Under the pieces are notes generated by a model. That model had not been told where the DNA came from. It saw only the letters and a program-made list of their open reading frames with translations, and made no database searches. This document shows positions 1 through 64,000 of a stretch of DNA of 64,000 nt, in pieces (position 1 is the first letter of the stretch; each line of letters starts with the position of its first letter). Position numbers and translations under genes: made by a program. Origin of the DNA: Hymenobacter sp. H14-R3 (lineage in GTDB: Bacteria; Bacteroidota; Bacteroidia; Cytophagales; Hymenobacteraceae); assembly GCF_030063445.1 (NCBI RefSeq), contig NZ_JASITD010000002.1, positions 140,334 through 204,333 on the forward strand, given 5' to 3'.

Positions 1-164
1 CCTTCATCACCAAAATCCACGTGAGCACCGAGGGCCACGTAACCGGTGGCAACATCACGCCCGAAGACTTCCAGAGGCACGCCGAGTTTGCCAAGGCCAA
101 CTGCCCGGTATCGAAGCTGCTGAGCGCGGTGCCCGAAATGACGCTCGAAGCCAAGCTGGCGTAG
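1..164 (+). CDS. OsmC/Ohr-like protein, C-terminal end (partial)
   Basis: Only the last 54 codons are inside the window, read in frame from base 3 to the TAG at 162-164. The fragment contains an organised strand followed by a helix with the pattern 'FAKANCPVSKLL', which is how the second peroxidatic cysteine region of OsmC/Ohr-type hydroperoxide reductases looks (Cys in an 'A..nCPvS' helix N-terminus). Members of this family reduce organic hydroperoxides with thiols in the cytoplasm. The N-terminal half with the first catalytic cysteine is outside the window, so the split between OsmC and Ohr cannot be made. Confidence 0.72.
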   Translation, partial: FITKIHVSTEGHVTGGNITPEDFQRHAEFAKANCPVSKLLSAVPEMTLEAKLA

Positions 165-188
165 GGCGTCATTACCGCGGTTTGTTAA

Positions 189-296
189 GTTGCTCTGGTC
201 CGTTGGTGCAGCCGGCCTACCGGCTGACGCGGGCACCGTTCGGCCATCGTTCACGCGATAACTGGTCGGCTGGCTGCGCCATCGGACTGGAGCAAC
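189..296. repeat. 108-bp imperfect inverted repeat downstream of the OsmC-like gene
   Basis: Left arm beginning GTTGCTCTGGTCCG at 189 pairs with a right arm ending CGGACTGGAGCAAC at 296; the outer 25 positions match with four mismatches. It starts 25 bases after the stop codon and may act as a terminator, but the stem is far longer than a simple rho-independent terminator and has no T-run. Confidence 0.6.
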
Positions 297-334
297 GACT
301 TGAAGACTGCGTTAGGGCGTAATAATCAGGGAGG

Positions 335-402
335 AATGGTTAGTGAGGAAGGGGCTTAATATCTTAACTAATAGAAGGTTAACTCATTGCTCACTAACCA
401 TT
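335..402. repeat. Inverted repeat in the leader region of the 428 gene
   Basis: The 13-base arm AATGGTTAGTGAG (335-347) is repeated in perfect inverted form at 390-402. The 42 bases between are AT-rich, unlike the surroundings. It lies just upstream of the proposed -7 box at 416 and resembles the 'GTGAG..GAAGG..TGAATT' dyad at 11270-11350. Confidence 0.55.
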
Positions 403-415
403 AACCATTACCCAC

Positions 416-423
416 TACTTTTG
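416..423 (+). promoter_or_regulatory. Putative -7 promoter box (TACTTTTG)
   Basis: TACTTTTG matches the Bacteroidota -7 consensus TAnnTTTG. It ends only four bases before the ATG at 428, so a transcript starting at the usual distance would be leaderless or nearly so. No convincing -33 TTTG is seen at the expected distance. Confidence 0.45.
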
Positions 424-427
424 CCCC

Positions 428-919
428 ATGCCCACTGGTACTACCCGCATTCGCCTTCGCCCCGCCAACTCTTCGCGCCTCTCGTTTGGGGTGCAGGTTT
501 CGCTGGCACTTTTTGCCATCGCCTACGCCGTTTTGATGCTGCGTAACTCGCCCGACACCCAGGATTTTTACTGGCTGAGCTACGTTTTCCTGGGCTTTTG
601 CGTCGTGTACCTGGGCTTTATTCTGGTGCACAATGCGCCGATTTTCGGCACCCAAAGCTATTTCGAGTTTGCCCCCGGCTACCTGGTGCACAAGGCGGGC
701 TTGTTTCGGGCCAAGCAGGTGTTTGCCGCCGAAAGCATGAGCCAGCTGGAGTTGCTGCCCCGCCAGCTGCGGGTGCGCCTCAAGGATGGCGACATTCACG
801 TGCTCAACATGCGCGAGGTGAAGGGCACCCGCCGCCTGGCCGTACTGCGCGGCCAGCTCGAAGCCTTTGCCAAGCGCTACGGCGTGCAGCTACGCGAAGA
901 AACTGCGGCGGGCCAGTAA
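428..919 (+). CDS. Small membrane protein with PH-like cytoplasmic tail
   Basis: A 163-residue protein I cannot assign to a named family. Residues about 22-40 and 50-70 form two hydrophobic segments, followed by a soluble C-terminal half (about 75-155) with alternating strands ('YFEFAPGYLVHKAGLF', 'LELLPRQLRVRLKDG', 'IHVLNMREVKG') and a final amphipathic helix, the look of a bacterial PH-like domain anchored by a membrane hairpin. The gene has its own promoter-like box and a hairpin terminator at 980, so it is probably monocistronic. No catalytic residues are recognisable. Confidence 0.7.
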   Translation: MPTGTTRIRLRPANSSRLSFGVQVSLALFAIAYAVLMLRNSPDTQDFYWLSYVFLGFCVVYLGFILVHNAPIFGTQSYFEFAPGYLVHKAGLFRAKQVFAAESMSQLELLPRQLRVRLKDGDIHVLNMREVKGTRRLAVLRGQLEAFAKRYGVQLREETAAGQ

Positions 920-979
920 GCCCGCGCCCGCGCCGCGGGCCTCAACTTCGGCCGCCACTCCCCGTAAGCATTACCCTAT

Positions 980-1001
980 AAAGACGCCCCGTGGCGTCTT
1001 T
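980..1001 (+). terminator. Hairpin terminator after the 428 gene
   Basis: Stem AAAGACGCC/GGCGTCTTT with a CCGT loop, 60 bases downstream of the stop codon. Its last bases run into the TACTTTTG box that starts at 1001, so terminator and the next promoter abut. Confidence 0.7.
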
Positions 1002-1008
1002 ACTTTTG
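1001..1008 (+). promoter_or_regulatory. Putative -7 promoter box of the phosphohexomutase gene
   Basis: TACTTTTG fits TAnnTTTG and lies 32 bases upstream of the ATG at 1041, a normal leader length. Confidence 0.5.
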
Positions 1009-1040
1009 TGCGACACCGCCTTTCCTAACTCCTACTTCCC

Positions 1041-2777
1041 ATGCCCCTTGCCCCCGACGTTCAGCAGCGCATCAACACCTGGCTCACGCCCGCTTACGAC
1101 GCTGCTACCCAGGCCGAAATCAAACAGCTCGTTGACACCCACCAGGACGACCAGCTCAACGACGCCTTCTACCGCTCGTTGGAATTTGGCACGGGCGGCC
1201 TGCGCGGCATCATGGGCGCGGGCTCGAACCGCATGAACCGCTACACGCTGGGCATGGCCACCCAGGGCCTCTGCAACTACCTGAAGCTGAGCTTCCCCAA
1301 CCAGGAAATCAAGGTAGCTATCGCCCACGACTCGCGCAACAACTCGCGCCTGTTTGCCGAAACGGTGGCCAACATTTTTTCGGGCAACGGTATTACGGCC
1401 TATCTGTTTGATAGCCTGCGGCCTACGCCGGCGCTGTCGTTTGCCATCCGGTACCTGGGCTGCCAAAGCGGCTGCGTTATCACGGCTTCGCACAACCCCA
1501 AGGAGTACAACGGCTACAAGGTGTACTGGAACGATGGCTCGCAGGTGGTAGCCCCGCACGATAAGAATATTATTACGGAGGTGAACCGCATCACCAGCCC
1601 CGACGAAGTGAAATTTGAAGGCAACCCCAGCCTCATTCACCTCATTGGCAAGGAGGTGGACGATGCCTACCTGGCTGAAGTGAAGAAGCTGAGCATCAAC
1701 CCCGCCGCCATTCAGCAGCAGCACGATTTGGGCATTGTGTACACGCCCATTCACGGCTCGGGCATTACGCTGGTGCCACCGGCCCTGGCCGAGTTTGGCT
1801 TCACCAACGTGAGCGTGGTAGCGGCCCAGGCCCAGCCCGATGGTAATTTTCCCACTGTGCAGTCGCCCAACCCCGAAGAGAAGCCGGCCATGCAAATGGC
1901 CCTCGACCAGGCCAAGGCACAGAACGCCGATATCGTACTCGCCACCGACCCCGACGCCGACCGCGTGGGCGTGGGCGTGAAAAACAACAAGGGCGAGTGG
2001 GTACTGCTCAACGGCAACCAGACGGCCGCGCTACTCACGCACTACATCTTATCGGCCCGGGCGCAAGCGGGCAAGGCCCAGCCCAACGACTTCATTGTGT
2101 ACACCATCGTAACGAGCGAAATCCTGGGCGACATCGCCAGCCGCTACAACGTGAAGTCGTACCGCACGCTCACGGGTTTCAAATATATCGCCGGCCTCAT
2201 CCGCGACTTGGCGGGTAAGGAGAATTACATCTGCGGTGGTGAGGAAAGCTACGGCTTCCTCATCGGCGATTTCGTGCGCGATAAAGATGCCGTAACGGCC
2301 TGCGCGCTGGTGGCCGAGATGGCCGCCGTAGCTAAAAACCAGGGCCGCACGCTCTACGAGGAGATGCAGAAAATGTACGCCGAATACGGCCTATACGTCG
2401 AAGACCTCATCTCGCTCACCAAAAAAGGCCAGCGCGGGGCCGAGGAAATTCAGGAGATGATGGTGGAGCTGCGCAAAAACCCACCCACCACGCTCAGCGG
2501 CTCGCCGGTAGTGGAAATTCGTGATTACCAGACCGGTAAGATTCACCACCTCACCACGAAGGTAGAGGAAAGCACCGGCGTGGAAAGCTCCAACGTGCTG
2601 CAATTCATCACGGCCGCCGGCGACAAAGTATCGGCCCGCCCCAGCGGCACCGAGCCCAAAATCAAGTTCTACTTCAGCGTGAAGGAGCCGCTGGCTTCCA
2701 TCGCTGACTATGAGATGACGCACAAAAAAGGCGAGGCTAAAATCAAAAGCATTATAGAGGAAATGCAGTTGAAATAG
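1041..2777 (+). CDS. Phosphoglucomutase/phosphomannomutase (alpha-D-phosphohexomutase)
   Basis: A 578-residue cytoplasmic enzyme of the alpha-D-phosphohexomutase superfamily, interconverting hexose 1- and 6-phosphates. All four signature loops are present: phosphoserine loop 'TASHNP' at 148-153 (Ser150), metal loop 'DPDADR' at 303-308, sugar-specificity loop 'GGEESYG' at 399-405 and phosphate-binding 'RPSGTEPK' at 533-540. The length fits the long Bacteroidota/Firmicutes PgcA-type mutases rather than the approximately 450-residue GlmM class. The loop 'GEESYG' is usual for enzymes acting on glucose or mannose phosphates; which one cannot be decided here. It is followed by a very strong bidirectional hairpin. 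Confidence 0.93.
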   Translation: MPLAPDVQQRINTWLTPAYDAATQAEIKQLVDTHQDDQLNDAFYRSLEFGTGGLRGIMGAGSNRMNRYTLGMATQGLCNYLKLSFPNQEIKVAIAHDSRNNSRLFAETVANIFSGNGITAYLFDSLRPTPALSFAIRYLGCQSGCVITASHNPKEYNGYKVYWNDGSQVVAPHDKNIITEVNRITSPDEVKFEGNPSLIHLIGKEVDDAYLAEVKKLSINPAAIQQQHDLGIVYTPIHGSGITLVPPALAEFGFTNVSVVAAQAQPDGNFPTVQSPNPEEKPAMQMALDQAKAQNADIVLATDPDADRVGVGVKNNKGEWVLLNGNQTAALLTHYILSARAQAGKAQPNDFIVYTIVTSEILGDIASRYNVKSYRTLTGFKYIAGLIRDLAGKENYICGGEESYGFLIGDFVRDKDAVTACALVAEMAAVAKNQGRTLYEEMQKMYAEYGLYVEDLISLTKKGQRGAEEIQEMMVELRKNPPTTLSGSPVVEIRDYQTGKIHHLTTKVEESTGVESSNVLQFITAAGDKVSARPSGTEPKIKFYFSVKEPLASIADYEMTHKKGEAKIKSIIEEMQLK

Positions 2778-2780
2778 CAC

Positions 2781-2903
2781 AGCAGGCGCAAAAAATGCCT
2801 GTCATGCTGAGCTTGCGAAGCACCTTATTACGCCAGAACAAGTCGTTCAAACGTGATAAGGTGCTTCGCAAGCTCAGCATGACAGGCATTTTTTGCGCCT
2901 GCT
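2781..2903. repeat. Long perfect hairpin repeat, family A (CATGCTGAGC type)
   Basis: Arms 2781-2827 and 2857-2903 are perfect 47-base inverted copies around a 29-base loop. The core 'GTCATGCTGAGC...GCGAAGCA' is shared with four further hairpins in the window (23556, 24734, 28810, 52330). Here it lies between two convergent genes and probably terminates both. Confidence 0.85.
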
Positions 2904-2913
2904 GCTGGCGGCG

Positions 2914-3720
2914 TTACGCCCGCTGCAATTGCATCATCTTCACCTGCTGCGTGAGGTCGAGGACCATACTGGCCAGGTGCTCCAGCGACACGCCCCCGAT
3001 GGGGAAGGCGCTGCTGATATAGCTCTTGGCTTCCCAGATTTCGAGCACGTCCTCCGCCTTCACGTCGTAGGGCGAGTACAGCGGGTTGTCCGATTGCAGG
3101 GCAAACATAGCGCTCTGCTTCAGCTTGTTATACACGCGCTTGAATACGATGCCATCCTTCTGGCTCACCACGATGCACGGGCTGCCATCCTTGATGGTAG
3201 CCCAGTCGTCGACGTAGCGGCCCACGATGGTGGTGCCGCTGACCAGCGGCAGCATAGAGTCGCCGGCGATTTCGAAGGCCCGAAACGTGCCGGTGCTCGT
3301 GAGCATGGGCAACCGAAAGCGGGGCAGCTCTTCAATAAATTCGCGGTCGGCGTAGCCGTTGAGGTAGCCGGCAGCGGCTTTCAGGGGTACCAGCTCGATG
3401 TTTTCGCGGTCGTCGGGGCCCACCGTGATGGCCAGGATGCGCAGGGGCTTGTCTTCGGGCAGGGTATCGTCGAGGGGGCCGGCTTCGCGCAGGGCGGCGG
3501 CCGTTTTGGCGTTCTTGCGCTTGGTAAAGTCGGTGGTAGCCAGCGAGTCAAGCGGAATATTGAAGAGCCGCGCCATGTTGACGAGCGTGGCCAGGCGCGG
3601 CTCGGCGCGGCCTTCTTCATACGCGCCCACCAAAGAGCGCTTAATGCCCAGCTTGTCAGCTAGTTGGGCTTGCGTCAGGCTCAGCTCGCGACGCCAGAAC
3701 TTGAGGTTGGTATTAATCAT
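2914..3720 (-). CDS. XRE-family regulator with S24/LexA-like C-terminal domain
   Basis: A 268-residue transcription regulator. The ATG at 3720 (MINTNLKFWRREL) is preferred over one 26 codons upstream because the extension is not protein-like. Residues about 8-62 form a helix-turn-helix of the Cro/C1 type ('LTQAQLADKLGIKRSLVGAYEEG'). The C-terminal 120 residues match the S24 peptidase fold with 'GDSM' (Ser nucleophile) and 'FKRV' (candidate general-base Lys). Proteins of this design repress promoters and may self-cleave or only dimerise through the S24 domain. No phage genes surround it, so it is a stand-alone chromosomal regulator. A dyad at 3796-3820 could be its operator. Confidence 0.88.
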   Translation of the reverse strand: MINTNLKFWRRELSLTQAQLADKLGIKRSLVGAYEEGRAEPRLATLVNMARLFNIPLDSLATTDFTKRKNAKTAAALREAGPLDDTLPEDKPLRILAITVGPDDRENIELVPLKAAAGYLNGYADREFIEELPRFRLPMLTSTGTFRAFEIAGDSMLPLVSGTTIVGRYVDDWATIKDGSPCIVVSQKDGIVFKRVYNKLKQSAMFALQSDNPLYSPYDVKAEDVLEIWEAKSYISSAFPIGGVSLEHLASMVLDLTQQVKMMQLQRA

Positions 3721-3795
3721 AACGGTTAGGAAAGACAGGGGAAGAAAAACCCAACGCGGAGGGGGCGCGACGCACAATACTGGCAACACTGGCCG

Positions 3796-3820
3796 CAAGT
3801 TACTAATTCCATTAGACTTG
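3796..3820. promoter_or_regulatory. Dyad in the divergent promoter region of the S24 regulator
   Basis: CAAGTTACTAAT and ATTAGACTTG are imperfect inverted halves around TCC. The site lies 76 bases upstream of the regulator start and 120 bases upstream of the divergent gene at 3941, a plausible operator position. This is inference from symmetry only. Confidence 0.35.
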
Positions 3821-3940
3821 CCAACGCTAACGGGGTGGGAATTGTTGAGACGATGCTAAAAATAGTGCAGCATACCCAGTATCACCATGTATAGCATGGC
3901 GCGAGTACTTTGCAACACCTTTCCACTTTGCCCTTGGCAG

Positions 3941-4318
3941 ATGTTTAAACCCGCTACGCTCCGCATTTCTGCCATCATTGCCCTTGTGCTCTCAAGCTTA
4001 GGCTTGTTAATCAGCATATTAGCCACGTTTGTGCAGCCAGGCGTGGCCCTCTCCATAGTATCCTGGGCCTTGCTGCTGTGGGCCGCTTACCTGGGTTTTC
4101 GGCTCACTGCCTACAAGCTGTATGAGGACGAATACAAGAAGGTAGGACTGCGTATCTATGCCATCATCGTGGCTTTTATCGCCTTTTTATTCGTGGGTGT
4201 GACCGTAGGGCTCGTGCTGGCCGTGGTACTGCTTGGCGCGCTGTGGGGCTTGAAAAAAAACTACGACGAGTGGCAGCACTCCCACCCGGCCGAGGATACG
4301 GAGGCTGATACGCTGTAG
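3941..4318 (+). CDS. Small polytopic membrane protein
   Basis: Starting at the ATG at 3941 (MFKPATLRISAI) the product has 125 residues. Three hydrophobic stretches are evident: about 8-30, 35-52 and 72-100, separated by a charged loop 'YKLYEDEYKKVGLR', and the tail is acidic ('EDTEADTL'). An in-frame ATG 18 codons upstream exists but adds a non-hydrophobic, cysteine-containing stretch. A TACTTTG box at 3906-3912 is the likely promoter. No known family is recognised. Confidence 0.68.
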   Translation: MFKPATLRISAIIALVLSSLGLLISILATFVQPGVALSIVSWALLLWAAYLGFRLTAYKLYEDEYKKVGLRIYAIIVAFIAFLFVGVTVGLVLAVVLLGALWGLKKNYDEWQHSHPAEDTEADTL

Positions 4319-4383
4319 CACAGCTCACTGCTACCGCCCGCGCTGCGCCCGGATGCCGTTGGGTGGCCTACTTGGGTAGCCCC

Positions 4384-6648
<2,265 letters not shown>

Positions 6649-6815
6649 AAGGCACTTCGGTCGAAAGATTAAAATAACAATCGGCCACACGAAGTTCCAA
6701 AGAATTTAGCCAACCTCACCAGGCGGCCCCAACCAGCCGCGCCCGGCCAGGTACCACGCCGTTGCTAAACCGCTGGCAGAGGCCTTGCTAGTTGCTGAAA
6801 AACGTGGGCCATAAA

Positions 6816-6843
6816 AAAACGGCACCCGCTGGGGTGCCGTTTT
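6816..6843 (-). terminator. Rho-independent terminator of the esterase gene
   Basis: Stem AAAACGGCACCC/GGGTGCCGTTTT with a four-base loop. Read on the minus strand it lies 26 bases after the esterase stop and is followed by a run of T. Confidence 0.85.
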
Positions 6844-6868
6844 TAGTAACAAACTTGCTAAGGTTAGC

Positions 6869-8029
6869 TTACTTGCCCAGCGCATTTTTTAGTTCGCCGC
6901 TGGCCAGCGCCTGGGCTTCTTTGGCCTCGGGCACCACGGCGGCCATGCCGAAGAACTCGTGCGTTACCCCGGCGTAGTTCTGGTACTTCACGGCTACGCC
7001 GGCTTTTTGTAGGTTGTCGGCCAGCATTTTGCCCTCACTCATCAGGGGGTCGTACTGGTCGGTGATGAGGGTGGTGGGCGGCAGGCCTTTCAGGTTGGCG
7101 TGCACGAGGTCGATAAGCGGGTTCTTACCATCGGCGGGGGTACGCAGGTAGTACTGGAAGAACCAGGCCATCAGGTCTTTATTGAGCGGCTTGGTCTGCG
7201 TATTGGCCAGGTACGAGGGCGTGTTCAGGTCGTAGCCCGCGATGGGGTACACGAGCAGCTGGTGCTTGGGCAGGGCCACTTTTTTATCGCGGGCCATCAG
7301 GCTCACGGCGCAGGCCAGGTTACCGCCGGCGCTCTCGCCGGCCACGGCTACGCGGGCGGGGTCGCCCCTGAAGCCGGCGGCGTTTTTGAGCGTCCACTGG
7401 TAGGCGGCGAAGCTGTCGTTGTGGGCGGTCGGAAATTTATTCTCCGGCCCCTGGCGGTAGGCCACCGACACAACGATGGCACCCGTCTGCTCGACGAGGG
7501 CGCGCACCGACGGGTCATAGGTGTCGAGATTGGCAATTACCCAGCCGCCGCCGTGGTAGTACACGATAACCGGCAGCGGGCCCGTGGCACCCTTGGGCGT
7601 GTAGATGCGCACCTTCACGCCGGGCATTACCACGCGGCTCATGGTGTCGGCGGTGGCGGGCGGCGTGGGGATGCTGAATTTCTGCATTGTGGCCATGGCC
7701 GCGTCGGTGGCGCTGGGGGCCTTGCGGGCCTCCTGGGGCGTCAGCTTGGCCATGGGCGTGGGGCCACTCAGGGCAGTGAGCTGCTCGATAACGGCTTGCA
7801 TCTCGGGGTGCAGGCCGGTGCCCCAGGCGGGCGCGGGGGCGCTGGGCTTCACGGCCATGGGCTGGCTGGTGGCGGCGCTATCGGCGGGGGCGGGGGCGGT
7901 AGCCGGGTCGCTGGTGGCAGTGACCGAGGAAGTTCCGGTGGTTTGGCTGCTGCTGCAAGCGGCCAGCAGACCCAGGGCCGCTACCGGCGCGGCCCAGCGC
8001 GCCGAAGCGCTTTTCCAGAATTGAAACAT
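6869..8029 (-). CDS. Lipoprotein alpha/beta hydrolase, HSL-type esterase
   Basis: A 386-residue esterase of the hormone-sensitive-lipase family. The N-terminus is a lipoprotein signal with lipobox 'LLAAC' (Cys25), followed by a Ser/Thr/Ala/Pro-rich linker to about residue 70, so the enzyme is anchored in a membrane facing the periplasm or outside. Catalytic features: oxyanion motif 'HGGGW' (159-163), nucleophile elbow 'GESAG' with Ser233, the acid in 'DQYDPL' and the histidine in 'GVTHEFFGM'. The 'YRQGPENKFP' stretch is typical of HSL esterases hydrolysing short-chain esters. The substrate is unknown. Confidence 0.92.
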   Translation of the reverse strand: MFQFWKSASARWAAPVAALGLLAACSSSQTTGTSSVTATSDPATAPAPADSAATSQPMAVKPSAPAPAWGTGLHPEMQAVIEQLTALSGPTPMAKLTPQEARKAPSATDAAMATMQKFSIPTPPATADTMSRVVMPGVKVRIYTPKGATGPLPVIVYYHGGGWVIANLDTYDPSVRALVEQTGAIVVSVAYRQGPENKFPTAHNDSFAAYQWTLKNAAGFRGDPARVAVAGESAGGNLACAVSLMARDKKVALPKHQLLVYPIAGYDLNTPSYLANTQTKPLNKDLMAWFFQYYLRTPADGKNPLIDLVHANLKGLPPTTLITDQYDPLMSEGKMLADNLQKAGVAVKYQNYAGVTHEFFGMAAVVPEAKEAQALASGELKNALGK

Positions 8030-8091
8030 GAGAAGAAAAAATGTACCTGTATGAAGGACGCTCTTACGGCATATCTCCCCAAAAAGCTACA

Positions 8092-8136
8092 AGGGAGCTG
8101 AAAATAAGCCAATTACTGACTGACTTTCAGCTCCCT
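8092..8136. terminator. Hairpin between the esterase promoter and the methyltransferase 3' end
   Basis: Perfect arms AGGGAGCTGAAA (8092-8103) and TTTCAGCTCCCT (8125-8136). It lies 37 bases past the stop of the minus-strand methyltransferase and within the upstream region of the minus-strand esterase; a terminator for the former is most likely. Confidence 0.55.
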
Positions 8137-8172
8137 ATTTTTACTGGATGCTCCGTTTACCCTGGCGCTGGC

Positions 8173-9345
8173 CTACGCTTCGTCGGCCGCCGGGGCGGGG
8201 GCGCGACGCGAACCCCGATACAGCTCATACTTCAGCAGGCGGCAGTCAATCGGGCCGTTGAAGAGCGGGATGCGGCGCGATACCTTCAGGCCAATGGCCT
8301 TGGCAGCCTCCAGGTTGCCGGTGAAAATGAAGGCCTCGTAGCCCTGAAAATTCGTCTTCAGCGCGTCGCCAATAGTTTTGTAGAGCGCGTCCATCTGGGC
8401 CTCCTCCCCTATCCGCTCGCCGTAGGGCGGGTTGGTGATGACGAGGCCGGGCTCCTGGCCCTGCGGCGGCTGGGCATCGCGCACGTCGCGCACGCTCAGG
8501 CGGATGCACTCATCGAGGCCGGCGGCTTCGATGTTCTGGGCGGCCTGGTCAATCACGCGGGGGTCGAGGTCGGAGCCGGCCAGGTAGGCCTGCGGCTCCT
8601 CCATGCGCTGGGCCTTGGCCTCTTCGCGCAGCTGCTGCCACAAGTCGGCGTCGAAGTCGGCCCAGTTTTCAAAGCCAAATTTACCCTGATGAAACAGGCC
8701 GGGCGCGATGCGCTGGGCAATGAGGCCGGCCTCGGTGAGGATGGTGGCCGAGCCGCACATGGGGTCGATGAGCGGGCTTTTCTGGTCCCAGCCGCTGAGC
8801 AGGATGAGGCCGGCGGCCAGCACCTCATTAAGCGGGGCATCGTTGGTGGCCTGGCGGTAGCCGCGGCGGTGCAGCGAGTCGCCGGCCGCGTCGAGGCTCA
8901 AAATGACGTCGTTTTCGAGCATGCGCAGGTGAATGCGGATGTCGGGGTTGCGGGTGTCGATGCTGGGGCGCTCGCCGGTGCGGGCCCGAAACTGGTCCAC
9001 AATGGCGTCTTTGGTGAGCTGGGCCACGTAGAGCGAGTGCTCGAAGCTCGACTTGTTGACCACGGCCGTGATGGCAAATGTTTGGCCGGGGCCGATGAAG
9101 CGGCTCCAGTCAATCTCGCCCACCTGGTCGTAGAGCGCCTGCTCGTCGCGGGCATAAAAATCGGCGAAGGGGCGCAGCAGGCGCATGGCCGTGCGGCTCC
9201 AGAGAATGGTGTTGTAGAGGAGCTTTTTGTCGCCGCTAAACTCGACGGCGCGGCTGCCCACGTATTCGATGGTGGCGCCAAGCTGGCGCAGTTCGTCTAC
9301 CAGGACTTCTTCGAGGCCAAACTGGGTGGTGGCGGTAAGGTGCAT
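8173..9345 (-). CDS. THUMP-domain class I SAM-dependent RNA methyltransferase (RlmL-N/Trm14-like)
   Basis: A 390-residue enzyme that starts at the ATG at 9345 (MHLTATTQFGLEEVL). The N-terminal part has the ferredoxin-like and THUMP RNA-binding domains (about 1-160). The C-terminal Rossmann domain shows the SAM-binding stretch 'DPMCGSATILTEAGLIA' and the catalytic 'NPPYGERIG' motif of guanine-N2 methyltransferases. It corresponds to the N-terminal half of Escherichia coli RlmL, which makes m2G in 23S rRNA; the exact target here is not certain. The sequence just before the start, GACCTTTGCGCC, matches the one before murB in this window. Confidence 0.9.
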   Translation of the reverse strand: MHLTATTQFGLEEVLVDELRQLGATIEYVGSRAVEFSGDKKLLYNTILWSRTAMRLLRPFADFYARDEQALYDQVGEIDWSRFIGPGQTFAITAVVNKSSFEHSLYVAQLTKDAIVDQFRARTGERPSIDTRNPDIRIHLRMLENDVILSLDAAGDSLHRRGYRQATNDAPLNEVLAAGLILLSGWDQKSPLIDPMCGSATILTEAGLIAQRIAPGLFHQGKFGFENWADFDADLWQQLREEAKAQRMEEPQAYLAGSDLDPRVIDQAAQNIEAAGLDECIRLSVRDVRDAQPPQGQEPGLVITNPPYGERIGEEAQMDALYKTIGDALKTNFQGYEAFIFTGNLEAAKAIGLKVSRRIPLFNGPIDCRLLKYELYRGSRRAPAPAADEA

Positions 9346-9641
9346 GGCGCAAAGGTCGGGCCTGGCGCGCGCGCTACCTACCAAGTAGCAGCGGCGGCTA
9401 CCTTGCAGCCCGCAAAACCACCGTTTCTCAGCCTCAATCTCCCGCGGGAAGCATTTGAGGAAGAAATTTGAAACCGAAAAAAGCGATGTGATGGGCCAGC
9501 AAGGAAGTAGCAGAAACCCTACGCAATTGGGGGCGAGGTAGCTGGCCGGCCCCGCACTGTTTGGCCGGTTGGCACAACGCCCGCCGCGCCCCGGCGTACC
9601 TACTGGCCCAGGCGGGCCGCCGTTGTTCCGTTGTGGGTGCT

Positions 9642-10412
9642 ATGCGTATGCTTTTTTCGACGGGGCCGGCCAGTAGTGCGTTGGCTCCCCATTACCCGCC
9701 GGGCGCTGAGCTGAGCTTCAGCATCATCATTCCCACCTACAACGAAGCGGAGGCCATTGTGGCCTTGCTGGCCTACCTGCGCCAGGCCACGGCCGGCGAG
9801 CCCGCGCCGGAGGTGCTGGTGGTAGACGGGGGCAGCACCGACGCTACCGTGCAGCTGGCCCGGCAGGCCGGGGCTACCGTGCTGGCCAGCCCACGCAAGG
9901 GCCGCGCCGCCCAGCTCAACCACGGCGCGCAGCAGGCGCGGGGCGAGATGCTGTATTTCCTGCACGCCGACTCCTACCCGCCGCCCGGCTTCCTGGCCGA
10001 AGTGCGGCAGGCCGTGGGGCAGGGCTATGGGGCGGGCTGCTACCGGCTGGCCTTCGACCACCAGCACTGGTTTCTGCGCTTTAGCGCCTGGTGCACCCGG
10101 TTGCCCTTCACGGCCGTACGCTTCGGCGACCAAAGTCTGTGGGTGCGCCGCGGCCTGTTTGGCCACATCGGGGGCTACCGCGAAGACCTGCTGGTGATGG
10201 AAGACCAGGAAATTGTGGGCCGCCTGCGGGCCCAGGCTCCGTTTCGGCTGCTGCCCCGCGCGGTCACCACCTCGGCGCGTAAGTACCTGGTTAACGGGGT
10301 GTTTCGATTGCAAGGCATTTTTACGCTTATCGTGGTGCTCTACCGCTTGGGCGTATCGCAGCGCCGCCTGGTGCAGCTCTACCGCCGGCTCATCCGGCAG
10401 GGTAAGTTATAG
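9642..10412 (+). CDS. TIGR04283-type glycosyltransferase, arsenosugar-associated (copy 1)
   Basis: A GT-A fold family 2 glycosyltransferase of about 256 residues from the ATG at 9642. Motifs: 'SIIIPTYNEAEAIVALL', 'VLVVDGGSTDAT', the metal/substrate motif 'YFLHADSYPP' in place of the classical DxD, and 'EDQEIVGRLRA'. The closeness to the second copy at 25880 (for example 'GRAAQLNHGA') and to the family named rSAM/selenodomain-associated transferase 2 is clear. Such transferases accompany the radical SAM protein ArsS in arsenosugar loci. It marks the left edge of the arsenic island and faces the TIGR04282 gene. The sugar donor and acceptor are unknown; no membrane span except a weak C-terminal hydrophobic stretch. 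Confidence 0.85.
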   Translation: MRMLFSTGPASSALAPHYPPGAELSFSIIIPTYNEAEAIVALLAYLRQATAGEPAPEVLVVDGGSTDATVQLARQAGATVLASPRKGRAAQLNHGAQQARGEMLYFLHADSYPPPGFLAEVRQAVGQGYGAGCYRLAFDHQHWFLRFSAWCTRLPFTAVRFGDQSLWVRRGLFGHIGGYREDLLVMEDQEIVGRLRAQAPFRLLPRAVTTSARKYLVNGVFRLQGIFTLIVVLYRLGVSQRRLVQLYRRLIRQGKL

Positions 10413-10418
10413 GAATGC

Positions 10419-10599
10419 AGGGTAAGCTTCAGCTCGCCTGTAATGGCCGTCGCGCATCTGGTAGGAATTAAAAATGATGAGTTAAAAACTTGATAATTAG
10501 ATTTTTAACTTATATGTTTTAATTTTCAATTATCTATGCACAAGCTCTTAAACTGCGCTAGCTGCCCGGTTGTGGTAGTGGCAAGCTGAAGCTTACCCT
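10419..10599. repeat. AT-rich island bounded by a perfect 16-bp inverted repeat
   Basis: AGGGTAAGCTTCAGCT at 10419 is exactly inverted at 10584-10599. Between them lies about 150 bases of markedly AT-rich DNA with inner dyads around 'GTTAAAAAC' and 'TTTTTAAC'. No gene is visible. It could be a non-autonomous mobile remnant or a structured leader of the next gene. Confidence 0.5.
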
Positions 10600-10632
10600 A
10601 CACTTGGGTGTAGCTTGCCGCCCTTATTTTTC
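10580..10632 (+). terminator. Hairpin with T-rich tail upstream of the TIGR04282 gene
   Basis: GGCAAGCT (10580-10587) pairs with AGCTTGCC (10612-10619), with an inner CTACAC/GTGTAG stem, and is followed by TTATTTTT. The arm competes with the long inverted repeat at 10584-10599, so the two structures are mutually exclusive, as in an attenuator. Function is inferred. Confidence 0.4.
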
Positions 10633-10650
10633 AAGTAAAAACCGCTTCCT

Positions 10651-11289
10651 ATGCCCCCTCCTACCCTGCCTGCCTGCCACTTATTGATATTTGCCCGCGA
10701 GCCGGTGTTGGGCCGCGTCAAAACCCGGCTGGCGGCGGGTATTGGGGAGGCGGCGGCGCTCGCCGTGTACCGCGAGCTGCTGGCCCTGACGGCGGCGGCC
10801 GTGGCGGTGGCGCAGGTGCCCGCCACCGTTTGGCTGGCGGAAGCGCCGGCCGAGGGCGACCCCACCCAGCCCCGGCCCGAGTGGCCCGGCCTGCCCTGGC
10901 GCGTGCAGCCGGCCGCCGGCTCGCTCGGGGCGCGTATGGCGCAGGCCTTTAGCGAAGCCTTCGCGGCGGGCGCGGGCCGGGTGGTTGTTATCGGCACCGA
11001 TTGCCCCGGCCTGAGCACGGAGCTGCTGCGACAGGCTTTCGACCAGCTACTAAGCCACGACCTGGTGGCAGGCCCGGCCGACGACGGCGGCTACTACCTG
11101 CTGGGTATGAATAAGTTGGAGGCCGAGCTATTCGCCAACAAAGACTGGAGCACTGCCACCGTGCTGCCCGATACCCTGGCCGACGCCGCCCGCCTGGGCC
11201 TACGCGTGGCCCAGCTGCCCACGCTGCACGACGTAGACTCGGCCCAGGACCTGGCTACCTGGCGAAGGAGTGAGTTGATGAAGGAGTGA
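10651..11289 (+). CDS. TIGR04282/DUF2064 glycosyltransferase-like protein, arsenosugar-associated
   Basis: A 212-residue CofC/MobA-like GT-A protein. The N-terminus 'LLIFAREPVLGRVKTRLAAGIG' is the nucleotide-binding signature of DUF2064, followed by 'VVVIGTDCPGLSTELL' and 'LVAGPADDGGYYLLGMN', which hold the metal and sugar-binding acidic residues. The family was named rSAM/selenodomain-associated transferase 1 for its link to ArsS. It may activate or transfer a sugar, or load a nucleotide onto a phospho-compound. Its last codons lie inside an inverted repeat shared with the convergent gene. Confidence 0.87.
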   Translation: MPPPTLPACHLLIFAREPVLGRVKTRLAAGIGEAAALAVYRELLALTAAAVAVAQVPATVWLAEAPAEGDPTQPRPEWPGLPWRVQPAAGSLGARMAQAFSEAFAAGAGRVVVIGTDCPGLSTELLRQAFDQLLSHDLVAGPADDGGYYLLGMNKLEAELFANKDWSTATVLPDTLADAARLGLRVAQLPTLHDVDSAQDLATWRRSELMKE

Positions 11290-11350
11290 GTGAATTGCGG
11301 TCACCATAATGCGCCCTTGAACATATCAATTCACTCCTTCACCATCTCAC
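11270..11350. repeat. Inverted repeat spanning the 3' ends of two convergent genes
   Basis: The left arm at 11270-11296 and right arm at 11328-11350 share GTGAG-TG-TGAAGGAGTGA and TGAATT. Because the genes converge, each arm encodes the C-terminus of one protein: 'SELMKE' in the TIGR04282 protein and 'SEMVKE' in the membrane glycosyltransferase. It should also act as a bidirectional terminator. Confidence 0.7.
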
Positions 11351-12665
11351 TATTCACCCATTCCCAGGCGGCCCAGGCGAGCACGATGCCATATTCGAGG
11401 GTGAGCAACAGACCGCTTTCGGTGTATGCGGTGGTGCGGTAGGCCGCATAGGACAGTATTGCCAGCCCGCCCCACACCCGCGCGTAGCGTAGGGGCGAGA
11501 AGCAGCTGAGCGCCACCAGCGGCACCAGGTACCAGGGGTGCACAATGGTGGCCAGCGCGAAGTAGCCGCTGAGCGTGAGCAGCAGCAGTTGCGGCACCGC
11601 CGCCAGCCGAGGCCGGCCCGCTCGCCGCGCCAGCCCAAAAGCCAGGTACGCCGCGCCCAGCCCCAGTAGCGGCCCCAGCCCCCCCACCAAGTCAACGCCC
11701 GTCAGCCATTTACCCAGGCCCAGCAGCAGGTAGAATATGCTGGCATTGAACTCGAAGCTCTGGAAGTATAAGTCGAGGCTGAGGCCGATGTGCAGCAGCA
11801 AACTCCACGACAGGTAGGGCAAAAACAGGAGCCCCAGGCTGCCCGCCAGCACGCCCAGAAACCACCGGAAGCGCCGCCGCCCCAGCTGCCGGGCCAGCAG
11901 CGGCAGGGCCAGCAGCGGCAGCAGCTTGCTGGCCACCGCCAGGGCCAGCGCGCCGGCCGCCAGCCGGGTGCGGCGGCGCACTAGCAGGGCGCCCGTTAGC
12001 AGCAAAAAGGCTACTACCACGCCCTCCATGTGCACGTTGCCGGCCACTTCTACCACTACCAGCGGGTGCAGCAGGTAGGCCAGGGCGCGGCGGGCGGGCC
12101 AGCCCGCCAGGGGCAACAGCCAGATTAGCAGGGCTGCCGCGCCCGCATCGGCCAGCAGCAGGGCCAGGCGCACCACCACCAGAAAGCCGGTTTCGGAGGT
12201 TGGAAACACCGCGGCGGCCACCTGGTACAGGCCCTGGGCCACGGGCGGATACACCGAGAAATAAGTGGGCGAGTTGAGGTGCGGCAGCAGGCGGCGCAGC
12301 TCGCCCAGGGGCAGGGCGGCCGAGTCGGTGGGCGGGTGCTGGAGCAGCTGCCGGGGCGTTTCGGCAAAGGGGCTATGGCCGTGGCTGGCCAGCAGGCCAT
12401 CCCAGCGGAAGCGGTAAAAATCGTCGCTCAGCGCCGGGGTGGCGGGCAGCCACAGCAGCCGAAACACCAGCGCCGCGCCCAGCCCCCAGCGTAGCGGCAG
12501 CCGCGTGTGCAGCAGCCACGCGTAGGCCGCGCCCGCCACCGCAAAGAGCAGTACCAGCTGCCCAAAATGCGCCCGCGGCGTGGCGTAGGCCAGGCCCCAG
12601 TAGGCTGCGCCCGTGAGCAGCAGCGCCAGCAGCTGGCTGAGGCGAAGCAGAATAGAGAGGGACAA
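11331..12665 (-). CDS. GT-C type polytopic glycosyltransferase (GT87-like)
   Basis: A 444-residue integral membrane protein with about ten to twelve hydrophobic segments. The stretch 'SDDFYRFRWDGLLASHGHSPF' after the second or third helix resembles the catalytic first loop of polyprenyl-phosphate-mannose-dependent transferases (acidic pair, then Y-R-x-x-WDG). 'FSVYPPVAQGLYQ' and 'HPWYLVPLV' are also typical of GT87/DUF2029 enzymes. It starts with TTG at 12665. The adjacent upstream GT2 resembles a polyprenyl-phosphate-sugar synthase, so the two may form a donor-maker and donor-user pair. Substrate unknown. Confidence 0.8.
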   Translation of the reverse strand: MSLSILLRLSQLLALLLTGAAYWGLAYATPRAHFGQLVLLFAVAGAAYAWLLHTRLPLRWGLGAALVFRLLWLPATPALSDDFYRFRWDGLLASHGHSPFAETPRQLLQHPPTDSAALPLGELRRLLPHLNSPTYFSVYPPVAQGLYQVAAAVFPTSETGFLVVVRLALLLADAGAAALLIWLLPLAGWPARRALAYLLHPLVVVEVAGNVHMEGVVVAFLLLTGALLVRRRTRLAAGALALAVASKLLPLLALPLLARQLGRRRFRWFLGVLAGSLGLLFLPYLSWSLLLHIGLSLDLYFQSFEFNASIFYLLLGLGKWLTGVDLVGGLGPLLGLGAAYLAFGLARRAGRPRLAAVPQLLLLTLSGYFALATIVHPWYLVPLVALSCFSPLRYARVWGGLAILSYAAYRTTAYTESGLLLTLEYGIVLAWAAWEWVNSEMVKE

Positions 12666-12705
12666 TGTTCGTAAAAAACTAAAAGCAAAGCTATTGACGC
12701 CTACT

Positions 12706-12736
12706 CCGGTCCGCCGGCTTTTTCAGCCGGCCGACC
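12706..12736. repeat. GC-rich hairpin, upstream of the GT-C gene
   Basis: CCGGCT-TTTTC-AGCCGG with flanking GGTC/GACC. It is related in inverted orientation to the hairpin at 12974. Between 12666 and 13013 there is no gene; the stretch holds only these hairpins and the family B repeat. Confidence 0.55.
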
Positions 12737-12776
12737 AGTTTTCGTTGCCAACCAGTCGTAGATTAATGCTGCTGTT

Positions 12777-12885
12777 ACGCAGTGAGGTGTAGCGCGGACT
12801 TTGTAGTCCGCGGTCCCGCACCAATGGGTTAGCTTTCCCGGCGCAGGGCTGCGGACTACAAAGTCCGCGCTACACCTCACTGCGT
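12777..12885. repeat. Perfect 35-bp-arm hairpin, family B (GTAGCGCGGACT type)
   Basis: Arms 12777-12811 and 12851-12885 are perfect inverted copies around a 39-base loop. The core GTAGCGCGGACT...AGTCCGC recurs at 32626 and 33283. It lies in the 348-base stretch between the two minus-strand glycosyltransferase genes, in which no gene is seen. Confidence 0.85.
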
Positions 12886-12973
12886 CACCTCATTTAAGGC
12901 ACTGCTTATCAGTAGGTTACTAACTGATTTTCGTTTCTATAGATTAATAGAGCGCGGCTGCTAACAACGACAA

Positions 12974-13006
12974 CCGGCCCGCCGGCTGAAAAAGCCGGCG
13001 GGCCGG
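12974..13006 (-). terminator. Strong GC-rich hairpin at the 3' end of the GT2 gene
   Basis: Arms CCGGCCCGCCGGCT and AGCCGGCGGGCCGG with the loop GAAAA. On the minus strand it begins eight bases after the GT2 stop codon. The T-run sits in the loop, not behind the stem, so it could slow or terminate transcription or protect the mRNA end. Confidence 0.55.
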
Positions 13007-13013
13007 ACCGGTA

Positions 13014-13745
13014 CTACCAGTACTTGAAAATCGTCCACAAAATCTTGTAGCCGGCCCCAATGGTGCCGCGCACCGTGCCCGACACCTTGCTCACGCCGAT
13101 GCGGCGGCGGTAGCGCACGGGCACCTCGACCACGCGCAGGCCCAGGCGGGCGGCTTTCACCTGCATTTCTACCGTCCAGCCGTAGTTGGTATCCACCATG
13201 CCGATGCGGGCCAGCGCGTCGGCCCGTACGGCGCGGAAGGGGCCCAGGTCGGTGTGGGTGCCGCCGTAGCGCAGGCGCAATAACCAGGCGGCCAGCCAGT
13301 TGCCGAAGCGCTGCTGGGGTAGCAGGGCACCACGCTCGCGCTGGCCCAGCGCCCGCGAGCCGATAACCAACTCGGCCCCGCCGCTAAGGATGGGGGCCAG
13401 CAGGGCGGGCATTTCCTCGGGAAAATCGGAATGGTCGCCGTCCAGAAACACGATGATTTCCGGGGTTTGGGCGGCGGGCTGGGCGGCGTAGTAGGCCAGC
13501 CCGGCCAGGCAGGCCTGGCCGTAGCCGGGGCGCGGCTCGGCTACTACGGTGGCCCCGGCGGCGCGGGCGGCGGCGGCGGTGGTATCGGTCGAGGCATTGT
13601 CTACCACCACTACTTCCTGCACCAGGCCGGTGGGTATCTCACTCAGTACCAATGCGATGGATTTCTCCTCGTTGTGGGCCGGAATGAGCACGGCAATGCG
13701 GGGCGGGGCGGCAGTCAAGGGCAAGTGGGACACGGGGGGAGCCAC
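13014..13745 (-). CDS. Family 2 glycosyltransferase, polyprenyl-phosphate-sugar synthase-like
   Basis: A 243-residue cytoplasmic GT2 starting with GTG at 13745. Motifs: 'IAVLIPAHNEEKSIALVL', 'VVVVDNASTDTT', DxD 'FLDGDHSDFPEEM' and the acceptor loop 'LGPFRAVRADAL'. The arrangement, with 'GQRERGALLPQQRFGN' before it and 'VRYRRRIGVSKVSGT' near the end, is that of DPM1/UgtP-like transferases that put a sugar on a polyprenyl or glycerol lipid phosphate. It has no C-terminal membrane helices. It sits between arsO and a GT-C enzyme, and may supply that enzyme's lipid-linked donor. Confidence 0.85.
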   Translation of the reverse strand: MAPPVSHLPLTAAPPRIAVLIPAHNEEKSIALVLSEIPTGLVQEVVVVDNASTDTTAAAARAAGATVVAEPRPGYGQACLAGLAYYAAQPAAQTPEIIVFLDGDHSDFPEEMPALLAPILSGGAELVIGSRALGQRERGALLPQQRFGNWLAAWLLRLRYGGTHTDLGPFRAVRADALARIGMVDTNYGWTVEMQVKAARLGLRVVEVPVRYRRRIGVSKVSGTVRGTIGAGYKILWTIFKYW

Positions 13746-13822
13746 AAAGAAAGCGGGTGGCGCGCCGGGGCGGGGGCCGGCGCACCGCGCTTGCTTCTCA
13801 AAAGCATTTATCCAACAACTAC

Positions 13823-14875
13823 TTAGCCCAAAAAATCCTTAATTTCTACCACCGTGGCGCGGGCCGAGCGGCCCACCCCAATGAGCGTGGCCGAGGCAAA
13901 GCCCGTCCAGCTGCCGTAGCCCACCAGCCAAAGCCCCGGCAGCGCCAGGGCGCGGGTGCCGGCCGTGGCCACGCGCCCATCGGGCCCCACCAGCCCGAGC
14001 CCGCCCAAAAAGCCCAGCGCCGGCCGGAAGCCCGTGCACCAGATAACGGCGTCGAACGCTTCGGACCGGCCATCGGGCCACACCACGCCGGTGGCGGTGA
14101 AGCGCGCCGGCGGGCGCACGCTGTGCAGCACACCGCGCGCACGGGCCGCCCGCACCTCGGGCACCATCACTACGTCGCCGAGGCTGGGGGGCGGGCTGGC
14201 CGCGGGGCCGGCCTGGTAGCGCTGGGTGGCCTGGGCGAAAAGCACGCGCCCATCCACCTCATCGGGTAGCAGGCGCGGGGGGCGCTCGGTGGCCCAGGTG
14301 GTGCGGGCCACCCGCGACACGTCGGCCAAAATCTGGGCCCCCGAGTTGCCGCCGCCCACCACCAGCACGCGCTGCCCGGCAAAGGCCGCCGCCCGGCGGT
14401 AGTGCGCCGAGTGCAGCTGCTCGCCGCCGAACAGCGCCCGGCCATCGTACTCAGGGATAAAGGGCTGGCCCCACGAGCCGGTGGCCGCCACCACGGCCCG
14501 CGCCTGCCAGTTGCCCTGGTCGGTAGCCACCACGAAGCCGGCCCCGGCGCGCGCCACCGCCGCCACGCGCACCGGCCGGTGCACGGGCAGCGCGTAGCGG
14601 CGCTCGTAGTCAGTGAGATACGCTGCCACCGCGTCGCGGGGCGGGAACTCGGGGCCGCCGGGGGCCGGGCGGGGCATGGGCCAGCCGGGCAGCGAGTTGG
14701 CCTCGGCCGGTGAAAACAGGTGCAGCGCATCCCAGCCGTGGGGCCACGCGCCGCCGGGCCGCGGCTGGTCGTCGAGCAGGGCAAACGAGTAGCCCGCCCG
14801 GCGCAGGTAGTAGCCCACGGCCAGCCCGCTTTGCCCCGCGCCAATTACCACTATATCAACTGTTTGCAAATCCAT
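13823..14875 (-). CDS. arsO: ArsO-like NAD(P)/FAD-dependent monooxygenase
   Basis: A 350-residue flavoprotein. The start at 14875 ([17 protein letters not shown]) is seven bases after the arsC stop. It has two dinucleotide-binding motifs: '[12 protein letters not shown]' near the N-terminus for FAD and '[11 protein letters not shown]' near residue 165 for NADPH, plus '[11 protein letters not shown]' and a C-terminal '[10 protein letters not shown]'. This is the flavin monooxygenase (YczJ/CzcO-like) class called ArsO in ars operons, where it is thought to oxidise organoarsenicals or act with other Ars proteins. It is the last gene of the arsR-led minus-strand group by position; the GT2 gene follows 77 bases later. 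Confidence 0.85.
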
Positions 14876-14882
14876 GAAATAG

Positions 14883-15308
14883 CTAGTTGGCCCCGAAGTG
14901 CGCCTGCGCAAAGTTGTGGGCGTAGGCCTTCACCTCGTCGCGCACGGCCCGAAACTGCTGCATAATCTCGTCGTCGGTGCCGGTGGCTTTGGCGGGGTCG
15001 GGGAAGTTGTGGTGCAGCTTTTGAGCCGGCGAGGGCAACACTGGGCAGGCCTCGTGGGCGTGGTCGCACACCGTGAGTACGTAGGCGAACGGCACGGCGG
15101 CGTACTCGGCCACGTGGTTGCTGGTGTGGTGGCTAATGTCCACGCCGTCTTCGGCCATCACGCGCACGGCGCGGGGGTTGAGGCCGTGGGTTTCGATGCC
15201 CGCCGAATACACGGTGGCGCGGTTGCCCAGCGCTTGCTGGAGGTAGCCTTGCAGCAGCTGGCTGCGGCACGAGTTGCCGGTGCACAGCACCAAGATGTCA
15301 TGTTTCAT
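14883..15308 (-). CDS. arsC: Arsenate reductase, LMW phosphatase type
   Basis: A 141-residue protein of the low-molecular-weight tyrosine phosphatase fold. The P-loop 'CTGNSCRS' (Cys9 to Cys14) binds arsenate, and the redox cysteines '[10 protein letters not shown]' (Cys81 and Cys88) form the relay characteristic of thioredoxin-coupled ArsC; the catalytic acid is in 'FPDPAKATG'. It reduces As(V) to As(III), the substrate of Acr3 and of ArsM. Between it and acr3 are 107 bases without a gene, containing a GC-rich dyad. Confidence 0.93.
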
Positions 15309-15415
15309 AACCTATTGTCAATCTGTAAGTTAAGTAGATGCAAAGCGCCTGTCCCGGTCGGCCGGCGGAGCCGGAGCAGGTACCCTGCTCTGGAAATTGG
15401 GCTAATCACAAAAAA

Positions 15416-16498
15416 TCAAGCAGCTGCATAATACTTGCGCCGCAGCCAAAACGCCAGGTTGACGAGCGCAATGAGGGCCGGCACCTCAATGAGCGGGCCG
15501 ATGACGCCCGCAAACGCCTGCCCCGAATTCAGCCCAAACACGCCGATGGCCACCGCAATGGCCAGCTCGAAGTTATTGCCGGTGGCCGTGAAGGCGATGG
15601 ACACGTTTTCGGCGTAGCTCGCGCCCAGGTATTTGCCCGCCATAAAGCTGATTATGAACATGATGGCGAAATAAATGGCCAGCGGCAGCGCAATCCGCAG
15701 CACGTCGAGCGGGATGCGCACAATCAGGTCGCCCTTCAGGCTGAACATCACCACAATGGTGCCCAGCAGCGCGCTAAGCGTAATCGGACTGATGGCCGGC
15801 AGGAAAACCTGCTCGTACCAGGCGTCGCCCCGGAGGCGGCGCAGCACGAGGCGCGACAAAAAGCCCGCCGCAAACGGCAAGCCCAGGTACAGGAGCACGC
15901 TCGGGGCAATGTCGCCGATGCCGAGATGCACGGCGTAGCCCTTCAGCCCAAAATAAGGCGGCAGCACGGTGATGAACAGCCACGCCAACACGCTGTAAAA
16001 CAGCACCTGAAAGAGGGAGTTGAGCGCCACCAGCCCGGCCGCGTACTCGCGGCTGCCGTTGGCCAGGTCGTTCCACACCAGCACCATGGCAATGCAGCGC
16101 GCAATGCCAATGAGGATAACGCCCATCATGTAGTCGGGCCGGTCGGGCAGCAACCAGATGGCCAGCCCAAACATGAGCAGCGGCCCGATTATCCAGTTGA
16201 GCACCAGCGACAAGCCCACAATGCGCACGTTGCGAAAAACGCGGGGCAGCTGTTCGTACTTCACCTTGGCCAGCGGTGGGTACATCATCAGGAGGAGGCC
16301 CACGGCCAGCGGCACGTTCACGGTGCCCACCGTGAAGTAATTGATAGCCTGGTTGATATGGGGCACAAAGTAGCCCAGGCCTACGCCCAGCGCCATGGCC
16401 AGAAATATCCAGAGCGTGAGCCCCCGGTCGAGGCCGGAAAGCTTTCTTTGGGCCACTGCCGCTACGGGCGGGAGCGCTGCCTGGTTGGTCAGTTCCAT
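15416..16498 (-). CDS. acr3: ACR3-family arsenite efflux permease
   Basis: A 360-residue ten-helix membrane transporter that expels As(OH)3 driven by the proton motive force. The conserved cysteine of helix 4 is present in '[15 protein letters not shown]', and the helix 9-10 signature '[20 protein letters not shown]' is intact. It lies downstream of arsR/DUF6428 and upstream of arsC and arsO on the same strand. The ATG at 16498 gives a short cytoplasmic N-terminus before '[12 protein letters not shown]'. Confidence 0.95.
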
Positions 16499-16617
16499 AA
16501 AGAAAAAAGAAGAGGGCGGGGAAAGAACGAGTCAGGCCGCTGACGGCCGGGCACGGCGGGCCAGCCGAGGCTGCCAAGGGCCACCGGAGACTCGGGCTAG
16601 AGGGCAATAAAACGGGG

Positions 16618-16755
16618 CTACGCCGACTGGCCCACCGTGGGGCTGCGGCGCTCCAGCAGCAGGGTGTCGCGCCACACGCCGGCCAGCTGGGCAATGCGCT
16701 CGCGCCGGCCCACCAGCCAAAAGCCGTGGGCGGCGGCGAGGGCGTTAGTCAGCAT
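16618..16755 (-). pseudogene. Remnant of an arsN1-like GNAT acetyltransferase (3' end only)
   Basis: A 45-codon reading frame whose codons show the strong GC-rich third positions of real genes here. The product 'AHGFWLVGRRERIAQ' and 'LAGVWRDTLLLERRS' matches the last two strands of the phosphinothricin/arsinothricin N-acetyltransferase family ('GF..VG.RERI...G.WRD..LLERR'). The acetyl-CoA-binding part is missing; upstream sequence turns abruptly AT-rich and non-coding. The position, inside the ars operon between DUF6428 and acr3, is where arsN1 often sits. I read it as a truncated arsN1 relic, though a functional micro-protein cannot be excluded. Confidence 0.65.
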
Positions 16756-16811
16756 AACAAATAAGCATAACTAATTTATTATTAGCTACTTGATTACCTC
16801 TGACACACTAT

Positions 16812-17270
16812 TTAGCAACAGCCCCCGCCCGGCGTGCAGGCGGCCACCAGCAGCTGCGGCAGCACAAAGGCCGCGCTAGGGATGCCGCAGGCAGCCTGGG
16901 CCAGGCAGGCCGTTTGCTTGGGCGTGAGCAGAAAGTCGTGGCCGTCGAAGGCCAGGCCAAACTTGCCGATGGTGGCCTGCTGATACTCCACCTCAATATC
17001 CAGGTCCTCAGACCCCAGCATGCGCGCCGAGAGCTGGAGGATATGCAGAAATTTCTGCGGAGCCAGCCGATGGTCGTAGTCGCCGGCCTCCCAGAGCTGG
17101 AAGTTGGCCACGGTTTCCTTCCGCTCCACGCCGCCGCAGTCGATGAAGTGCTTGGTTACCAGGCCAACTTCCGTTACGTGGAAATGGGCCGGCAGGGCCG
17201 TGCCATCGGGCAGCCGGAAGCCAATGGCGGCGAGGCCCACCAGGGCCTGCTTCAACTCAGAGATTTTCAT
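16812..17270 (-). CDS. DUF6428-family protein of ars operons
   Basis: A 152-residue protein. The sequence 'PDGTALPAHFHVTEVGLVTKHFIDCGG' (about 19-46), with histidines spaced like a metal or cupin-like site, is the recognisable core of DUF6428, a family typical of Bacteroidota ars operons. The C-terminus is 'CTPGGGCC', giving a vicinal cysteine pair at residues 151-152 that could bind As(III). It lies 27 bases after arsR on the same strand, so co-transcription is likely. The function is not established; a thiol chaperone for arsenite is an inference. Confidence 0.85.
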   Translation of the reverse strand: MKISELKQALVGLAAIGFRLPDGTALPAHFHVTEVGLVTKHFIDCGGVERKETVANFQLWEAGDYDHRLAPQKFLHILQLSARMLGSEDLDIEVEYQQATIGKFGLAFDGHDFLLTPKQTACLAQAACGIPSAAFVLPQLLVAACTPGGGCC

Positions 17271-17297
17271 AGAAAACGAATTAGGGCAAGCCGGGGA

Positions 17298-17648
17298 TTA
17301 ACAGGCGCAGGCGTCTTCGGGGCCGCAGGCTGTGCCCGCCGTGGCTGCGCTAAAAAAAGCCGTAAACTGCTGCTGCACTTGCCGCAGCAGCTCCGTATTG
17401 AGGCAGTAGCAAACGGTGAGGCCGTCGATTTCGCCGCGTATCAAATCCAGCGCCTTCAGCTCCTGCAAGTGCTGCGACACGGTGGTGCGCGAGAGCGGCA
17501 GCTCGGCCGCGATGTCGCCCGAAATGCAGGTTTGCTTGCTGGCCAGCAGCTGAATAATGGCCACCCGCGCCGGATGGGCCAGGGCTTTGGCCACGCACGC
17601 CAGCCGCTGCTGGTCGGCGGTGAAGGCGGCGGTTTTGGCGTAGGTCAT
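17298..17648 (-). CDS. arsR: ArsR/SmtB-family arsenic-responsive repressor
   Basis: A 116-residue winged-helix repressor. The DNA-reading helix is in 'ISGDIAAELPLSRTTVSQHLQEL' (42-64) followed by the wing 'IRGEIDGLTVCYCL'. The classical ELCVCDLC sensor is absent; candidate As(III) ligands are Cys80 and Cys82 in the wing and Cys108, Cys114 and Cys116 in the tail 'ACGPEDACAC'. It begins the minus-strand ars operon and is divergent from the FAD oxidoreductase at 17834, with a perfect palindrome between them that embeds its own -7 region. Confidence 0.93.
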   Translation of the reverse strand: MTYAKTAAFTADQQRLACVAKALAHPARVAIIQLLASKQTCISGDIAAELPLSRTTVSQHLQELKALDLIRGEIDGLTVCYCLNTELLRQVQQQFTAFFSAATAGTACGPEDACAC

Positions 17649-17685
17649 GGTGTAAAAAAGCGGTAACTGGCAATCACCTTTCGTT

Positions 17686-17733
17686 CTATGACGTAAATAT
17701 ACGTCATAGGGTATCGCAAATTTACGTCATGCA
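17686..17733. promoter_or_regulatory. Probable ArsR operator with overlapping arsR promoter
   Basis: CTATGACGTA (17686-17695) and TACGTCATAG (17700-17709) form a perfect palindrome around AATA; a third half site TTACGTCAT follows at about 17722-17730. On the minus strand the palindrome contains TATATTTA, close to the -7 consensus, 47 bases before the arsR start. Binding would block arsR and could also control the divergent gene. Confidence 0.8.
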
Positions 17734-17833
17734 GAAAAACAAGACTATTTGAGGGTCCTAAACCCGGCGGCGGGGCAGGCACGTAGGTGCTTTGCCCGGC
17801 AGAGCCCGGCGGTTTGGGCGTTCTTTGCTTTCT

Positions 17834-19165
17834 ATGCACCTCGTTATCATTGGCAACGGTATTACGGGCGTTACGGCGGCCATCACGGCGCGGCGGCTCT
17901 CACCCGAGGCCCGCATCACGCTGGTAGGGGCCGAAAGTGCGCACCACTATTCGCGCCCCGCGCTCATGTACCTGTACCTGGGCCACCTGCGCTACACCGA
18001 CGTGAAGCCCTACGGCGATTGGTTCTGGCCCGAAAACCGCCTGGAGCTGGTGCACGCCGAGGCCACTGGCGTAGATACCGCCGCCCGCACCGTGCAGCTG
18101 GCCGCCGGCCCGCCCCTGGCCTACGACCACCTGCTGCTGGCCACCGGCTCGGTACCGCGCATTCCCGACTGGCCCGGCCGGCAGCTGCGCGGCGTGCAGG
18201 GCTTCTACGGCCTGCCCGACCTCGAACGCATGAGCCGCGACACCCAGGGCATCGGCCGCGCCGTGGTGGTGGGCGGCGGCCTCATTGGCGTGGAGCTGGC
18301 CGAAATGCTGCACTCGCGCGGCATCCAGGTCACGTGGCTGGTGCGCGAGGCGCGCTACTGGCAGTCGGTGCTGCCGGCCGAAGAGTCGGCCATGCTGGAG
18401 GCGCACATTCGTAACCAGCACATTGACTTGCAGTTGACTACCGAACTACGCGAGTTGCACGGCGATGCCCAGGGCCGCGTGCGAGCCGTAGTAACCACCA
18501 CTGGCCGCGAGCTGCCCGCCGAGTGGGTGGGCCTGGCCACCGGCGTGCAGCCCAACCTGGCCCTGGCCCGGGCCGCCGGCCTCGCCACCGACCGCGGCAT
18601 CCTGGTCAACGAGCTGCTCGAAACCAGCGCGGCCGGCGTGTACGCGGCCGGCGACTGCGCCCAGCACCGCCAGCCCGCCCCCGGCGAAGTGGCCGTGGAG
18701 CAGCTTTGGTATACCGGCCGCATGCAGGGCGAAACCGTAGCCCACACCCTCTGCGGCCAGCCCACGCCCTACCAGCGCGGCGAGTGGTTCAACTCGGCCA
18801 AGTTTTTCAACCTCGAATACCAGACCTACGGCCGCGTGCCCGCCCGGCCCGAAGCCGGCATCGCCAGCTTCTGCTGGCAGCACCCGAATGGAAAACACCT
18901 GCTGCGTATCAATTTCAGAGAAGCCGACCAGGCCGTGACGGGCGTAAATACCCTGGGCCTGCGCCAGCGCCAGGACGTGTGGGAGCCTTGGCTGCGCGAA
19001 AAAACGCCCATTGGCACCGTGGTAGCCCAACTGGCAGCGGCCAACTTCGATGCCGAGTTTTCGCGCCAGCACGAGCCGGCCATCCAGCGCGCGTTTGCCC
19101 AGCAGTTTCCGGGCATCGCGGTGGCGAAGCCGCGCCGCAAAAGGTTGTTTGGGCTGCTAAAGTGA
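17834..19165 (+). CDS. NAD(P)/FAD-dependent oxidoreductase of the arsenic island
   Basis: A 443-residue pyridine-nucleotide disulfide oxidoreductase-like protein. The ATG at 17834 gives 'MHLVIIGNGITGVTAA' (FAD motif at the very N-terminus); 'LLATGSVPRIPDWPG' and the NAD motif 'VVVGGGLIGVELAEML' follow, and 'VYAAGDCAQH' is the second FAD-binding motif. No CxxxxC redox disulfide is present, so it resembles nitrite-reductase-type or ferredoxin/rubredoxin reductases. A C-terminal extension of about 120 residues has no clear match. It is divergent from arsR and followed 81 bases later by a Fe-S membrane protein, a possible electron acceptor. Confidence 0.85.
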   Translation: MHLVIIGNGITGVTAAITARRLSPEARITLVGAESAHHYSRPALMYLYLGHLRYTDVKPYGDWFWPENRLELVHAEATGVDTAARTVQLAAGPPLAYDHLLLATGSVPRIPDWPGRQLRGVQGFYGLPDLERMSRDTQGIGRAVVVGGGLIGVELAEMLHSRGIQVTWLVREARYWQSVLPAEESAMLEAHIRNQHIDLQLTTELRELHGDAQGRVRAVVTTTGRELPAEWVGLATGVQPNLALARAAGLATDRGILVNELLETSAAGVYAAGDCAQHRQPAPGEVAVEQLWYTGRMQGETVAHTLCGQPTPYQRGEWFNSAKFFNLEYQTYGRVPARPEAGIASFCWQHPNGKHLLRINFREADQAVTGVNTLGLRQRQDVWEPWLREKTPIGTVVAQLAAANFDAEFSRQHEPAIQRAFAQQFPGIAVAKPRRKRLFGLLK

Positions 19166-19186
19166 TGCACGCCCCATTGCCCTCCG

Positions 19187-19220
19187 CGGGCAGCCCCTCC
19201 CCTGCGGGGGTGGGCTGCCC
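19187..19220 (+). terminator. Intergenic hairpin inside the redox operon
   Basis: GGGCAGCCC (19187-19195) pairs with GGGCTGCCC (19212-19220), with extra CTCCCC/GGGG pairing. There is no T-run. It lies between the FAD oxidoreductase and the Fe-S protein and could attenuate read-through or separate two transcripts. Confidence 0.45.
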
Positions 19221-19227
19221 GGCACCG

Positions 19228-19237
19228 TACTTTAAAA
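19228..19237 (+). promoter_or_regulatory. TACTTTAAAA box, nine bases before the Fe-S protein start
   Basis: The same ten bases occur at 28450, also exactly nine bases upstream of an ATG (arsenosugar AhpD-like gene). It resembles the -7 box TAnnTTTG. Shared sequence and spacing suggest a common promoter type. Confidence 0.5.
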
Positions 19238-19246
19238 TTCTTTCCT

Positions 19247-20599
19247 ATGCAAGACCTCCTCGCTCCTTCCTTGGCCCTGGCACAGCCGCCAGCGGCCGCC
19301 ACGCCACCCGGCGAAAAACCGGCCCTGGCGGCCGTGGCCCTGGGCCTGCTGGCGCTGCTGGTAGCCGCCGCCGATGCCGACCACAACCGGGCCCGACTGA
19401 GCCTGTACGCGGCCCTGGCACTGGTGAGCGGCGGCGCGCTGAGCTGGGCCTGGCTGGCGTTTGGGCGCACGGAAGCCGGCTGGCACCCGCACGACCTTTG
19501 GCGGCGGGCCAGTACCAGCCGGGGCACCGCGGCCTGGGCTACCGGCCTGGCCCTCACGGGCTTCTACGTAGTACTGTACTGGTTTCCGTGGCTGCTCGAA
19601 AACCTCATTAGGGCGCTCGACCCGTTCAGCCAGTGGCTGCGGCACCGGCCGGCCGACCAGTGGCTGCTCTACGGCACGTTCTACACGCTGGCGGTGCTGG
19701 TGCTGGGGGGGCGGGCGCTGTGGAAATACCGCTTTTCGCGCTACCACCTGGCGCGCACCGCCTCGGTAATGTTCTTCCAGCTGGGCTTCAGCTTTTTGCT
19801 GCCGGGGCTGCTGCTGGCAATGCAGCAGCCCGAGTATTACTTCTCGTATTTCTGGCCTTTGAAGTACGACTACCTCTTTCCCGACACCATTGGCAAGCTG
19901 CTGCACGGCGGCGGGCTAGGCGTGTTTATGGTGTTTTGGGGGGTAGTAATGTCGTTTTTGGCCACGCCGGTGCTCACCTATTTCTTCGGCAAGCGCTGGT
20001 ACTGCTCCTGGGTGTGCGGCTGCGGCGGCCTGGCCGAAACCGCCGGCGATGCCTACCGCCACCTCTCCGACAAAAGCCGGCAGGCCTGGCGCTGGGAAGT
20101 GCGCCTCCTCTATCCCATTCTGGGGCTGATAGTGCTGCTCACGGCGCTGCTGTGGGTGGGGGCCTCGGGGGCGGTGCCGGCGCTGGGCGTGGTTACGGGG
20201 CCGCTGGGGCAGTTTTATGGCTTTGCGATTGGCAGCGTGTTTTCGGGTATTGTGGGCGTGGGCTTTTATCCGCTCATGGGTAGCCGGGTGTGGTGCCGCT
20301 TTGGCTGCCCCATGGCCGCCTACCTGGGCCTGCTGCAAAAGCACTTCTCGCGCTTCCGCATCAGCACCAACGGCGGGCAGTGCATCTCGTGCGGCAACTG
20401 CTCCAACGCCTGCGAAATGGGCATCGACGTGAAGCAGTATGCCCAGCGGGGCGAGCCCATTGTGCGGGCGGCCTGCGTGGGCTGCGGCCTCTGCGCCACC
20501 GCCTGCCCCCGCGGCGTGCTCAGCCTGGAAAATGGCCCGCGCGCGGGCCGGCTGGCGGCTTCGGCGTTCATTCACGCCGATTCGTTGCGAATTTTGTAG
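19247..20599 (+). CDS. NapH/CcoG-like polytopic 4Fe-4S membrane protein
   Basis: A 450-residue membrane protein with about eight helices (segments near 22-40, 60-75, 105-125, 155-180, 220-240, 290-310, 320-345). Cysteine motifs 'WYCSWVCGCGG' and 'VWCRFGCPMA' between helices are typical of NosR/NapH/CcoG proteins. The C-terminal domain carries two [4Fe-4S] ferredoxin motifs: 'CISCGNCSNACEMG' and 'CVGCGLCATACPRG'. It should pass electrons between the membrane and a soluble partner, perhaps the FAD oxidoreductase just upstream. Its role in arsenic metabolism is inferred from location only; similar proteins recur next to ArsS in other genomes as far as I recall. Confidence 0.85.
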   Translation: MQDLLAPSLALAQPPAAATPPGEKPALAAVALGLLALLVAAADADHNRARLSLYAALALVSGGALSWAWLAFGRTEAGWHPHDLWRRASTSRGTAAWATGLALTGFYVVLYWFPWLLENLIRALDPFSQWLRHRPADQWLLYGTFYTLAVLVLGGRALWKYRFSRYHLARTASVMFFQLGFSFLLPGLLLAMQQPEYYFSYFWPLKYDYLFPDTIGKLLHGGGLGVFMVFWGVVMSFLATPVLTYFFGKRWYCSWVCGCGGLAETAGDAYRHLSDKSRQAWRWEVRLLYPILGLIVLLTALLWVGASGAVPALGVVTGPLGQFYGFAIGSVFSGIVGVGFYPLMGSRVWCRFGCPMAAYLGLLQKHFSRFRISTNGGQCISCGNCSNACEMGIDVKQYAQRGEPIVRAACVGCGLCATACPRGVLSLENGPRAGRLAASAFIHADSLRIL

Positions 20600-20644
20600 G
20601 GCATCTGCGCGGGCAGCCTCCCTTTCTTTTTCTCCTCTCTTTTC

Positions 20645-22108
20645 ATGCTTCTTCTCGCCACCGGGCTGGTCGTTGTCTACGGCCTGTGCCTGGTATTTAT
20701 GCTGGGCTTCAGCCTCACGCAGGGGCAGCTTACCTGGCTGGCGCGCCGGGCGCGGCCCCTGCCCCCGCCGCCCGCGCCCGCCGTGTGGCCCTCGGTAACG
20801 GTGCAGCTGCCCCTCTACAACGAGCGCAACGTGGTGGAGCGCCTGCTCGATGCCGCCGCCGCGCTCGACTACCCGGCCGACCGCCTGCTCATCCAGGTGC
20901 TCGACGACTCGACCGATGCGGGCGTGGCCCTGGCCGCCGCCCGCGTGGCGCACTACCGGGCGGCGGGCCACCGCATTGCCCACGTGCGCCGGCCCACCCG
21001 CCAGGGCTACAAGGCCGGCGCGCTGGCCCACGGCTTGGCCGAAACCGACGCGGAGTTTATTGCCATCTTCGACGCCGATTTTCTGCCCGAGCCGGATTTT
21101 CTGCGGCGTGTTATTCCCTACTTCACCAGCCCCGACATTGGGATGGTGCAAACCCGTTGGGGCCACCTCAACGAGCACGACTCGCTGCTTACGCGCCTCC
21201 AGGCGTTTGGGCTGAACGCGCATTTTCTGGTGGAGCAGGTGGGGCGGCAGGCCGGCGGGCACTTCCTCAACTTCAACGGCACGGGCGGCGTGTGGCGGCG
21301 CGCCTGCATCACGGACGCCGGCGGCTGGCACGCCGACACCCTCACCGAAGACCTCGACCTGAGCTACCGCGCCCAGCTGCGCGGCTGGCGCTTCCGATAC
21401 CTGCCCCAGGTGGTGGCCCCCGCCGAGCTGCCAGCCCACCTCGACGCCCTGCAAGCCCAGCAGCACCGCTGGAACAAGGGCGCCGCCGAAACCGCCCGCA
21501 AGCACCTCGGCCGGGTGTGGCGCACGCCCGGCCTGCCGCTGGCTACCCGGCTGCACGCCACTTTTCACCTGCTCAACAGCTCGGTGTTTGCCGTTATCCT
21601 ACTCATGGCGCTGCTGAGCGTGCCGCTGCTTTTTGTGCGGGCTTACCAACCGGGGTTTGAGCTGGTTTTTCGGCTCGCCGCTGGCTTTGTGCTCACGCTG
21701 CTGCCGCTGGCCTACTATTACTACACCGCCTGGCGGCGGGCGGGGCCGCAGGGTGGCCGCTGGTTTGGGCCGACGTTTCTGCTGTTTTTGGCTTTGTCGA
21801 TGGGCCTGGCCTTGCACAATGCCCGCGCCGTGGTGCAGGGCTGGCTGCGCCGGGCCTCGCCCTTTGTGCGCACGCCCAAGCTGGGGGCAGGCAGGCCCGG
21901 CGAGCCGCCCGCCCGCCACAACCGCCCGCGCCAGGCCGCGCCGCTGCCCCTGGCCGAGGGCGCACTGACGCTCTATTTTCTGGTGGGAATAGCGGCGGGC
22001 TTTTACTACGGCAGCTACGGGCTGCTCCCGTTTCACGGGCTGCTGGTGGCGGGCTTCGGCACGCTCACCGGCTACGGCCTGCGCCAGCAGCTGGGAGCCA
22101 GGGCCTAA
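20645..22108 (+). CDS. Cellulose-synthase-like processive family 2 glycosyltransferase
   Basis: A 487-residue membrane glycosyltransferase. One N-terminal helix is followed by a GT-A domain with 'VTVQLPLYNERNVVERLL', 'IQVLDDSTDAG', 'IFDADFLPEPDF' (D-x-D), 'TEDLDLSYRAQLRGW' (catalytic Asp) and 'QQHRWNKG' (the Q-x-x-RW motif); three to four C-terminal helices follow. These are the D,D,D,QxxRW residues of processive enzymes such as BcsA and glucosylceramide-type synthases. It begins 45 bases after the Fe-S gene. In the arsenosugar setting it may add sugar to a lipid acceptor, but an independent role in polysaccharide synthesis is possible. Confidence 0.87.
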   Translation: MLLLATGLVVVYGLCLVFMLGFSLTQGQLTWLARRARPLPPPPAPAVWPSVTVQLPLYNERNVVERLLDAAAALDYPADRLLIQVLDDSTDAGVALAAARVAHYRAAGHRIAHVRRPTRQGYKAGALAHGLAETDAEFIAIFDADFLPEPDFLRRVIPYFTSPDIGMVQTRWGHLNEHDSLLTRLQAFGLNAHFLVEQVGRQAGGHFLNFNGTGGVWRRACITDAGGWHADTLTEDLDLSYRAQLRGWRFRYLPQVVAPAELPAHLDALQAQQHRWNKGAAETARKHLGRVWRTPGLPLATRLHATFHLLNSSVFAVILLMALLSVPLLFVRAYQPGFELVFRLAAGFVLTLLPLAYYYYTAWRRAGPQGGRWFGPTFLLFLALSMGLALHNARAVVQGWLRRASPFVRTPKLGAGRPGEPPARHNRPRQAAPLPLAEGALTLYFLVGIAAGFYYGSYGLLPFHGLLVAGFGTLTGYGLRQQLGARA

Positions 22109-22322
22109 GACAGCCAGCACTTAAATAGCTGATAAACAGTATTTTACGTAATTTTTTCGGTGAGCCAAAATGTACGCTACACGTTGACTGCGTAAGCCCT
22201 GAAGGAAAAATAAGCGCAATCGGCCAGCTAGTTAACCGGCCCGCCCTCGTATTACGTAGCTAAGCCACCACCCGGCTAGCCCAGCGCGGCAAGCGGTTTT
22301 TGTGGCTCCCTCTCTCCTACCC

Positions 22323-22844
22323 ATGACTCGTTTTTTTTCCTGGCTCGGGGTACTCGCGCTGCTCGGGTTTGTGGCCTGCCAGCGCCGCAAGCCCGACGCC
22401 CCCGCGACCACCAATTCCCTCTATTCAGCCATGCTCAATAGCCTGCTCAAAGAGTCGGTGCCCTTTGTGAGCGTAACCCAGCTGCGGCAGCAACCCGCCC
22501 CCCCGGTGCTGCTCGATACCCGCGAGGCCCCGGAGTTTGCCGTCAGCCACTTGCGCGGGGCGCGGCTGGTAGGCTACGATAAGTTTTCGCTGGCCACCGT
22601 GCAGGATATACCCAAAGATGCGCCCATCGTGGTGTACTGCTCGGTGGGCGTGCGCAGCGAAAAAATCGGCGCGCAGCTAACGCAAGCCGGCTTCACCCAC
22701 GTGCGCAACCTCTACGGTGGCATTTTTGAGTGGGTGAACGAGGGCCAGCCAATAGTAACGGCCGCAAACCAGCCCACCGACCGCGTGCACGCCTACTCGC
22801 CTGCCTGGGGCATCTGGCTCAAGCGCGGCGAAAAGGTGTATTGA
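22323..22844 (+). CDS. Rhodanese-domain lipoprotein
   Basis: A 173-residue protein starting at the ATG at 22323. The signal 'FFSWLGVLALLGFVAC' ends in a lipobox cysteine, so the protein is lipid-anchored outside the cytoplasm. A single rhodanese domain follows, with 'LLDTREAPEFAVSHLRGARLVG' (CH2A-like) and the active-site loop 'VYCSVGVRS'. It would handle persulfide or thiosulfate sulfur, or with its reactive thiol bind oxyanions such as arsenate. The 214 bases before it hold no other gene. It probably closes the plus-strand redox group. Confidence 0.86.
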   Translation: MTRFFSWLGVLALLGFVACQRRKPDAPATTNSLYSAMLNSLLKESVPFVSVTQLRQQPAPPVLLDTREAPEFAVSHLRGARLVGYDKFSLATVQDIPKDAPIVVYCSVGVRSEKIGAQLTQAGFTHVRNLYGGIFEWVNEGQPIVTAANQPTDRVHAYSPAWGIWLKRGEKVY

Positions 22845-22904
22845 AGGATTGGGCCGGGGGGTGAGGCCCCGCACGACCTGCTGCCCACAGCAACCGTTTA
22901 CCCT

Positions 22905-23525
22905 CTACTCCGGCAGCAGGCGGATAATAAAGTTCTTGAGCGGGTTCTTTTTAATAATCGTAACCAACTGACCGTTTGCGTATTGGTATTCGTCCTCGCG
23001 GCCATCGCGCAGGGCCTGCCAACTACCGGCCTTGCCCCAGCTCAGGGCGAAGTAGTCGCCGAAGTATTCGGCAAAGGCCCGCGCCTGGCCCGCTGGCGGC
23101 TCGCCAAAAAACAGGTTGGTAACGGCGTAGCGGATGGGCTGCGTTTCGGTGGCCTTGTAGTGGTGCTTGTACTGGTCGGCCACAATGTCGTAGTGGTCGC
23201 CCTTCCACTCGGCTCTGGACGAAAAATTGCCCTGATTGGTATGCGCCTCCACGGTCGAGAGCAGCAGCTGGCCGTTGCGGAAGCGGTTGGTTACCTGGTA
23301 GTAAATTTTGAGGTGGTAGAACAGGAAGTTCACCTTCACGTCGCTCACCAGCGCGTACGTCACATCGGGGCCCACCGGGGCTTGGCGCGTGGCCGTCATG
23401 GTACCCACCCGCAGGCCCGCCACCTCAATGCCGTAGTGCCGCACCTCGGCCGCAACGGGCCTGGGGGCTTGCGCCACCGCCGCCAAAGGTAGCGCGCTGA
23501 GAAAAAGCAGGCTGGGCACTAACAT
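22905..23525 (-). CDS. DUF3108-like exported protein
   Basis: A 206-residue protein with a Sec signal ('LLFLSALPLAAVAQA'). The ATG at 23525 is preferred to a TTG four codons upstream. The remainder is beta-rich, with repeated aromatic patterns ('YHLKIYYQVTNRFRNG', 'DHYDIVADQYKHHYKA') as in DUF3108/DUF6134-type proteins thought to bind lipids in the periplasm. It lies downstream of arsM on the same strand with a family A hairpin between them, so transcriptional coupling is uncertain. The role is unknown; its position inside the arsenosugar locus is the only functional hint. Confidence 0.72.
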   Translation of the reverse strand: MLVPSLLFLSALPLAAVAQAPRPVAAEVRHYGIEVAGLRVGTMTATRQAPVGPDVTYALVSDVKVNFLFYHLKIYYQVTNRFRNGQLLLSTVEAHTNQGNFSSRAEWKGDHYDIVADQYKHHYKATETQPIRYAVTNLFFGEPPAGQARAFAEYFGDYFALSWGKAGSWQALRDGREDEYQYANGQLVTIIKKNPLKNFIIRLLPE

Positions 23526-23555
23526 TCTTATTTTCAATTATTTATAGTACAAATG

Positions 23556-23665
23556 AACGTCATGCTGAACGCAGGAAAGCATCTCGCATGGGGTGGTAGT
23601 CAACAGGGCTGAACAGCTGCGTTACTGCTGCAAGCGAGATGCTTCCCTGCGCTCTGCATGCCGTT
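23556..23665. repeat. Family A hairpin repeat between arsM and the DUF3108 gene
   Basis: Arms 23556-23587 and 23634-23665 share AACG-CATGC-GA/GCGCAGG-AAGCATCTCGC with four to five mismatches. Confidence 0.75.
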
Positions 23666-23689
23666 TATTTCTAGTCCGCTATTGTGCCC

Positions 23690-24658
23690 TCAGCAACAGC
23701 CGCCGCCGTCGTAGTGGTAGGTGGGGGGCGAGAGGAAGATATCGGCGCGGCGCAGCTGGGCCAGGTTGCCGGCGGTTTTGTCGCACACGGCCAGGGGCTG
23801 GTTTTGCATGAGCACGTGGCCCCGGTGGTCGTCAAAATACGCTTCGCCGCCGTAGTAAATGGCGGTGCGGCCCGTGAAAATGCACGGCCCGTCGGCCGGC
23901 ATCGGGTCCTTAATGGCGCACACTTCCACGCTCTCAATAAAAATCAGTTCGTTGGTGGCGTAGTGCTGGGGCGAGAGCACGCGGTAGGCGCGCTTGGCGC
24001 GCACTTCGATGGTGCCGAAGCCCACTTCAGCAATCAGGTTCAGGTACTGCTGCAAGGGCAGCGAGCCGGTGAGGCAGAGGGCGCGCAGGCGCTCGTCGGC
24101 GCGCAGCTCGTCGCTCATGGGCTGCTCGCAGGTGGGGTCCGATAGCACGAGGCGGCCGTGGGGCTTGAGCACGCGGTAGGTTTCCTGGAGGGCGCGCTTG
24201 AGGTCGTCGAGCTTGAAAATGTTGAACAGGCAGTTTTGGGCCGCCACGTCTACGCTCTCGTCGGCCACGGGCAGGTGCAGGGCATTGCCGGCGCGCAGGT
24301 CCACAAACTCGCTTTTAAACCAATCGTTCTGCTGCTCAGCGGCTTGCATGTTGTCGCGCGAGGCATCGAGCATCTCGCTCACTACGTCTACGCCAATCAC
24401 GGCGCCCGGCCGGCGGCTGAAATACGCAAATTGCAGCAGCTCCATACCGCCGCCCACGCCCACGTAAAGCACGGTGGGCGAGTTGGTTAGGTCGCGCGGG
24501 TTCACGGTGCTGCCGCAGCCGTAGTTCATGCTTAGCATGCGCTGCGGAATGCGGAGGCCGGGCAGCTGCCACACCGGGTTGGTGGTGCAGCAAAGGCCCA
24601 CCTGGGGCTCCTGGGCCGCCTGGCGGTATACATCGGCGGTGGTATCTAAGTAGCTCAT
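23690..24658 (-). CDS. arsM: Arsenosugar-pathway arsenite methyltransferase
   Basis: A 322-residue SAM-dependent methyltransferase. The SAM loop is 'VLYVGVGGGMELL' (about 64-75), with acidic loop 'VIGVDVVSEML'. Candidate As(III)-binding cysteines: the pair Cys23-Cys24 ('GLCCTTNP'), Cys143 ('QNCLFN') and Cys195 ('ALCLTGSL'), the last two matching the conserved pair of ArsM enzymes. After the methyltransferase domain comes a C-terminal extension ending 'YDGGGCC', a further vicinal cysteine pair. It methylates As(III), giving the dimethylated substrate that ArsS adenosylates. It is on the minus strand, flanked by family A hairpins on both sides, so it is probably its own transcript. Confidence 0.9.
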   Translation of the reverse strand: MSYLDTTADVYRQAAQEPQVGLCCTTNPVWQLPGLRIPQRMLSMNYGCGSTVNPRDLTNSPTVLYVGVGGGMELLQFAYFSRRPGAVIGVDVVSEMLDASRDNMQAAEQQNDWFKSEFVDLRAGNALHLPVADESVDVAAQNCLFNIFKLDDLKRALQETYRVLKPHGRLVLSDPTCEQPMSDELRADERLRALCLTGSLPLQQYLNLIAEVGFGTIEVRAKRAYRVLSPQHYATNELIFIESVEVCAIKDPMPADGPCIFTGRTAIYYGGEAYFDDHRGHVLMQNQPLAVCDKTAGNLAQLRRADIFLSPPTYHYDGGGCC

Positions 24659-24733
24659 TTACTGGTTTTTTAGGCAGAAATTCAGGTCTGTACCACGGCG
24701 CTGTCGGCGCGCCAGGGCCAAGGCAGAAAACTA

Positions 24734-24840
24734 ACAGAACGGCATGCTGCACGCAGGCAAGCATCGCGCGCGCAGCAATAATCAAATCGTTGAGCGAAGC
24801 AGGCGCGGTGCTTCCCTGCGTGCAGCATACCGTTCTGTTA
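24734..24840. repeat. Family A hairpin repeat between DUF547 and arsM
   Basis: Arms 24734-24770 and 24804-24840 pair with three mismatches; core GAACGGCATGCTGCACGCAGG. It follows the DUF547 stop by 18 bases on the minus strand and may terminate that transcript before arsM. Confidence 0.8.
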
Positions 24841-24858
24841 TGGCTACTCAACAGCACG

Positions 24859-25671
24859 CTACTGCTTATTCAGATTCCAGTTGTAATCCAGGTAAGAAAT
24901 CTTGGTGTTGCCGTCGATTTTGGTGGTTGAGTAGCGGTTGACCCACTTCACCACCGACTGGCCATTCTTTTCCCAGTCGCCCTTGTACCAATCGAAATAC
25001 TTGGAGAGCTGGGCCGCCGGCTTGCCAATCTTGTTCTTGGCCGGGTCGTTCACAAAGTCGCGGCCCTGGTCGTCGAGCTGCTTTTCGAGTTGGGCGGCGG
25101 TGTAGGCCTCATTGCGCAGGCGGGGGCACGAAATGGACGCGCACACCAGCGTAAAGTGGATGCGCGGGTCGTCGAACTTCTTACGCAAAATGCCGTGCTC
25201 AATGTTGTCGAGGCTCATCTTCTCGCCGCCGATGCTGAAAAACTTGGCCGCCCAGGGCGTAGTCACGAACGGGATTTTGATTTTCGAGCCAATGTCCTTG
25301 ATGCTCTCGACCGGGTAGTGGTTGAGGATGAGGCGGATGGTGTAGGCGTTGTAGGCGTTTATCCAGTAGGCCATCTGGTCGGCCTTGCTCCAGTTGGCGG
25401 CGGGCGGGTTTTTGCTCAGCAGGGCCAGGTACTGGTTAAAGGCTGCTTCATCGGCCTTAAAGCCCTTGTAGTCAACTAGTCCCTGGGCATTGACGTGCTT
25501 TTTGAGCAGCCGGTCGTAGGCGCTGTGGTCCACCACGGCGCTGGCGGCGGGCATGGCGTAGGTGGGCGTTGGCACGGGGTTGAGGCCGGGTACTACCACG
25601 GCCACGGCCGTGAGCGTGCCCGCCGCTAGCACGAGAGCGGCTATGGTCGAGGTTTTCATGAGCTTGTTCAT
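24859..25671 (-). CDS. DUF547-domain exported protein
   Basis: A 270-residue protein starting at the ATG at 25671 (MNKLMKTSTIAALVLAAG), which gives a clean signal peptide or N-terminal anchor. The core 'VDYKGFKADEAAFNQYLALL', 'AYWINAYNAYTIRLILNHYPV' and 'DPRIHFTLVCASISCPRLRNEAY' is the DUF547 signature, including the conserved cysteine and histidine that give the family a papain-like or peptidase-like suspicion. Proteins of this family are frequent companions of ArsS/ArsM loci. It is divergent from the glycosyltransferase at 25880, with the promoter region of both in about 200 bases. Confidence 0.87.
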   Translation of the reverse strand: MNKLMKTSTIAALVLAAGTLTAVAVVVPGLNPVPTPTYAMPAASAVVDHSAYDRLLKKHVNAQGLVDYKGFKADEAAFNQYLALLSKNPPAANWSKADQMAYWINAYNAYTIRLILNHYPVESIKDIGSKIKIPFVTTPWAAKFFSIGGEKMSLDNIEHGILRKKFDDPRIHFTLVCASISCPRLRNEAYTAAQLEKQLDDQGRDFVNDPAKNKIGKPAAQLSKYFDWYKGDWEKNGQSVVKWVNRYSTTKIDGNTKISYLDYNWNLNKQ

Positions 25672-25879
25672 TGGGGTTACATACGGGGAAAGGCCAACAT
25701 AAAGATTAGCGGGTGCAATCTTCCGGGTGCCAGCCCCAGGGCCGGCGGGCGCGGGCAAGCGCGGCGGCCGGTGCTGCAAACGGCTTTTACCGCGCCATTG
25801 GGGAGGCACTTTGGTCCAACCCGCCCTCATCTTCGTTAATTGATGCGGAAATTGCGGCTCCGTAGCCGTTTTGCCAGTT

Positions 25880-26569
25880 ATGCTCAGCGTTATTATTCCC
25901 ACCTACAATGAAGCCGCTAACATTGGCCGGCTAGTGGCCGACCTGCGCCGCCACACCCCGGCCGAGGCGGTCGAGATTCTGGTGGTGGATGCCGGCAGCC
26001 CCGACGGCACTGCCGAGGCTGCCCGCGCCGCCGGGGCCACCGTGCTGCAAGCCCCCCGGCCCGGCCGCGCGGCCCAGCTAAACCACGGGGCCCGGCAGGC
26101 ACGGGGCGAGGTGCTGTATTTCGTGCACGCCGACGTGGGCATTCACCCCGACTACGTGGCCACCATTGCGGCGGCCGTGGCCCAGGGCCACGCGGCGGGC
26201 TGCTACCGCTTCCGGTTCGACTCGGCGCACCCGCTGCTGCGCCTCAACAGCTACGGCACTCGCTTTAAGGGAATTATGAGCCGGGGCGGCGACCAGACGC
26301 TGTTCGTTACGCGGGCGCTATTTGAGCAGCTGGGGGGCTTCGATGAGCAGTTTGTGATAATGGAAGACTTCGAGATTATCCAGCGCATTCGGCGGGTGAC
26401 CGACTTCTACATCGTGCCGCTGAACGTGGTGGTGTCGGCCCGCAAGTACGAAACCAACGGCTGGCTGCGCGTGCAGCTAGCCAACCTCACGGCCTTCGCT
26501 CTTTACTTTCTCAAGCAGCCGCCAACGCGCATTGCGCGCACCTACAAGGCCCTGCTCAACTACCGCTGA
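25880..26569 (+). CDS. TIGR04283-type glycosyltransferase, arsenosugar-associated (copy 2)
   Basis: A 229-residue GT2 protein, paralogous to the one at 9642. Motifs: 'LSVIIPTYNEAANIGRLV', 'ILVVDAGSPDGT', 'GRAAQLNHGARQARGEVLYF', 'VHADVGIHP' and 'MEDFEIIQRIR'. The ATG at 25880 is preferred to a TTG three codons upstream. Its stop codon TGA overlaps the ATG of the epimerase by one base, so translation of the two is probably coupled. It is the better candidate for the pathway-specific arsenosugar transferase because it leads the operon that ends with the ArsS gene. Confidence 0.88.
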   Translation: MLSVIIPTYNEAANIGRLVADLRRHTPAEAVEILVVDAGSPDGTAEAARAAGATVLQAPRPGRAAQLNHGARQARGEVLYFVHADVGIHPDYVATIAAAVAQGHAAGCYRFRFDSAHPLLRLNSYGTRFKGIMSRGGDQTLFVTRALFEQLGGFDEQFVIMEDFEIIQRIRRVTDFYIVPLNVVVSARKYETNGWLRVQLANLTAFALYFLKQPPTRIARTYKALLNYR

Positions 26570-27594
26570 TGCCCCCGCTCCCGCTCCCCCGCGTGCTCGT
26601 GACCGGCGCCAACGGCTTCCTGGGCCGCCACCTCGTGGCCGAGCTGCTGCGCCGTGGCTACCCCGTGCGGGCGCTGGTGCGGCCGGGCGGCGTGGCGAGT
26701 TCGGCCCTGCCGCCCTTGCAGTCGCTGCCCATTGAGGTGTGCGAGCTGGACCTGGCGCAGGTAGTGTACAAGGAGGCTTTGGCCGATACTATCGGCGGTT
26801 GCGGGGCCATTATTCACGCCGCCGCGCTGGCCCAGGTAAATCCTGCCCGCAGCCGGGCCGTGCGGGATACCAATATTTATGGCACCGAGCAGGCGCTGCG
26901 CCTGGCGCGCAAAGGCGGGATTGAGCGCTTCGTGTACGTGGGCACGGCCAACGTCTTCGGCTTCGGCACGAAAGAGCGGCCCGGCGACGAAACCAGGCCC
27001 TACGCTGGCCGCCGCTACGGGCTTGATTATATGGATAGTAAGCGCGCCGCCACCGACCGCGTGCTGGCCGCCGTGGCCCGCGAGCAGCTGCCCGCCGTGC
27101 TGGTGCACCCCACCTTTATGCTGGGCCCCGGCGATGCCCGGCCCACCTCGGGCGCGCTGCTGCTGGCGCTGCGCGCCGGCCAGCTGCCCGGCTACCCGCT
27201 GGGCGGCAAAAACTACGTGCACGTGCGCGATGTGGCCGTGGCCACTGCCAACGCCCTGACCCAGGGCCGGGTGGGCGAGTCGTACATTCTGGGCCATGAA
27301 AACTTGAGCTATAAAGAAGCCTTCGGGCTGATAAGCGGCGTGCTGGGCGTGGTGCCCCCGCGCTGGCCGGTGCTGCCCCCGCTGGCCAATTTCTACGGCG
27401 TGCTCTGCGACCTCAAAGCCCGCCTCACCGGCCGCCCCGCCCAGCTAAATGCCGCCATGGCGGCCGTGGCCAACGATGGCCACTACTTCACCGCCCAAAG
27501 AGCCCGCGCCGAGCTGGCCCTCCCCCAAACACCCATTACCCAAGCCGTGGCCGAGGCCCGCGACTGGTTTATTACGCACGGCTATGCTACCTAA
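26569..27594 (+). CDS. NAD-dependent epimerase/dehydratase (extended SDR)
   Basis: A 341-residue extended short-chain dehydrogenase/reductase. NAD motif 'VLVTGANGFLGRHLVAEL' at the N-terminus, 'IIHAAALAQVNPARS', and the catalytic 'YMDSK' (Tyr-x-x-x-Lys) after 'RRYGLD'. The substrate region 'GALLLALRAGQLPGYPLGGKNYVHVRDVA' is like nucleotide-sugar or sterol-type epimerases. It overlaps the preceding GT2 by one base and the following SDR by 11 bases. In the arsenosugar context it could reduce or epimerise the ribose-derived moiety, which is an inference. Confidence 0.87.
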   Translation: MPPLPLPRVLVTGANGFLGRHLVAELLRRGYPVRALVRPGGVASSALPPLQSLPIEVCELDLAQVVYKEALADTIGGCGAIIHAAALAQVNPARSRAVRDTNIYGTEQALRLARKGGIERFVYVGTANVFGFGTKERPGDETRPYAGRRYGLDYMDSKRAATDRVLAAVAREQLPAVLVHPTFMLGPGDARPTSGALLLALRAGQLPGYPLGGKNYVHVRDVAVATANALTQGRVGESYILGHENLSYKEAFGLISGVLGVVPPRWPVLPPLANFYGVLCDLKARLTGRPAQLNAAMAAVANDGHYFTAQRARAELALPQTPITQAVAEARDWFITHGYAT

Positions 27595-28411
27595 AACTAC
27601 CGGCCCGCTGGCGGGGCAAGTTGCCCTTATCACGGGCTCCGAGTCGGGCATTGGGCGCGAAACGGCCCGCGCCTTTTGCCGGCAGGGGGCCGCCGTGGTG
27701 CTCAACGGCCGCCAGGCCGAGCGCCTCGAAGCCACCCGCCAGGCCCTGGCCGCCGAGGGCTACCAGGTGGCCGCCTGCGTGGCCGACGTCACCGACTACG
27801 CTGCCTGCGAGCGCCTCGTGGCCACGGCCATCGCCCACTTCGGCCGGCTCGATATCCTGATTGCCAACGCCAGTATTTCCCAGCGGGCCTACTTTGTCGA
27901 TATGCAGCCCGACGTGTTTCGGCAGGTGCTCGATAGCAACGTCTACGGTGCGGTGTACCCGCTGAAGGCGGCTCTGCCGCACCTCATTCAAGCCAGGGGC
28001 AGCGTCACCTTCATTTCCTCCATTTCGGCCCTCAACGGCATGCCCAGCGGCTCGGCCTACTGCGCCGGCAAGGCTGCGCTGGCCAACCTCGCCCACACCC
28101 TGCGCCTGGAACTGGCCGACACCGGCGTGCATTTTGGGGTAGTGCACATTGGCTTTACCCGAAACGACCCCGACAAGCGCGTGCTCAACGCGGCGGGCCA
28201 GCCCGTGCCCATTGCGCACCGCTCGGCCCGCTGGCAAAAATCGCAGCCCCAGGTGGCGACCATTATCCTGAACCACGTGCGGCGGCGGCGGCGGCGCACG
28301 GTTATTTCGGCCCTGGGCCGCCTCATTCTGGTAGTGCACACGCTGCTGCCCCGCCTCGGCGACTGGGTGGTGCTAACTTCCCAGCGCCGGCTGCGCAATT
28401 TTTACGAGTAG
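27584..28411 (+). CDS. Classical short-chain dehydrogenase/reductase
   Basis: A 275-residue SDR starting at the ATG at 27584, overlapping the epimerase by 11 bases. Cofactor motif 'TGSESGIGRE' and 'NASIS'; catalytic Ser in 'FISSISALNG' and 'YCAGK' as Tyr-x-x-x-Lys. A basic run 'HVRRRRRRT' near residue 230 and a hydrophobic C-terminal helix ('LGRLILVVHTLLP') suggest membrane association. It is likely co-translated with its two upstream partners. The substrate is unknown. Confidence 0.88.
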   Translation: MLPKTTGPLAGQVALITGSESGIGRETARAFCRQGAAVVLNGRQAERLEATRQALAAEGYQVAACVADVTDYAACERLVATAIAHFGRLDILIANASISQRAYFVDMQPDVFRQVLDSNVYGAVYPLKAALPHLIQARGSVTFISSISALNGMPSGSAYCAGKAALANLAHTLRLELADTGVHFGVVHIGFTRNDPDKRVLNAAGQPVPIAHRSARWQKSQPQVATIILNHVRRRRRRTVISALGRLILVVHTLLPRLGDWVVLTSQRRLRNFYE

Positions 28412-28449
28412 CCCGCCGGCAATCTGTCTCCTGTCCTTTCTTCGTAGTA

Positions 28450-28459
28450 TACTTTAAAA
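28450..28459 (+). promoter_or_regulatory. TACTTTAAAA box, nine bases before the AhpD-like gene
   Basis: Identical in sequence and spacing to the box at 19228. It suggests that the AhpD-like gene has its own start of transcription in addition to read-through from the SDR gene. Confidence 0.5.
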
Positions 28460-28468
28460 GTCCTGCCC

Positions 28469-28801
28469 ATGGAAACGTATTACAACCCCGCCGACCTCAA
28501 GAAATTCGGCAACATCGGCGAGTTTCAGAAAGAGTTTGCCGATAAGTTTTTCGCCTACTACGGGGCTGTTTTCGCCGAAGGTGCCCTCACGGCCCGCGAA
28601 AAGTCGCTCATCGCCCTGGCCGTGGCCCACGCCGTGCAGTGCCCCTACTGCATCGACGCCTACTCGGCCGACACGCTCGAAAAAGGCTGCACCGAGCCCG
28701 AAATGATGGAGGCCGTGCACGTGGCCGCCGCCATCCGGGGCGGCGCCACCCTGGTGCACGGCGTGCAGATGATGAACAAGGTCAAGGAGTTATCGATGTA
28801 A
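28469..28801 (+). CDS. Arsenosugar-associated AhpD/carboxymuconolactone-decarboxylase-like protein
   Basis: A 110-residue single-domain protein of the AhpD-like superfamily. 'KSLIALAVAHAVQCPYCIDAY' holds the CxxC redox pair with the preceding acidic and histidine residues of the proton relay. NCBI names this subgroup arsenosugar biosynthesis-associated peroxidase-like protein, as I recall. It may regenerate a thiol or reduce an arsenical or peroxide during arsenosugar formation. It sits 57 bases after the SDR gene and about 150 bases before arsS, separated from it by a family A hairpin. Confidence 0.87.
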   Translation: METYYNPADLKKFGNIGEFQKEFADKFFAYYGAVFAEGALTAREKSLIALAVAHAVQCPYCIDAYSADTLEKGCTEPEMMEAVHVAAAIRGGATLVHGVQMMNKVKELSM

Positions 28802-28809
28802 AGTATTTT

Positions 28810-28916
28810 AAAAGAACGTCATGCCGAGCGCAGCGAAGCATCTCGCTCGCGCCGTTGGACGATTGAGTTACTGCTGCCAGCGAGATGCTTCGCTGCGCTC
28901 AGCATGACGTTCTTTT
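28810..28916. repeat. Family A hairpin repeat between the AhpD-like gene and arsS
   Basis: Arms 28810-28847 and 28879-28916 pair over 38 bases with one mismatch. A second small hairpin (TGTCTATCA/TGGTAGACA, 28918-28938) followed by GATTTTTATTTC lies between it and the arsS start, so read-through into arsS may be attenuated. Confidence 0.85.
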
Positions 28917-28951
28917 TTGTCTATCAACCTGGTAGACAGATTTTTATTTCT

Positions 28952-30001
28952 ATGATAAAATCTCTCAAGGCCACCGGCAACCAGCTCGCCGACTCGGCTT
29001 TCCAACTCACCGTACTGCGCCAGGAAGTGGTGGACGTGCTGCACCTGCCGCCCTTCCACCAGAAGATGCAGGCGGCCAACCTGTTCCCTTTGCGGCCGGT
29101 GGCCCCGGCGGTGCTGCAAATCAACGTGGGCAAAATGTGCAACCAGGTGTGCAAGCACTGCCACGTGGATGCCGGCCCCGACCGCAAGGAAATTATGACC
29201 CGCGCGACGATGCAGCTCTGCCTCAACGCGCTGGCCGCCACCGACATCCCGACGGTGGACCTCACCGGCGGCGCGCCCGAGATGAACCCCGACTTTCGGT
29301 GGTTTGTGGAGGAAATCAGCAAGCTGGGACGCAAGGTGCTGGTGCGCTGCAACCTCACCATCATCGTGGCCAATAAAAAGTACCACGACCTGCCCGAATT
29401 TTTCAAGCAGCACGGCGTGGAGGTGGTCAGCTCGCTGCCCTTCTACTCGGCCGACAAAACCGACCGCCAGCGCGGCGACGGCGTGTTCGACGACTCCATC
29501 AAAGCCCTGAAGATGCTGAACGCCGTGGGCTACGGCCAGCCCGGTAGCGGCCTGACGCTGAACCTGGTATATAACCCAGCCGGGGCCTTCATGCCCGGCC
29601 CGCAGGCGGCGCTGGAGCGGCAGTTCAAGCAGGCCCTGAGCAAAGACTTCGGCATCGTGTTCAACAGCCTGTTTGCCATCACCAACCTGCCGGTGAGCCG
29701 CTTTCTCGACTACCTCGTGGAATCGGGCAACTACGCGGGCTACATGGAGAAGCTCGTGAACGCTTTCAACCCCACGGCGGCGGCCGGCGTGATGTGCCGC
29801 GACACCATTTCGGTGGGCTGGGACGGCGGCCTCTACGACTGCGATTTCAACCAGATGCTCGACCTGCACGTGGCCAGCACCAGCCAGCACATCCGCGATT
29901 TCGACGCGGTGGCCCTGGCCCAGCGGGTCATTGTGCTCAACCAGCACTGCTACGGCTGCACGGCCGGCGCGGGCTCCAGCTGCGGCGGCACGGTGGCGTA
30001 G
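28952..30001 (+). CDS. arsS: Arsenosugar biosynthesis radical SAM protein ArsS, cysteine form
   Basis: A 349-residue radical SAM enzyme from the ATG at 28952. The cluster-binding motif is 'CNQVCKHC' (Cys63, 67, 70), followed by 'DLTGGAPEMNP'. The C-terminal domain 'CRDTISVGWDGGLYDCDFNQ' and 'HCYGCTAGAGSSCGG' (Cys333, 336, 344) is the so-called selenodomain; in some species one of these positions is selenocysteine, here all are TGC/TGT cysteine codons. ArsS transfers the 5'-deoxyadenosyl group of SAM to dimethylarsinous acid, the first committed arsenosugar step. It ends the plus-strand group. Confidence 0.92.
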   Translation: MIKSLKATGNQLADSAFQLTVLRQEVVDVLHLPPFHQKMQAANLFPLRPVAPAVLQINVGKMCNQVCKHCHVDAGPDRKEIMTRATMQLCLNALAATDIPTVDLTGGAPEMNPDFRWFVEEISKLGRKVLVRCNLTIIVANKKYHDLPEFFKQHGVEVVSSLPFYSADKTDRQRGDGVFDDSIKALKMLNAVGYGQPGSGLTLNLVYNPAGAFMPGPQAALERQFKQALSKDFGIVFNSLFAITNLPVSRFLDYLVESGNYAGYMEKLVNAFNPTAAAGVMCRDTISVGWDGGLYDCDFNQMLDLHVASTSQHIRDFDAVALAQRVIVLNQHCYGCTAGAGSSCGGTVA

Positions 30002-30147
30002 CAGCCCCATCCCCGGCGTTTACTAACGTCAGGCTCCCCTCCCCCGCAGGATTCCGCGCATCAAGCGGCGTGGGCCGGGGGTGGGGCTGCAATCAGCAGG
30101 CAATTACCTCAGGTAGCAAGGCGGCCTCAAAGCAAATAATTTAATAC

Positions 30148-30170
30148 AACTTATTATTGTACAATAAGTT
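30148..30170. terminator. Weak AT-rich hairpin between arsS and trehalase
   Basis: AACTTATT and AATAAGTT around ATTGTAC, overlapping the trehalase stop codon. It lies between two convergent genes; the stem is only eight pairs, so the call is tentative. Confidence 0.3.
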
Positions 30171-31833
30171 ACCGCATCGGCGCAATCCGGCGTTTATCCG
30201 CAGCCTTGCGGGCGGGGCTAGGCACAATAGCCGGGCGCGGAGCCGGCTCCGTTTTAGCGCGCTGCCGGGCGTTTTCGAGAGTCAGCAGCACGCCGTTGGT
30301 CCAGCCGAAGCCGTCTTGCAGGGGGTACTCGCCGCCCCCGCCGGCAGCGGGGCCGGTGGCCTCCACGTTGTATTTTTCGAGGAGCTTGCCGGTCTGCGCG
30401 AAGCCGCGCACGTTGAGGCGGGTCCAGCGGTCGGCGATGGTATCGGCCAGGGCGTGCTGGCCGTAGCGGCGCAGGCCCACGATGGCGATGTATTCGAGAG
30501 GGGCCCAGGCGTTGGGGGCGTCCCACTGCTGGCCGCTGGGCACGGGGGTGGTGAGCAGGCCACCGGGCCGCAAAAACTCCTGCCGCAGGTGGCCCGCCAC
30601 CTGGCTGGCCTGGGCGGGCGTGGCTACCCCAAAGGCCAGCGGGAACGCGGCCGCCAGCGTGCGCGCCAGCGTGGGCTGGCGCTTATCGAGGTCATAATCA
30701 GTATAGAAGCCAGCCTTGGCATCCCAGCAGTAGCGCCGGATGGCGCCGGCCCGGCGCTGGCCCAGCTGGCGGTAGCGAAAGGCCTCGGCCGAGTCGCCGG
30801 CCTGGCGGGCGGCCCGGTCCAGGGTTTGCTCCAGGGTGAGCAGCAGGCAGTTGAGGTCCACAGGCACGAGGCGGGTAGTGCGGATGGTGCCCAGGCCCTG
30901 GCCGGGCTCAAACCAGCGTGAGCTGAAATCCCAGCCCGAGGCGGCGGCGGCGCGCACGTTGCGGTAGAACTCGGCCGGCGGCTGGGCGCTGGTTTTGGCG
31001 GCTTCCACGTCTTCGCGGTACGACTCCTCGCGGGGCTGGTCGCTGTCGTCCCAGTAGCGGCTCAGCAGCTCGCCGCCGGGCATGCGCACGGCCAGGCGCT
31101 CGGCGGTGCCGGGCGCGGGGCTAGCGCCGTTGGCGGTCCAGTAGGCGTGTTCTTTCAGCAGCTGGGGCCGAAACTGGGTATACGCCTGGCTGCCAATTCC
31201 TTCACTCTCGGCCAGCAGCTGCACCATGAGGGCAAAAAACGGCGGCTGCGAGCGGCTGATGTAGTAAGTGCGCGTGCCGTTGGGAATGTGCCCGTAGCGG
31301 TCGATGAGCGAGGCAAAATCGGCCACCATATCGCGCACCAGCGCCGTGCGGCCGGCCTCGCGCAGGCCCAGCATCGTGAAGTACGAGTCCCAGTAGTACA
31401 TCTCGCGGAAGCGCCCGCCCGGCACCACGTAGGGCCGGGGCAGCGGTAGCAGCGACGAATACGGCACGGGTTGCAGCTGGGCCGGCCGGCTCAGCACCGT
31501 CCACAGCGTGTCGAGGTGCGCCCGAATGCCGGCCCCGATGTTGCTGCGGTACAAATCGGTACCAGCCACGGGCGCCGTAAAATACTGCTTCACAAAGGCT
31601 TGCAAAGCAAAGCCCGGCTGGCCGCGCAGGCGCTCGTAGGCGGCCATCACCTCGGGCGGCGGCGCGGTGGGCAGGGCATCCACGAATGTTTTGCCATCGG
31701 GATACACCCGGCCCATTTGCACGGCCTCGAACAGGCCGGGGTAAAGCTGGCGGGGCGTGGGCGCGGGCGTAGGCTGGGCCGCGGCGGTGAGGCTGGCCAG
31801 CAGCAGGCTTGCGCTAAGCAAAAGGTTTTTCAT
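30169..31833 (-). CDS. Alpha,alpha-trehalase (GH37), exported
   Basis: A 554-residue glycosidase that hydrolyses trehalose to two glucose molecules. The ATG at 31833 gives a signal peptide 'LLLSASLLLASLTAAAQP', so it acts in the periplasm. Both GH37 signatures are present: 'PGGRFREMYYWDSYFTMLGL' and 'QWDAPNAWAPLEYIA'; the proposed catalytic acid (Asp in 'SGWDFSSRW') is seen. The C-terminus is extended by a basic stretch ('ARKAADKRR'). It is convergent with arsS and outside the arsenic island. TreA-type periplasmic enzymes support osmolyte recycling or growth on trehalose. Confidence 0.95.
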   Translation of the reverse strand: MKNLLLSASLLLASLTAAAQPTPAPTPRQLYPGLFEAVQMGRVYPDGKTFVDALPTAPPPEVMAAYERLRGQPGFALQAFVKQYFTAPVAGTDLYRSNIGAGIRAHLDTLWTVLSRPAQLQPVPYSSLLPLPRPYVVPGGRFREMYYWDSYFTMLGLREAGRTALVRDMVADFASLIDRYGHIPNGTRTYYISRSQPPFFALMVQLLAESEGIGSQAYTQFRPQLLKEHAYWTANGASPAPGTAERLAVRMPGGELLSRYWDDSDQPREESYREDVEAAKTSAQPPAEFYRNVRAAAASGWDFSSRWFEPGQGLGTIRTTRLVPVDLNCLLLTLEQTLDRAARQAGDSAEAFRYRQLGQRRAGAIRRYCWDAKAGFYTDYDLDKRQPTLARTLAAAFPLAFGVATPAQASQVAGHLRQEFLRPGGLLTTPVPSGQQWDAPNAWAPLEYIAIVGLRRYGQHALADTIADRWTRLNVRGFAQTGKLLEKYNVEATGPAAGGGGEYPLQDGFGWTNGVLLTLENARQRAKTEPAPRPAIVPSPARKAADKRRIAPMR

Positions 31834-32049
31834 GGGCAGAGTGGCGGGAAAGAACAAATTTGCTGCTTATTTCGCAGTTAGCGGCGCAGCCAGCCCAGCG
31901 GACTTCTTTTTACCTGGTTCCGTATCGTTTGGCCTTGCCCAACGCACCACCGGCTGGCACTGGCCACCTACGCGGGGCAGTACCGGGCTGCTTACCACCT
32001 GATGCAGAGTACTTTACTTTTACGCACGACTATTGCCTGCCAATCAGCC

Positions 32050-32601
32050 ATGAAAAATATCCTGTCTCCCAAAATCTGGTGGCTCCTGCCCCTTTTGCTG
32101 CTAGGGGCCATTGGCTGTAAAAAGCTGCTGGGCATGCTCACGTTCAACGTCAACGACGCTACCAATTTTACTATTCCGGCCACGGGGCCGCTCACGAACA
32201 CGGTGCTTACGCTCCCGGCCATTGCGGTGGCGTCGAACTCGACGAGCACCTACGCGAGCAACAAGACCACCGCCAACTACGTGCAGGATGTGACCCTCGA
32301 CCAGCTCACGCTCACCGTTACCGACCCCAGCACGCAAAACTTTGACTTTCTGAAGAGTATCAGCCTCTATATCGACACCGATGCTAGCGGCAACAGCAAA
32401 ACGCTGCTGGCCTCGCTCAGCCCCGTGCCCACCGGCCAAACCACCATCCGCCTCACGCCCAGCGGCAATAAGTTTGACCTCTACCTGCGCACCAATACCT
32501 ACACGCTCTTCACCACCGCCGAGCTGGCCCAACCTCTGCCCCAGGCCACGAACGTGCGCGCCGATGCCCGCTTCTTCGTGAAGGCCAACGTGCCTCAGTA
32601 G
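32050..32601 (+). CDS. Exported lipoprotein of unknown function
   Basis: A 183-residue protein from the ATG at 32050. Signal 'IWWLLPLLLLGAIGC' ends in a lipobox cysteine; the following 'KKLLGM' is basic. The mature part is rich in Thr, Ser and Asn with alternating strands ('TLTVTDPSTQNFDFLKSISLYIDTD'), suggesting a beta-sandwich. No known family is recognised. A TACTTTA stretch at 32010 is a possible promoter. Confidence 0.72.
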   Translation: MKNILSPKIWWLLPLLLLGAIGCKKLLGMLTFNVNDATNFTIPATGPLTNTVLTLPAIAVASNSTSTYASNKTTANYVQDVTLDQLTLTVTDPSTQNFDFLKSISLYIDTDASGNSKTLLASLSPVPTGQTTIRLTPSGNKFDLYLRTNTYTLFTTAELAQPLPQATNVRADARFFVKANVPQ

Positions 32602-32625
32602 CAGAGTTAGGGTACAGAAGTAGAA

Positions 32626-32691
32626 GTAGCGCGGACTTTCAGTCCGCGAGTGAACGGGCTATTCCACTCGCGGAATGAAAATCCGCGCTAC
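32626..32691. repeat. Family B hairpin repeat
   Basis: Arms 32626-32652 and 32665-32691 pair over 27 bases with two mismatches; core GTAGCGCGGACT. It lies between two convergent genes (lipoprotein and kptA) and can terminate both. Confidence 0.8.
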
Positions 32692-32721
32692 TATACACCA
32701 ACCCATAAACCGCTCTAAACA

Positions 32722-33273
32722 TCAGGCATCCAGACCTTCCAAGTACTGCGGCGGCACGGCTTCGGTGAGCCACACGCCGTTGCCCGAGCGGTAGAACACG
32801 CCGCCGGCCGCGTGCCACGCGGCGGCGTTTACGGCCAGCAGCACGGGGCGGCCCCGGCGCTGGCCCACGCGGCGGGCCGTGGCCTCGTCGGCGGTGAGGT
32901 GCACGTGGTGGCGGCTCATTTTCTGCAAGCCGGTGGCCCGAATGGCGGGCAACGCGGCCGGGGCCGTGCCGTGGTAGAGCACGGCGGGCGGCGTAGCCGG
33001 GACCAGCTCCAGGTTAACTGCTACGCTGTGGCCCTGCTGCGCCCGCAGGCGCTGGCCGGCTTCGTCGTAGGCAAAGCGCTGCTTATCACTGTCTTCCACC
33101 AGGTCGTCGAGCTCGTCGCGGGTGAGGGGATAGCCGTGGGCGGCGCAGGCGGCCAGCAGGTCGGCCACGGCTACCCAGCCGCCGGCTTGCAGCGTCAGGC
33201 CAATGGCCTCGGGCTGGTGGCGCAGGTGCTGGCTGAGAAATTTGCTGTAGCGGGTAGCGGTTTTGGGGTCCAT
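32722..33273 (-). CDS. kptA: RNA 2'-phosphotransferase, Tpt1/KptA family
   Basis: A 183-residue enzyme that transfers a 2'-phosphate from RNA to NAD+. N-terminal winged-helix part 'SKFLSQHLRHQPEAIGLTL' and 'GGWVAVADLLAAC', then the ADP-ribosyltransferase-like part 'LYHGTAPAALPAIRATGLQKMSRHHVHLT', which contain the conserved Arg-His residues and 'YHGT'. In bacteria lacking tRNA ligase splicing its physiological role is unclear; ADP-ribosylation of RNA ends is another proposal. It is divergent from murB with a family B hairpin between. Confidence 0.94.
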   Translation of the reverse strand: MDPKTATRYSKFLSQHLRHQPEAIGLTLQAGGWVAVADLLAACAAHGYPLTRDELDDLVEDSDKQRFAYDEAGQRLRAQQGHSVAVNLELVPATPPAVLYHGTAPAALPAIRATGLQKMSRHHVHLTADEATARRVGQRRGRPVLLAVNAAAWHAAGGVFYRSGNGVWLTEAVPPQYLEGLDA

Positions 33274-33282
33274 AGCGGCAAT

Positions 33283-33361
33283 GTAGCGCGGACTCTGCGA
33301 GTCCGCGCGTGGGGGCGTTCACGCAATCGTTCTACGCGCGGACTCGCAGAGTCCCCGCTAC
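33283..33361. repeat. Family B hairpin repeat in the kptA-murB divergent promoter region
   Basis: Arms 33283-33310 and 33334-33361 pair over 28 bases with one mismatch. It fills 79 of the 105 bases between two divergent start codons, so unlike other copies it cannot be a simple terminator and may influence both promoters. Confidence 0.8.
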
Positions 33362-33378
33362 TTGCCGACCTTTGCCCC

Positions 33379-34425
33379 ATGCCGCTCTTCGAAGAAAACG
33401 TTTCGCTCCGCCCCTACAACACTTTTGGCCTCGATGTGCAGGCCCGCTACTTTGCGCGCTTCGCCTCGGTAGAATCATTGCGCGAGCTGCTGGCCCAGCC
33501 CGAGGTACAGGCCGGGCCGCTGCTCATTTTGGGCGGCGGCTCCAACCTGCTGCTCACCCAAAACTTCGGCGGTGTGGTGCTGAAAAACGAACTGATGGGC
33601 CTCGAAATCAGCGGCGAAGATGCCGACACGCACACCGCCCTGCTGCGCGCCGGGGCCGGCGAAAGCTGGCACGGCCTGGTAGCCTACGCCCTCGACGAAG
33701 ACCTGAGCGGCGTCGAAAACCTCTCGCTCATTCCGGGCACGGTGGGCGCGGCACCCCTCCAGAATATCGGGGCCTACGGGGCCGAGCTGCAAGACACCTT
33801 TGAGCGGCTGGAGGCGCTGGAAATCAGCACCGGCGAGCTGCGGGTGTTTGGCAAGGAGGCCTGCGGCTTTGGCTACCGCGAAAGCGTGTTTAAGGGCGCC
33901 CTCAAAAACCAGTTTGTGGTAACGGCCGTGGTGCTGCGGCTGCACCGCGCCGCCGCCGCCCGGCCCACCAACAGCAGCTACGGGGCCATTCGCGAGACGC
34001 TGGCCGAGCTGGGCATCGAAAGCGAGCCCACCGCCCGCCACGTGAGCGAGGCCGTGGTGCACATCCGCCGCTCGAAGCTGCCCGACCCGGCCGAGGTTGG
34101 CAACGCGGGCTCTTTTTTCAAAAACCCCGAGGTGTCGCAAGCCAAGTTCGACGAGCTGAAAGGGCGCTACCCCGGCCTGCCCGGCTACCCGGTGCCGGGC
34201 GGCGTGAAGGTGCCCGCTGGCTGGCTCATCGAGCAGGCCGGCTTCAAGGGGCTGCGGCGCGGGGCGGGCGCGGGCACCCACGGCGTGCACGAGCGCCAGG
34301 CCCTGGTGCTGGTGAACCACGGCGGGGCCACCGGCCAGGAGCTGCGCGCACTGGCCGAGGAAATCATTCGGGCCGTGGGCACGCAGTTTGGCATTGAGCT
34401 GCATCCCGAAGTTAATATTCTGTAA
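33379..34425 (+). CDS. murB: UDP-N-acetylenolpyruvoylglucosamine reductase
   Basis: A 348-residue FAD- and NADPH-dependent enzyme making UDP-N-acetylmuramate for peptidoglycan. The ATG at 33379 starts 'MPLFEENVSLRPYNTFGLD', the canonical MurB N-terminus. FAD-binding: 'LLILGGGSNLLLTQNF'; active-site stretch 'SLIPGTVGAAPLQNIGAYGAEL'; 'CGFGYRESVFK' and the proton-donor Ser in 'GNAGSFFKNP'. 'YGAI' and the length fit type I MurB as in E. coli. The upstream bases GACCTTTGCCCC are the same as in front of the THUMP methyltransferase gene. Confidence 0.96.
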   Translation: MPLFEENVSLRPYNTFGLDVQARYFARFASVESLRELLAQPEVQAGPLLILGGGSNLLLTQNFGGVVLKNELMGLEISGEDADTHTALLRAGAGESWHGLVAYALDEDLSGVENLSLIPGTVGAAPLQNIGAYGAELQDTFERLEALEISTGELRVFGKEACGFGYRESVFKGALKNQFVVTAVVLRLHRAAAARPTNSSYGAIRETLAELGIESEPTARHVSEAVVHIRRSKLPDPAEVGNAGSFFKNPEVSQAKFDELKGRYPGLPGYPVPGGVKVPAGWLIEQAGFKGLRRGAGAGTHGVHERQALVLVNHGGATGQELRALAEEIIRAVGTQFGIELHPEVNIL

Positions 34426-34491
34426 ATGAGCCTATTATTGGAATAGCAACATTTTTAATCCTGCCTTAACCTTCTTTAAGTGCCTGCCTAC

Positions 34492-34499
34492 TAGTTTTG
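34492..34499 (+). promoter_or_regulatory. Putative -7 box of the 34550 gene
   Basis: TAGTTTTG fits TAnnTTTG, 50 bases upstream of the ATG. Confidence 0.45.
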
Positions 34500-34549
34500 C
34501 ACAGTAGTTTACCCGTCCTTTTTGTAAGCAGTTCTATTTTTTTCCTCCT

Positions 34550-35557
34550 ATGGTTTTTGTTACTCCCCTAGTTATCGCTACGTTACTTGGCAGCCTGGCT
34601 GGGCCTGGCCCCAAGCCCGCTTCGCCACCCCCCGGCCCGGTCGTGCAGTCGATTAAGGCGGCGCGGGCGCTGGGCGCGGGTGCCACGGTTACGATACGGG
34701 CGGTAGTGCTCAACGGCCCCGAGCTGGGCGGCCTGCGCTACGTGCAGGATGGCGAGGCGGGCCTGGCCCTCTACGCCCTGCCCACCCGCGTGCCGGGCTT
34801 CGATGAGCTGCGCGCCGGCGACAGCCTGCAAGTGACCGGCCAGCTCAAGAGCTACAACAACCTGCTGGAGATGGACCCCATCACGGCGGTGCACAAAATA
34901 AGTGGCGGCCGGACGCTGCACCCCCTCAAGGTGCCCATGGCCGACGTAGCCAGCGCCTTTGTGGAGGCCAACGAGGGCCGCCTGCTCGAAATAACGGGCG
35001 TGTCGCAGCTCACCAACTCCACGGGCACACCCGTAGAAACGCTGTCGGCCAACTCCAACTTTTTGCTCGACGGCGACAAAAACGCCCTGCTGCGCATCAC
35101 CAATGCCAGCACCGGCCCTACCGGCCTCATCGACTCGGCAGTGCCTAAGGGTGAGACGTTTGACGTGCGCGGTATTCTAAGCCAGTTCTCACCCAGTGGC
35201 ACGGGTGGCTACCAGCTGCTGCCGCGCCTGGCCAGCGACATCGTGCGCGGCGGCGGCGTGCCCCGCATCACCGGCGAGCCCGTGCCGGTGGGCACCACGC
35301 CCCAAAGCTTCACCCTCGAATACACCACGCTTTACCCCGGCGATACCCGCCTCAAATTTGGCCCCTCGGCCACCGAGCTCACCCAGGAGCGCCTCGTGGA
35401 AGGCTTCACCACCCAGCACCGCATCACGGTCGATGGCTTGGAGCCCGGCACCACTTACTACGTGCTGGTGAGCTCGCGCAACGCGGCCGGCACGGCCACG
35501 TCTACGCCGGTGCCCATCATCACGGGTGGCAAAAAGAGCACCCGCAAAAACCGCTAA
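34550..35557 (+). CDS. Exported OB-fold plus fibronectin III-like protein
   Basis: A 335-residue protein with an N-terminal signal ('VTPLVIATLLGSLAG'). Residues about 30-230 look like a pair of OB-fold modules, as found in extracellular nucleases and DUF5689-type proteins ('ARALGAGATVTIRAVVLNG', 'YVQDGEAGLALYALP', 'LRAGDSLQVTGQLKSYNNLLEM'); residues 245-325 resemble a fibronectin III fold ('LEYTTLYPGDTRLKFG', 'HRITVDGLEPGTTYYVLVSSRNAAG'). No catalytic residues are visible. It could bind nucleic acid or cell-surface polymers. A basic C-terminal tail 'GGKKSTRKNR' ends it. A rho-independent hairpin follows. Confidence 0.75.
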   Translation: MVFVTPLVIATLLGSLAGPGPKPASPPPGPVVQSIKAARALGAGATVTIRAVVLNGPELGGLRYVQDGEAGLALYALPTRVPGFDELRAGDSLQVTGQLKSYNNLLEMDPITAVHKISGGRTLHPLKVPMADVASAFVEANEGRLLEITGVSQLTNSTGTPVETLSANSNFLLDGDKNALLRITNASTGPTGLIDSAVPKGETFDVRGILSQFSPSGTGGYQLLPRLASDIVRGGGVPRITGEPVPVGTTPQSFTLEYTTLYPGDTRLKFGPSATELTQERLVEGFTTQHRITVDGLEPGTTYYVLVSSRNAAGTATSTPVPIITGGKKSTRKNR

Positions 35558-35601
35558 GCCCGGCGGCCCGGCTTTTGGTCAGGCTCCTCCGTACTAATGT
35601 G

Positions 35602-35638
35602 CATAAGCCTGTCCATCAGCTCGATGGGCAGGCTTATG
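35602..35638 (+). terminator. Hairpin terminator after the OB-fold protein gene
   Basis: Perfect 15-base arms CATAAGCCTGTCCAT and ATGGGCAGGCTTATG with a 7-base loop, followed by TTGTT. Confidence 0.8.
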
Positions 35639-35728
35639 TTGTTAACAACTAGCCTACTAGCGCCACTGCGCCGGAAGCGCCGGGTTTTTGGGGCTAATTT
35701 GCGATTTCTGTTCGTTTAATTTTCGCAT

Positions 35729-36304
35729 TTGAGTATCGCCCCCGTTTCTTCCGGCCTGCTGGCGCGCCTGCGCGCCGAAACCCGCCCCTACCACGACGCC
35801 GTGGAGCAAAACGAGTTCAACCGGGCGCTGGGGGCGGGCACGCCCGGCGCGGCGGCCACCACCCGGTTTTTGGCCGATATGTACGGCTTCATGCGGCCCT
35901 ACGAAACCCAGCTACTGGCCCACGCCCCGGCCCTGGGCCCCGCCTGGGAAATACCCGGGCGCCTGCGGGCGCACCTCATTCTGGAAGACCTGCGGGTGCC
36001 CGCCCACCAGCTGCCGCTGTGCCCGGCCCTGCCGCCGCTCGCCACCCGGCCCCAGCTGCTGGGCGCCATGTACGTGCTCGAAGGCTCGACGCTGGGCGGG
36101 CAGGTGCTGGCCCGCCAGCTGGCCAAGGCGGGCCTCGACCTGGGCCGGTTTTTTACCGGCGCGGGGCCGCTTACCGGGCCGCGCTGGAAATCGTTTTGCC
36201 ACCTGCTGGCGGCCACGGCCACGCCCGGGCAGGAGGAGGCAGAGGTGGTGCAGTCGGCCATTGTCACCTTTCAAACGCTGGCCGCCTGGCTGGCCCGCCC
36301 GTGA
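35729..36304 (+). CDS. bphO: Biliverdin-producing heme oxygenase of the phytochrome operon
   Basis: A 191-residue heme oxygenase that opens heme to biliverdin, the chromophore of the next gene's product. It starts with TTG at 35729; no ATG is in frame before residue 50. The proximal heme ligand is the histidine in 'RAETRPYHDAVEQNEF'; the distal helix with glycines is 'YVLEGSTLGGQVLAR'. The stop TGA overlaps the GTG start of the phytochrome gene in the sequence GTGA, so the two are translationally coupled. Confidence 0.92.
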   Translation: MSIAPVSSGLLARLRAETRPYHDAVEQNEFNRALGAGTPGAAATTRFLADMYGFMRPYETQLLAHAPALGPAWEIPGRLRAHLILEDLRVPAHQLPLCPALPPLATRPQLLGAMYVLEGSTLGGQVLARQLAKAGLDLGRFFTGAGPLTGPRWKSFCHLLAATATPGQEEAEVVQSAIVTFQTLAAWLARP

Positions 36305-38610
36305 GCCTTCCCGACGAGCGCCTGCTTGACCAGGCCATTACCCTCACAAACTGCGACCGCGAGCCGATTCACATTCCGGGCGCCATTCAGCCCTACGGCT
36401 TCCTGCTGTGCCTCGACGAAAGCACGCGGCGCGTGGTCTACGTGAGCGACAATACCGCTGATTTGCTGGGTGTTGACCCCGCCAGCCTGCTGGGTGCGGG
36501 CCTGGGCCGGCTGCTGGCCCCCGCCCGCATGGCCGAGGTGGAGGCGTGCTTGGCCACCCTTACCGCCACGCACCAGCTGCTGGGCGTGCGCCTCGACCTG
36601 GTGGCGGGCCAGCCCTTCTACAAGCTCATCATGCACCGCCACGACCAGCTGCTGTGGCTGGAGTTTGAGCCCGTGGCGGAGAGTGGCCCCGCCACCCTCG
36701 ACCTGCCCCTGCTCAACGCGGCGCTGGGCCACATGCTGACCGCGGGCTCAGTGGCCGATTTTTGCCAGCAGGCCGTGGCCCAGGTGCGCGCCCTCACCAG
36801 CTTCGACCGGGTGGCCATCTACCGCTTTGCGCCCGACGAGAGCGGCGAGGTGGTGGCCGAGGCCACCCGCCCCGGGCTGGCCCCCTGGCTGGGGCTGCGC
36901 TACCCGGCCAGCGACATTCCGCAGCAGGCGCGGTCCATGTACTTGCTCAACTGGCTACGCTTTATCCCCGATGCCAGCTACGTGCCGGCCCGCCTGGTGG
37001 CGCTGCCAGTGGGCCGCCCCAGCCGCCCGCCCGACATGACCTACGCGGTGCTGCGCAGTGTGTCGCCCATTCATATTCAGTACCTGCACAACCTGGGCTC
37101 GGCGGCCACCATGACGCTCTCGCTCATTCAGGACGGGCAGCTGTGGGGCATGATTACCTGCCACCACCTCACGCCCTGGCTAGTGAGCTACGAGCTGCGC
37201 AAGCTGTGCCAGTTTATTGCCAAAACGTTTTCGGCCCTGCTCGGCTCCAAGCAGCAGCAAGACGCCCTGGGGTACCAGCTGCGCCTGCGCGAGCGGCAGG
37301 CGCGGCTGTTTACGCACCTCTCGCACACGCCCAACTTCGTGGAGGGCCTCTACAAGCACGCCCCTACCCTGGCCGATGTGCTGGACTGCGGCGGCGCGGC
37401 CATTTGCTTTGATGGCGAGCTGGTTATGCTGGGCAACACGCCCAGCCGCCCCCAGCTTGAGGAGCTGCTGGCCTGGCTGCAAGCCCACGCGCGGCAAGAC
37501 GTGTTTCACACCAATTCCTACGCCAGCCTCAACCCGGCGGGGCTGGCCATTCGCGGCACCGCCAGCGGCATTCTGGCGGCGGCGCTGTCGGAGGCCCCCG
37601 GCAACTACCTGCTGTGGTTTCGGCCCGAGCTGGTGCAAACCGTGACCTGGGCCGGCCAGCACGAAAAAGTGCAGCAGCTGGCCAGCGGCGAGCTGTTTAT
37701 GTCGCCCCGGCAGTCGTTTGAGGCCTGGAAGCAGCTGGTCGAGAACACGGCCCTGCCCTGGCAGCCCCTGGAGCTGGCGGCGGCCCAGGAAATCAGGCTG
37801 CACATCTCCGACGTGCGCCTCAAGGTTTTCAACGAGCTGCACGCCCGCGCCCGCGCCTTGCAGCACCTCAACACGCAGCTGGCGCGCAGCAACGAGGAGC
37901 TGGATTCGTTTGCCTACGTGGCCTCGCACGACCTCAAGGAGCCGCTGCGAGGTATTCACAACTACTCGCTTTTTTTGCTCGAAGACTATGCCGACCAGCT
38001 AGATGCCGACGGTGTGAGCAAGCTTCAAACCCTGGTGCGCCTCAGCCAGCGCATGGAAGGCCTGATTGAGGGCCTGCTCCAGCTCGCGCGCGTGGGAAGC
38101 ATCGAGCTGGTTTTCAAAGAAGTAGACATGAATGAGGTGGTGGCCGGCGTGCTCGACCTGCTGCACCCGCGCCTGGAGCAAACCCAGACCACGGTTGCGG
38201 TGCCGGGCCCCTTGCCCACGGTGCTGGGCGAGTACGTGTGGCTACAGGAAATAGTGAGTAACCTGCTCACCAACAGCATAAAGTATAGCGAGCAGCCCGC
38301 CAAGGCCGTCACCATTGGCGTAGTGGGCAGCGGCGTGGTGGTGCCGGGCGGCCCGGCCAATTCAGCCGATTTTCATATTTTTTACGTACGCGATTATGGT
38401 ATCGGGATTGCCCCCCGGCACCACGAAAAGATATTCAAGCTATTTAAGCGCCTCCATGCCCAGGAAAAGTATGGCGGCGGCACCGGGGCTGGCCTCGCCA
38501 TTGCCAAAAAAATGGTGGAGAAGCAGGGCGGCAGCCTGTGGGTTGCGTCCGAGCTAGGCCAGGGAGCTACCTTCTACTTTTCCCTGCCCAGGCAGCTACC
38601 CGTTTTATAA
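36301..38610 (+). CDS. bphP: Bacteriophytochrome histidine kinase
   Basis: A 769-residue red/far-red photoreceptor. It starts with GTG at 36301 and has the PAS-GAF-PHY-HisKA-HATPase layout. The biliverdin-binding Cys18 lies in 'LTNCDREPIHIPGAIQPYG'; the GAF signature 'RYPASDIPQQAR' contains the chromophore-contacting Asp. The PHY tongue region is about 330-440 ('CGGAAICFDGELV'). The phosphoacceptor His543 is in 'YVASHDLKEPLRG' and the ATP-binding part has 'NSIKYS', 'DYGIGIAPRHHEKIF' and 'GGTGAGLAIAKKM'. The likely phosphate acceptor is the receiver protein encoded 17 bases downstream. Confidence 0.96.
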   Translation: MSLPDERLLDQAITLTNCDREPIHIPGAIQPYGFLLCLDESTRRVVYVSDNTADLLGVDPASLLGAGLGRLLAPARMAEVEACLATLTATHQLLGVRLDLVAGQPFYKLIMHRHDQLLWLEFEPVAESGPATLDLPLLNAALGHMLTAGSVADFCQQAVAQVRALTSFDRVAIYRFAPDESGEVVAEATRPGLAPWLGLRYPASDIPQQARSMYLLNWLRFIPDASYVPARLVALPVGRPSRPPDMTYAVLRSVSPIHIQYLHNLGSAATMTLSLIQDGQLWGMITCHHLTPWLVSYELRKLCQFIAKTFSALLGSKQQQDALGYQLRLRERQARLFTHLSHTPNFVEGLYKHAPTLADVLDCGGAAICFDGELVMLGNTPSRPQLEELLAWLQAHARQDVFHTNSYASLNPAGLAIRGTASGILAAALSEAPGNYLLWFRPELVQTVTWAGQHEKVQQLASGELFMSPRQSFEAWKQLVENTALPWQPLELAAAQEIRLHISDVRLKVFNELHARARALQHLNTQLARSNEELDSFAYVASHDLKEPLRGIHNYSLFLLEDYADQLDADGVSKLQTLVRLSQRMEGLIEGLLQLARVGSIELVFKEVDMNEVVAGVLDLLHPRLEQTQTTVAVPGPLPTVLGEYVWLQEIVSNLLTNSIKYSEQPAKAVTIGVVGSGVVVPGGPANSADFHIFYVRDYGIGIAPRHHEKIFKLFKRLHAQEKYGGGTGAGLAIAKKMVEKQGGSLWVASELGQGATFYFSLPRQLPVL

Positions 38611-38626
38611 TTAAGTTGATTACGCC

Positions 38627-39073
38627 TTGATTATCAGTTCATTAAAACCCATTTTAGTAGTTGAGGACAGTGACGAGGACTTCACCGCCCTGGGGCGCGC
38701 CTTCCGCAAGCATGCCCTCCAAAACCCCGTGCTGCGCTGCGAAGACGGCGACCAGGCCCTCACCTACCTCAAGGGCTATGGCAAGGCGGTGGGCTGGCCG
38801 GCCACGCTGCCCGCCTTGGTGCTGCTCGACCTCAACCTGCCGGGCACCGACGGGCGGGCCGTGCTCGAAAGCCTCAAGCGCGACCCGCAGCTGCACACCA
38901 TTCCGGTTATTATTTTCAGCACCTCCTCCAGCTCGCGCGATATCGAGGACTGTTACCGCCTGGGGGCCAACAGCTACCTTACCAAGCCGCTTGAGTACAG
39001 CGCACTGGAGGAAAAAATCCGGCTCACTATCAATTACTGGCTCGGAGCCTCGGAGCTGCCGGGGTTGAACTGA
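38627..39073 (+). CDS. Stand-alone response regulator, Rcp1-like
   Basis: A 148-residue single receiver domain with TTG start at 38627. Acidic pocket 'VVEDSDED', phosphoacceptor Asp68 in 'LLDLNLPGTDG', the switch residues 'IFSTSSSS' and Lys120 in 'LTKPLEY'. The length and the long loop 'YLKGYGKAVGW' are typical of phytochrome-associated Rcp1 proteins, which have no DNA-binding domain. It is in the same operon as bphOP. Confidence 0.93.
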   Translation: MIISSLKPILVVEDSDEDFTALGRAFRKHALQNPVLRCEDGDQALTYLKGYGKAVGWPATLPALVLLDLNLPGTDGRAVLESLKRDPQLHTIPVIIFSTSSSSRDIEDCYRLGANSYLTKPLEYSALEEKIRLTINYWLGASELPGLN

Positions 39074-39097
39074 GGAGCTAACTTCTGCGCGTGTAAA

Positions 39098-40315
39098 GTG
39101 AAGAAAATTCTTCTTGTTGATGACAATGCGCAAGACCGGCATCTTTACCGGCGCTACCTAGGCAAGCAGCTGGGCCACGAGCGGGTGGAAATTACCGAGG
39201 CTTCCTCGGGGCAGGAGGCGATGGCCTTGTTTGCGAGCGAGCAGCCCGATTGCGTGCTGCTCGACTACAACCTGCCCGACGTAGACGGCCTCGATTTGCT
39301 GGCCCAGCTCAAACAGCTGGCCCCGCCCGAGGGCCTGTGCGTGGTGATGATAACGGGCGGTGGCAACGAGCAGTTGGCCGTGCAGGCCCTGGGTATGGGC
39401 GCACTCGACTACCTGGTGAAGCAGCAGTTCGACCCCGAACTGCTGGCCAAAACGGTGGTGCACGCCATCGAGAAAAACGAGTGGCGGCAGTACCAGGCCA
39501 ACTACCACCACGAGCTGCAAGCCATGAACCAGCAGCTGCGCGACTCGCTGGAAATGGTGGAGGAAACCCGCCGTGCCCTCAACGCCAAAAACGCGCAGCT
39601 CACCACCGCCAACAAGCTGCTGGCCCGCACCAATGCCGACCTCGACAACTTCGTGTACGCGGCCAGCCACGACCTCAAGCAGCCGGTGAACAACCTGCGC
39701 GGGCTGTTTGACGAGCTGCGCGCCACCGCCACCTTTGCGGACCCGCTCGCCCCCAAAATGTGGAGCCTGGCCGATGACTCGCTGCGCGTGCTGGCCACTA
39801 CCATTACCGACCTGGCCAGCGTGGTGCAGGAAGAGCGCCAGCCCGCCGCCGAGCCTATCGAGCAAGTAGCGCTGGCCGCTATAGTGGCCGAAATCGCCCA
39901 GTCGCTGCATGTGCAAATACTTGATAGCAAAGCCGTTATAATAAGCTGCTTCGAGGCCCTGCCCGTGCTAAGCTATTCGCCGCGCAACCTGCGCACCATC
40001 CTGCTCAACCTGCTGGCCAACGCCCTCAAGTACCGCCACCCCGGCCGCGCCCCGCAGGTGCGCCTGCGCACCTGGCTGGCCGCCGGCCACCCCGTGCTAG
40101 AGGTGCAGGACAATGGCCTCGGCATCGACCTGGAGCGCCACCAGGGCGAGCTGTTTCAGCTGTTTCGCCGCTTCCACCCCGATGCCGCGTCGGGCACGGG
40201 CGTAGGCCTGTTCCTGGTCAACCGGCTGGTGCAGGCACAGGGCGGCCACATCGAGGTGGCCAGCCAGCCAGGCGAGGGCACCACGTTTAGCGTTTATTTA
40301 CAAAGCGCTGATTAA
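39098..40315 (+). CDS. REC-HisKA-HATPase hybrid signalling protein
   Basis: A 405-residue protein with GTG start at 39098. An N-terminal receiver domain (1-125; Asp56 in 'LLDYNLPDVDG', 'MITGGGNE', Lys108) is joined by a coiled segment (about 130-180) to a histidine kinase with His191 in 'YAASHDLKQPVNNLRG' and ATP-binding motifs 'NALKYR', 'DNGLGIDLERH' and 'GTGVGLFLVNRLV'. It may receive phosphate from the phytochrome or send the signal on to another partner. It ends the four-gene light operon; IS630-type DNA follows 13 bases later. Confidence 0.93.
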   Translation: MKKILLVDDNAQDRHLYRRYLGKQLGHERVEITEASSGQEAMALFASEQPDCVLLDYNLPDVDGLDLLAQLKQLAPPEGLCVVMITGGGNEQLAVQALGMGALDYLVKQQFDPELLAKTVVHAIEKNEWRQYQANYHHELQAMNQQLRDSLEMVEETRRALNAKNAQLTTANKLLARTNADLDNFVYAASHDLKQPVNNLRGLFDELRATATFADPLAPKMWSLADDSLRVLATTITDLASVVQEERQPAAEPIEQVALAAIVAEIAQSLHVQILDSKAVIISCFEALPVLSYSPRNLRTILLNLLANALKYRHPGRAPQVRLRTWLAAGHPVLEVQDNGLGIDLERHQGELFQLFRRFHPDAASGTGVGLFLVNRLVQAQGGHIEVASQPGEGTTFSVYLQSAD

Positions 40316-40330
40316 TATATTTTTATATTA

Positions 40331-41439
40331 TACTCGTCACGAAGCGGGTTGCGCGTCGAGAATATGAAAATTGCGGGTGAGCAGGGACGCGAGTTCAGGC
40401 CCAAACTCGTCGAGCCGGGTGAAAAAGTCGAGCACGGCCATCCTGAACGCGCCTTTGGTGCGATAGAAAGCCGTGTTGATGATTTTTTGGCGCAGGAATT
40501 TCCAGAAGCGCTCTATCAGATTCAGATTAGGCGAATAGGGGGGCAGGAAAACCTGTACCAGGCGGGAGTCGACCAGCCAAGTAGTAAGGGCCTTATTTTT
40601 GTAGTAGCGGGCGTTGTCGCAGACGACATAGACCGGGCCTTGGGGGTGGGCTTCGAGCAGCTGCTCGTACAGCCGACGCGTGCTTTGAGCATTCACGCAG
40701 TCGGTTTCATCGAGGTAGAGCTCGGTAGCGACCACCGCATTCAGGGCCGCATTGAGATTGACGCGTTCGCGGCCGCTGACCGTGAGCAGGGGCCGTTCTT
40801 TGCCCGTCTCAGTCCAGACGTGGGTGGCGCGGGTGTTGTGGGTGGGGTGAGCGGCATCGGCAAAATACACCGCCGCCGTGCCTGCTTCGGCCTGAGCCAG
40901 CAACGGCCGTAAGGTGTCGGCCAGAAATGCGTGCTGCCGGGCTGCGTCCGCCTCGCAGGGCACCGCAGTGGTCAATTTATAGGAGAAGCCCAGGCGGTGC
41001 AGCAGGTCCGTCAGACCCGAAACGGAATACTGCACCTGGCAGGTCAGCGCCAGCCAGTCCGCGATTTGCCGACAATCGGTGTAGAGGTGGCGGCCCAGCT
41101 CCTGACACAGGTGCGCCAGCTGGGCGCTGGTCAGCAGGCCCCAGTAGCCCCCGGCCTGCGTGTCGGGTTTGCGGAAAGCGGCCAATCCCTGGGCCTGGTA
41201 GGCCCTGGTGTAGCGGTAGACCGTGGCCACGGACACGCCTAAATCATCGGCGATACTGGCGACCGAACGACCCTTGTCCAGCAGCAGCACCACGGTCACC
41301 GCCACATAGTCCGCTCGCTCGCCACACCGCCCTTGCAGGGTGCGTAGCGCTTGGCGCTCAGCAGGGCTTAGGCTTAATTCCATGACGCAAGTTTAGGACT
41401 TTTTACGCACTGTTTTCGCAACTCACTTCGCGACGAGTA
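40331..41439. mobile_element. IS630-family insertion sequence, intact
   Basis: Element bounded by 25-base terminal inverted repeats (40329-40353 and 41417-41441; TATACTCGTC-CGAAG-G-GTTGCG with three mismatches) and flanked by TA, the target duplicated by this family. The only gene is the 348-codon transposase on the minus strand, whose stop lies inside the left repeat. It sits directly behind the light operon. Confidence 0.9.
40337..41383 (-). CDS. IS630-family transposase
   Basis: A 348-residue DDE enzyme. The N-terminal helix-turn-helix pair ('RSVASIADDLGVSVATVYRY' and a second winged helix about 70-130) recognises the repeats. The catalytic triad is in 'VYFADAAHPT' (Asp), 'VVCDNARYY' (Asp) and 'YSPNLNLIERFWKFLRQ' (Glu), as in DDE_3. 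The frame is uninterrupted and the start codon ATG at 41383 lies near the right repeat, so the element may be active. Confidence 0.95.
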   Translation of the reverse strand: MELSLSPAERQALRTLQGRCGERADYVAVTVVLLLDKGRSVASIADDLGVSVATVYRYTRAYQAQGLAAFRKPDTQAGGYWGLLTSAQLAHLCQELGRHLYTDCRQIADWLALTCQVQYSVSGLTDLLHRLGFSYKLTTAVPCEADAARQHAFLADTLRPLLAQAEAGTAAVYFADAAHPTHNTRATHVWTETGKERPLLTVSGRERVNLNAALNAVVATELYLDETDCVNAQSTRRLYEQLLEAHPQGPVYVVCDNARYYKNKALTTWLVDSRLVQVFLPPYSPNLNLIERFWKFLRQKIINTAFYRTKGAFRMAVLDFFTRLDEFGPELASLLTRNFHILDAQPAS

Positions 41440-41550
41440 TAGTACCCGACTTTTACAAGGCGCTAAGGCAGCCGCGCTTGCACAGCCCCAACGGGCGTTA
41501 TGCCAACGCATTTGTAAGCTCCAGCGAGGCATTGCGTCAACGCGTTCGTT

Positions 41551-41580
41551 AGCCCCAGCGGAGTCGCACTCGCTGGGGCT
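41551..41580. repeat. Hairpin within a degenerate direct repeat
   Basis: AGCCCCAGCG and CGCTGGGGCT are perfect arms around a 10-base loop. Upstream, two copies of a unit around 'CAACGC-TT-GT-AGC-CCAGCG' lie about 40 bases apart (41490-41560). No gene in this 194-base gap. Confidence 0.55.
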
Positions 41581-41599
41581 TGCAATGCGGAGTACACTA

Positions 41600-41624
41600 T
41601 AACATATTGATTATCAATATGTTA
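41600..41624. repeat. AT-rich palindrome, 3' of the membrane protein gene
   Basis: TAACATATTGA, T/A centre and TATCAATATGTTA form a near-perfect 25-base palindrome. A related TATTGATTATCAAAAC stands at 51535, also just behind a minus-strand stop codon. A terminator role for the 41636 gene is likely. Confidence 0.5.
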
Positions 41625-41635
41625 TCTGGTAAAAG

Positions 41636-42907
41636 CTACGAAAATGGGCCGTAGCTCAGCAGCACGTAGAGGTGCCAGCCGGCGGCCCCAGCCAGCACCG
41701 CCGGCCGCGCGTAGCGGGCCGGCCAATGCGGCAGCAGGCCCGCCAGTAGGCACAGCACCAGTGGCAACAGCGTGTAGGCCAGCCGCTCGGGGTAGTAGCC
41801 CAGCAGGGCAAAAAACACCACGAAGCACCCAAAAACCCAGCTCAGCGCCGGCCCGGTACCGGCAGGTAGCACTGGCTGGCTACGGGGCCGCAGCCGCCAC
41901 CAGGTAGCGCCCAGCAGGCCCAGCCCGGCCAGCAGCCACCACCTCATAACGGCCAGGCTGGCCGCGTAGGCCGCCAGCTTGGCTGCCACCACCTGCGTGA
42001 ACTCGGGCCAGGGCAGCGGCCAGGCCTCGGGCAGCCACACCAGCTGGTGAAAGCGCGCGGCCTCGTGGTTGTAGTAGGTGGTGCCCTGGGTGCGCAGCAA
42101 GGCAATCCATAGCAAGGTGGGCAGACCGAAGAGCAGGCCGCTCAGCAGCAGGCGGGTAGCTACCAGCCGCCAGCGCCGCCCGCCCGCCGGTGCCAGCCGG
42201 GCCGCCCGCACCACGCCGTAAGCCAGTGCAGGCCAGGCCAATACGAAGCTGCCATACACCAGTGGCAGCAGCCCCAGCGCGCAGGCCAGGCCCGCCAGCT
42301 GGCCGCCGCGCAGCCAGCCCCGCCCCACCCGCAGCGCCAGCGCCAGGCAAAAGAGCGGCACCAGAAAGGCGAACATCTGCTGGTGGGCCGTCCAGAAAAA
42401 AGCCTTCGTGATGGGATTGGCTACCAGCACCCACGCCAGGGCGTAGAATTGCCAGGCCGCCCCCCGGCCGGCCGTCAGCACCCTGCACAAATGCCTGAGC
42501 AGCAGCATACCAGCCAGCAAGGCCAGGCCATTGAGCAGCACAAAGCCGGCGTAGTAGCCGGCAATGCGCGGGTCTTCGGGGTAAAAAGGCAGCACCAGGC
42601 CGTGCCGACCGGCCAGGCGCAACGCGGCCGTGAGCGGGTAGCCCACGGCCGCGCCCAGCAGGGCATAAAGCGGGCGCGACTGCCGCACCTCCTGCGGCAG
42701 CAGCAGCCGGCGCGGCTCTTGGGCCACCAGCATGTAGCCGTGGCTGTCGTGGTTGACCACAAATCCCAGGCCGGGAGCCAGGTGCACGTATTCGCCCCAG
42801 TACTCGACGTCGGGCTGGCCCCGCGGGGCCGGCGACAGCCAGAACGACAGGCACGCCGCCAGCAGCAGGGCTACCAGCGGGGCCACGCCAGCGAGGTACC
42901 TAGGCAA
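41636..42907 (-). CDS. Polytopic membrane protein, glycosyltransferase-like
   Basis: About 423 residues if started from the TTG at 42907, which overlaps the YiaA/B stop by eight bases; an ATG at 42970 would instead overlap that gene by 71 bases. At least nine hydrophobic segments are visible, with a large first loop '[25 protein letters not shown]'. This is how GT-C or O-antigen-polymerase-like membrane enzymes begin, with an Asp-Ser-His loop. It lacks the Cys/Arg/His triad of exosortases. No certain family. It may be co-transcribed with YiaA/B. Confidence 0.65.
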
Positions 42908-43337
42908 GCGGCTCCTCGCGGTTGGGGCGGGCCAGGCCTTGCGTGTCGCGGGTGTTTTTTTGCACCGCAATGGCTGCGAATAAGCTCAGCAAGAAGGACA
43001 TAGCGTAGAAGCCTTTCTCGCTGGCCGTGAGCGTGGCGTTCCAGAGGCCCACGGCCAGCAGGCTAATGGCCAGCACCGTCGAAAACCAGCTCAAGCCATA
43101 GTAGATGTTGGTGACGTTGATGCCGTCCTGGCGGTCGCGCACGCTTTTTTGCACCGACACGGCCGAAAACAGCCCGTACATGAGCACCGTGAAGTAGTAG
43201 CCCTTTTCGTTGAGCACCATCTGGGCGTTCCAGAGGCCAATGTTGTAGGCCGCCATGCCGGCTAGCAGTGCCACCCAAGAGGCGATAATAAAAGCGGCGG
43301 AAGGCCCCTGGGGCGCGGTGCGAGCAGATGGATTCAT
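42900..43337 (-). CDS. YiaA/YiaB-family inner membrane protein
   Basis: A 145-residue protein from the ATG at 43337. It consists of two repeats of a two-helix unit: '[24 protein letters not shown]'...'[29 protein letters not shown]' and '[21 protein letters not shown]'...'[28 protein letters not shown]'. This is the YiaAB two-helix domain, doubled. Function unknown in the family; a -7 box lies 22 bases upstream. Confidence 0.93.
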
Positions 43338-43358
43338 GAGGACGGGATGATGAGTGGG

Positions 43359-43366
43359 CAAACATA
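43359..43366 (-). promoter_or_regulatory. Putative -7 box of the YiaA/B gene
   Basis: Minus-strand TATGTTTG, a match to TAnnTTTG, 21 bases before the start codon. Confidence 0.5.
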
Positions 43367-43389
43367 CGCCTACTTGGCCCGCCCCGCCC

Positions 43390-46278
43390 CTACCCCGCCA
43401 GCCGGGGCCGGCGCAGCCACCAGCTACCCAGCCCGACGCCCAGCAGCAGCAGCCACGGCGCATAGTCGTCGAGGGGCACGGCGGTGGCGGTGCTGGGCGG
43501 CGCGGCCTCCTGGGTATCGAGGCTGGCGTTGGCGGCCAGCGTTTGGGCCTGCTTGCGGTAGAGCGCCTGCTTCTGGGCCTGGTTTTCGAGGGCCAGGAAG
43601 GCGGTGAGCGGCGTGAGCAGGCGGCTGCGAAAGCTGGCCTGAATGAAGGCCAGGTGCTGGGCATCGGCGGCGGCGGGGTGCAGCGCCTGCCACTGGGCGT
43701 AGCCGCGCAGCAGCAGCCCGGTTTGCCAGCGCGAGGCCGCGGCGGTGGGCACGGCCAGCGCGGCGGCCGGCTGGCTCAGCACCACGCTGGCGCGGCCGTC
43801 GTTGGGCAGGTACGCGCGGGGCTGCGCGGCCGTAGGCCAGGCCCGCACGCCTGGTTTTGCTTCGGCCTGATTAACAGCATTTTGCACTACCTCGCCCGAA
43901 GCGGCGCGCAGCGAATGCCCGGTAACCTGGCCCTGTGCTTCCAGTATTTTGCCCTCTCCCAGCACCAGAAACGTATCGCCCTCGGGGTAGGCCGCCGCCA
44001 AATCGGCAAAATCGGGGTCGAGCACGGTGCCGGTCAGCGAATCGGTGACCACCACCAGCACCGGGTAGCTGGCGGCGGGGTGCAGTTGGGCCTCGGCCAG
44101 CGTGCGGCGCACGGCCCCGGTGAGGTAGCAGCCGCCCGCATTGGCAAAGCCGTCGAGCTGCTGCCGCCAGTCGGCCCCGGCCGGCACGGGCGTAGCGTAG
44201 GTATTCACGAGCGTGAAGCGGGCCGGCGCAGCGCTCGGGTACTGCGCCATAAAAGTGGTAACCCACTGCTTATAAGCCTCTTTTCGAACCTGCGCCGCCG
44301 CCGACACATCAAGCAGAAAGTGGTAGTAGGGCCGGCGCTGCACCAGCGGTAGCTGCTGCTTGGCCGCCGCGCTCAGGTACACCACCGCCCCGCCGGGCGT
44401 GGCCACTGGCGCGGGGGTGGGGGCCACCAAACCGGGGCGGCCCAGTTGCACCGTTTGCCCGTCAATCAGTAAACTAACGGGCTCTTTGTGCGTGAGTTGC
44501 ACCCCCGTGCGGCGGGGGGTATTTTCCACCACCGGGTACACCTGGAGGCGCAGTTGGTCGGGGCCGGCGTAGGCGAGCAGGCCGGGGTCGCGGCGGTCGT
44601 TTTGGTGCACTATCTGGGTGTAGACCCAGTCGGCGGCTTTCTTTTCGGCCAGAATGCCCGGCTCGCGGCGGCCGTCGATGTCGAGGTAATAATCGCTCAC
44701 CCAGCAGCCGGCCGGCAGCGCAAACGTGGTGCGGTACTCGCCGGCTGGCTGCGCCGGGTTGGGGTTGCCCACCTCCACATCGACCCAGCTCACCCAGGCC
44801 TGCTGGCGGGCATCGTAGGTGCTGCGGGCCGTGAGGTGCCGTAGCGCGGCCGGCGCGGGCGCGGCGGCAGTAGCGGTAAACATGCCTGAATTCCAGGCAT
44901 CTACCCGCGTATCGCCCAGGCCGAACACGCTTTCCAGCGTAGTGAGCTTGCTTTCCGAGAGTAGCAGGTTGTCCAGCACCAGCCAGTTGAAATACGTGGA
45001 GAGAAACGGCTGCTGGCTGCCCATAAACAGGTCGCGGCCGTGGTCTTTGTGCTGGCGCACGGTGGCCAGGGTGCGGGCCAGGGTCGCGGCGTCGAGGTCG
45101 TAGGATTTGGTATAATCGGGGGTGTACACGTAGGCCAGCGCCGCGTGCAGCGTGCGGCGGGCGTGGTAGTAGTCGGCGGTGAGCAGCAGCGGCAGCACGG
45201 TAGCCCCGCCCACCAGCACGGCGCGCGGCACCCAGCGCGCAAAGTGGGGCCGCACGGCCACCACATCCTCGGCCAGCAGGCGCACGTGCACCACCAGCAG
45301 CACCAGCGGCGCAAGCATCAGAAAGCCCGTGCCAATGGCGATAACGGCCAGCAGCGACAGCGGCAAAAACGGTAGAAACACCAGAAAAAAGTAGCACGTG
45401 TAGCCCAGCAACACGCTGCGCGCCCCCAGCAGCGCCAGCCGCCCGGCCGGCCGCGCCGGGGCCGGCAGGCACAGCAGCACCCCGTTGAGCACCGCCAGCC
45501 CGTAGAACCACGGCGTGTTGAAATTACCAAAAATGCCGCTCTGCTTGCCCACGCCCCCCAGCAGCATGCCCGTGTTCACGAGCAAGCCTAACAGAGGTAA
45601 TACTAAGGTAATGAGTACTTTCCAGATAATGGTAAACTCATCGTCGCGGCGCAGACTGAAGAGATAGGCGGCCCGCACCAGAAAAAACAGGAACGTGAGG
45701 GGCCCCACCACCAGCCCGGCCAGCAGCAGCGGCCCATCCAGCCAGGAGCCGTTGACCCAGCTACCCAAAAGCGTGCTCAGCAACCCCAGCACCAGCCACC
45801 CACCCACGGGAATGGCCACCGCCAGCCCCAGGCTGGGCAGCACCGATTGGGGCCGGGCGGCGGGCACGCTGCGCACCACCAGCACCAGCAGGGCATGGGC
45901 CAGGGTGGGCATGAGGAAGGTCCAGACGTAGACGAGCAAATCGGTGGGCACCATCCAGCGCGGAATATCGCGCGGCAGCACCACCTCGCTGCTGCTGGTG
46001 TACCAGGCCAGGTACGCCACGTAGGCCACCAGCGCGGCCCCCGCGTAGCGGCTGCTCAGCGGCAGCCCGCGCCGCCACTGCCAGGCCGCATGCAGCAGCG
46101 TGGCCCCACCCAGGGCCGCCAGCCCCAGCGCTAGCTGCTGCCACACGGCCACACTGGCGGCCGGCAGCAGCGTTTCAATCACCGAAAACTCGCCGTAGCC
46201 TAGCGCCGCCAGCAGCAGCAGCGGCAGGGTATTGAGCAGCAATAGCCATTTGGCATTGAGCAGGTTGTGCATAAGCAA
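43390..46278 (-). CDS. VIT-domain membrane protein with exosortase-type C-terminal signal (XrtN/MSEP-CTERM-like)
   Basis: A 962-residue protein. Residues 1-385 hold about ten membrane helices. Then comes a VIT (inter-alpha-trypsin inhibitor) domain, recognised by '[22 protein letters not shown]', '[20 protein letters not shown]' and '[20 protein letters not shown]' (about 510-600). A VWA-like region follows ('[13 protein letters not shown]'). The tail '[15 protein letters not shown]' then 'RRPR' has the motif-helix-basic plan of exosortase substrates. The closest families I know are the XrtN system VIT proteins and the MSEP-CTERM proteins of Bacteroidota. No exosortase gene is found in the window. 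Confidence 0.72.
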
Positions 46279-46353
46279 AGGCTAATAAAACGGTGAATAA
46301 GTGGCGGCACCGCCGCCGCACGCCGCCAGCAACGGCGGCAGCAACCCGGCCGG

Positions 46354-46385
46354 CAAAGGTATTGTAAAGAACTTTGTAATTCAAA
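46354..46385 (-). promoter_or_regulatory. Near-consensus promoter of the VIT-protein gene
   Basis: Minus strand: -33 TTTG (46382-46385), 20-base spacer, -7 TACCTTTG (46354-46361). Spacing and both boxes fit the Bacteroidota sigma-factor consensus. The start codon is at 46278, leaving a leader of about 70 bases. Confidence 0.65.
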
Positions 46386-46509
46386 GTAAATTTAGCAAAA
46401 AGCTTGCTTTCAAGTGATTTTGGGCGGGTGCCAAGCGATTTTCCTGCCTGGCTGTTCTACTGCTTCGCGGTAGCAGGCTTTGCGCAGCTGGCCGCCCCTC
46501 GTTTTTTCT

Positions 46510-47652
46510 ATGCTCTCCGAACCTACCTACCTGGCCGCCCGCATGGTGGCCCCCGCCCTCGAAGCTCACTTTGCCCAGCACCGCACCGACGCCGCGCAAC
46601 TAGGCGGCCCGCCCCTGCCCCCACCCCCGCCGGCGGCGCTGCTCGAAGCCATCATCGACGTGGCGTTTTGGGCCAGCCTGCGGCGCGAGGAGGGCCGCCC
46701 GCCCCGCATTTCGCTGGCGCTGCTGGAGCCCGAGGCGGCCGGGCAGCCGCTGCTGTTTGGGCACCGGCTGCGCCTCACACCGCAGGTACTCATCAAGTTA
46801 GCGCCGGCCGTGGAGCATCCCGGCATTCACCTGGGGGTGAGCTTCGACGCGGAGGGTCTCTACATCTGGGGCACGGCCAGCCAGGTGCCGCCGGTGTGCT
46901 TTGTGCTGGAAGTGGTGGAGCCGGGCCTGCTGGTGGCCAAGCACCGCCGGGCCGATGGCTTTGGCAAGTTCATCAACGTGGCCGTGCTGCGGGGCGACCA
47001 GATAAGGGTGGTGGACGAGGATACCATGGGCCTGGCCGACTACCCCACACTGCGCGAGTCGCTGCCCGCCATTCCGTGCCCGGCCACCGCGCCCGGCGGC
47101 CGGTCGGTAGATGTGCTGCTGGAGCTGGCCCGCGCCATGCGCGCCCACGGCCGCGGCGGCCTGCTGCTGTTGCTGCCACCCGGCTCGGAGGCGTGGCGGG
47201 CCTCGGTGGTGCAGCCGCTGGGCTACCCCGTGGTGCCGGCCTTCGCGGGCATCGCCGACCTGCTCACCGGCGCCGACCGCAGCCACCGCGACTGGCAGGA
47301 GAACCTGCTGGATGCCATTGAGATAGTGGGTGGCTATACCGCCGTAGACGGGGCCACCGTGCTCACCCGCGACTACAAGCTGCTGGCCTTTGGGGCCAAA
47401 GTAACCCGCCGCACCGACGGCACCTCAGTAGAGGAAATCGTGCTCACCGAGCCCGTGGTGGGCAGCAGCGCCACCACCCTGCACCCCGCCAAAAACGGCG
47501 GCACCCGCCACCTGGCCGCCGCCCAGTTTGTGCACGACCAGCACGACGCGGTGTCGCTGGTAGCCTCGCAGGACGGCAATTTCACGGTCTTCTCGTGGTC
47601 GGAAGCGCTGGGCCGGGTGCACGCCCACCGCATCGACGTGCTGCTGCTGTGA
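46510..47652 (+). CDS. DACNV-like sensor plus DAC-like nucleotide-binding protein
   Basis: A 380-residue protein from the ATG at 46510. The N-terminal 200 residues resemble the predicted sensor domain DACNV of Bacteroidota. The C-terminal part has the landmarks of diadenylate cyclase (DAC/DisA_N) domains: 'TAVDGATVLT' (DGA at 280-282) and 'GGTRHLAAAQ' (331-339), followed by 'HDAVSLVASQDGNFTVF'. In active cyclases the second motif is R-H-R; here it is R-H-L, so catalysis by this protein is doubtful and ligand binding is possible. It is convergent with the next gene and divergent from the VIT protein. Confidence 0.72.
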   Translation: MLSEPTYLAARMVAPALEAHFAQHRTDAAQLGGPPLPPPPPAALLEAIIDVAFWASLRREEGRPPRISLALLEPEAAGQPLLFGHRLRLTPQVLIKLAPAVEHPGIHLGVSFDAEGLYIWGTASQVPPVCFVLEVVEPGLLVAKHRRADGFGKFINVAVLRGDQIRVVDEDTMGLADYPTLRESLPAIPCPATAPGGRSVDVLLELARAMRAHGRGGLLLLLPPGSEAWRASVVQPLGYPVVPAFAGIADLLTGADRSHRDWQENLLDAIEIVGGYTAVDGATVLTRDYKLLAFGAKVTRRTDGTSVEEIVLTEPVVGSSATTLHPAKNGGTRHLAAAQFVHDQHDAVSLVASQDGNFTVFSWSEALGRVHAHRIDVLLL

Positions 47653-47668
47653 GCCGGCAAGCGTGCGC

Positions 47669-48283
47669 TTAGCCATGAAATAGCTTGTGCCGCTTAATGG
47701 CCCGGCCCTGCCGCAGCCGCCCCGCGTGGTAGAGCGTGGGCACGTCGCTGGCCCAGGTCTTCAGTACCAATAAGATACCTACTATTTCGAGCCGCGATAG
47801 TACGCCCACCCAAAAGCACAGCTGAAACAGCCAGCCCGATTGGCAGCTCAGGCAAACCTGCACCAGCGTGGCCAGCGACACCAGTACCCAGCCTTTGGCC
47901 GCGAAGGAATGGGTAGCTACTTCCTTGCGAAATTTCAAAAAAGAAACCGCGTAGGTCAAGGCTTCCAACCCTAGCAATATACTGAGCTGCAAGCTATTCG
48001 CAGCAAAGAAGCCGGAGCAGGCTACGTACGTGGCCCCCACTACCAGCAGCCAGAATACCTGGTCGATAGTAGAATCGAGCCGCCGCAGGCGCTGCGTCGA
48101 AATACCCAGCTGCCGGGCCACCACGCCGTCGAACACGTCGGTGAGCACGGCCACCACCAACAGCCCGATGGCAAGGGGGCCGTAGTGTGGAACGTGGTAG
48201 CAACTGAGCCCCACCAGCAAAATACCGATAAGCAAGCGGCTGTAAATCAGCCCTATCGGGATTTTGCTGGTGAAGCTGCGCAT
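47669..48283 (-). CDS. CDP-alcohol phosphatidyltransferase-family membrane enzyme
   Basis: A 204-residue membrane protein with five or six helices. The signature D-x-x-D-G-x-x-A-R is present in 'LTDVFDGVVARQLG', and the second pair in 'RRLDSTIDQVFW', with both late aspartates; the usual glycine four residues before the third aspartate is leucine. Such enzymes move a phosphoalcohol from a CDP-linked donor. Substrates unknown. It has its own promoter-like box six bases upstream of the ATG and lies 16 bases behind the 47652 stop in convergent orientation. Confidence 0.85.
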   Translation of the reverse strand: MRSFTSKIPIGLIYSRLLIGILLVGLSCYHVPHYGPLAIGLLVVAVLTDVFDGVVARQLGISTQRLRRLDSTIDQVFWLLVVGATYVACSGFFAANSLQLSILLGLEALTYAVSFLKFRKEVATHSFAAKGWVLVSLATLVQVCLSCQSGWLFQLCFWVGVLSRLEIVGILLVLKTWASDVPTLYHAGRLRQGRAIKRHKLFHG

Positions 48284-48288
48284 GGGTC

Positions 48289-48296
48289 CAAAGCTA
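48289..48296 (-). promoter_or_regulatory. -7 box five bases before the CDP-alcohol transferase start
   Basis: Minus-strand TAGCTTTG fits TAnnTTTG. It is between the mutS2 stop and this gene's ATG, suggesting an independent leaderless transcript. Confidence 0.5.
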
Positions 48297-48298
48297 CA

Positions 48299-50737
48299 TT
48301 ACTTAAGCACGGCCAGCGTTACGCCGTCGCCGCCGCGGTCGGCGTGGTCGTCGCCCACGCTGGCCACGGTGCGGGTGCGGCGCAGGTAGTCGCGGGCCAC
48401 CTGGCGCAGCACGCCGTTGCCGCGCCCGTGCAGGATTTTCACCTCCGGAATGCCCAGCATCACGGCATCGTCCACGAAGCTCATGAGCTTGGTGAGGGCA
48501 TCTTCGGCGCGCTCGCCGCGCAGGTCGAGGGTGGGGCTGAAGCTGGCCATGCGCCCGGTGATGTCGAGGCTGGGGCCGCCGCTGTTGGCGGCGGCCGTCT
48601 TGCGGGCAACTTGCTCACGCTCACGGGCTTCGGCCCGGCTCAGCTTTTCGAGCTGGGCCACTTTCACCAGGGTTTTCATGCCGCCGAAGAGCACTTCGGC
48701 GGTCTTGCCCTTCACGCTCACCACCTCACCGTGGCCGTCCTGGCCCAGGATGGCCACGCGGTCGCCGGCTAGCAGGCTGCCGGCCTCGGCCAGCTCGCGG
48801 GTGGGGCGGGCCCGGGGCGGCTCGGTTTGCAGCTCCTGGCGCACGAAGGTTTCGAGGGTCGAGCGGGCCTGCTTGGTAGTTTCCTTATCGGCCTGGCTGC
48901 GGCGAATCTCGGTGATGGTGGATTCGATTTGCTGGTTGGCCGTTTGCAACAGCTTCTTGGCCTGCTGCTTGGCTTCGCGCAAGGTTTCGCTACGGGTGTC
49001 GTCGAGGTGCTTCTTGAGGTCCAGGTATTCCTGGGTGAACTTGCGGAGGCCGTTTTGCAGCTTCTCGGTTTCGCGGAGCTTGGTTTCGAGCTCGGTTTTG
49101 TCCTTTTCAAGGCCTTCGAGCAGGCGGTCGTAGCGGATTTTATCCTTGCCCACCAGCTGGGTAGCGCGCTCCACGAGCTGCCGGGGCAGGCCAATTTTGC
49201 GGGCAATCTCGATGGCAAACGACGAGCCCGGCTTGCCAATTTCGAGGCGATAGAGCGGTTGCAGGCGCTCGGGGTCGTAGCGCATGGCACCGTTCACGAG
49301 GCCGTCGGTTTTCTCGGCGAAGTTCTTGAGGTTGGTGTAGTGCGTGGTAATCACCCCAAAAGCGCGGGCCTGGTTGAGCTGCTCCAGCACGGCTTCGGCA
49401 ATGGCCCCGCCCAGACTGGGCTCGGTGCCGGTGCCAAATTCGTCAATCAGGATGAGGCTTTTCTTGTTGGCCACGGTCACGAACTGCTTCATGGCCAGCA
49501 GGTGCGACGAATACGTACTAAGGTCATTCTCAATACTTTGCTCATCGCCAATGTCGAGCAGAATATCCTCAAACATGCCGGCCTCCGAGTAGTCATCGCA
49601 CGGAATAAGCAGGCCGCATTGCAGCATGTACTGCACCAAGCCCACCGTTTTGAGGGCCACCGACTTGCCGCCCGCGTTGGGCCCCGAAATAACCAGCACG
49701 CGGCGCTCGGGCGTTAGCTCCAGGTCGAGCGGCACCACTTCGCGCTTCTCGGCATCCTTGCCGGCGGCCTTGTTTTGCTCCTTAAACGTGAGCGTGAGCA
49801 CCGGGTGGCGCACGCCGCGCCACCGAATGAGCGGCTTGCTACTGAGCTCGGGCAGTTGGGCATCGAGCTCGCGGGCCAGCCGCGCCTTAGCCCGGATAAA
49901 GTCGAGCAGGCCCAGGTAGCCGTAGGCCTTGCGCAGGTCGGGCAGGTGGGGGCGCAACTGGTCGGTGAGGCTGGTGAGAATGCGAATCAGCTCGCGCTGA
50001 TAGGCGTTTTCGAGGTCTTTGATGTCGTTGTTGGACTCAAATACTTCCGAGGGCTCAATGAACACCGTCTGGCCCGAGGCCGACTCGTCGTGGATGAGGC
50101 CGCGCACGCGGCGCTTGTGCTCGGCAATCACGGGCAGCACCAGGCGGCCACCGCGGATGGTGGGCTCGGCATCGCCCGGAATCCAGCCCTCCGATTTGGC
50201 ATGGCGCAGCACGCTGGCAATCTGCTTGCGCAGCTGGCCCTGGCGCTGAATGAGCTGCTGGCGCACCTGGCGCAGCAGCGGCGAGGCATCGTCGCGCACC
50301 AGGCCGTCGTCGTCCACCACCTTGTCCATGGCGGCCAGCAGGTTGCGGTCGGCCTGAATGCCGATGCCCAGCAGGCGTAGGTTGGGATACAGGTTATCGG
50401 CGGCCTGGGTGAAAAACGTGAGCGCCGAGCGAATAGTACGCAGGCTCATCTTCACCTCAAAAAACGCGGCCGCATCGAGGTAAGCCCCTGGCAGCGAGGC
50501 CCTTTTGAGATGCACCGTGACATCGTAGTAATACGCGCCCGGAAACTCGCTGCCGCCGGCCAGCAGCTGCCGAAACTCGTCGGTTTGGGCCAGCAGCTTG
50601 CTGAGCTGCTCGTGCTGGGTGATAAACTGCATGTTGGCCACGTGCTGCCGGCCCAGGGCCGAGAGGCAGAGCTGCTCCAGCAGCTCGCGCAGGGTGGTGA
50701 AGCCAATTTTGGCCTCAAAGTTTTGGGGTACTAACAA
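48299..50737 (-). CDS. mutS2: Endonuclease MutS2
   Basis: An 812-residue ATPase/endonuclease. It starts with TTG at 50737. The MutS core is present with Walker A 'GPNAGGKS' (352-359), 'ILIDEFGTGTEPSLGGA' (Walker B), 'ITTHYTNLKNFA' and the long coiled-coil (about 515-640). The C-terminal Smr nuclease domain is seen in 'LDLRGERAEDALTKLMSFVDDAVMLG' and 'ILHGRGNGVLRQ'. MutS2 suppresses homologous recombination and, in some bacteria, rescues collided ribosomes. It appears complete. Confidence 0.96.
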   Translation of the reverse strand: MLVPQNFEAKIGFTTLRELLEQLCLSALGRQHVANMQFITQHEQLSKLLAQTDEFRQLLAGGSEFPGAYYYDVTVHLKRASLPGAYLDAAAFFEVKMSLRTIRSALTFFTQAADNLYPNLRLLGIGIQADRNLLAAMDKVVDDDGLVRDDASPLLRQVRQQLIQRQGQLRKQIASVLRHAKSEGWIPGDAEPTIRGGRLVLPVIAEHKRRVRGLIHDESASGQTVFIEPSEVFESNNDIKDLENAYQRELIRILTSLTDQLRPHLPDLRKAYGYLGLLDFIRAKARLARELDAQLPELSSKPLIRWRGVRHPVLTLTFKEQNKAAGKDAEKREVVPLDLELTPERRVLVISGPNAGGKSVALKTVGLVQYMLQCGLLIPCDDYSEAGMFEDILLDIGDEQSIENDLSTYSSHLLAMKQFVTVANKKSLILIDEFGTGTEPSLGGAIAEAVLEQLNQARAFGVITTHYTNLKNFAEKTDGLVNGAMRYDPERLQPLYRLEIGKPGSSFAIEIARKIGLPRQLVERATQLVGKDKIRYDRLLEGLEKDKTELETKLRETEKLQNGLRKFTQEYLDLKKHLDDTRSETLREAKQQAKKLLQTANQQIESTITEIRRSQADKETTKQARSTLETFVRQELQTEPPRARPTRELAEAGSLLAGDRVAILGQDGHGEVVSVKGKTAEVLFGGMKTLVKVAQLEKLSRAEAREREQVARKTAAANSGGPSLDITGRMASFSPTLDLRGERAEDALTKLMSFVDDAVMLGIPEVKILHGRGNGVLRQVARDYLRRTRTVASVGDDHADRGGDGVTLAVLK

Positions 50738-50864
50738 ATCGAATACGAGCGGGAATAGGGACTGACTGGCCGCGAAGGTAAAACAGCAAAGGGGGCCGGA
50801 AGATTCGGCGCAAGCAGTGTTTTCACCGGGTACGCAGTGGGTTTCGCAGCAGAAACGCAGCGGC

Positions 50865-50981
50865 TCAGGGATTGCACCGGGATATCAGCACGGCGGCGAT
50901 AGCTACAGCCACCAGCGCGCCTAGGCGCAGGGCCATAAATACCCAGGCGGGCAGCTCGGGGCGTTTGGAGTTTTTGAACAT
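50865..50981 (-). CDS. 38-residue single-helix membrane peptide
   Basis: An ATG-started frame of 38 codons upstream of mutS2, same strand. The peptide begins 'MFKNSKRPELPAWVFMALR' and continues into a hydrophobic helix 'LGALVAVAIAAVLIS' with the tail 'RCNP'. Positive-then-hydrophobic layout and GC-rich third codon positions suggest a real small membrane protein. Nothing else is seen in the 317 bases between the start of mutS2 and the next gene. Confidence 0.5.
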   Translation of the reverse strand: MFKNSKRPELPAWVFMALRLGALVAVAIAAVLISRCNP

Positions 50982-51054
50982 GAATACGTGTATGTGGGAA
51001 ATAGTAGAACGCTACCCTGTTGACAATTACGCTACGTCGTTGAAGCTCGTATTT

Positions 51055-51435
51055 TTATGCTGATGTGTCTGGGCCAGTTGAGTTATGTAACGCCAGCCAT
51101 AACAGATTGAATGCCTGTGTATCTGCTGCTTCGTATTGGGCCTCGGTAAATACACGGCCTGAATCGGTCCACAGCCCCATATTCCGGTCAGAGGGTGCGT
51201 AAAGAATAGGTTTACCACATGCGTCAAACCCAATCTCTCGTTCCGCCTGACCAGTGTCTTCCTCTACTTCGATAAGCCAATAAGCTACCTCGGCCAGTTT
51301 CTTATGGTAGTCAGGACTGCCCATGGGAACCCACCAGAACACGGCTTGCAACAAAGTACCCACCACCTTTTCGGTCAGCGAGTACGCTATTTTATTGGTA
51401 GGCTGCTCTATCAGCTTGATAATAGTTGTTGGCAT
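51055..51435 (-). CDS. Hypothetical protein, low-GC
   Basis: A 126-residue soluble protein with a strand-helix mix ('AYSLTEKVVGTLLQAVFWWVP', 'AEVAYWLIEVEEDTG', 'REIGFDACGKPILYAPSDRNMGLWTDSG', 'FTEAQYEAADTQAFNLLW'). I recognise no family. Its base composition is visibly lower in GC than neighbours, like the 55815 gene, which suggests recent transfer. It could be an immunity-type or orphan protein. Confidence 0.65.
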   Translation of the reverse strand: MPTTIIKLIEQPTNKIAYSLTEKVVGTLLQAVFWWVPMGSPDYHKKLAEVAYWLIEVEEDTGQAEREIGFDACGKPILYAPSDRNMGLWTDSGRVFTEAQYEAADTQAFNLLWLALHNSTGPDTSA

Positions 51436-51551
51436 CTCCCCTTTTTACCAGCGTGGAGCAATTGACCGCGCATCAAGGCACTTAATAAGCTATCCAAATA
51501 GGTCTTGGGCGAGCTGCCCGATATCTATTTAACGTATTGATTATCAAAACA

Positions 51552-52310
51552 TTATCCTACACCCTCCCCAAACAGCGCGAAGTCGTACTTCACCGGGTCG
51601 TTGGGGTCGAGCAGGCGCAGGTTGGCGGTGAGTTCCTCGGCGGCGGGCCAGTCTACTTTATCACGTTTCAGTAACCCCAAAAGGCGCGCCTGGCGCTCCA
51701 CGTGCACGTCGATGGGGCAGATTAACTCACTGGGCGAGAGGCGCGTCCAGAGGCCGAAATCGACGCCGTTGGTGTCGCGGCGCACCAGCCAGCGCAGGTA
51801 CATGTTGAGGCGCTTGCAGGCCGAGTTGCGGGCGGGCGTGGCCACGTGCTTGCGGGTGCGGGTGGGCGCGTCGGGCAGGCTGAAAAACAGGTCGTGGAAG
51901 TTGATGAGCCGCTCGCGCATAGTTGTGCCGCGTAAGAAGGCGTCTTCCAGCGAGTTATGCGTTTCGTAGAACCAGCGCAGCCAGTGCACGAAGTACAGCA
52001 GGTCGGTATCGCAGAAGGTGCGGTGGCAAAACTTGAGCAGCCGCTTGAGGTCGTCGTCCTGGTGCTGGGTTACGAACTGGTAGGGCGCATCGTCCATGCG
52101 CGTCATCAGCTCGGCGGTTTTTTTGAGGATGGTGGGGCGCTGGCCCCAGGCCAGCAGCGCGGCAAAGAGCCCGCTGATTTCGATATCCTGCAACTGGCTG
52201 AACCGGTGCGGAATGCTGACCGGGTCTTTCAGCAGAAACTCGGGCTGGTTGTACTGGTTAGCGCGCGCATCGAGGAGGATGCGCAACTCGTTAATCTTTA
52301 GGTTATCCAT
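51552..52310 (-). CDS. TIGR02757-family protein
   Basis: A 252-residue protein of the conserved family TIGR02757 (DUF2400). Visible signatures: 'DPVSIPHRFSQLQDIEISGLFAALLAWGQRPTILKK', 'FYETHNSLEDAF', and 'LNMYLRWLVRRD-NGVDFGLW' towards the end with 'DVHVERQARLLGLL'. The last stretch resembles the helix-hairpin-helix region of the 8-oxoguanine or endonuclease III glycosylases, which is why some annotate it as an HhH-GPD relative. Function unproven. Confidence 0.9.
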   Translation of the reverse strand: MDNLKINELRILLDARANQYNQPEFLLKDPVSIPHRFSQLQDIEISGLFAALLAWGQRPTILKKTAELMTRMDDAPYQFVTQHQDDDLKRLLKFCHRTFCDTDLLYFVHWLRWFYETHNSLEDAFLRGTTMRERLINFHDLFFSLPDAPTRTRKHVATPARNSACKRLNMYLRWLVRRDTNGVDFGLWTRLSPSELICPIDVHVERQARLLGLLKRDKVDWPAAEELTANLRLLDPNDPVKYDFALFGEGVG

Positions 52311-52329
52311 TTGTGTATCAGCCTCAAAA

Positions 52330-52432
52330 AGAACGTCATGCCGAGTTTACCGAAGCATCGCTACCGCGCCTTTTGAGTTGGTAACTCCAGTGGCGCGGTA
52401 GTAATGCTTCGACAAGCCCAGTATGACGTTCT
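52330..52432. repeat. Family A hairpin repeat (degenerate copy)
   Basis: Arms 52330-52370 and 52392-52432, with about seven mismatches; core GAACGTCATGCCGAG at the left end and TATGACGTTC at the right end. It lies between two same-strand genes. Confidence 0.7.
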
Positions 52433-52457
52433 ACTAGCTTTAATAATTCCGCGGGCC

Positions 52458-53426
52458 CTACGGCACGTAGCTGGTTTCGACGCGGAACTTGGCGTCGGTG
52501 GTGCCCAGCTTTTGCACGGCGCGGGGCGAGAGGCGCACCAGGATGTTGTCGTTTTCGCCGGTGTCGGGCAGCGTACCGATGACGCGCACGTACACCGACT
52601 GGCCGTTCATCTGGTTCTTCACCTGCATAATGGTGCCCACGGGGGCCGTTTTGTGCAGGGCCAGATACTTATCGGTGCCGCTGTTGCCGATGGCCGAGGC
52701 AATGCCCACGTCGGTTTTGCGGGCTACCAGCTCGCTGGCGCGGGTGGGGCTGCGGGTTTCGGCGGCCTCTTCGCGCTTTTCGGCGGGCGTGGCGGCGGTT
52801 ACGGTGGCAATCTGGGCCGGCGCGGTGGGGTTAATCTTCGGCGTGGAGGCGGGGGTATCTGAGGCAGCGGGGCGGGCGGCGGCTACCGGAGTGGCCGCTA
52901 CGGGCGCAGCCCCGGCCTCGGCGGCGCGCAGCAGCAGCTCCTGGCCCACGCGCACCGACCCGCCGCTGGGCAAGTGATTAAGCAGCAGCAGCTCGGCGGG
53001 CGAGAGGTTGAAGCGGCGGGCAATGCCAAACAGCGTTTCGCCTTTGGCTACGGTGTAGCGGTCGGGCACGGTGGTGGTGGCGGGCGCAGCGGCAGCGGGC
53101 GCGATGGCAGCCATAGTTTTGGCCGGAGTAACCGCCGCAGCCGCGGCACTGGCGCGGCCGGCGGGCCGCGGTATCAGCACCACTTCGCCAATGCCGAGGC
53201 CGCTTTTCAGCTGCGGGTTGGCGGCGGTAATCTGGTCTACCGTCACTTTGTAGCGGCGGCTGAGGGCAAACATGGTTTCGCCCTGGGCCACGCGGTGGCG
53301 CACGAAGCGCTGGCCGTTGCGCATTTCCTGGCCGATGGAGTCGGCGGGCAGGCGGTGGCCGGCGGGCGGCGTGGCCAGCGGGCCGTGCAGCGAATTAAGT
53401 ATCAGGAAGGAAGCAAGCAGACTCAT
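52458..53426 (-). CDS. LysM-domain protein with RlpA-like double-psi barrel
   Basis: A 322-residue exported protein from the ATG at 53426 (MSLLASFLILNSL). Two LysM modules that bind peptidoglycan sugars: 'HRVAQGETMFALSRRYKVTVDQITAANP' and 'YTVAKGETLFGIARRFNLSPAELLLLNHL'. A Pro/Ala/Thr linker follows, and the C-terminus 'ALHKTAPVGTIMQVKNQMNGQSVYVRVIGTLP' with 'VRLSPRAVQKLG' resembles the septal-ring lytic transglycosylase RlpA barrel. The catalytic Asp of RlpA appears in 'TLPDTGENDNILV' (approximate). It may work in cell-wall remodelling. Confidence 0.9.
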   Translation of the reverse strand: MSLLASFLILNSLHGPLATPPAGHRLPADSIGQEMRNGQRFVRHRVAQGETMFALSRRYKVTVDQITAANPQLKSGLGIGEVVLIPRPAGRASAAAAAVTPAKTMAAIAPAAAAPATTTVPDRYTVAKGETLFGIARRFNLSPAELLLLNHLPSGGSVRVGQELLLRAAEAGAAPVAATPVAAARPAASDTPASTPKINPTAPAQIATVTAATPAEKREEAAETRSPTRASELVARKTDVGIASAIGNSGTDKYLALHKTAPVGTIMQVKNQMNGQSVYVRVIGTLPDTGENDNILVRLSPRAVQKLGTTDAKFRVETSYVP

Positions 53427-53636
53427 GCGCAGAAGCAAGGCTAAAAATGTACCAAAACCAGCGCTCGGCCGGCCCCGGCTCAGTGCCAGCGGTAGGCAAA
53501 GTAAATAGCTAGCGGCCGGGCGGCGGTAGTTTCGGGCCCAAAGCCAGCCGGCCAGCCCCCGTTTTGCAGCCGGAAGCCGGGCCAAAGCACAGGCTCCTTC
53601 ACCTATTCACCAACTCACTCCTTCACTCCTTCCCCC

Positions 53637-54395
53637 ATGTCTGCTCTCGGCATCATTCCGGCCCGCTACGCTTCTACCCGCCTGCCCGGCAAGCCCCTCG
53701 TGGACCTGGGCGGCCAGTCTATGATACAGCGCGTGGTGGCGCAGGCCCGGCGGGCGGGCCTGGCGCGGGTAGTGGTGGCCACCGACGATGCGCGCATTTT
53801 CGACCACGTGCGCGGCTTTGGGGGCGAGGCCGTGCGCACGCGCCCCGACCACCCCAGCGGCACCGACCGCGTGTGGGAGGCGTTTGAGCTACTAGGCCAG
53901 CCGGCCGAGGTGAGCTGCATCGTGAATATTCAGGGCGATGAGCCCTTTATCCACCCGGCCCAGATAGATGCGCTGGTCGATTTATTCAGCCAAAGCCCGC
54001 CGCCGGCCATTGCCACGCTCATCAAGCCCGTGCTCACGGAGGAAGAATTATTCAGCCCCCACCTGCCCAAAGTAGTCACCGACCAGCGGGGTAATGCGCT
54101 GTATTTCAGCCGCCACCCCCTCCCCTACCAGCGCCAGCATGCCCCCGCCGAGTGGCTGGCCCACCACCGCTACTACCGCCACCTGGGCCTGTATGCCTAC
54201 CAGCCCGCCGTGCTGCGCCAGCTCACGCTGCTGCCGCCCTCGCCCCTGGAGCTGGCCGAAAGCTTGGAGCAGCTGCGCTGGCTGGAAGCTGGCTTTCATA
54301 TTCAAACCGCTGTCACTGAGCTGGATGCCTTTGGCATCGACACGCCCGAAGACGTAGTGCGGGCGAGAGAGCGACTGCGCAGCTTTGTTGACTGA
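53637..54395 (+). CDS. kdsB: 3-deoxy-manno-octulosonate cytidylyltransferase
   Basis: A 252-residue enzyme that makes CMP-Kdo for lipopolysaccharide. Signatures: 'IIPARYASTRLPGKPLVDLGGQSMIQRV', 'VVVATDDARI', 'RTRPDHPSGTDRVWEAFELL', 'NIQGDEPFI', 'YFSRHPLPYQR' and 'ESLEQLRWLEAG'. It begins just behind a short GAAGGAGTGAGTTGG-like stretch. Cytoplasmic, probably monocistronic. Confidence 0.96.
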   Translation: MSALGIIPARYASTRLPGKPLVDLGGQSMIQRVVAQARRAGLARVVVATDDARIFDHVRGFGGEAVRTRPDHPSGTDRVWEAFELLGQPAEVSCIVNIQGDEPFIHPAQIDALVDLFSQSPPPAIATLIKPVLTEEELFSPHLPKVVTDQRGNALYFSRHPLPYQRQHAPAEWLAHHRYYRHLGLYAYQPAVLRQLTLLPPSPLELAESLEQLRWLEAGFHIQTAVTELDAFGIDTPEDVVRARERLRSFVD

Positions 54396-54483
54396 TGGGG
54401 TGCAGCCAAGCGTAGCGCTGGTTCGAAGGCACTGCACAATAACAAGTATTGCTCATTTACGAACCACCCATTGCCTATCCGCC

Positions 54484-55209
54484 TCAAGGCTTTTCCTGCA
54501 TACTGAAGCGGATGCGCAGGGTGGCGGGCACGCGCACGGGCTGGCCGGCGAGGCGGGCGGGCGTCCACCAGGGCATGAGGCGCACTAGGCGCAGGGCTTC
54601 TTCGTCGAGACCTGCGCCGATGCCTTTGGCCACCTCGGCGTCGAGGATGCGCCCGGCCTCGTCTACCACGAAGCTCACAAACACGTCGCCGGACAGGTTC
54701 TGGACCTTGGCGGCCTCGGGGTAGCGCACGTTTTGCTGCAAGTAGGTGCGGTAGGCCTCCACGCCGCCGGGGTAGGTAGGCTGCTCGTCGGCGAGGTTGA
54801 GCAGGCCGGCTACTACCTCTACCCCCGCCGCGGCGGTGTTGCCACCCACCCCCACCGCATGCATGGTGAGGGCTACGGGCCCCGCGGCTTTCAGGGCCAC
54901 CGTTTGGGTCTGATAGCCAGCGCACTTGAGCGTGAGCACGGGGTTAGGCAACTCGCTGGACAGCAAAAAGTTGCCAGCGGAATTGGTGGTAGCGTTGGTG
55001 GCCGCGTCTTTCATCGTGATGAACACGCCGGGCAGCGGGTCGCCCTTATCGTTGATAATGCGCCCCGTAATGGCGAGCGCCGCCGGGCGAGCCGCAGCTA
55101 CTAGTGGGGCGGCCGCGCTTTGGCTGGGCAAAGCCGCCGCTGCGCCAAGTACCCAGGCTGCGACCAGCACCTGACGCGTCACCCGAAAGTGCAGTAAATA
55201 TTTATTCAT
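54484..55209 (-). CDS. Energy-transducer TonB-type protein with carboxypeptidase-like domain
   Basis: A 241-residue protein with an N-terminal signal or anchor (about 10-34). Residues 47-115 form a carboxypeptidase-regulatory-like module ('TGRIINDKGDPLPGVFITMKDAATNATTNSAGNFLLSS'), then a TonB C-terminal domain: 'YRTYLQQNVRYPEAAKVQNLSGDVFVSFVVDEAGRILDAEV', 'EALRLVRLMPWWTPARLAGQPVRV'. It likely belongs to the TonB family of Bacteroidota that couples or senses outer-membrane receptors. No Pro-rich spacer is present. Confidence 0.88.
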   Translation of the reverse strand: MNKYLLHFRVTRQVLVAAWVLGAAAALPSQSAAAPLVAAARPAALAITGRIINDKGDPLPGVFITMKDAATNATTNSAGNFLLSSELPNPVLTLKCAGYQTQTVALKAAGPVALTMHAVGVGGNTAAAGVEVVAGLLNLADEQPTYPGGVEAYRTYLQQNVRYPEAAKVQNLSGDVFVSFVVDEAGRILDAEVAKGIGAGLDEEALRLVRLMPWWTPARLAGQPVRVPATLRIRFSMQEKP

Positions 55210-55323
55210 CGAAAAGTACAGTATAGATGGGAATACCTCACAAGTATAAGTAGTTAGGCGTTAATTTTCCTAACCAGTCATCCCGAATTAATCCTGTATG
55301 CATCTATAAGCTTCGGGGCGGCA

Positions 55324-55797
55324 TTAGTTGCGCTTAGCCTGGCCTACTGCCTCCTGCTCGGGGCCGCTTTCGCGGCGCTCCTGCTGCATTTCTTTGGATA
55401 GAAAAAAATTGAGCGCCGTACGGATAACGGCGATGGCCCCGAGCTTGCCAATCTGCTCCCAGCTGGGGGCAATGGCCGTGGAGAGAATATCGGCTCCCAG
55501 CTGAAATTCCAGCGCCAGGGCGAGGTAGCGCGCCAGCGTGAGCCGGATGGCCGTGAAATCGGTTGTGCGCCGGGCCAGCAGCGCCCGCGCCAGCAGCCCG
55601 CCCGCCACCACAATGCCCAGCGAAATAATGAGCGCCCCCACCACTTCCACGCCCAGCTTCAGCCACTGCACACCGGCCACTACGCCTTCCTCGGTATGCG
55701 AAAAAAGCGTGGCGGGCACCTCGGGAATTGGCAGCATAAAGATTAAACGCTTATGGTGAAACGGCGCTAATGTGCCAACTGTATCTTGCTCACTCAT
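55324..55797 (-). CDS. DUF1622-family membrane protein
   Basis: A 157-residue protein; an ATG at 55737 would give 137 residues. Three hydrophobic segments (about 45-72, 95-110, 120-137) with 'RTTDFTAIRLTLARYLALALEFQLGADILSTAIAPSWEQIGKLGAIAVIRTALNFFLSKE', the DUF1622 signature. Function unknown. Confidence 0.92.
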   Translation of the reverse strand: MSEQDTVGTLAPFHHKRLIFMLPIPEVPATLFSHTEEGVVAGVQWLKLGVEVVGALIISLGIVVAGGLLARALLARRTTDFTAIRLTLARYLALALEFQLGADILSTAIAPSWEQIGKLGAIAVIRTALNFFLSKEMQQERRESGPEQEAVGQAKRN

Positions 55798-55814
55798 CTC
55801 AATTGTAATTAAGC

Positions 55815-56141
55815 GTGAACTTATTACAGCTTATAGAATCAGTTTGGCAAGGGACATCTATTGAGGAAGTTGCGGCTCATCAAATTCCGCACCCAGATGC
55901 TGAAGAGGCAGGATTTTATATGCACAATGAAGCCAACCTGAATAGTCAATTAGTTTTTTTCGACTTGGAGCAGGTACCACCCTACCTATTTATCACAGTT
56001 GCCGACAAAAAGCATGAATCTTTCTTCTCCCTATCTGAATTAGCGGATTTTATACCAGAATATACCAATTCTTTAGGCAAAACAGCTACCCCACAAACTG
56101 TGGCAGAGGCCCTGATACACTATCACAAATACGGCGCCTAA
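55815..56141 (+). CDS. Hypothetical protein, low-GC
   Basis: A 108-residue soluble protein with GTG start at 55815. It has a helix-rich acidic composition ('IESVWQGTSIEEVAAHQIPHPDAEEAGFYM', 'SFFSLSELADFIPEYTNSLG') and no known family. It overlaps the last four bases of the CCA-enzyme gene in convergent orientation. Its AT-rich codons contrast sharply with all neighbours, a sign of transfer. Confidence 0.7.
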   Translation: MNLLQLIESVWQGTSIEEVAAHQIPHPDAEEAGFYMHNEANLNSQLVFFDLEQVPPYLFITVADKKHESFFSLSELADFIPEYTNSLGKTATPQTVAEALIHYHKYGA

Positions 56142-57559
56142 TTAACCACCGCTACCAGCCCCAGCGCCGCGCCACGCTTGCGCAGCAGCGCGTAGGCGGG
56201 CTCCCACTCGTTGGGCACTTCGCCTTCCAAAATGGCTTCCAGCACGGCTTCTTTCAGCTCGCCCACCTGGCGCGAGGGCTTGAGGCCGAAGGTTTCCATG
56301 ATGACCTCGCCGGTGATGACGGGTTTGAAATTGCGCAGGTGGTCCTTGCTCTCGATTTCGCGCAGCTTCTCCTCCACCGTGTCAAAGTTGCTGAGGTAGC
56401 GGGCTTTACGCTGGTGGTCCTTACTGGTAATGTCGGCCCGGCACAGCAGCATGAGGCGGTCGATATCGTCGCCGGCCTCGAACAGCAAACGCCTTACGGC
56501 AGAGTCGGTTACGATGGCCTTACTCAGCACAATGGGCCGCAGATGCAGGCGCACGAGCTTCTGTACCATGCGCATTTCCTCGCCCAGCGGCAGCTTGAGG
56601 TCGGTAAAAATCTGCGGCACCCAGCGCGCGCCTTTGTCCTCGTGGCCGTGAAACGTCCAGCCCACTTTAGGGTCGAATCGCTTGGTGGCGGGCTTGGCAA
56701 TGTCGTGCAGAATGGCGGCCCAGCGCAGCCACAGGTCGCCGCCCGCAGCAGCCACGTTATCAAGCACTTGCAGGGTATGGTAAAAATTATCCTTGTGGGC
56801 GTGCTGGCCCACTTTCTCCACGCCGTGCAGCAGCGCCATCTTGGGGAAAATGAGTTGAAGCAGACCCGTCTGAAACAGCAGCTTGAAGCCGTAGCTGGGC
56901 ACCGGCGACTCCACTATCTTATTGATTTCGACCGTAATCCGCTCCTGCGACACAATCTTAATCCGCTCCTTGTTGCGGCCGATGGCGTCGAACGTGTCGG
57001 GCTCAATGTCGAAATCAAGCTGGCTCGCAAACCGGATGGCGCGCAGCATCCGCAGCGGGTCGTCGGAGAACGTGATATCGGGCCCCAGCGGCGTGCGGAT
57101 AATTTTGGCGGCCAGGTCCTTCATGCCGTCGTAGCGGTCAACGAGCGCACCGAAGTCGGCGGCGTTCAGGCTCAGGCCCAGCGCGTTGATGGTGAAGTCG
57201 CGGCGGGCCAGGTCGTCTTCCAGCGTGCCGGCCTCCACCTCCGGCTTGCGGCTTTCGGCGCGGTAGCTTTCCTTGCGGGCGCCCACAAACTCGATTTCGC
57301 CGGCCTCCTCAGTGGGTAGCATGGCGGTGCCAAAGTTCTTGAACACCGTGACGCGGCCGCGGCCCGGCAGCCGCCGCCCCACTGCCTCGGCCAGCCGAAT
57401 ACCGTCGCCCACGGTCACCACATCAATGTCTTTGCTGGCCCGTTGCAGCGCCAAATCGCGCACGTAGCCGCCAATAACGTAGGTCGGCTGGCCCAGTTCC
57501 TGAGCGGCGTCGGCAATGGTGCGGAAAATGGGCAGGTCGGGCAGCGTGGGCGTAGTCAT
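56138..57559 (-). CDS. cca: CCA-adding enzyme / tRNA nucleotidyltransferase with HD domain
   Basis: A 473-residue nucleotidyltransferase from the ATG at 57559. Head motif 'VIGGYVRDLALQRASKDIDVVTVGDG' (Gly-Gly and Asp-x-Asp), 'ARRDFTINALGLSLN', 'DPLRMLRAIRFASQLDFDIEPDT' and the HD domain 'HKDNFYHTLQVLDNVAAAGGDLWLRWAAILHDIAKPATK'. It adds or repairs the 3' CCA of tRNAs. The overlap with the convergent gene is four bases. Confidence 0.95.
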   Translation of the reverse strand: MTTPTLPDLPIFRTIADAAQELGQPTYVIGGYVRDLALQRASKDIDVVTVGDGIRLAEAVGRRLPGRGRVTVFKNFGTAMLPTEEAGEIEFVGARKESYRAESRKPEVEAGTLEDDLARRDFTINALGLSLNAADFGALVDRYDGMKDLAAKIIRTPLGPDITFSDDPLRMLRAIRFASQLDFDIEPDTFDAIGRNKERIKIVSQERITVEINKIVESPVPSYGFKLLFQTGLLQLIFPKMALLHGVEKVGQHAHKDNFYHTLQVLDNVAAAGGDLWLRWAAILHDIAKPATKRFDPKVGWTFHGHEDKGARWVPQIFTDLKLPLGEEMRMVQKLVRLHLRPIVLSKAIVTDSAVRRLLFEAGDDIDRLMLLCRADITSKDHQRKARYLSNFDTVEEKLREIESKDHLRNFKPVITGEVIMETFGLKPSRQVGELKEAVLEAILEGEVPNEWEPAYALLRKRGAALGLVAVVN

Positions 57560-57833
57560 GGGGCAGCGCAGTTTTAGTAAAATCGGGGGCCGCACTGCCA
57601 AAAACCGGCGGCCGGCGCGGGCAATGCGAACTACAAAGTTGGCACCCGCGGGCCGTTGGCGGGTGCTACCCCGCCCCGCGCTGCCTCCACCACCCGGCCA
57701 ACCAGCCGCCCGAGTGGTGCTTGCTTACCAAAAACTAGCCAGATACTTTCGGGAACTGCCCTACCCAGGCCCGCCGAAATACCTTGCGCTACCGGGCGGC
57801 GGCATTCCTACCCGCCGGCCCGCGCTTTTGCTT

Positions 57834-59357
57834 ATGCGCATGTGCACTACTTTCCGGGGCTGGCCGCTGGCGCTGGCCGCCTTGCTGCTGGGCTGCCGGG
57901 CGGCCCTTCCAACCACCGTTACTAATACCGCGGCGGCTTCGCTGGCAGCACCGCGCCCCCCGCAGGTGTTCAACGTGCGGGCCTACGGGGCCGTGGGCGA
58001 TGGCCGCACCGACGACGCGCCCGCCCTGCAACGCGCCCTGGATGCCTGCGCGGCGGCCGGAGGCGGCCGGGTGCTGGTGCCGGCCGGCGCCACGTTCGTG
58101 GCCGGGCCGTTTGCGTTGCGCTCGCACGTAGAACTGTGCGTGGAAAGCGGGGCCACTATCCTGGCCAGCCCCGACCTGAGCCGCTACACCCAATCGGCCT
58201 TCGCCGCCGACAACCTGGGCGAGGGCAGCCGCTGGATAAGCGCCGACAACCTGGAGCAGGTAACGCTGTGCGGCGGCGGCACCATCGACGGCAATTCCCA
58301 GGCCTTTCTAGGCCCCGAAAGCGGCGACGCCCTCACCGTGAAGCGCGGGCCCAACGGCGAGGATATGCGCCCACACGTACTCACGCTGGTGGGCGTTAAG
58401 GGACTGCGCATCCGCGACTTAGCCATTGGCAACGCGGCCTACTGGAACATTCACCTGGCGGGCTGCGACGACGTGGCCATTTCCGACCTCACGGTGCGCA
58501 ACGACCAGCGCGTGCCCAACAGTGATGGCATCGACGTGGACCACAGCCGCCGCGTGCGCATCACCAACTGCCACATCGAGTCGGGCGACGATGCCATCTG
58601 CCTCAAAAACCGCCGCGAGTTTGCCGACCGCGGGCCCTGCGAAGACATTACCGTGAGCAACTGCACGCTCATTTCGCGCTCGTGCGCCTTCAAAATCGGG
58701 TCCGAAAACGTGGACCATATTGGCCGGGTGGTAGTCGATAATTGCGTGGTGAGCGGCAGCAACCGGGGCTTGGGCATCCAGAACCGCGACGAGGGCACGG
58801 TATCCAACGTGCTGTTTTCCAACATCATCGTCGAATCACACTATGTTTCGGGTACCTGGTGGGGCAAGGCCGAACCGATTTACGTCACCGCCTTTCGCCG
58901 GCCCGACCACGGGGCCAGCCGCCGCTACGCCCCCGGCCAAACCGAGGGCCGCGCCGGGGCCGTGCACGACATTTATTTCAGCAACATAAAGTGCCAGAGC
59001 GAAAACGGCATCTACGTGAGCGGCGAAACGGCCGGCCTGGTCAGCAATATTTTCTTCGACCAGGTTGATGTGCAGCTCACCAAAACTACCGCCCTGCCCG
59101 GCGGCGTGTACGACCAGCGCCCCGCGCCCGGCCCCGGCCTGGTACCGGGCAGCACGTCGGCCTTTTACCTCGACCGCGCCAGCGCTATCACGCTGCGCAA
59201 CTGCTCGGTACGCTGGGGCGCCAACCCGCCCGCCTACTTCGCCCACGCCCTGGAAAGCCACGGCGTAACGGGCCTGCGCCTGGGCGGCCTCACGGGCGAA
59301 TCGGCCTTTCCGAAGCGCTTGGCCGCCGCGAAGGAGTACCCCACGCCCACGAAATAA
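57834..59357 (+). CDS. Exported glycosyl hydrolase family 28 (polygalacturonase-like)
   Basis: A 507-residue protein from the ATG at 57834. Signal peptide with lipobox 'LLLGC', so it is a surface or periplasmic lipoprotein. The right-handed beta-helix signatures of GH28 are seen: 'AYGAVGDGRTDDAPALQRAL', 'NSDGIDVDHSRRVRITNCHIESGDDAICLK' (two of the catalytic aspartates), 'GSENVDHIG' and 'RGLGIQNRDEG'. The classic His in G-H-G is replaced by Asp-His-Ile; substrate could be rhamnogalacturonan or another pectin. It is followed by a second glycosidase, so the two form a small pectin-use pair without SusC/D. Confidence 0.9.
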   Translation: MRMCTTFRGWPLALAALLLGCRAALPTTVTNTAAASLAAPRPPQVFNVRAYGAVGDGRTDDAPALQRALDACAAAGGGRVLVPAGATFVAGPFALRSHVELCVESGATILASPDLSRYTQSAFAADNLGEGSRWISADNLEQVTLCGGGTIDGNSQAFLGPESGDALTVKRGPNGEDMRPHVLTLVGVKGLRIRDLAIGNAAYWNIHLAGCDDVAISDLTVRNDQRVPNSDGIDVDHSRRVRITNCHIESGDDAICLKNRREFADRGPCEDITVSNCTLISRSCAFKIGSENVDHIGRVVVDNCVVSGSNRGLGIQNRDEGTVSNVLFSNIIVESHYVSGTWWGKAEPIYVTAFRRPDHGASRRYAPGQTEGRAGAVHDIYFSNIKCQSENGIYVSGETAGLVSNIFFDQVDVQLTKTTALPGGVYDQRPAPGPGLVPGSTSAFYLDRASAITLRNCSVRWGANPPAYFAHALESHGVTGLRLGGLTGESAFPKRLAAAKEYPTPTK

Positions 59358-59364
59358 AAAATCG

Positions 59365-59398
59365 TTTGTCATTGCGAGCAGCGCGAAGCAATGACAAA
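59365..59398 (+). terminator. Hairpin of the GCGAGCAGCGCGAAGC type, between the glycosidases
   Basis: TTTGTCATTGC and GCAATGACAAA are perfect 11-base arms around GAGCAGCGCGAA. Starts eight bases after the GH28 stop. The loop resembles those of a repeat family common in this group. Confidence 0.6.
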
Positions 59399-59419
59399 TT
59401 ATTGATATCCACCCACGCT

Positions 59420-60406
59420 ATGTTACTGAAAATCTGGATTTTACTACTTTCACTGCTACCCCTGGCTCAGCCCGCCCGCAGCCAGCCGCGCCGTTTGCGG
59501 GCGCTGGCCTCGCCGGTGCTGCTGCGGGGCGATGCCCGCACGGCCTACCGCGACCCGGCCGTACTCTACGAAAAGGGCACGTTTTACCTCTACTACACGC
59601 TGGTCGAAACCGAGGCCGACGGCCGGGTGTACTCCTACGTGGCCTTCAGCACGAGCCGCGACCTGAAAGCCTGGACGCCCGCCCAAAAAATCACGGAGCG
59701 CAACCAGAACCTCGATTATTCGAGCCCCGGCAATATCATTCGCGTTAAGAACGAGTGGGTGCTGTGCCTTCAAACCTACCCGCGCCCCAGCTACACCGCC
59801 GACCAGATGCCGCGCTTCGGCACCGGCGACGCCCGCCTGTTTCTCATGCGCAGCCCCGACCTGCGGCATTGGTCGGCCCCCGAGCTGCTGCGCGTGAAAG
59901 GCCCCACCGTGGACGAAAAAAGCCTGGGCCGCATGATTGACCCCTACCTGCTGCCCGACCCCCGGCAGCCGGGCCAATACTCCATCTTCTACAAGCAGAA
60001 CGGCGTGAGCCGCTCCACATCTACTGACCTGGTTACCTGGACGTTCGCCGGCTCGGCCGAGTCGGGTGAGAACGTCTGCGTATTATCCGAACCCGACGGT
60101 TACTACCTCTTCAACTCCCCCAAAAACGGCATCAACATCAAGAAATCCAGCGACTTACAGCACTGGGTCGATTGGCAGCCGCTCATCACCCTGGGCCAGG
60201 GCCAACCCGGCTGGGACTGGGCCAAAGGCCGCCTTACCGCCGGTGCCGCCCTCGACCTGCGCCACGTGCCGGGCGTGCGGCGCTACCTGCTTTTTTTCCA
60301 CGGCTCGGGCCCGCTAACCGAGGAGCAGGGCGACTTCGACAAAAACGCCTCCATCGGCCTGGCCTGGAGCACCGACCTGCGCACCTGGCACTGGCCGGGC
60401 GAGTAA
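59420..60406 (+). CDS. Exported five-bladed propeller glycosidase (GH43/GH32-like)
   Basis: A 328-residue protein from the ATG at 59420, with signal 'ILLLSLLPLAQPARSQ'. Signature 'YRDPAVLYEKGTFYLYYTLVE' (first catalytic Asp of GH43-like propellers), 'FSTSRDLKAWTPAQKI', 'RMIDPYLLPDPRQPGQYSIFYKQNG' (second acidic residue) and 'GPTVDEKS'. The order fits the GH43/GH32 clan or the GH130-like family; exact assignment needs a search. It acts with the preceding GH28, probably on a plant polysaccharide. Confidence 0.75.
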   Translation: MLLKIWILLLSLLPLAQPARSQPRRLRALASPVLLRGDARTAYRDPAVLYEKGTFYLYYTLVETEADGRVYSYVAFSTSRDLKAWTPAQKITERNQNLDYSSPGNIIRVKNEWVLCLQTYPRPSYTADQMPRFGTGDARLFLMRSPDLRHWSAPELLRVKGPTVDEKSLGRMIDPYLLPDPRQPGQYSIFYKQNGVSRSTSTDLVTWTFAGSAESGENVCVLSEPDGYYLFNSPKNGINIKKSSDLQHWVDWQPLITLGQGQPGWDWAKGRLTAGAALDLRHVPGVRRYLLFFHGSGPLTEEQGDFDKNASIGLAWSTDLRTWHWPGE

Positions 60407-60467
60407 GCTGTTGGCTATAAGGTGTTAAGGCCTATTCAGAAAGGGCCTCTACAAGCCATCAACCAAC

Positions 60468-61040
60468 TTACTCGCGCACCACTTCAAGCTTGCCGCCCGG
60501 CCCCAAGCGCACCACCCGCGAGGGGGCCACGCGGGTAGCATCATCCTGCCGCCAGGTCACTACGTGCCCGACGCCGCGCACCAGGGCCGCATCAACTTCA
60601 GCAAATACGGCGGGCGCCGGCTCACCGGGCTTGTTGGCCGAGGTGGAAACCAGTCCGTGGCCCAGGCGACGCACCACTTTGTGGCAAAATTCATCCTGCG
60701 TCACGCGCAGGCCCACCGTGCCATCGGGAGCCAGCAGGCCAGGGGCAATGGCCCGGCTGGCGGGCAGGATGTAGGTAGTGGGCCGGGTTTGGGCAGCCAG
60801 GGCGGCTTCCAGCTCGTCGGGCACCTGGGCGGCGTAGCGGCGTAGCATGGCCAGGTCGGCTACCAGCACAATGCTGGGCTTGCCTTCGGGGCGGCCCTTC
60901 AGCTTATAGAGCTTTTCTACGGCGCGGGGCACTTCAGCGTCGCAGCCCAAGCCCCACACCGTATCGGTGGGGTACAGAATTACCTCTTGGTTGAGCAGCG
61001 CATCGACTGCTATATCAACTTCTTGCCTGAAAAAGACCAC
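60468..61040 (-). CDS. tsaC: Threonylcarbamoyl-AMP synthase (Sua5/TsaC family)
   Basis: A 190-residue enzyme making threonylcarbamoyl-AMP for t6A37 of tRNA. The signature 'ILYPTDTVWGLGCDAEVPRAVEKLYKLKGRPEGKPSIVLV' is intact, as is the later 'LVSTSANKPGEPA'. No C-terminal Sua5 extension is present, so it is the short TsaC-like form. Essential for accurate translation. Confidence 0.92.
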   Translation of the reverse strand: MVFFRQEVDIAVDALLNQEVILYPTDTVWGLGCDAEVPRAVEKLYKLKGRPEGKPSIVLVADLAMLRRYAAQVPDELEAALAAQTRPTTYILPASRAIAPGLLAPDGTVGLRVTQDEFCHKVVRRLGHGLVSTSANKPGEPAPAVFAEVDAALVRGVGHVVTWRQDDATRVAPSRVVRLGPGGKLEVVRE

Positions 61041-61117
61041 AGATTCAAACGGATTTAACGGATTACGCAGATACGCCGCTTACGCGGCTGACTACGTGGG
61101 AGTACTAATAGTACGGG

Positions 61118-61300
61118 TTATTGGTTTAATTTCAGCCAATTGCAGGCGGCTACTATGCCCCATACTAGTAGCAGGCCGAATAAGAGCGCGGCCATCCCGA
61201 AGAGTCCGGCAATAGCCCGTCGCTCAGACCAGTTGCTGGTTGCATCCAGCGCTTCCATAAACCAGTCGTAGAGACGCTTCACGGTCGTATTTCCTGACAC
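61118..61300 (-). CDS. Small single-helix membrane protein
   Basis: A 60-residue protein beginning 'MSGNTTVKRLYDWFMEALDATSNWSERRAIAGLFG' and followed by one helix 'MAALLFGLLLVWGIVAACNW'. Amphipathic N-terminus, one span. It overlaps the 3' end of the methylmalonyl-CoA epimerase gene by 22 bases in the same strand. Real gene plausible, function unknown. Confidence 0.6.
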   Translation of the reverse strand: MSGNTTVKRLYDWFMEALDATSNWSERRAIAGLFGMAALLFGLLLVWGIVAACNWLKLNQ

Positions 61301-61686
61301 AACTCTACTAGTACGCCGCCGGCGCTTTTGGGGTGTACGAAGCAGACTAGCTTATTATCGGCTCCACGCTTGGGCACTTCATTTAATAATACAAAGCCCT
61401 CGGCGCGCAGGCGGGCCATTTCGGCCACGATGTCATCGACCTCGAAGGCTACGTGGTGAATGCCCTCGGGCTTCTTCTCCAGGAATTTGGTGATGGCGCT
61501 GTCGGGGCTGGTGCCGGCCAGCAACTCGATTTTGGAACCGCCGATTTGGAAGAAAACAGTGTCTACGGCCTCGCTGGGCACGTGTTCGGTTTTGTAGGGC
61601 GGCTGGCCCAGCAGGCGCGTGTAGAGGTCGGTGGCGGCGGCCAGGTCGCGCACGGCCAGGCCCAGGTGTTCGAGGTTGGTAAGCAT
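61279..61686 (-). CDS. mce: Methylmalonyl-CoA epimerase
   Basis: A 135-residue vicinal-oxygen-chelate enzyme from the ATG at 61686 (MLTNLEHLGLAVRDL). Metal ligands: His in 'NLEHLGLAV', Gln/Glu in 'FFQIGGSKIELLAG', His in 'EGIHHVAFEVDD' and Glu in 'GGVLVELCQ'. It converts S- to R-methylmalonyl-CoA in propionate metabolism. The partner mutase is outside the window. Confidence 0.93.
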   Translation of the reverse strand: MLTNLEHLGLAVRDLAAATDLYTRLLGQPPYKTEHVPSEAVDTVFFQIGGSKIELLAGTSPDSAITKFLEKKPEGIHHVAFEVDDIVAEMARLRAEGFVLLNEVPKRGADNKLVCFVHPKSAGGVLVELCQEIRP

Positions 61687-61840
61687 AGGGGTAGGTAGCT
61701 GGCTGGGCCAACGGCGCAAAGCTACCGGCCACAATTTGGAGCGAATCAAGTAATACCGTTTTTTAGACAGATTCCAGCTATTTTTGTGGATTCGAAAAAA
61801 CTGTTTAGGCCAAAATTCTGTTTCAAAGGCAGTCAAAGCT

Positions 61841-61848
61841 TAACTTTA
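61841..61848 (+). promoter_or_regulatory. Putative -7 box of iscS
   Basis: TAACTTTA, one mismatch from TAnnTTTG, 30 bases before the iscS start at 61879. The divergent mce gene starts at 61686. Confidence 0.4.
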
Positions 61849-61878
61849 GACCTTACTAGCAACATCCAGCCCAGCGCC

Positions 61879-63093
61879 ATGCTTAAGCTACCTATCTACT
61901 TGGATAATAACGCCACCACGCCGCTCGACCCGCGCGTGCTGGAGGCCATGATGCCCTACCTGACCGACGTATTCGGCAATGCCGCTTCGCGCAACCACCC
62001 CTTCGGCTGGGCGGCTGAAGAAGGTGTGGACTACGCCCGCAACCAGATTGCCCAGCTTATCAACTGCGACCCTAAGGAGATTATCTTCACCAGCGGCGCT
62101 ACTGAGGGCGACAACCTGGGTATCAAGGGCGTGTATGAGATGTACAGCCAGCGCGGCAACCACATCATCACCACCACCACCGAGCACAAAGCGGTGCTCG
62201 ACACCTGCAAGCACATCGAAAAGCTCGGCGGTAAGGTAACCTACCTGCCCGTGAACGACAAGGGGTTGATTAGCCTCGACGAACTGGAAGCCGCCATGAC
62301 GCCCCAGACCATCCTGGTGACCATCATGTACGGCAACAACGAGACGGGCACCATCCAGCCTATCCGCGAAATCGCCGCCATTGCTCATAAGCACGGCGCG
62401 CTGTTTATGACCGACGGCACCCAGGCTACCGGCAAAATTCCGGTGGATGTGCAGGCCGATGGCATTGACATCATGGCCTTCACGGCCCACAAAATGTACG
62501 GCCCCAAGGGCGTGGGCGCGCTCTACGTGCGTCGCAAAAACCCGCGAGTAAAAGTAACCGCCCAGATGGACGGTGGCGGCCACGAGCGCGGCATGCGCTC
62601 GGGTACCCTCAACGTGCCCGGCATTGTGGGCTTCGGCAAGGCCTGTGAGCTGGCCCGCCTCGAAATGGCGGCCGACACCGAGCGTCTCAGCAAGCTGCGC
62701 GACCACCTGGAGCAGTCGCTGCTGCCCCTCGAAGAAAGCTACGTGAACGGCTCGGTAGAGCACCGCCTGCCCCACGTCACCAACATCAGCTTCAAGTACG
62801 TCGAAGGCGAAGGCCTGATGATGGGCGTGAAAGACCTAGCCGTATCGTCGGGCTCGGCCTGCACCAGTGCCTCGCTGGAGCCCAGCTACGTACTCAAGGC
62901 CCTAGGCCTGAGCGACGACCTGGCCCACAGCAGCCTGCGCTTCGGCCTGAGCCGCTTTACCACCGAGGAGCAAATTGAGTACGCTATCGGCCACGTAAAA
63001 GAAGCCGTAACCAAGCTCCGCGAAATGTCGCCGCTCTGGGAAATGCACAAAGAAGGCGTTGACCTCAGCACCATCGAGTGGGCCGAACACTAG
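61879..63093 (+). CDS. iscS: Cysteine desulfurase IscS
   Basis: A 404-residue PLP enzyme from the ATG at 61879. N-terminal '[19 protein letters not shown]', PLP-binding Lys205 in '[16 protein letters not shown]', His in '[12 protein letters not shown]' and the active cysteine Cys328 in '[17 protein letters not shown]'. It supplies sulfur for Fe-S clusters and thionucleosides. iscU follows 104 bases downstream, with an AT-rich dyad between. Confidence 0.96.
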
Positions 63094-63098
63094 GGTTT

Positions 63099-63165
63099 AA
63101 TTAAAAATTGAGAATTAAAAATTAAAAATGGCTTTCCCCCGTTCTTAGCGTCTCAATTTTTAATT
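63099..63165. repeat. AT-rich inverted repeat between iscS and iscU
   Basis: AATTAAAAATTGAGA (63099-63113) and TCTCAATTTTTAATT (63151-63165) are perfect arms. Direct repeats of 'AATTAAAAATT' also flank this region. In a GC-rich genome this 100-base AT patch is conspicuous and could be an RNA structure or a non-autonomous element. Confidence 0.6.
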
Positions 63166-63197
63166 CATAATTTTTAATTTTTAATTCAAAACAAGCC

Positions 63198-63614
63198 ATG
63201 GCTTACTCCGATAAGGTAATCGACCATTACAGCAACCCCCGCAACGTGGGCACGCTCGACAAAAGCAAAAAAACGGTAGGCACCGGCCTCGTGGGCGCAC
63301 CCGAGTGCGGCGACGTAATGCGCCTGCAAATTGAGGTGGATGAGGCCACCAACACCATCACCGATGCCAAGTTCAAGACGTTTGGCTGCGGCTCGGCCAT
63401 CGCCTCGTCGTCGCTAGCGACGGAGTGGCTGAAGGGCAAAACCGTGGACGAGGCCCTGGCTATCGACAACATGGAGATTGTGGAAGAGCTGGCCCTGCCG
63501 CCCGTGAAGATTCACTGCTCAGTATTGGCCGAAGATGCCATCAAGATGGCCATCAACGACTACCGCGTGAAAAACGGCATGCCGGCCCTGGAGTTGGAGA
63601 AGTCGCACCACTAA
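63198..63614 (+). CDS. iscU: Fe-S cluster scaffold protein IscU
   Basis: A 138-residue scaffold. Cluster ligands Cys37 ('APECGDVM', with stabilising Asp39), Cys64 ('FKTFGCGSAIASSS') and Cys107 ('VKIHCSVLAEDAI'); the 'LPPVKIHC' chaperone-recognition stretch is present. It is followed by a strong terminator. Confidence 0.96.
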   Translation: MAYSDKVIDHYSNPRNVGTLDKSKKTVGTGLVGAPECGDVMRLQIEVDEATNTITDAKFKTFGCGSAIASSSLATEWLKGKTVDEALAIDNMEIVEELALPPVKIHCSVLAEDAIKMAINDYRVKNGMPALELEKSHH

Positions 63615-63632
63615 GCTGACTCGCTTGTAAGG

Positions 63633-63665
63633 AAGACGACCCCGGCCTGGGGTCGTCTTTTTTTT
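63633..63665 (+). terminator. Rho-independent terminator after iscU
   Basis: Stem AAGACGACCCC/GGGGTCGTCTT with a five-base loop, then eight T. The best-formed terminator of the window; it separates iscSU from iscA. Confidence 0.92.
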
Positions 63666-63689
63666 GCTATTTAGAATCCTTCTTAGTGA

Positions 63690-63697
63690 TATCTTTG
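63690..63697 (+). promoter_or_regulatory. Promoter of the iscA-like gene
   Basis: TATCTTTG is a perfect TAnnTTTG box, preceded 23 bases upstream by TTTG (63663-63666). The start codon is 63 bases downstream. Confidence 0.6.
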
Positions 63698-63760
63698 TTG
63701 TAGAAACGTAGCCGGGCGGAGCGGCTCCTTCTTTCTACGCACCTTTAGTACTTACGCATT

Positions 63761-64000
63761 ATGATAACCGTTTCGGATAAAGCCAAGGAGAAGGTGGAGC
63801 ACCTGATTCGCGACTCGCAGCTCGATAACACCTACCGCCTGCGCGCCTCGGTGGCCGGTGGCGGCTGCTCGGGCCTGAGCTATAAGCTGGACTTTGACAA
63901 CGAAATGCGCCCTATGGACCAAGAGTTTGAGGACAAAGGCGTGCGCGTAGTAGTTGATATGAAGAGTTTTTTGTACCTAGCCGGTACTGAGCTGGATTTT
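63761..64000 (+). CDS. iscA: IscA/HesB-type Fe-S assembly protein, N-terminal part
   Basis: 80 codons, cut by the window end. The N-terminus 'MITVSDKAKEKVEHLIRDS' and the first cluster cysteine Cys36 in 'SVAGGGCSGLSYKLDFD' are diagnostic of A-type carriers. The last two cysteines (CGC) are outside. It has its own promoter and is separated from iscU by a terminator. Confidence 0.93.
   Translation, partial: MITVSDKAKEKVEHLIRDSQLDNTYRLRASVAGGGCSGLSYKLDFDNEMRPMDQEFEDKGVRVVVDMKSFLYLAGTELDF

Follow-up and report, generated by a model that had tools for sequence, protein, structure and literature searches.

The 64,000-nucleotide stretch of Hymenobacter sp. H14-R3 DNA analysed here (the window; host genome 5.26 Mb) encodes a real, conserved variant among the DACNV-DAC and diadenylate cyclase (DAC) proteins, in which the GxRHR motif has become GTRHL (Table 1). 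We read this DACNV-DAC protein from its sequence as an ATP-using cyclase that makes c-di-AMP or a near relative; this is the best single reading, and we give it a probability of about 0.45. It would be a signalling protein, apparently soluble, whose C-terminal DAC domain would bind ATP and a divalent metal and would still condense nucleotides, the product being c-di-AMP or a dinucleotide close to it, with the N-terminal domain in control. Catalysis, the product and the role of the N-terminal domain are points that we infer with uncertainty. Beyond the original prediction for this DNA, the leucine proved to be clade-wide, SQDG was found where (V/I)SEE is expected, and the 'sensor' domain is DAC-like in its modelled structure.

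Table 1. Features of the DACNV-DAC gene, its product and neighbouring genes in the window.
Feature	Position	Strand	Details
DACNV-DAC protein gene, GTRHL clade	46510..47652	+	open reading frame, ATG start, 380 aa
DACNV domain (PF21751)	46618..46878	+	aa 37-123, Pfam E 3.4e-32, 111 bits
Complete N-terminal domain	46531..47013	+	about aa 8-168, alpha/beta, DAC-like model without the RHR-bearing helix
EEG motif of DACNV	46687..46695	+	aa 60-62
C-terminal DAC-fold domain	47107..47649	+	about aa 200-380, AF2 model
DGA motif	47347..47355	+	aa 280-282
GTRHL motif replacing GxRHR	47500..47514	+	aa 331-335; Leu codon 47512-47514
SQDG motif where (V/I)SEE is expected	47566..47577	+	aa 353-356
MSEP-CTERM sorting-domain protein	43390-46278	-	TIGR04286, 695 bits; upstream, divergent from the DACNV-DAC gene
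444-aa ORF	41636-42970	-	upstream in L033, L037, L039, L041; downstream in L043
DDE_3 transposase with winged-helix domains	40337-41383	-	adjoins phytochrome genes

Relatives were found by scanning genome contigs with search patterns that excluded residue 335, and 80 of the 107 found were kept, at 45–87% identity. By record label they come from Hymenobacter, Mucilaginibacter, Chitinophaga, Pedobacter, Dyadobacter, Pontibacter and further genera, plus one Acidobacteria and one Longimicrobium record; the closest (L033, L034, L035 and L037) are Hymenobacter records at 84–87% identity. Across these 80 and the window protein, D280 and G281 were each present in 81/81 and A282 in 80/81 (one protein has DGD), G331, R333 and H334 in 81/81 each, T332 in 80/81, and S353, D355 and G356 in 81/81 each. 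The motif around D355 was SQDG in 75 of the 81 proteins, SVDG in four and SMDG in two, and EEG was kept in 79/81, with E60 and E61 invariant among 61 aligned proteins. The original prediction had described DGA and G-T-R-H motifs with Leu in third place; both are there (residues 280-282 and 331-335), and residue 335 is Leu in 79/81 proteins and Phe in 2/81.

Pairwise dN/dS between the window gene and nine near orthologues was 0.17–0.32, and 50 columns were invariant in the alignment of 61 proteins. The gene is real, conserved and under purifying selection. That it is decaying, or an artefact of sequencing, is highly improbable: the split of orthologue L032 across two frames and the DGD of orthologue L039 would suit such a view, but the dN/dS values and the invariant columns contradict it. 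For L032 itself, both an assembly error and a real loss are possible. The canonical DAC gene of genome G005, whose match lies in two pieces, one with an internal stop, could likewise reflect an error or a real loss. L105, labelled Bifidobacterium breve, has an orthologue at 52% identity and is probably a mis-binned MAG; the rest of its family belongs to Bacteroidota and Acidobacteria.

The DACNV match, at 111 bits, passes the Pfam gathering score of 27 bits, and the DAC family PF02457 scored 17.2 bits (E 0.0039, residues 322-359), under its gathering score of 27 bits. An NCBIfam search with the window protein gave no family at E up to 1, NF053872 (DS2_3_antiphage) included. In an AF2 model of the full-length protein (61-sequence alignment, pLDDT 88.5, pTM 0.83), the C-terminal domain clearly has a DAC fold despite the sub-threshold PF02457 score. 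This part matched DisA 9y9y and 9y4s with Z 14.8 and rmsd 2.2 Å over 131-132 residues, and CdaA with Z 10.4-11.9. Among the 996 chains compared with the full-length model, 72 had Z of at least 8; the 40 entries listed above Z 10 were all DACs, and the next best row had Z 3.2. The predicted presence of a DAC-like domain beside DACNV is borne out by the PF21751 score and by the fold match to DisA. It had also been proposed that homologues with this Leu and no DAC structural match would speak against the assignment; compared with DisA and CdaA, the Leu-bearing protein does match DACs in the model, so that objection fails.

Sequence profiles agree weakly with the DAC fold. The C-domain aligned by hhalign to 68 canonical DACs (PF02457 matches containing HDGA, from genomes of few phyla) with E 3.5e-4 and a probability of 37%, over 22 columns in the GTRHxAA-to-S region. 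Its profile scored 14.8 against canonical DACs, compared with 7.9 ± 1.3 and a maximum of 13.5 for 60 shuffles (z 5.2). With 13 CdaA sequences, a first hhalign run on the C-domain had given no match (E 0.51). Searching PDB sequences with the window protein returned no DAC and one chance match (E 1, a formate dehydrogenase-type subunit), and the same search with the family profile returned zero matches.

In L. monocytogenes CdaA with ATP, the phosphates are contacted by Gly101, Thr102, Arg103, His104, Ser122 and Glu123, the Mg by Glu124, the ribose by Asp71 and the adenine by Leu31 and Leu88; the third Arg of RHR is absent from this contact list (PMC7288161, section 2.3). Passages of PMC6368335 on S. 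aureus DacA are concordant for the Asp, Gly and Thr contacts. We mapped the CdaA contact residues to the window family by sequence alignment. Asp71 corresponds to D280, Gly101 to G331, Arg103 to R333, His104 to H334 and Ser122 to S353 (each kept in 81/81), Thr102 to T332 (80/81), and the Mg-binding Glu124 to D355, which is Asp in 81/81. All of the listed polar ATP and metal contacts of CdaA are kept in the family, in 80-81 of 81 proteins each; Glu123 makes its contact through the main chain, so the Gln in its place need not matter. The GALI motif reads GGLL in the window protein, and its adenine-facing Leu position holds L in 43, I in 19, T in 8, S in 6 and A in 3 of the 81 proteins.

The third residue had been described as triphosphate-binding, a description that the CdaA-ATP contact list, where the third Arg is missing, does not support. 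Because this Arg is not a listed ATP ligand, its loss need not abolish binding. Passages of PMC3328451 report that MtbDisA with RHR changed to AAA made no c-di-AMP and no longer shifted with ATP, and a passage of PMC4568413 that the same block mutant of CdaS produced no c-di-AMP. As described in those passages, the mutants changed all three residues jointly, and thus do not isolate the role of the third Arg. On the aligned sequences, the C-terminal domain likely binds ATP.

Counting against a cyclase are the basic third residue of all 68 canonical DACs, the RHR-to-AAA mutants, the canonical DAC that most carrier genomes already own, the empty PDB searches and first hhalign run, the replacement of SEE by SQD, the GALI Leu found in only 43/81 proteins, and the PF02457 score under the cut-off. 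It is possible, if rather improbable, that the protein is a pseudo-cyclase receptor for ATP or c-di-AMP, its pocket kept for binding and its signal passed on via the N-terminal domain or a partner. Such a receptor would fit the absence of a residue that all 68 canonical DACs have as Arg or Lys, the change of SEE to SQD, and the presence of a canonical DAC in 45/47 carrier genomes of a first set and 12/12 of a second, though 76/79 relatives have one anyway. However, none of the 81 proteins lacks D280 or the acidic D355 of the metal site, residues that a protein acting purely as a receptor could more easily give up, and a conserved partner gene is absent within flanks of up to 4 kb, where the commonest neighbour family occurs at 10/80 loci. 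The 47-carrier set consists of those of the 80 loci without a Hymenobacter label and outside the 12-genome set. Beside the 76/79 relatives, a canonical DAC match was found in 36/61 genomes of a phylum sample and in 52/60 of a sample of the phylum of G370, the genome that carries L110 and is labelled Acidobacteria; such co-occurrence carries no information. Since carriers mostly own a canonical DAC, the supply of c-di-AMP does not need a protein of the window type.

A DAC-fold enzyme for some other nucleotide or acceptor, making for example a mixed dinucleotide or carrying out adenylylation, is unlikely. The spread of the GALI Leu position over L, I, T, S and A (79/81) and a DGA-to-RH loop that is longer than that of CdaA in the alignment would be consistent with it, yet Leu31 is a single contact, canonical DACs also show Ile there (5 of the 36, among the 68, in which the motif was found by pattern), and nothing points to such an enzyme directly.

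Of the 68 canonical DACs, 66 have Arg and two have Lys as the third residue of RHR; this residue, basic in 68/68, matters for something. The 47 non-Arg proteins fell together in one group of a 62-row tree, with an SH-aLRT support of 99, and in this group residue 335 is L in 35 rows, F in six, V in two, and M, I, S and Q in one each. Outside this group the sole other non-Arg row has a Cys, and Arg is carried by 14 rows, L169 (GTRHR) included. L169, L170 (Ser) and L171 (Gln) were flagged as long branches of unsure placement; with L170 and L171 removed, the remaining 45-row group still had a support of 99. The tree was built in 'quick' mode with SH-aLRT and a midpoint root, and it included 25 of the 80 loci. 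L164 (from genome G370, represented by L110), the fragments L172 and L175, and L176 were omitted, and L111 was truncated at a run of X, with the column of residue 335 kept in the alignment. Because the non-Arg proteins form one clade, the Leu is old and fixed and is no mutation of the H14-R3 strain. We infer, again with uncertainty, that Arg is the ancestral state at this position, taking it as older because it is found in canonical DACs and in the other DACNV-DAC proteins. The third Arg would have disappeared in the common ancestor of a clade that today spans Bacteroidota and, judging from record labels, Acidobacteria and Longimicrobium, and a hydrophobic residue would afterwards have occupied its place in nearly all clade members.

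In Pfam, PF21751 is described as 'Probable sensor domain DACNV' and is accompanied by a C-terminal DAC; the domain is present in the window protein. The name DACNV was not found in the open-licence papers searched. DACNV occurs in 34/79 relatives, 8/296 genomes of the phylum, 18/247 genomes of the phylum of G370 and 0/14 control genomes. The other DACNV-DAC proteins of relatives share SQDG with the window protein: one kind (eight proteins) has DGA and GTRHRAAYR, and a second (four proteins) has DGL or DGV with GTRHR, once GTRHC. The window clade differs from them in its hydrophobic third residue and in a C-domain that falls under the DAC cut-off. With CdaA and DacA the window protein shares the DAC fold and the Asp, Gly, Thr, Arg, His, Ser and acidic metal residues, whereas RHL replaces RHR and SQDG replaces SEE, at 15-22% identity over aligned residues; in passages of PMC8573169 CdaA has a membrane part, while the window protein has DACNV in front. 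DisA, its best structural match, differs in having RHR for RHL, at 15-19% identity. The DAC match extends to residue 377-380 of 380, and with the DAC domain at the C-terminus no HhH domain follows, unlike in DisA.

PF02457 matched two other proteins of the same genome: one is encoded by a canonical CdaA-like gene, and the other has a sister architecture, DACNG-DACNH-DAC. The latter (L123:5141-6691, contig C11), and not the window protein, matched NF053872 DS2_3_antiphage, a DACNG-DACNH-DAC family, with 435 bits against a cut-off of 630; it has DGA, and GARYNS instead of GxRHRxA. A second DACNV-DAC paralogue in the genome, recognised by PF21751 (L120:523-1866, minus strand, contig C3), has DGL, GTRHR and SQDG. 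A short ORF adjoining this paralogue resembles a RelE/HigB-type toxin by eye.

The N-terminal domain was also modelled alone (AF2, residues 1-188, 48-sequence alignment, pLDDT 85.1) and compared with the 1000 chains top-ranked by Foldseek among 350,542. Z of at least 2 was obtained for 64 of 997 chains, belonging to 36 entries, all of them DACs; the best match was CdaS 2fb5 (Z 7.4, rmsd 3.4, 115 residues), in a tool where Z below 8 can reflect a common arrangement. As all 64 matches were DACs and the library held at least 72 DAC-like chains, this outcome is far above chance. The modelled elements are a helix (42-56), strands 67-71 and 81-88, a helix (91-101) and strands 107-113, 116-123, 132-137, 140-146 and 154-161, an order that we read as that of a DAC without the RHR-bearing helix. 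From the models, the DACNV 'sensor' domain is somewhat more probably DAC-derived than of other origin. Foldseek with the N-domain alone found nothing under E 0.001 (best CdaM, E 0.091), and the full-length fold search gave only weak unrelated rows for this domain (fructose-bisphosphatase, Z 3.2). Against canonical DACs, hhalign gave no support (E 0.2 over nine columns) and the N-domain profile scored below shuffles (z -0.8); against the C-domain it gave z -1.5. All 48 aligned N-domains matched DACNV in Pfam, and at E up to 10 they gave zero DAC matches and one weak DACNH match (E 0.22). By eye, residues 80-125 resemble the CdaA region around HDGA, in an alignment that failed to score.

A tandem of a pseudo-DAC and a DAC, with DACNV packed head-to-head on the C-terminal DAC of its own chain, is a doubtful extension of this idea. 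DACNV would be a degenerate DAC without the RHR helix and, judged by eye, without the catalytic Asp, and the site would be built from an active and an inactive half, an arrangement known from heterodimeric class III adenylyl cyclases. On this view the third Arg would be missing because the partner half has ceased to carry a second ATP, and the reaction might use a different acceptor or yield something other than c-di-AMP. Among the matches listed from open-licence papers from 2023 on, there was no 'tandem DAC', 'pseudo-DAC', 'degenerate DAC' or 'PF21751'; 'two DAC domains' was used once, in PMC10167629.

Downstream of the gene in the window, on the minus strand, are a CDP-alcohol phosphatidyltransferase and MutS2. 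Among the 80 loci (flanks up to 4 kb), the MSEP-CTERM neighbour recurred at two, MutS2 at six and the phosphatidyltransferase at none. In L035, L036 and L043 the genes directly upstream, on the same strand, encode a phytochrome histidine kinase together with a response regulator and a receiver-kinase, and the same genes, or the part of them within the locus, lie upstream with intervening genes in L033, L034, L037 and the window (36019-40315). L048 has another phytochrome and regulator upstream of its DACNV-DAC gene. With a phytochrome set at 7/80 loci and in the window, a link of the gene to light signalling is a lead and not a rule. For the 444-aa ORF, Pfam (at E 0.001) and NCBIfam (at E 0.01) returned nothing. 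A defence system was considered and rejected: PADLOC, searched with E up to 1, gave no match to the window protein, and a conserved neighbour was absent. Phage and plasmid collections gave zero matches to the DACNV-DAC protein at E 1e-5.

Enzymes of c-di-AMP are recognised by DGA and RHR. A clade in which the polar ATP contacts are kept and the third RHR place is hydrophobic offers a direct test of the purpose of that arginine. With PF02457 under its threshold and NCBIfam silent, a census of nucleotide-signalling genes can overlook proteins of this type. Should the 'sensor' turn out to be a dead DAC, the family would consist of tandem cyclases, and the origin of at least one 'DACN' sensor domain would be explained.
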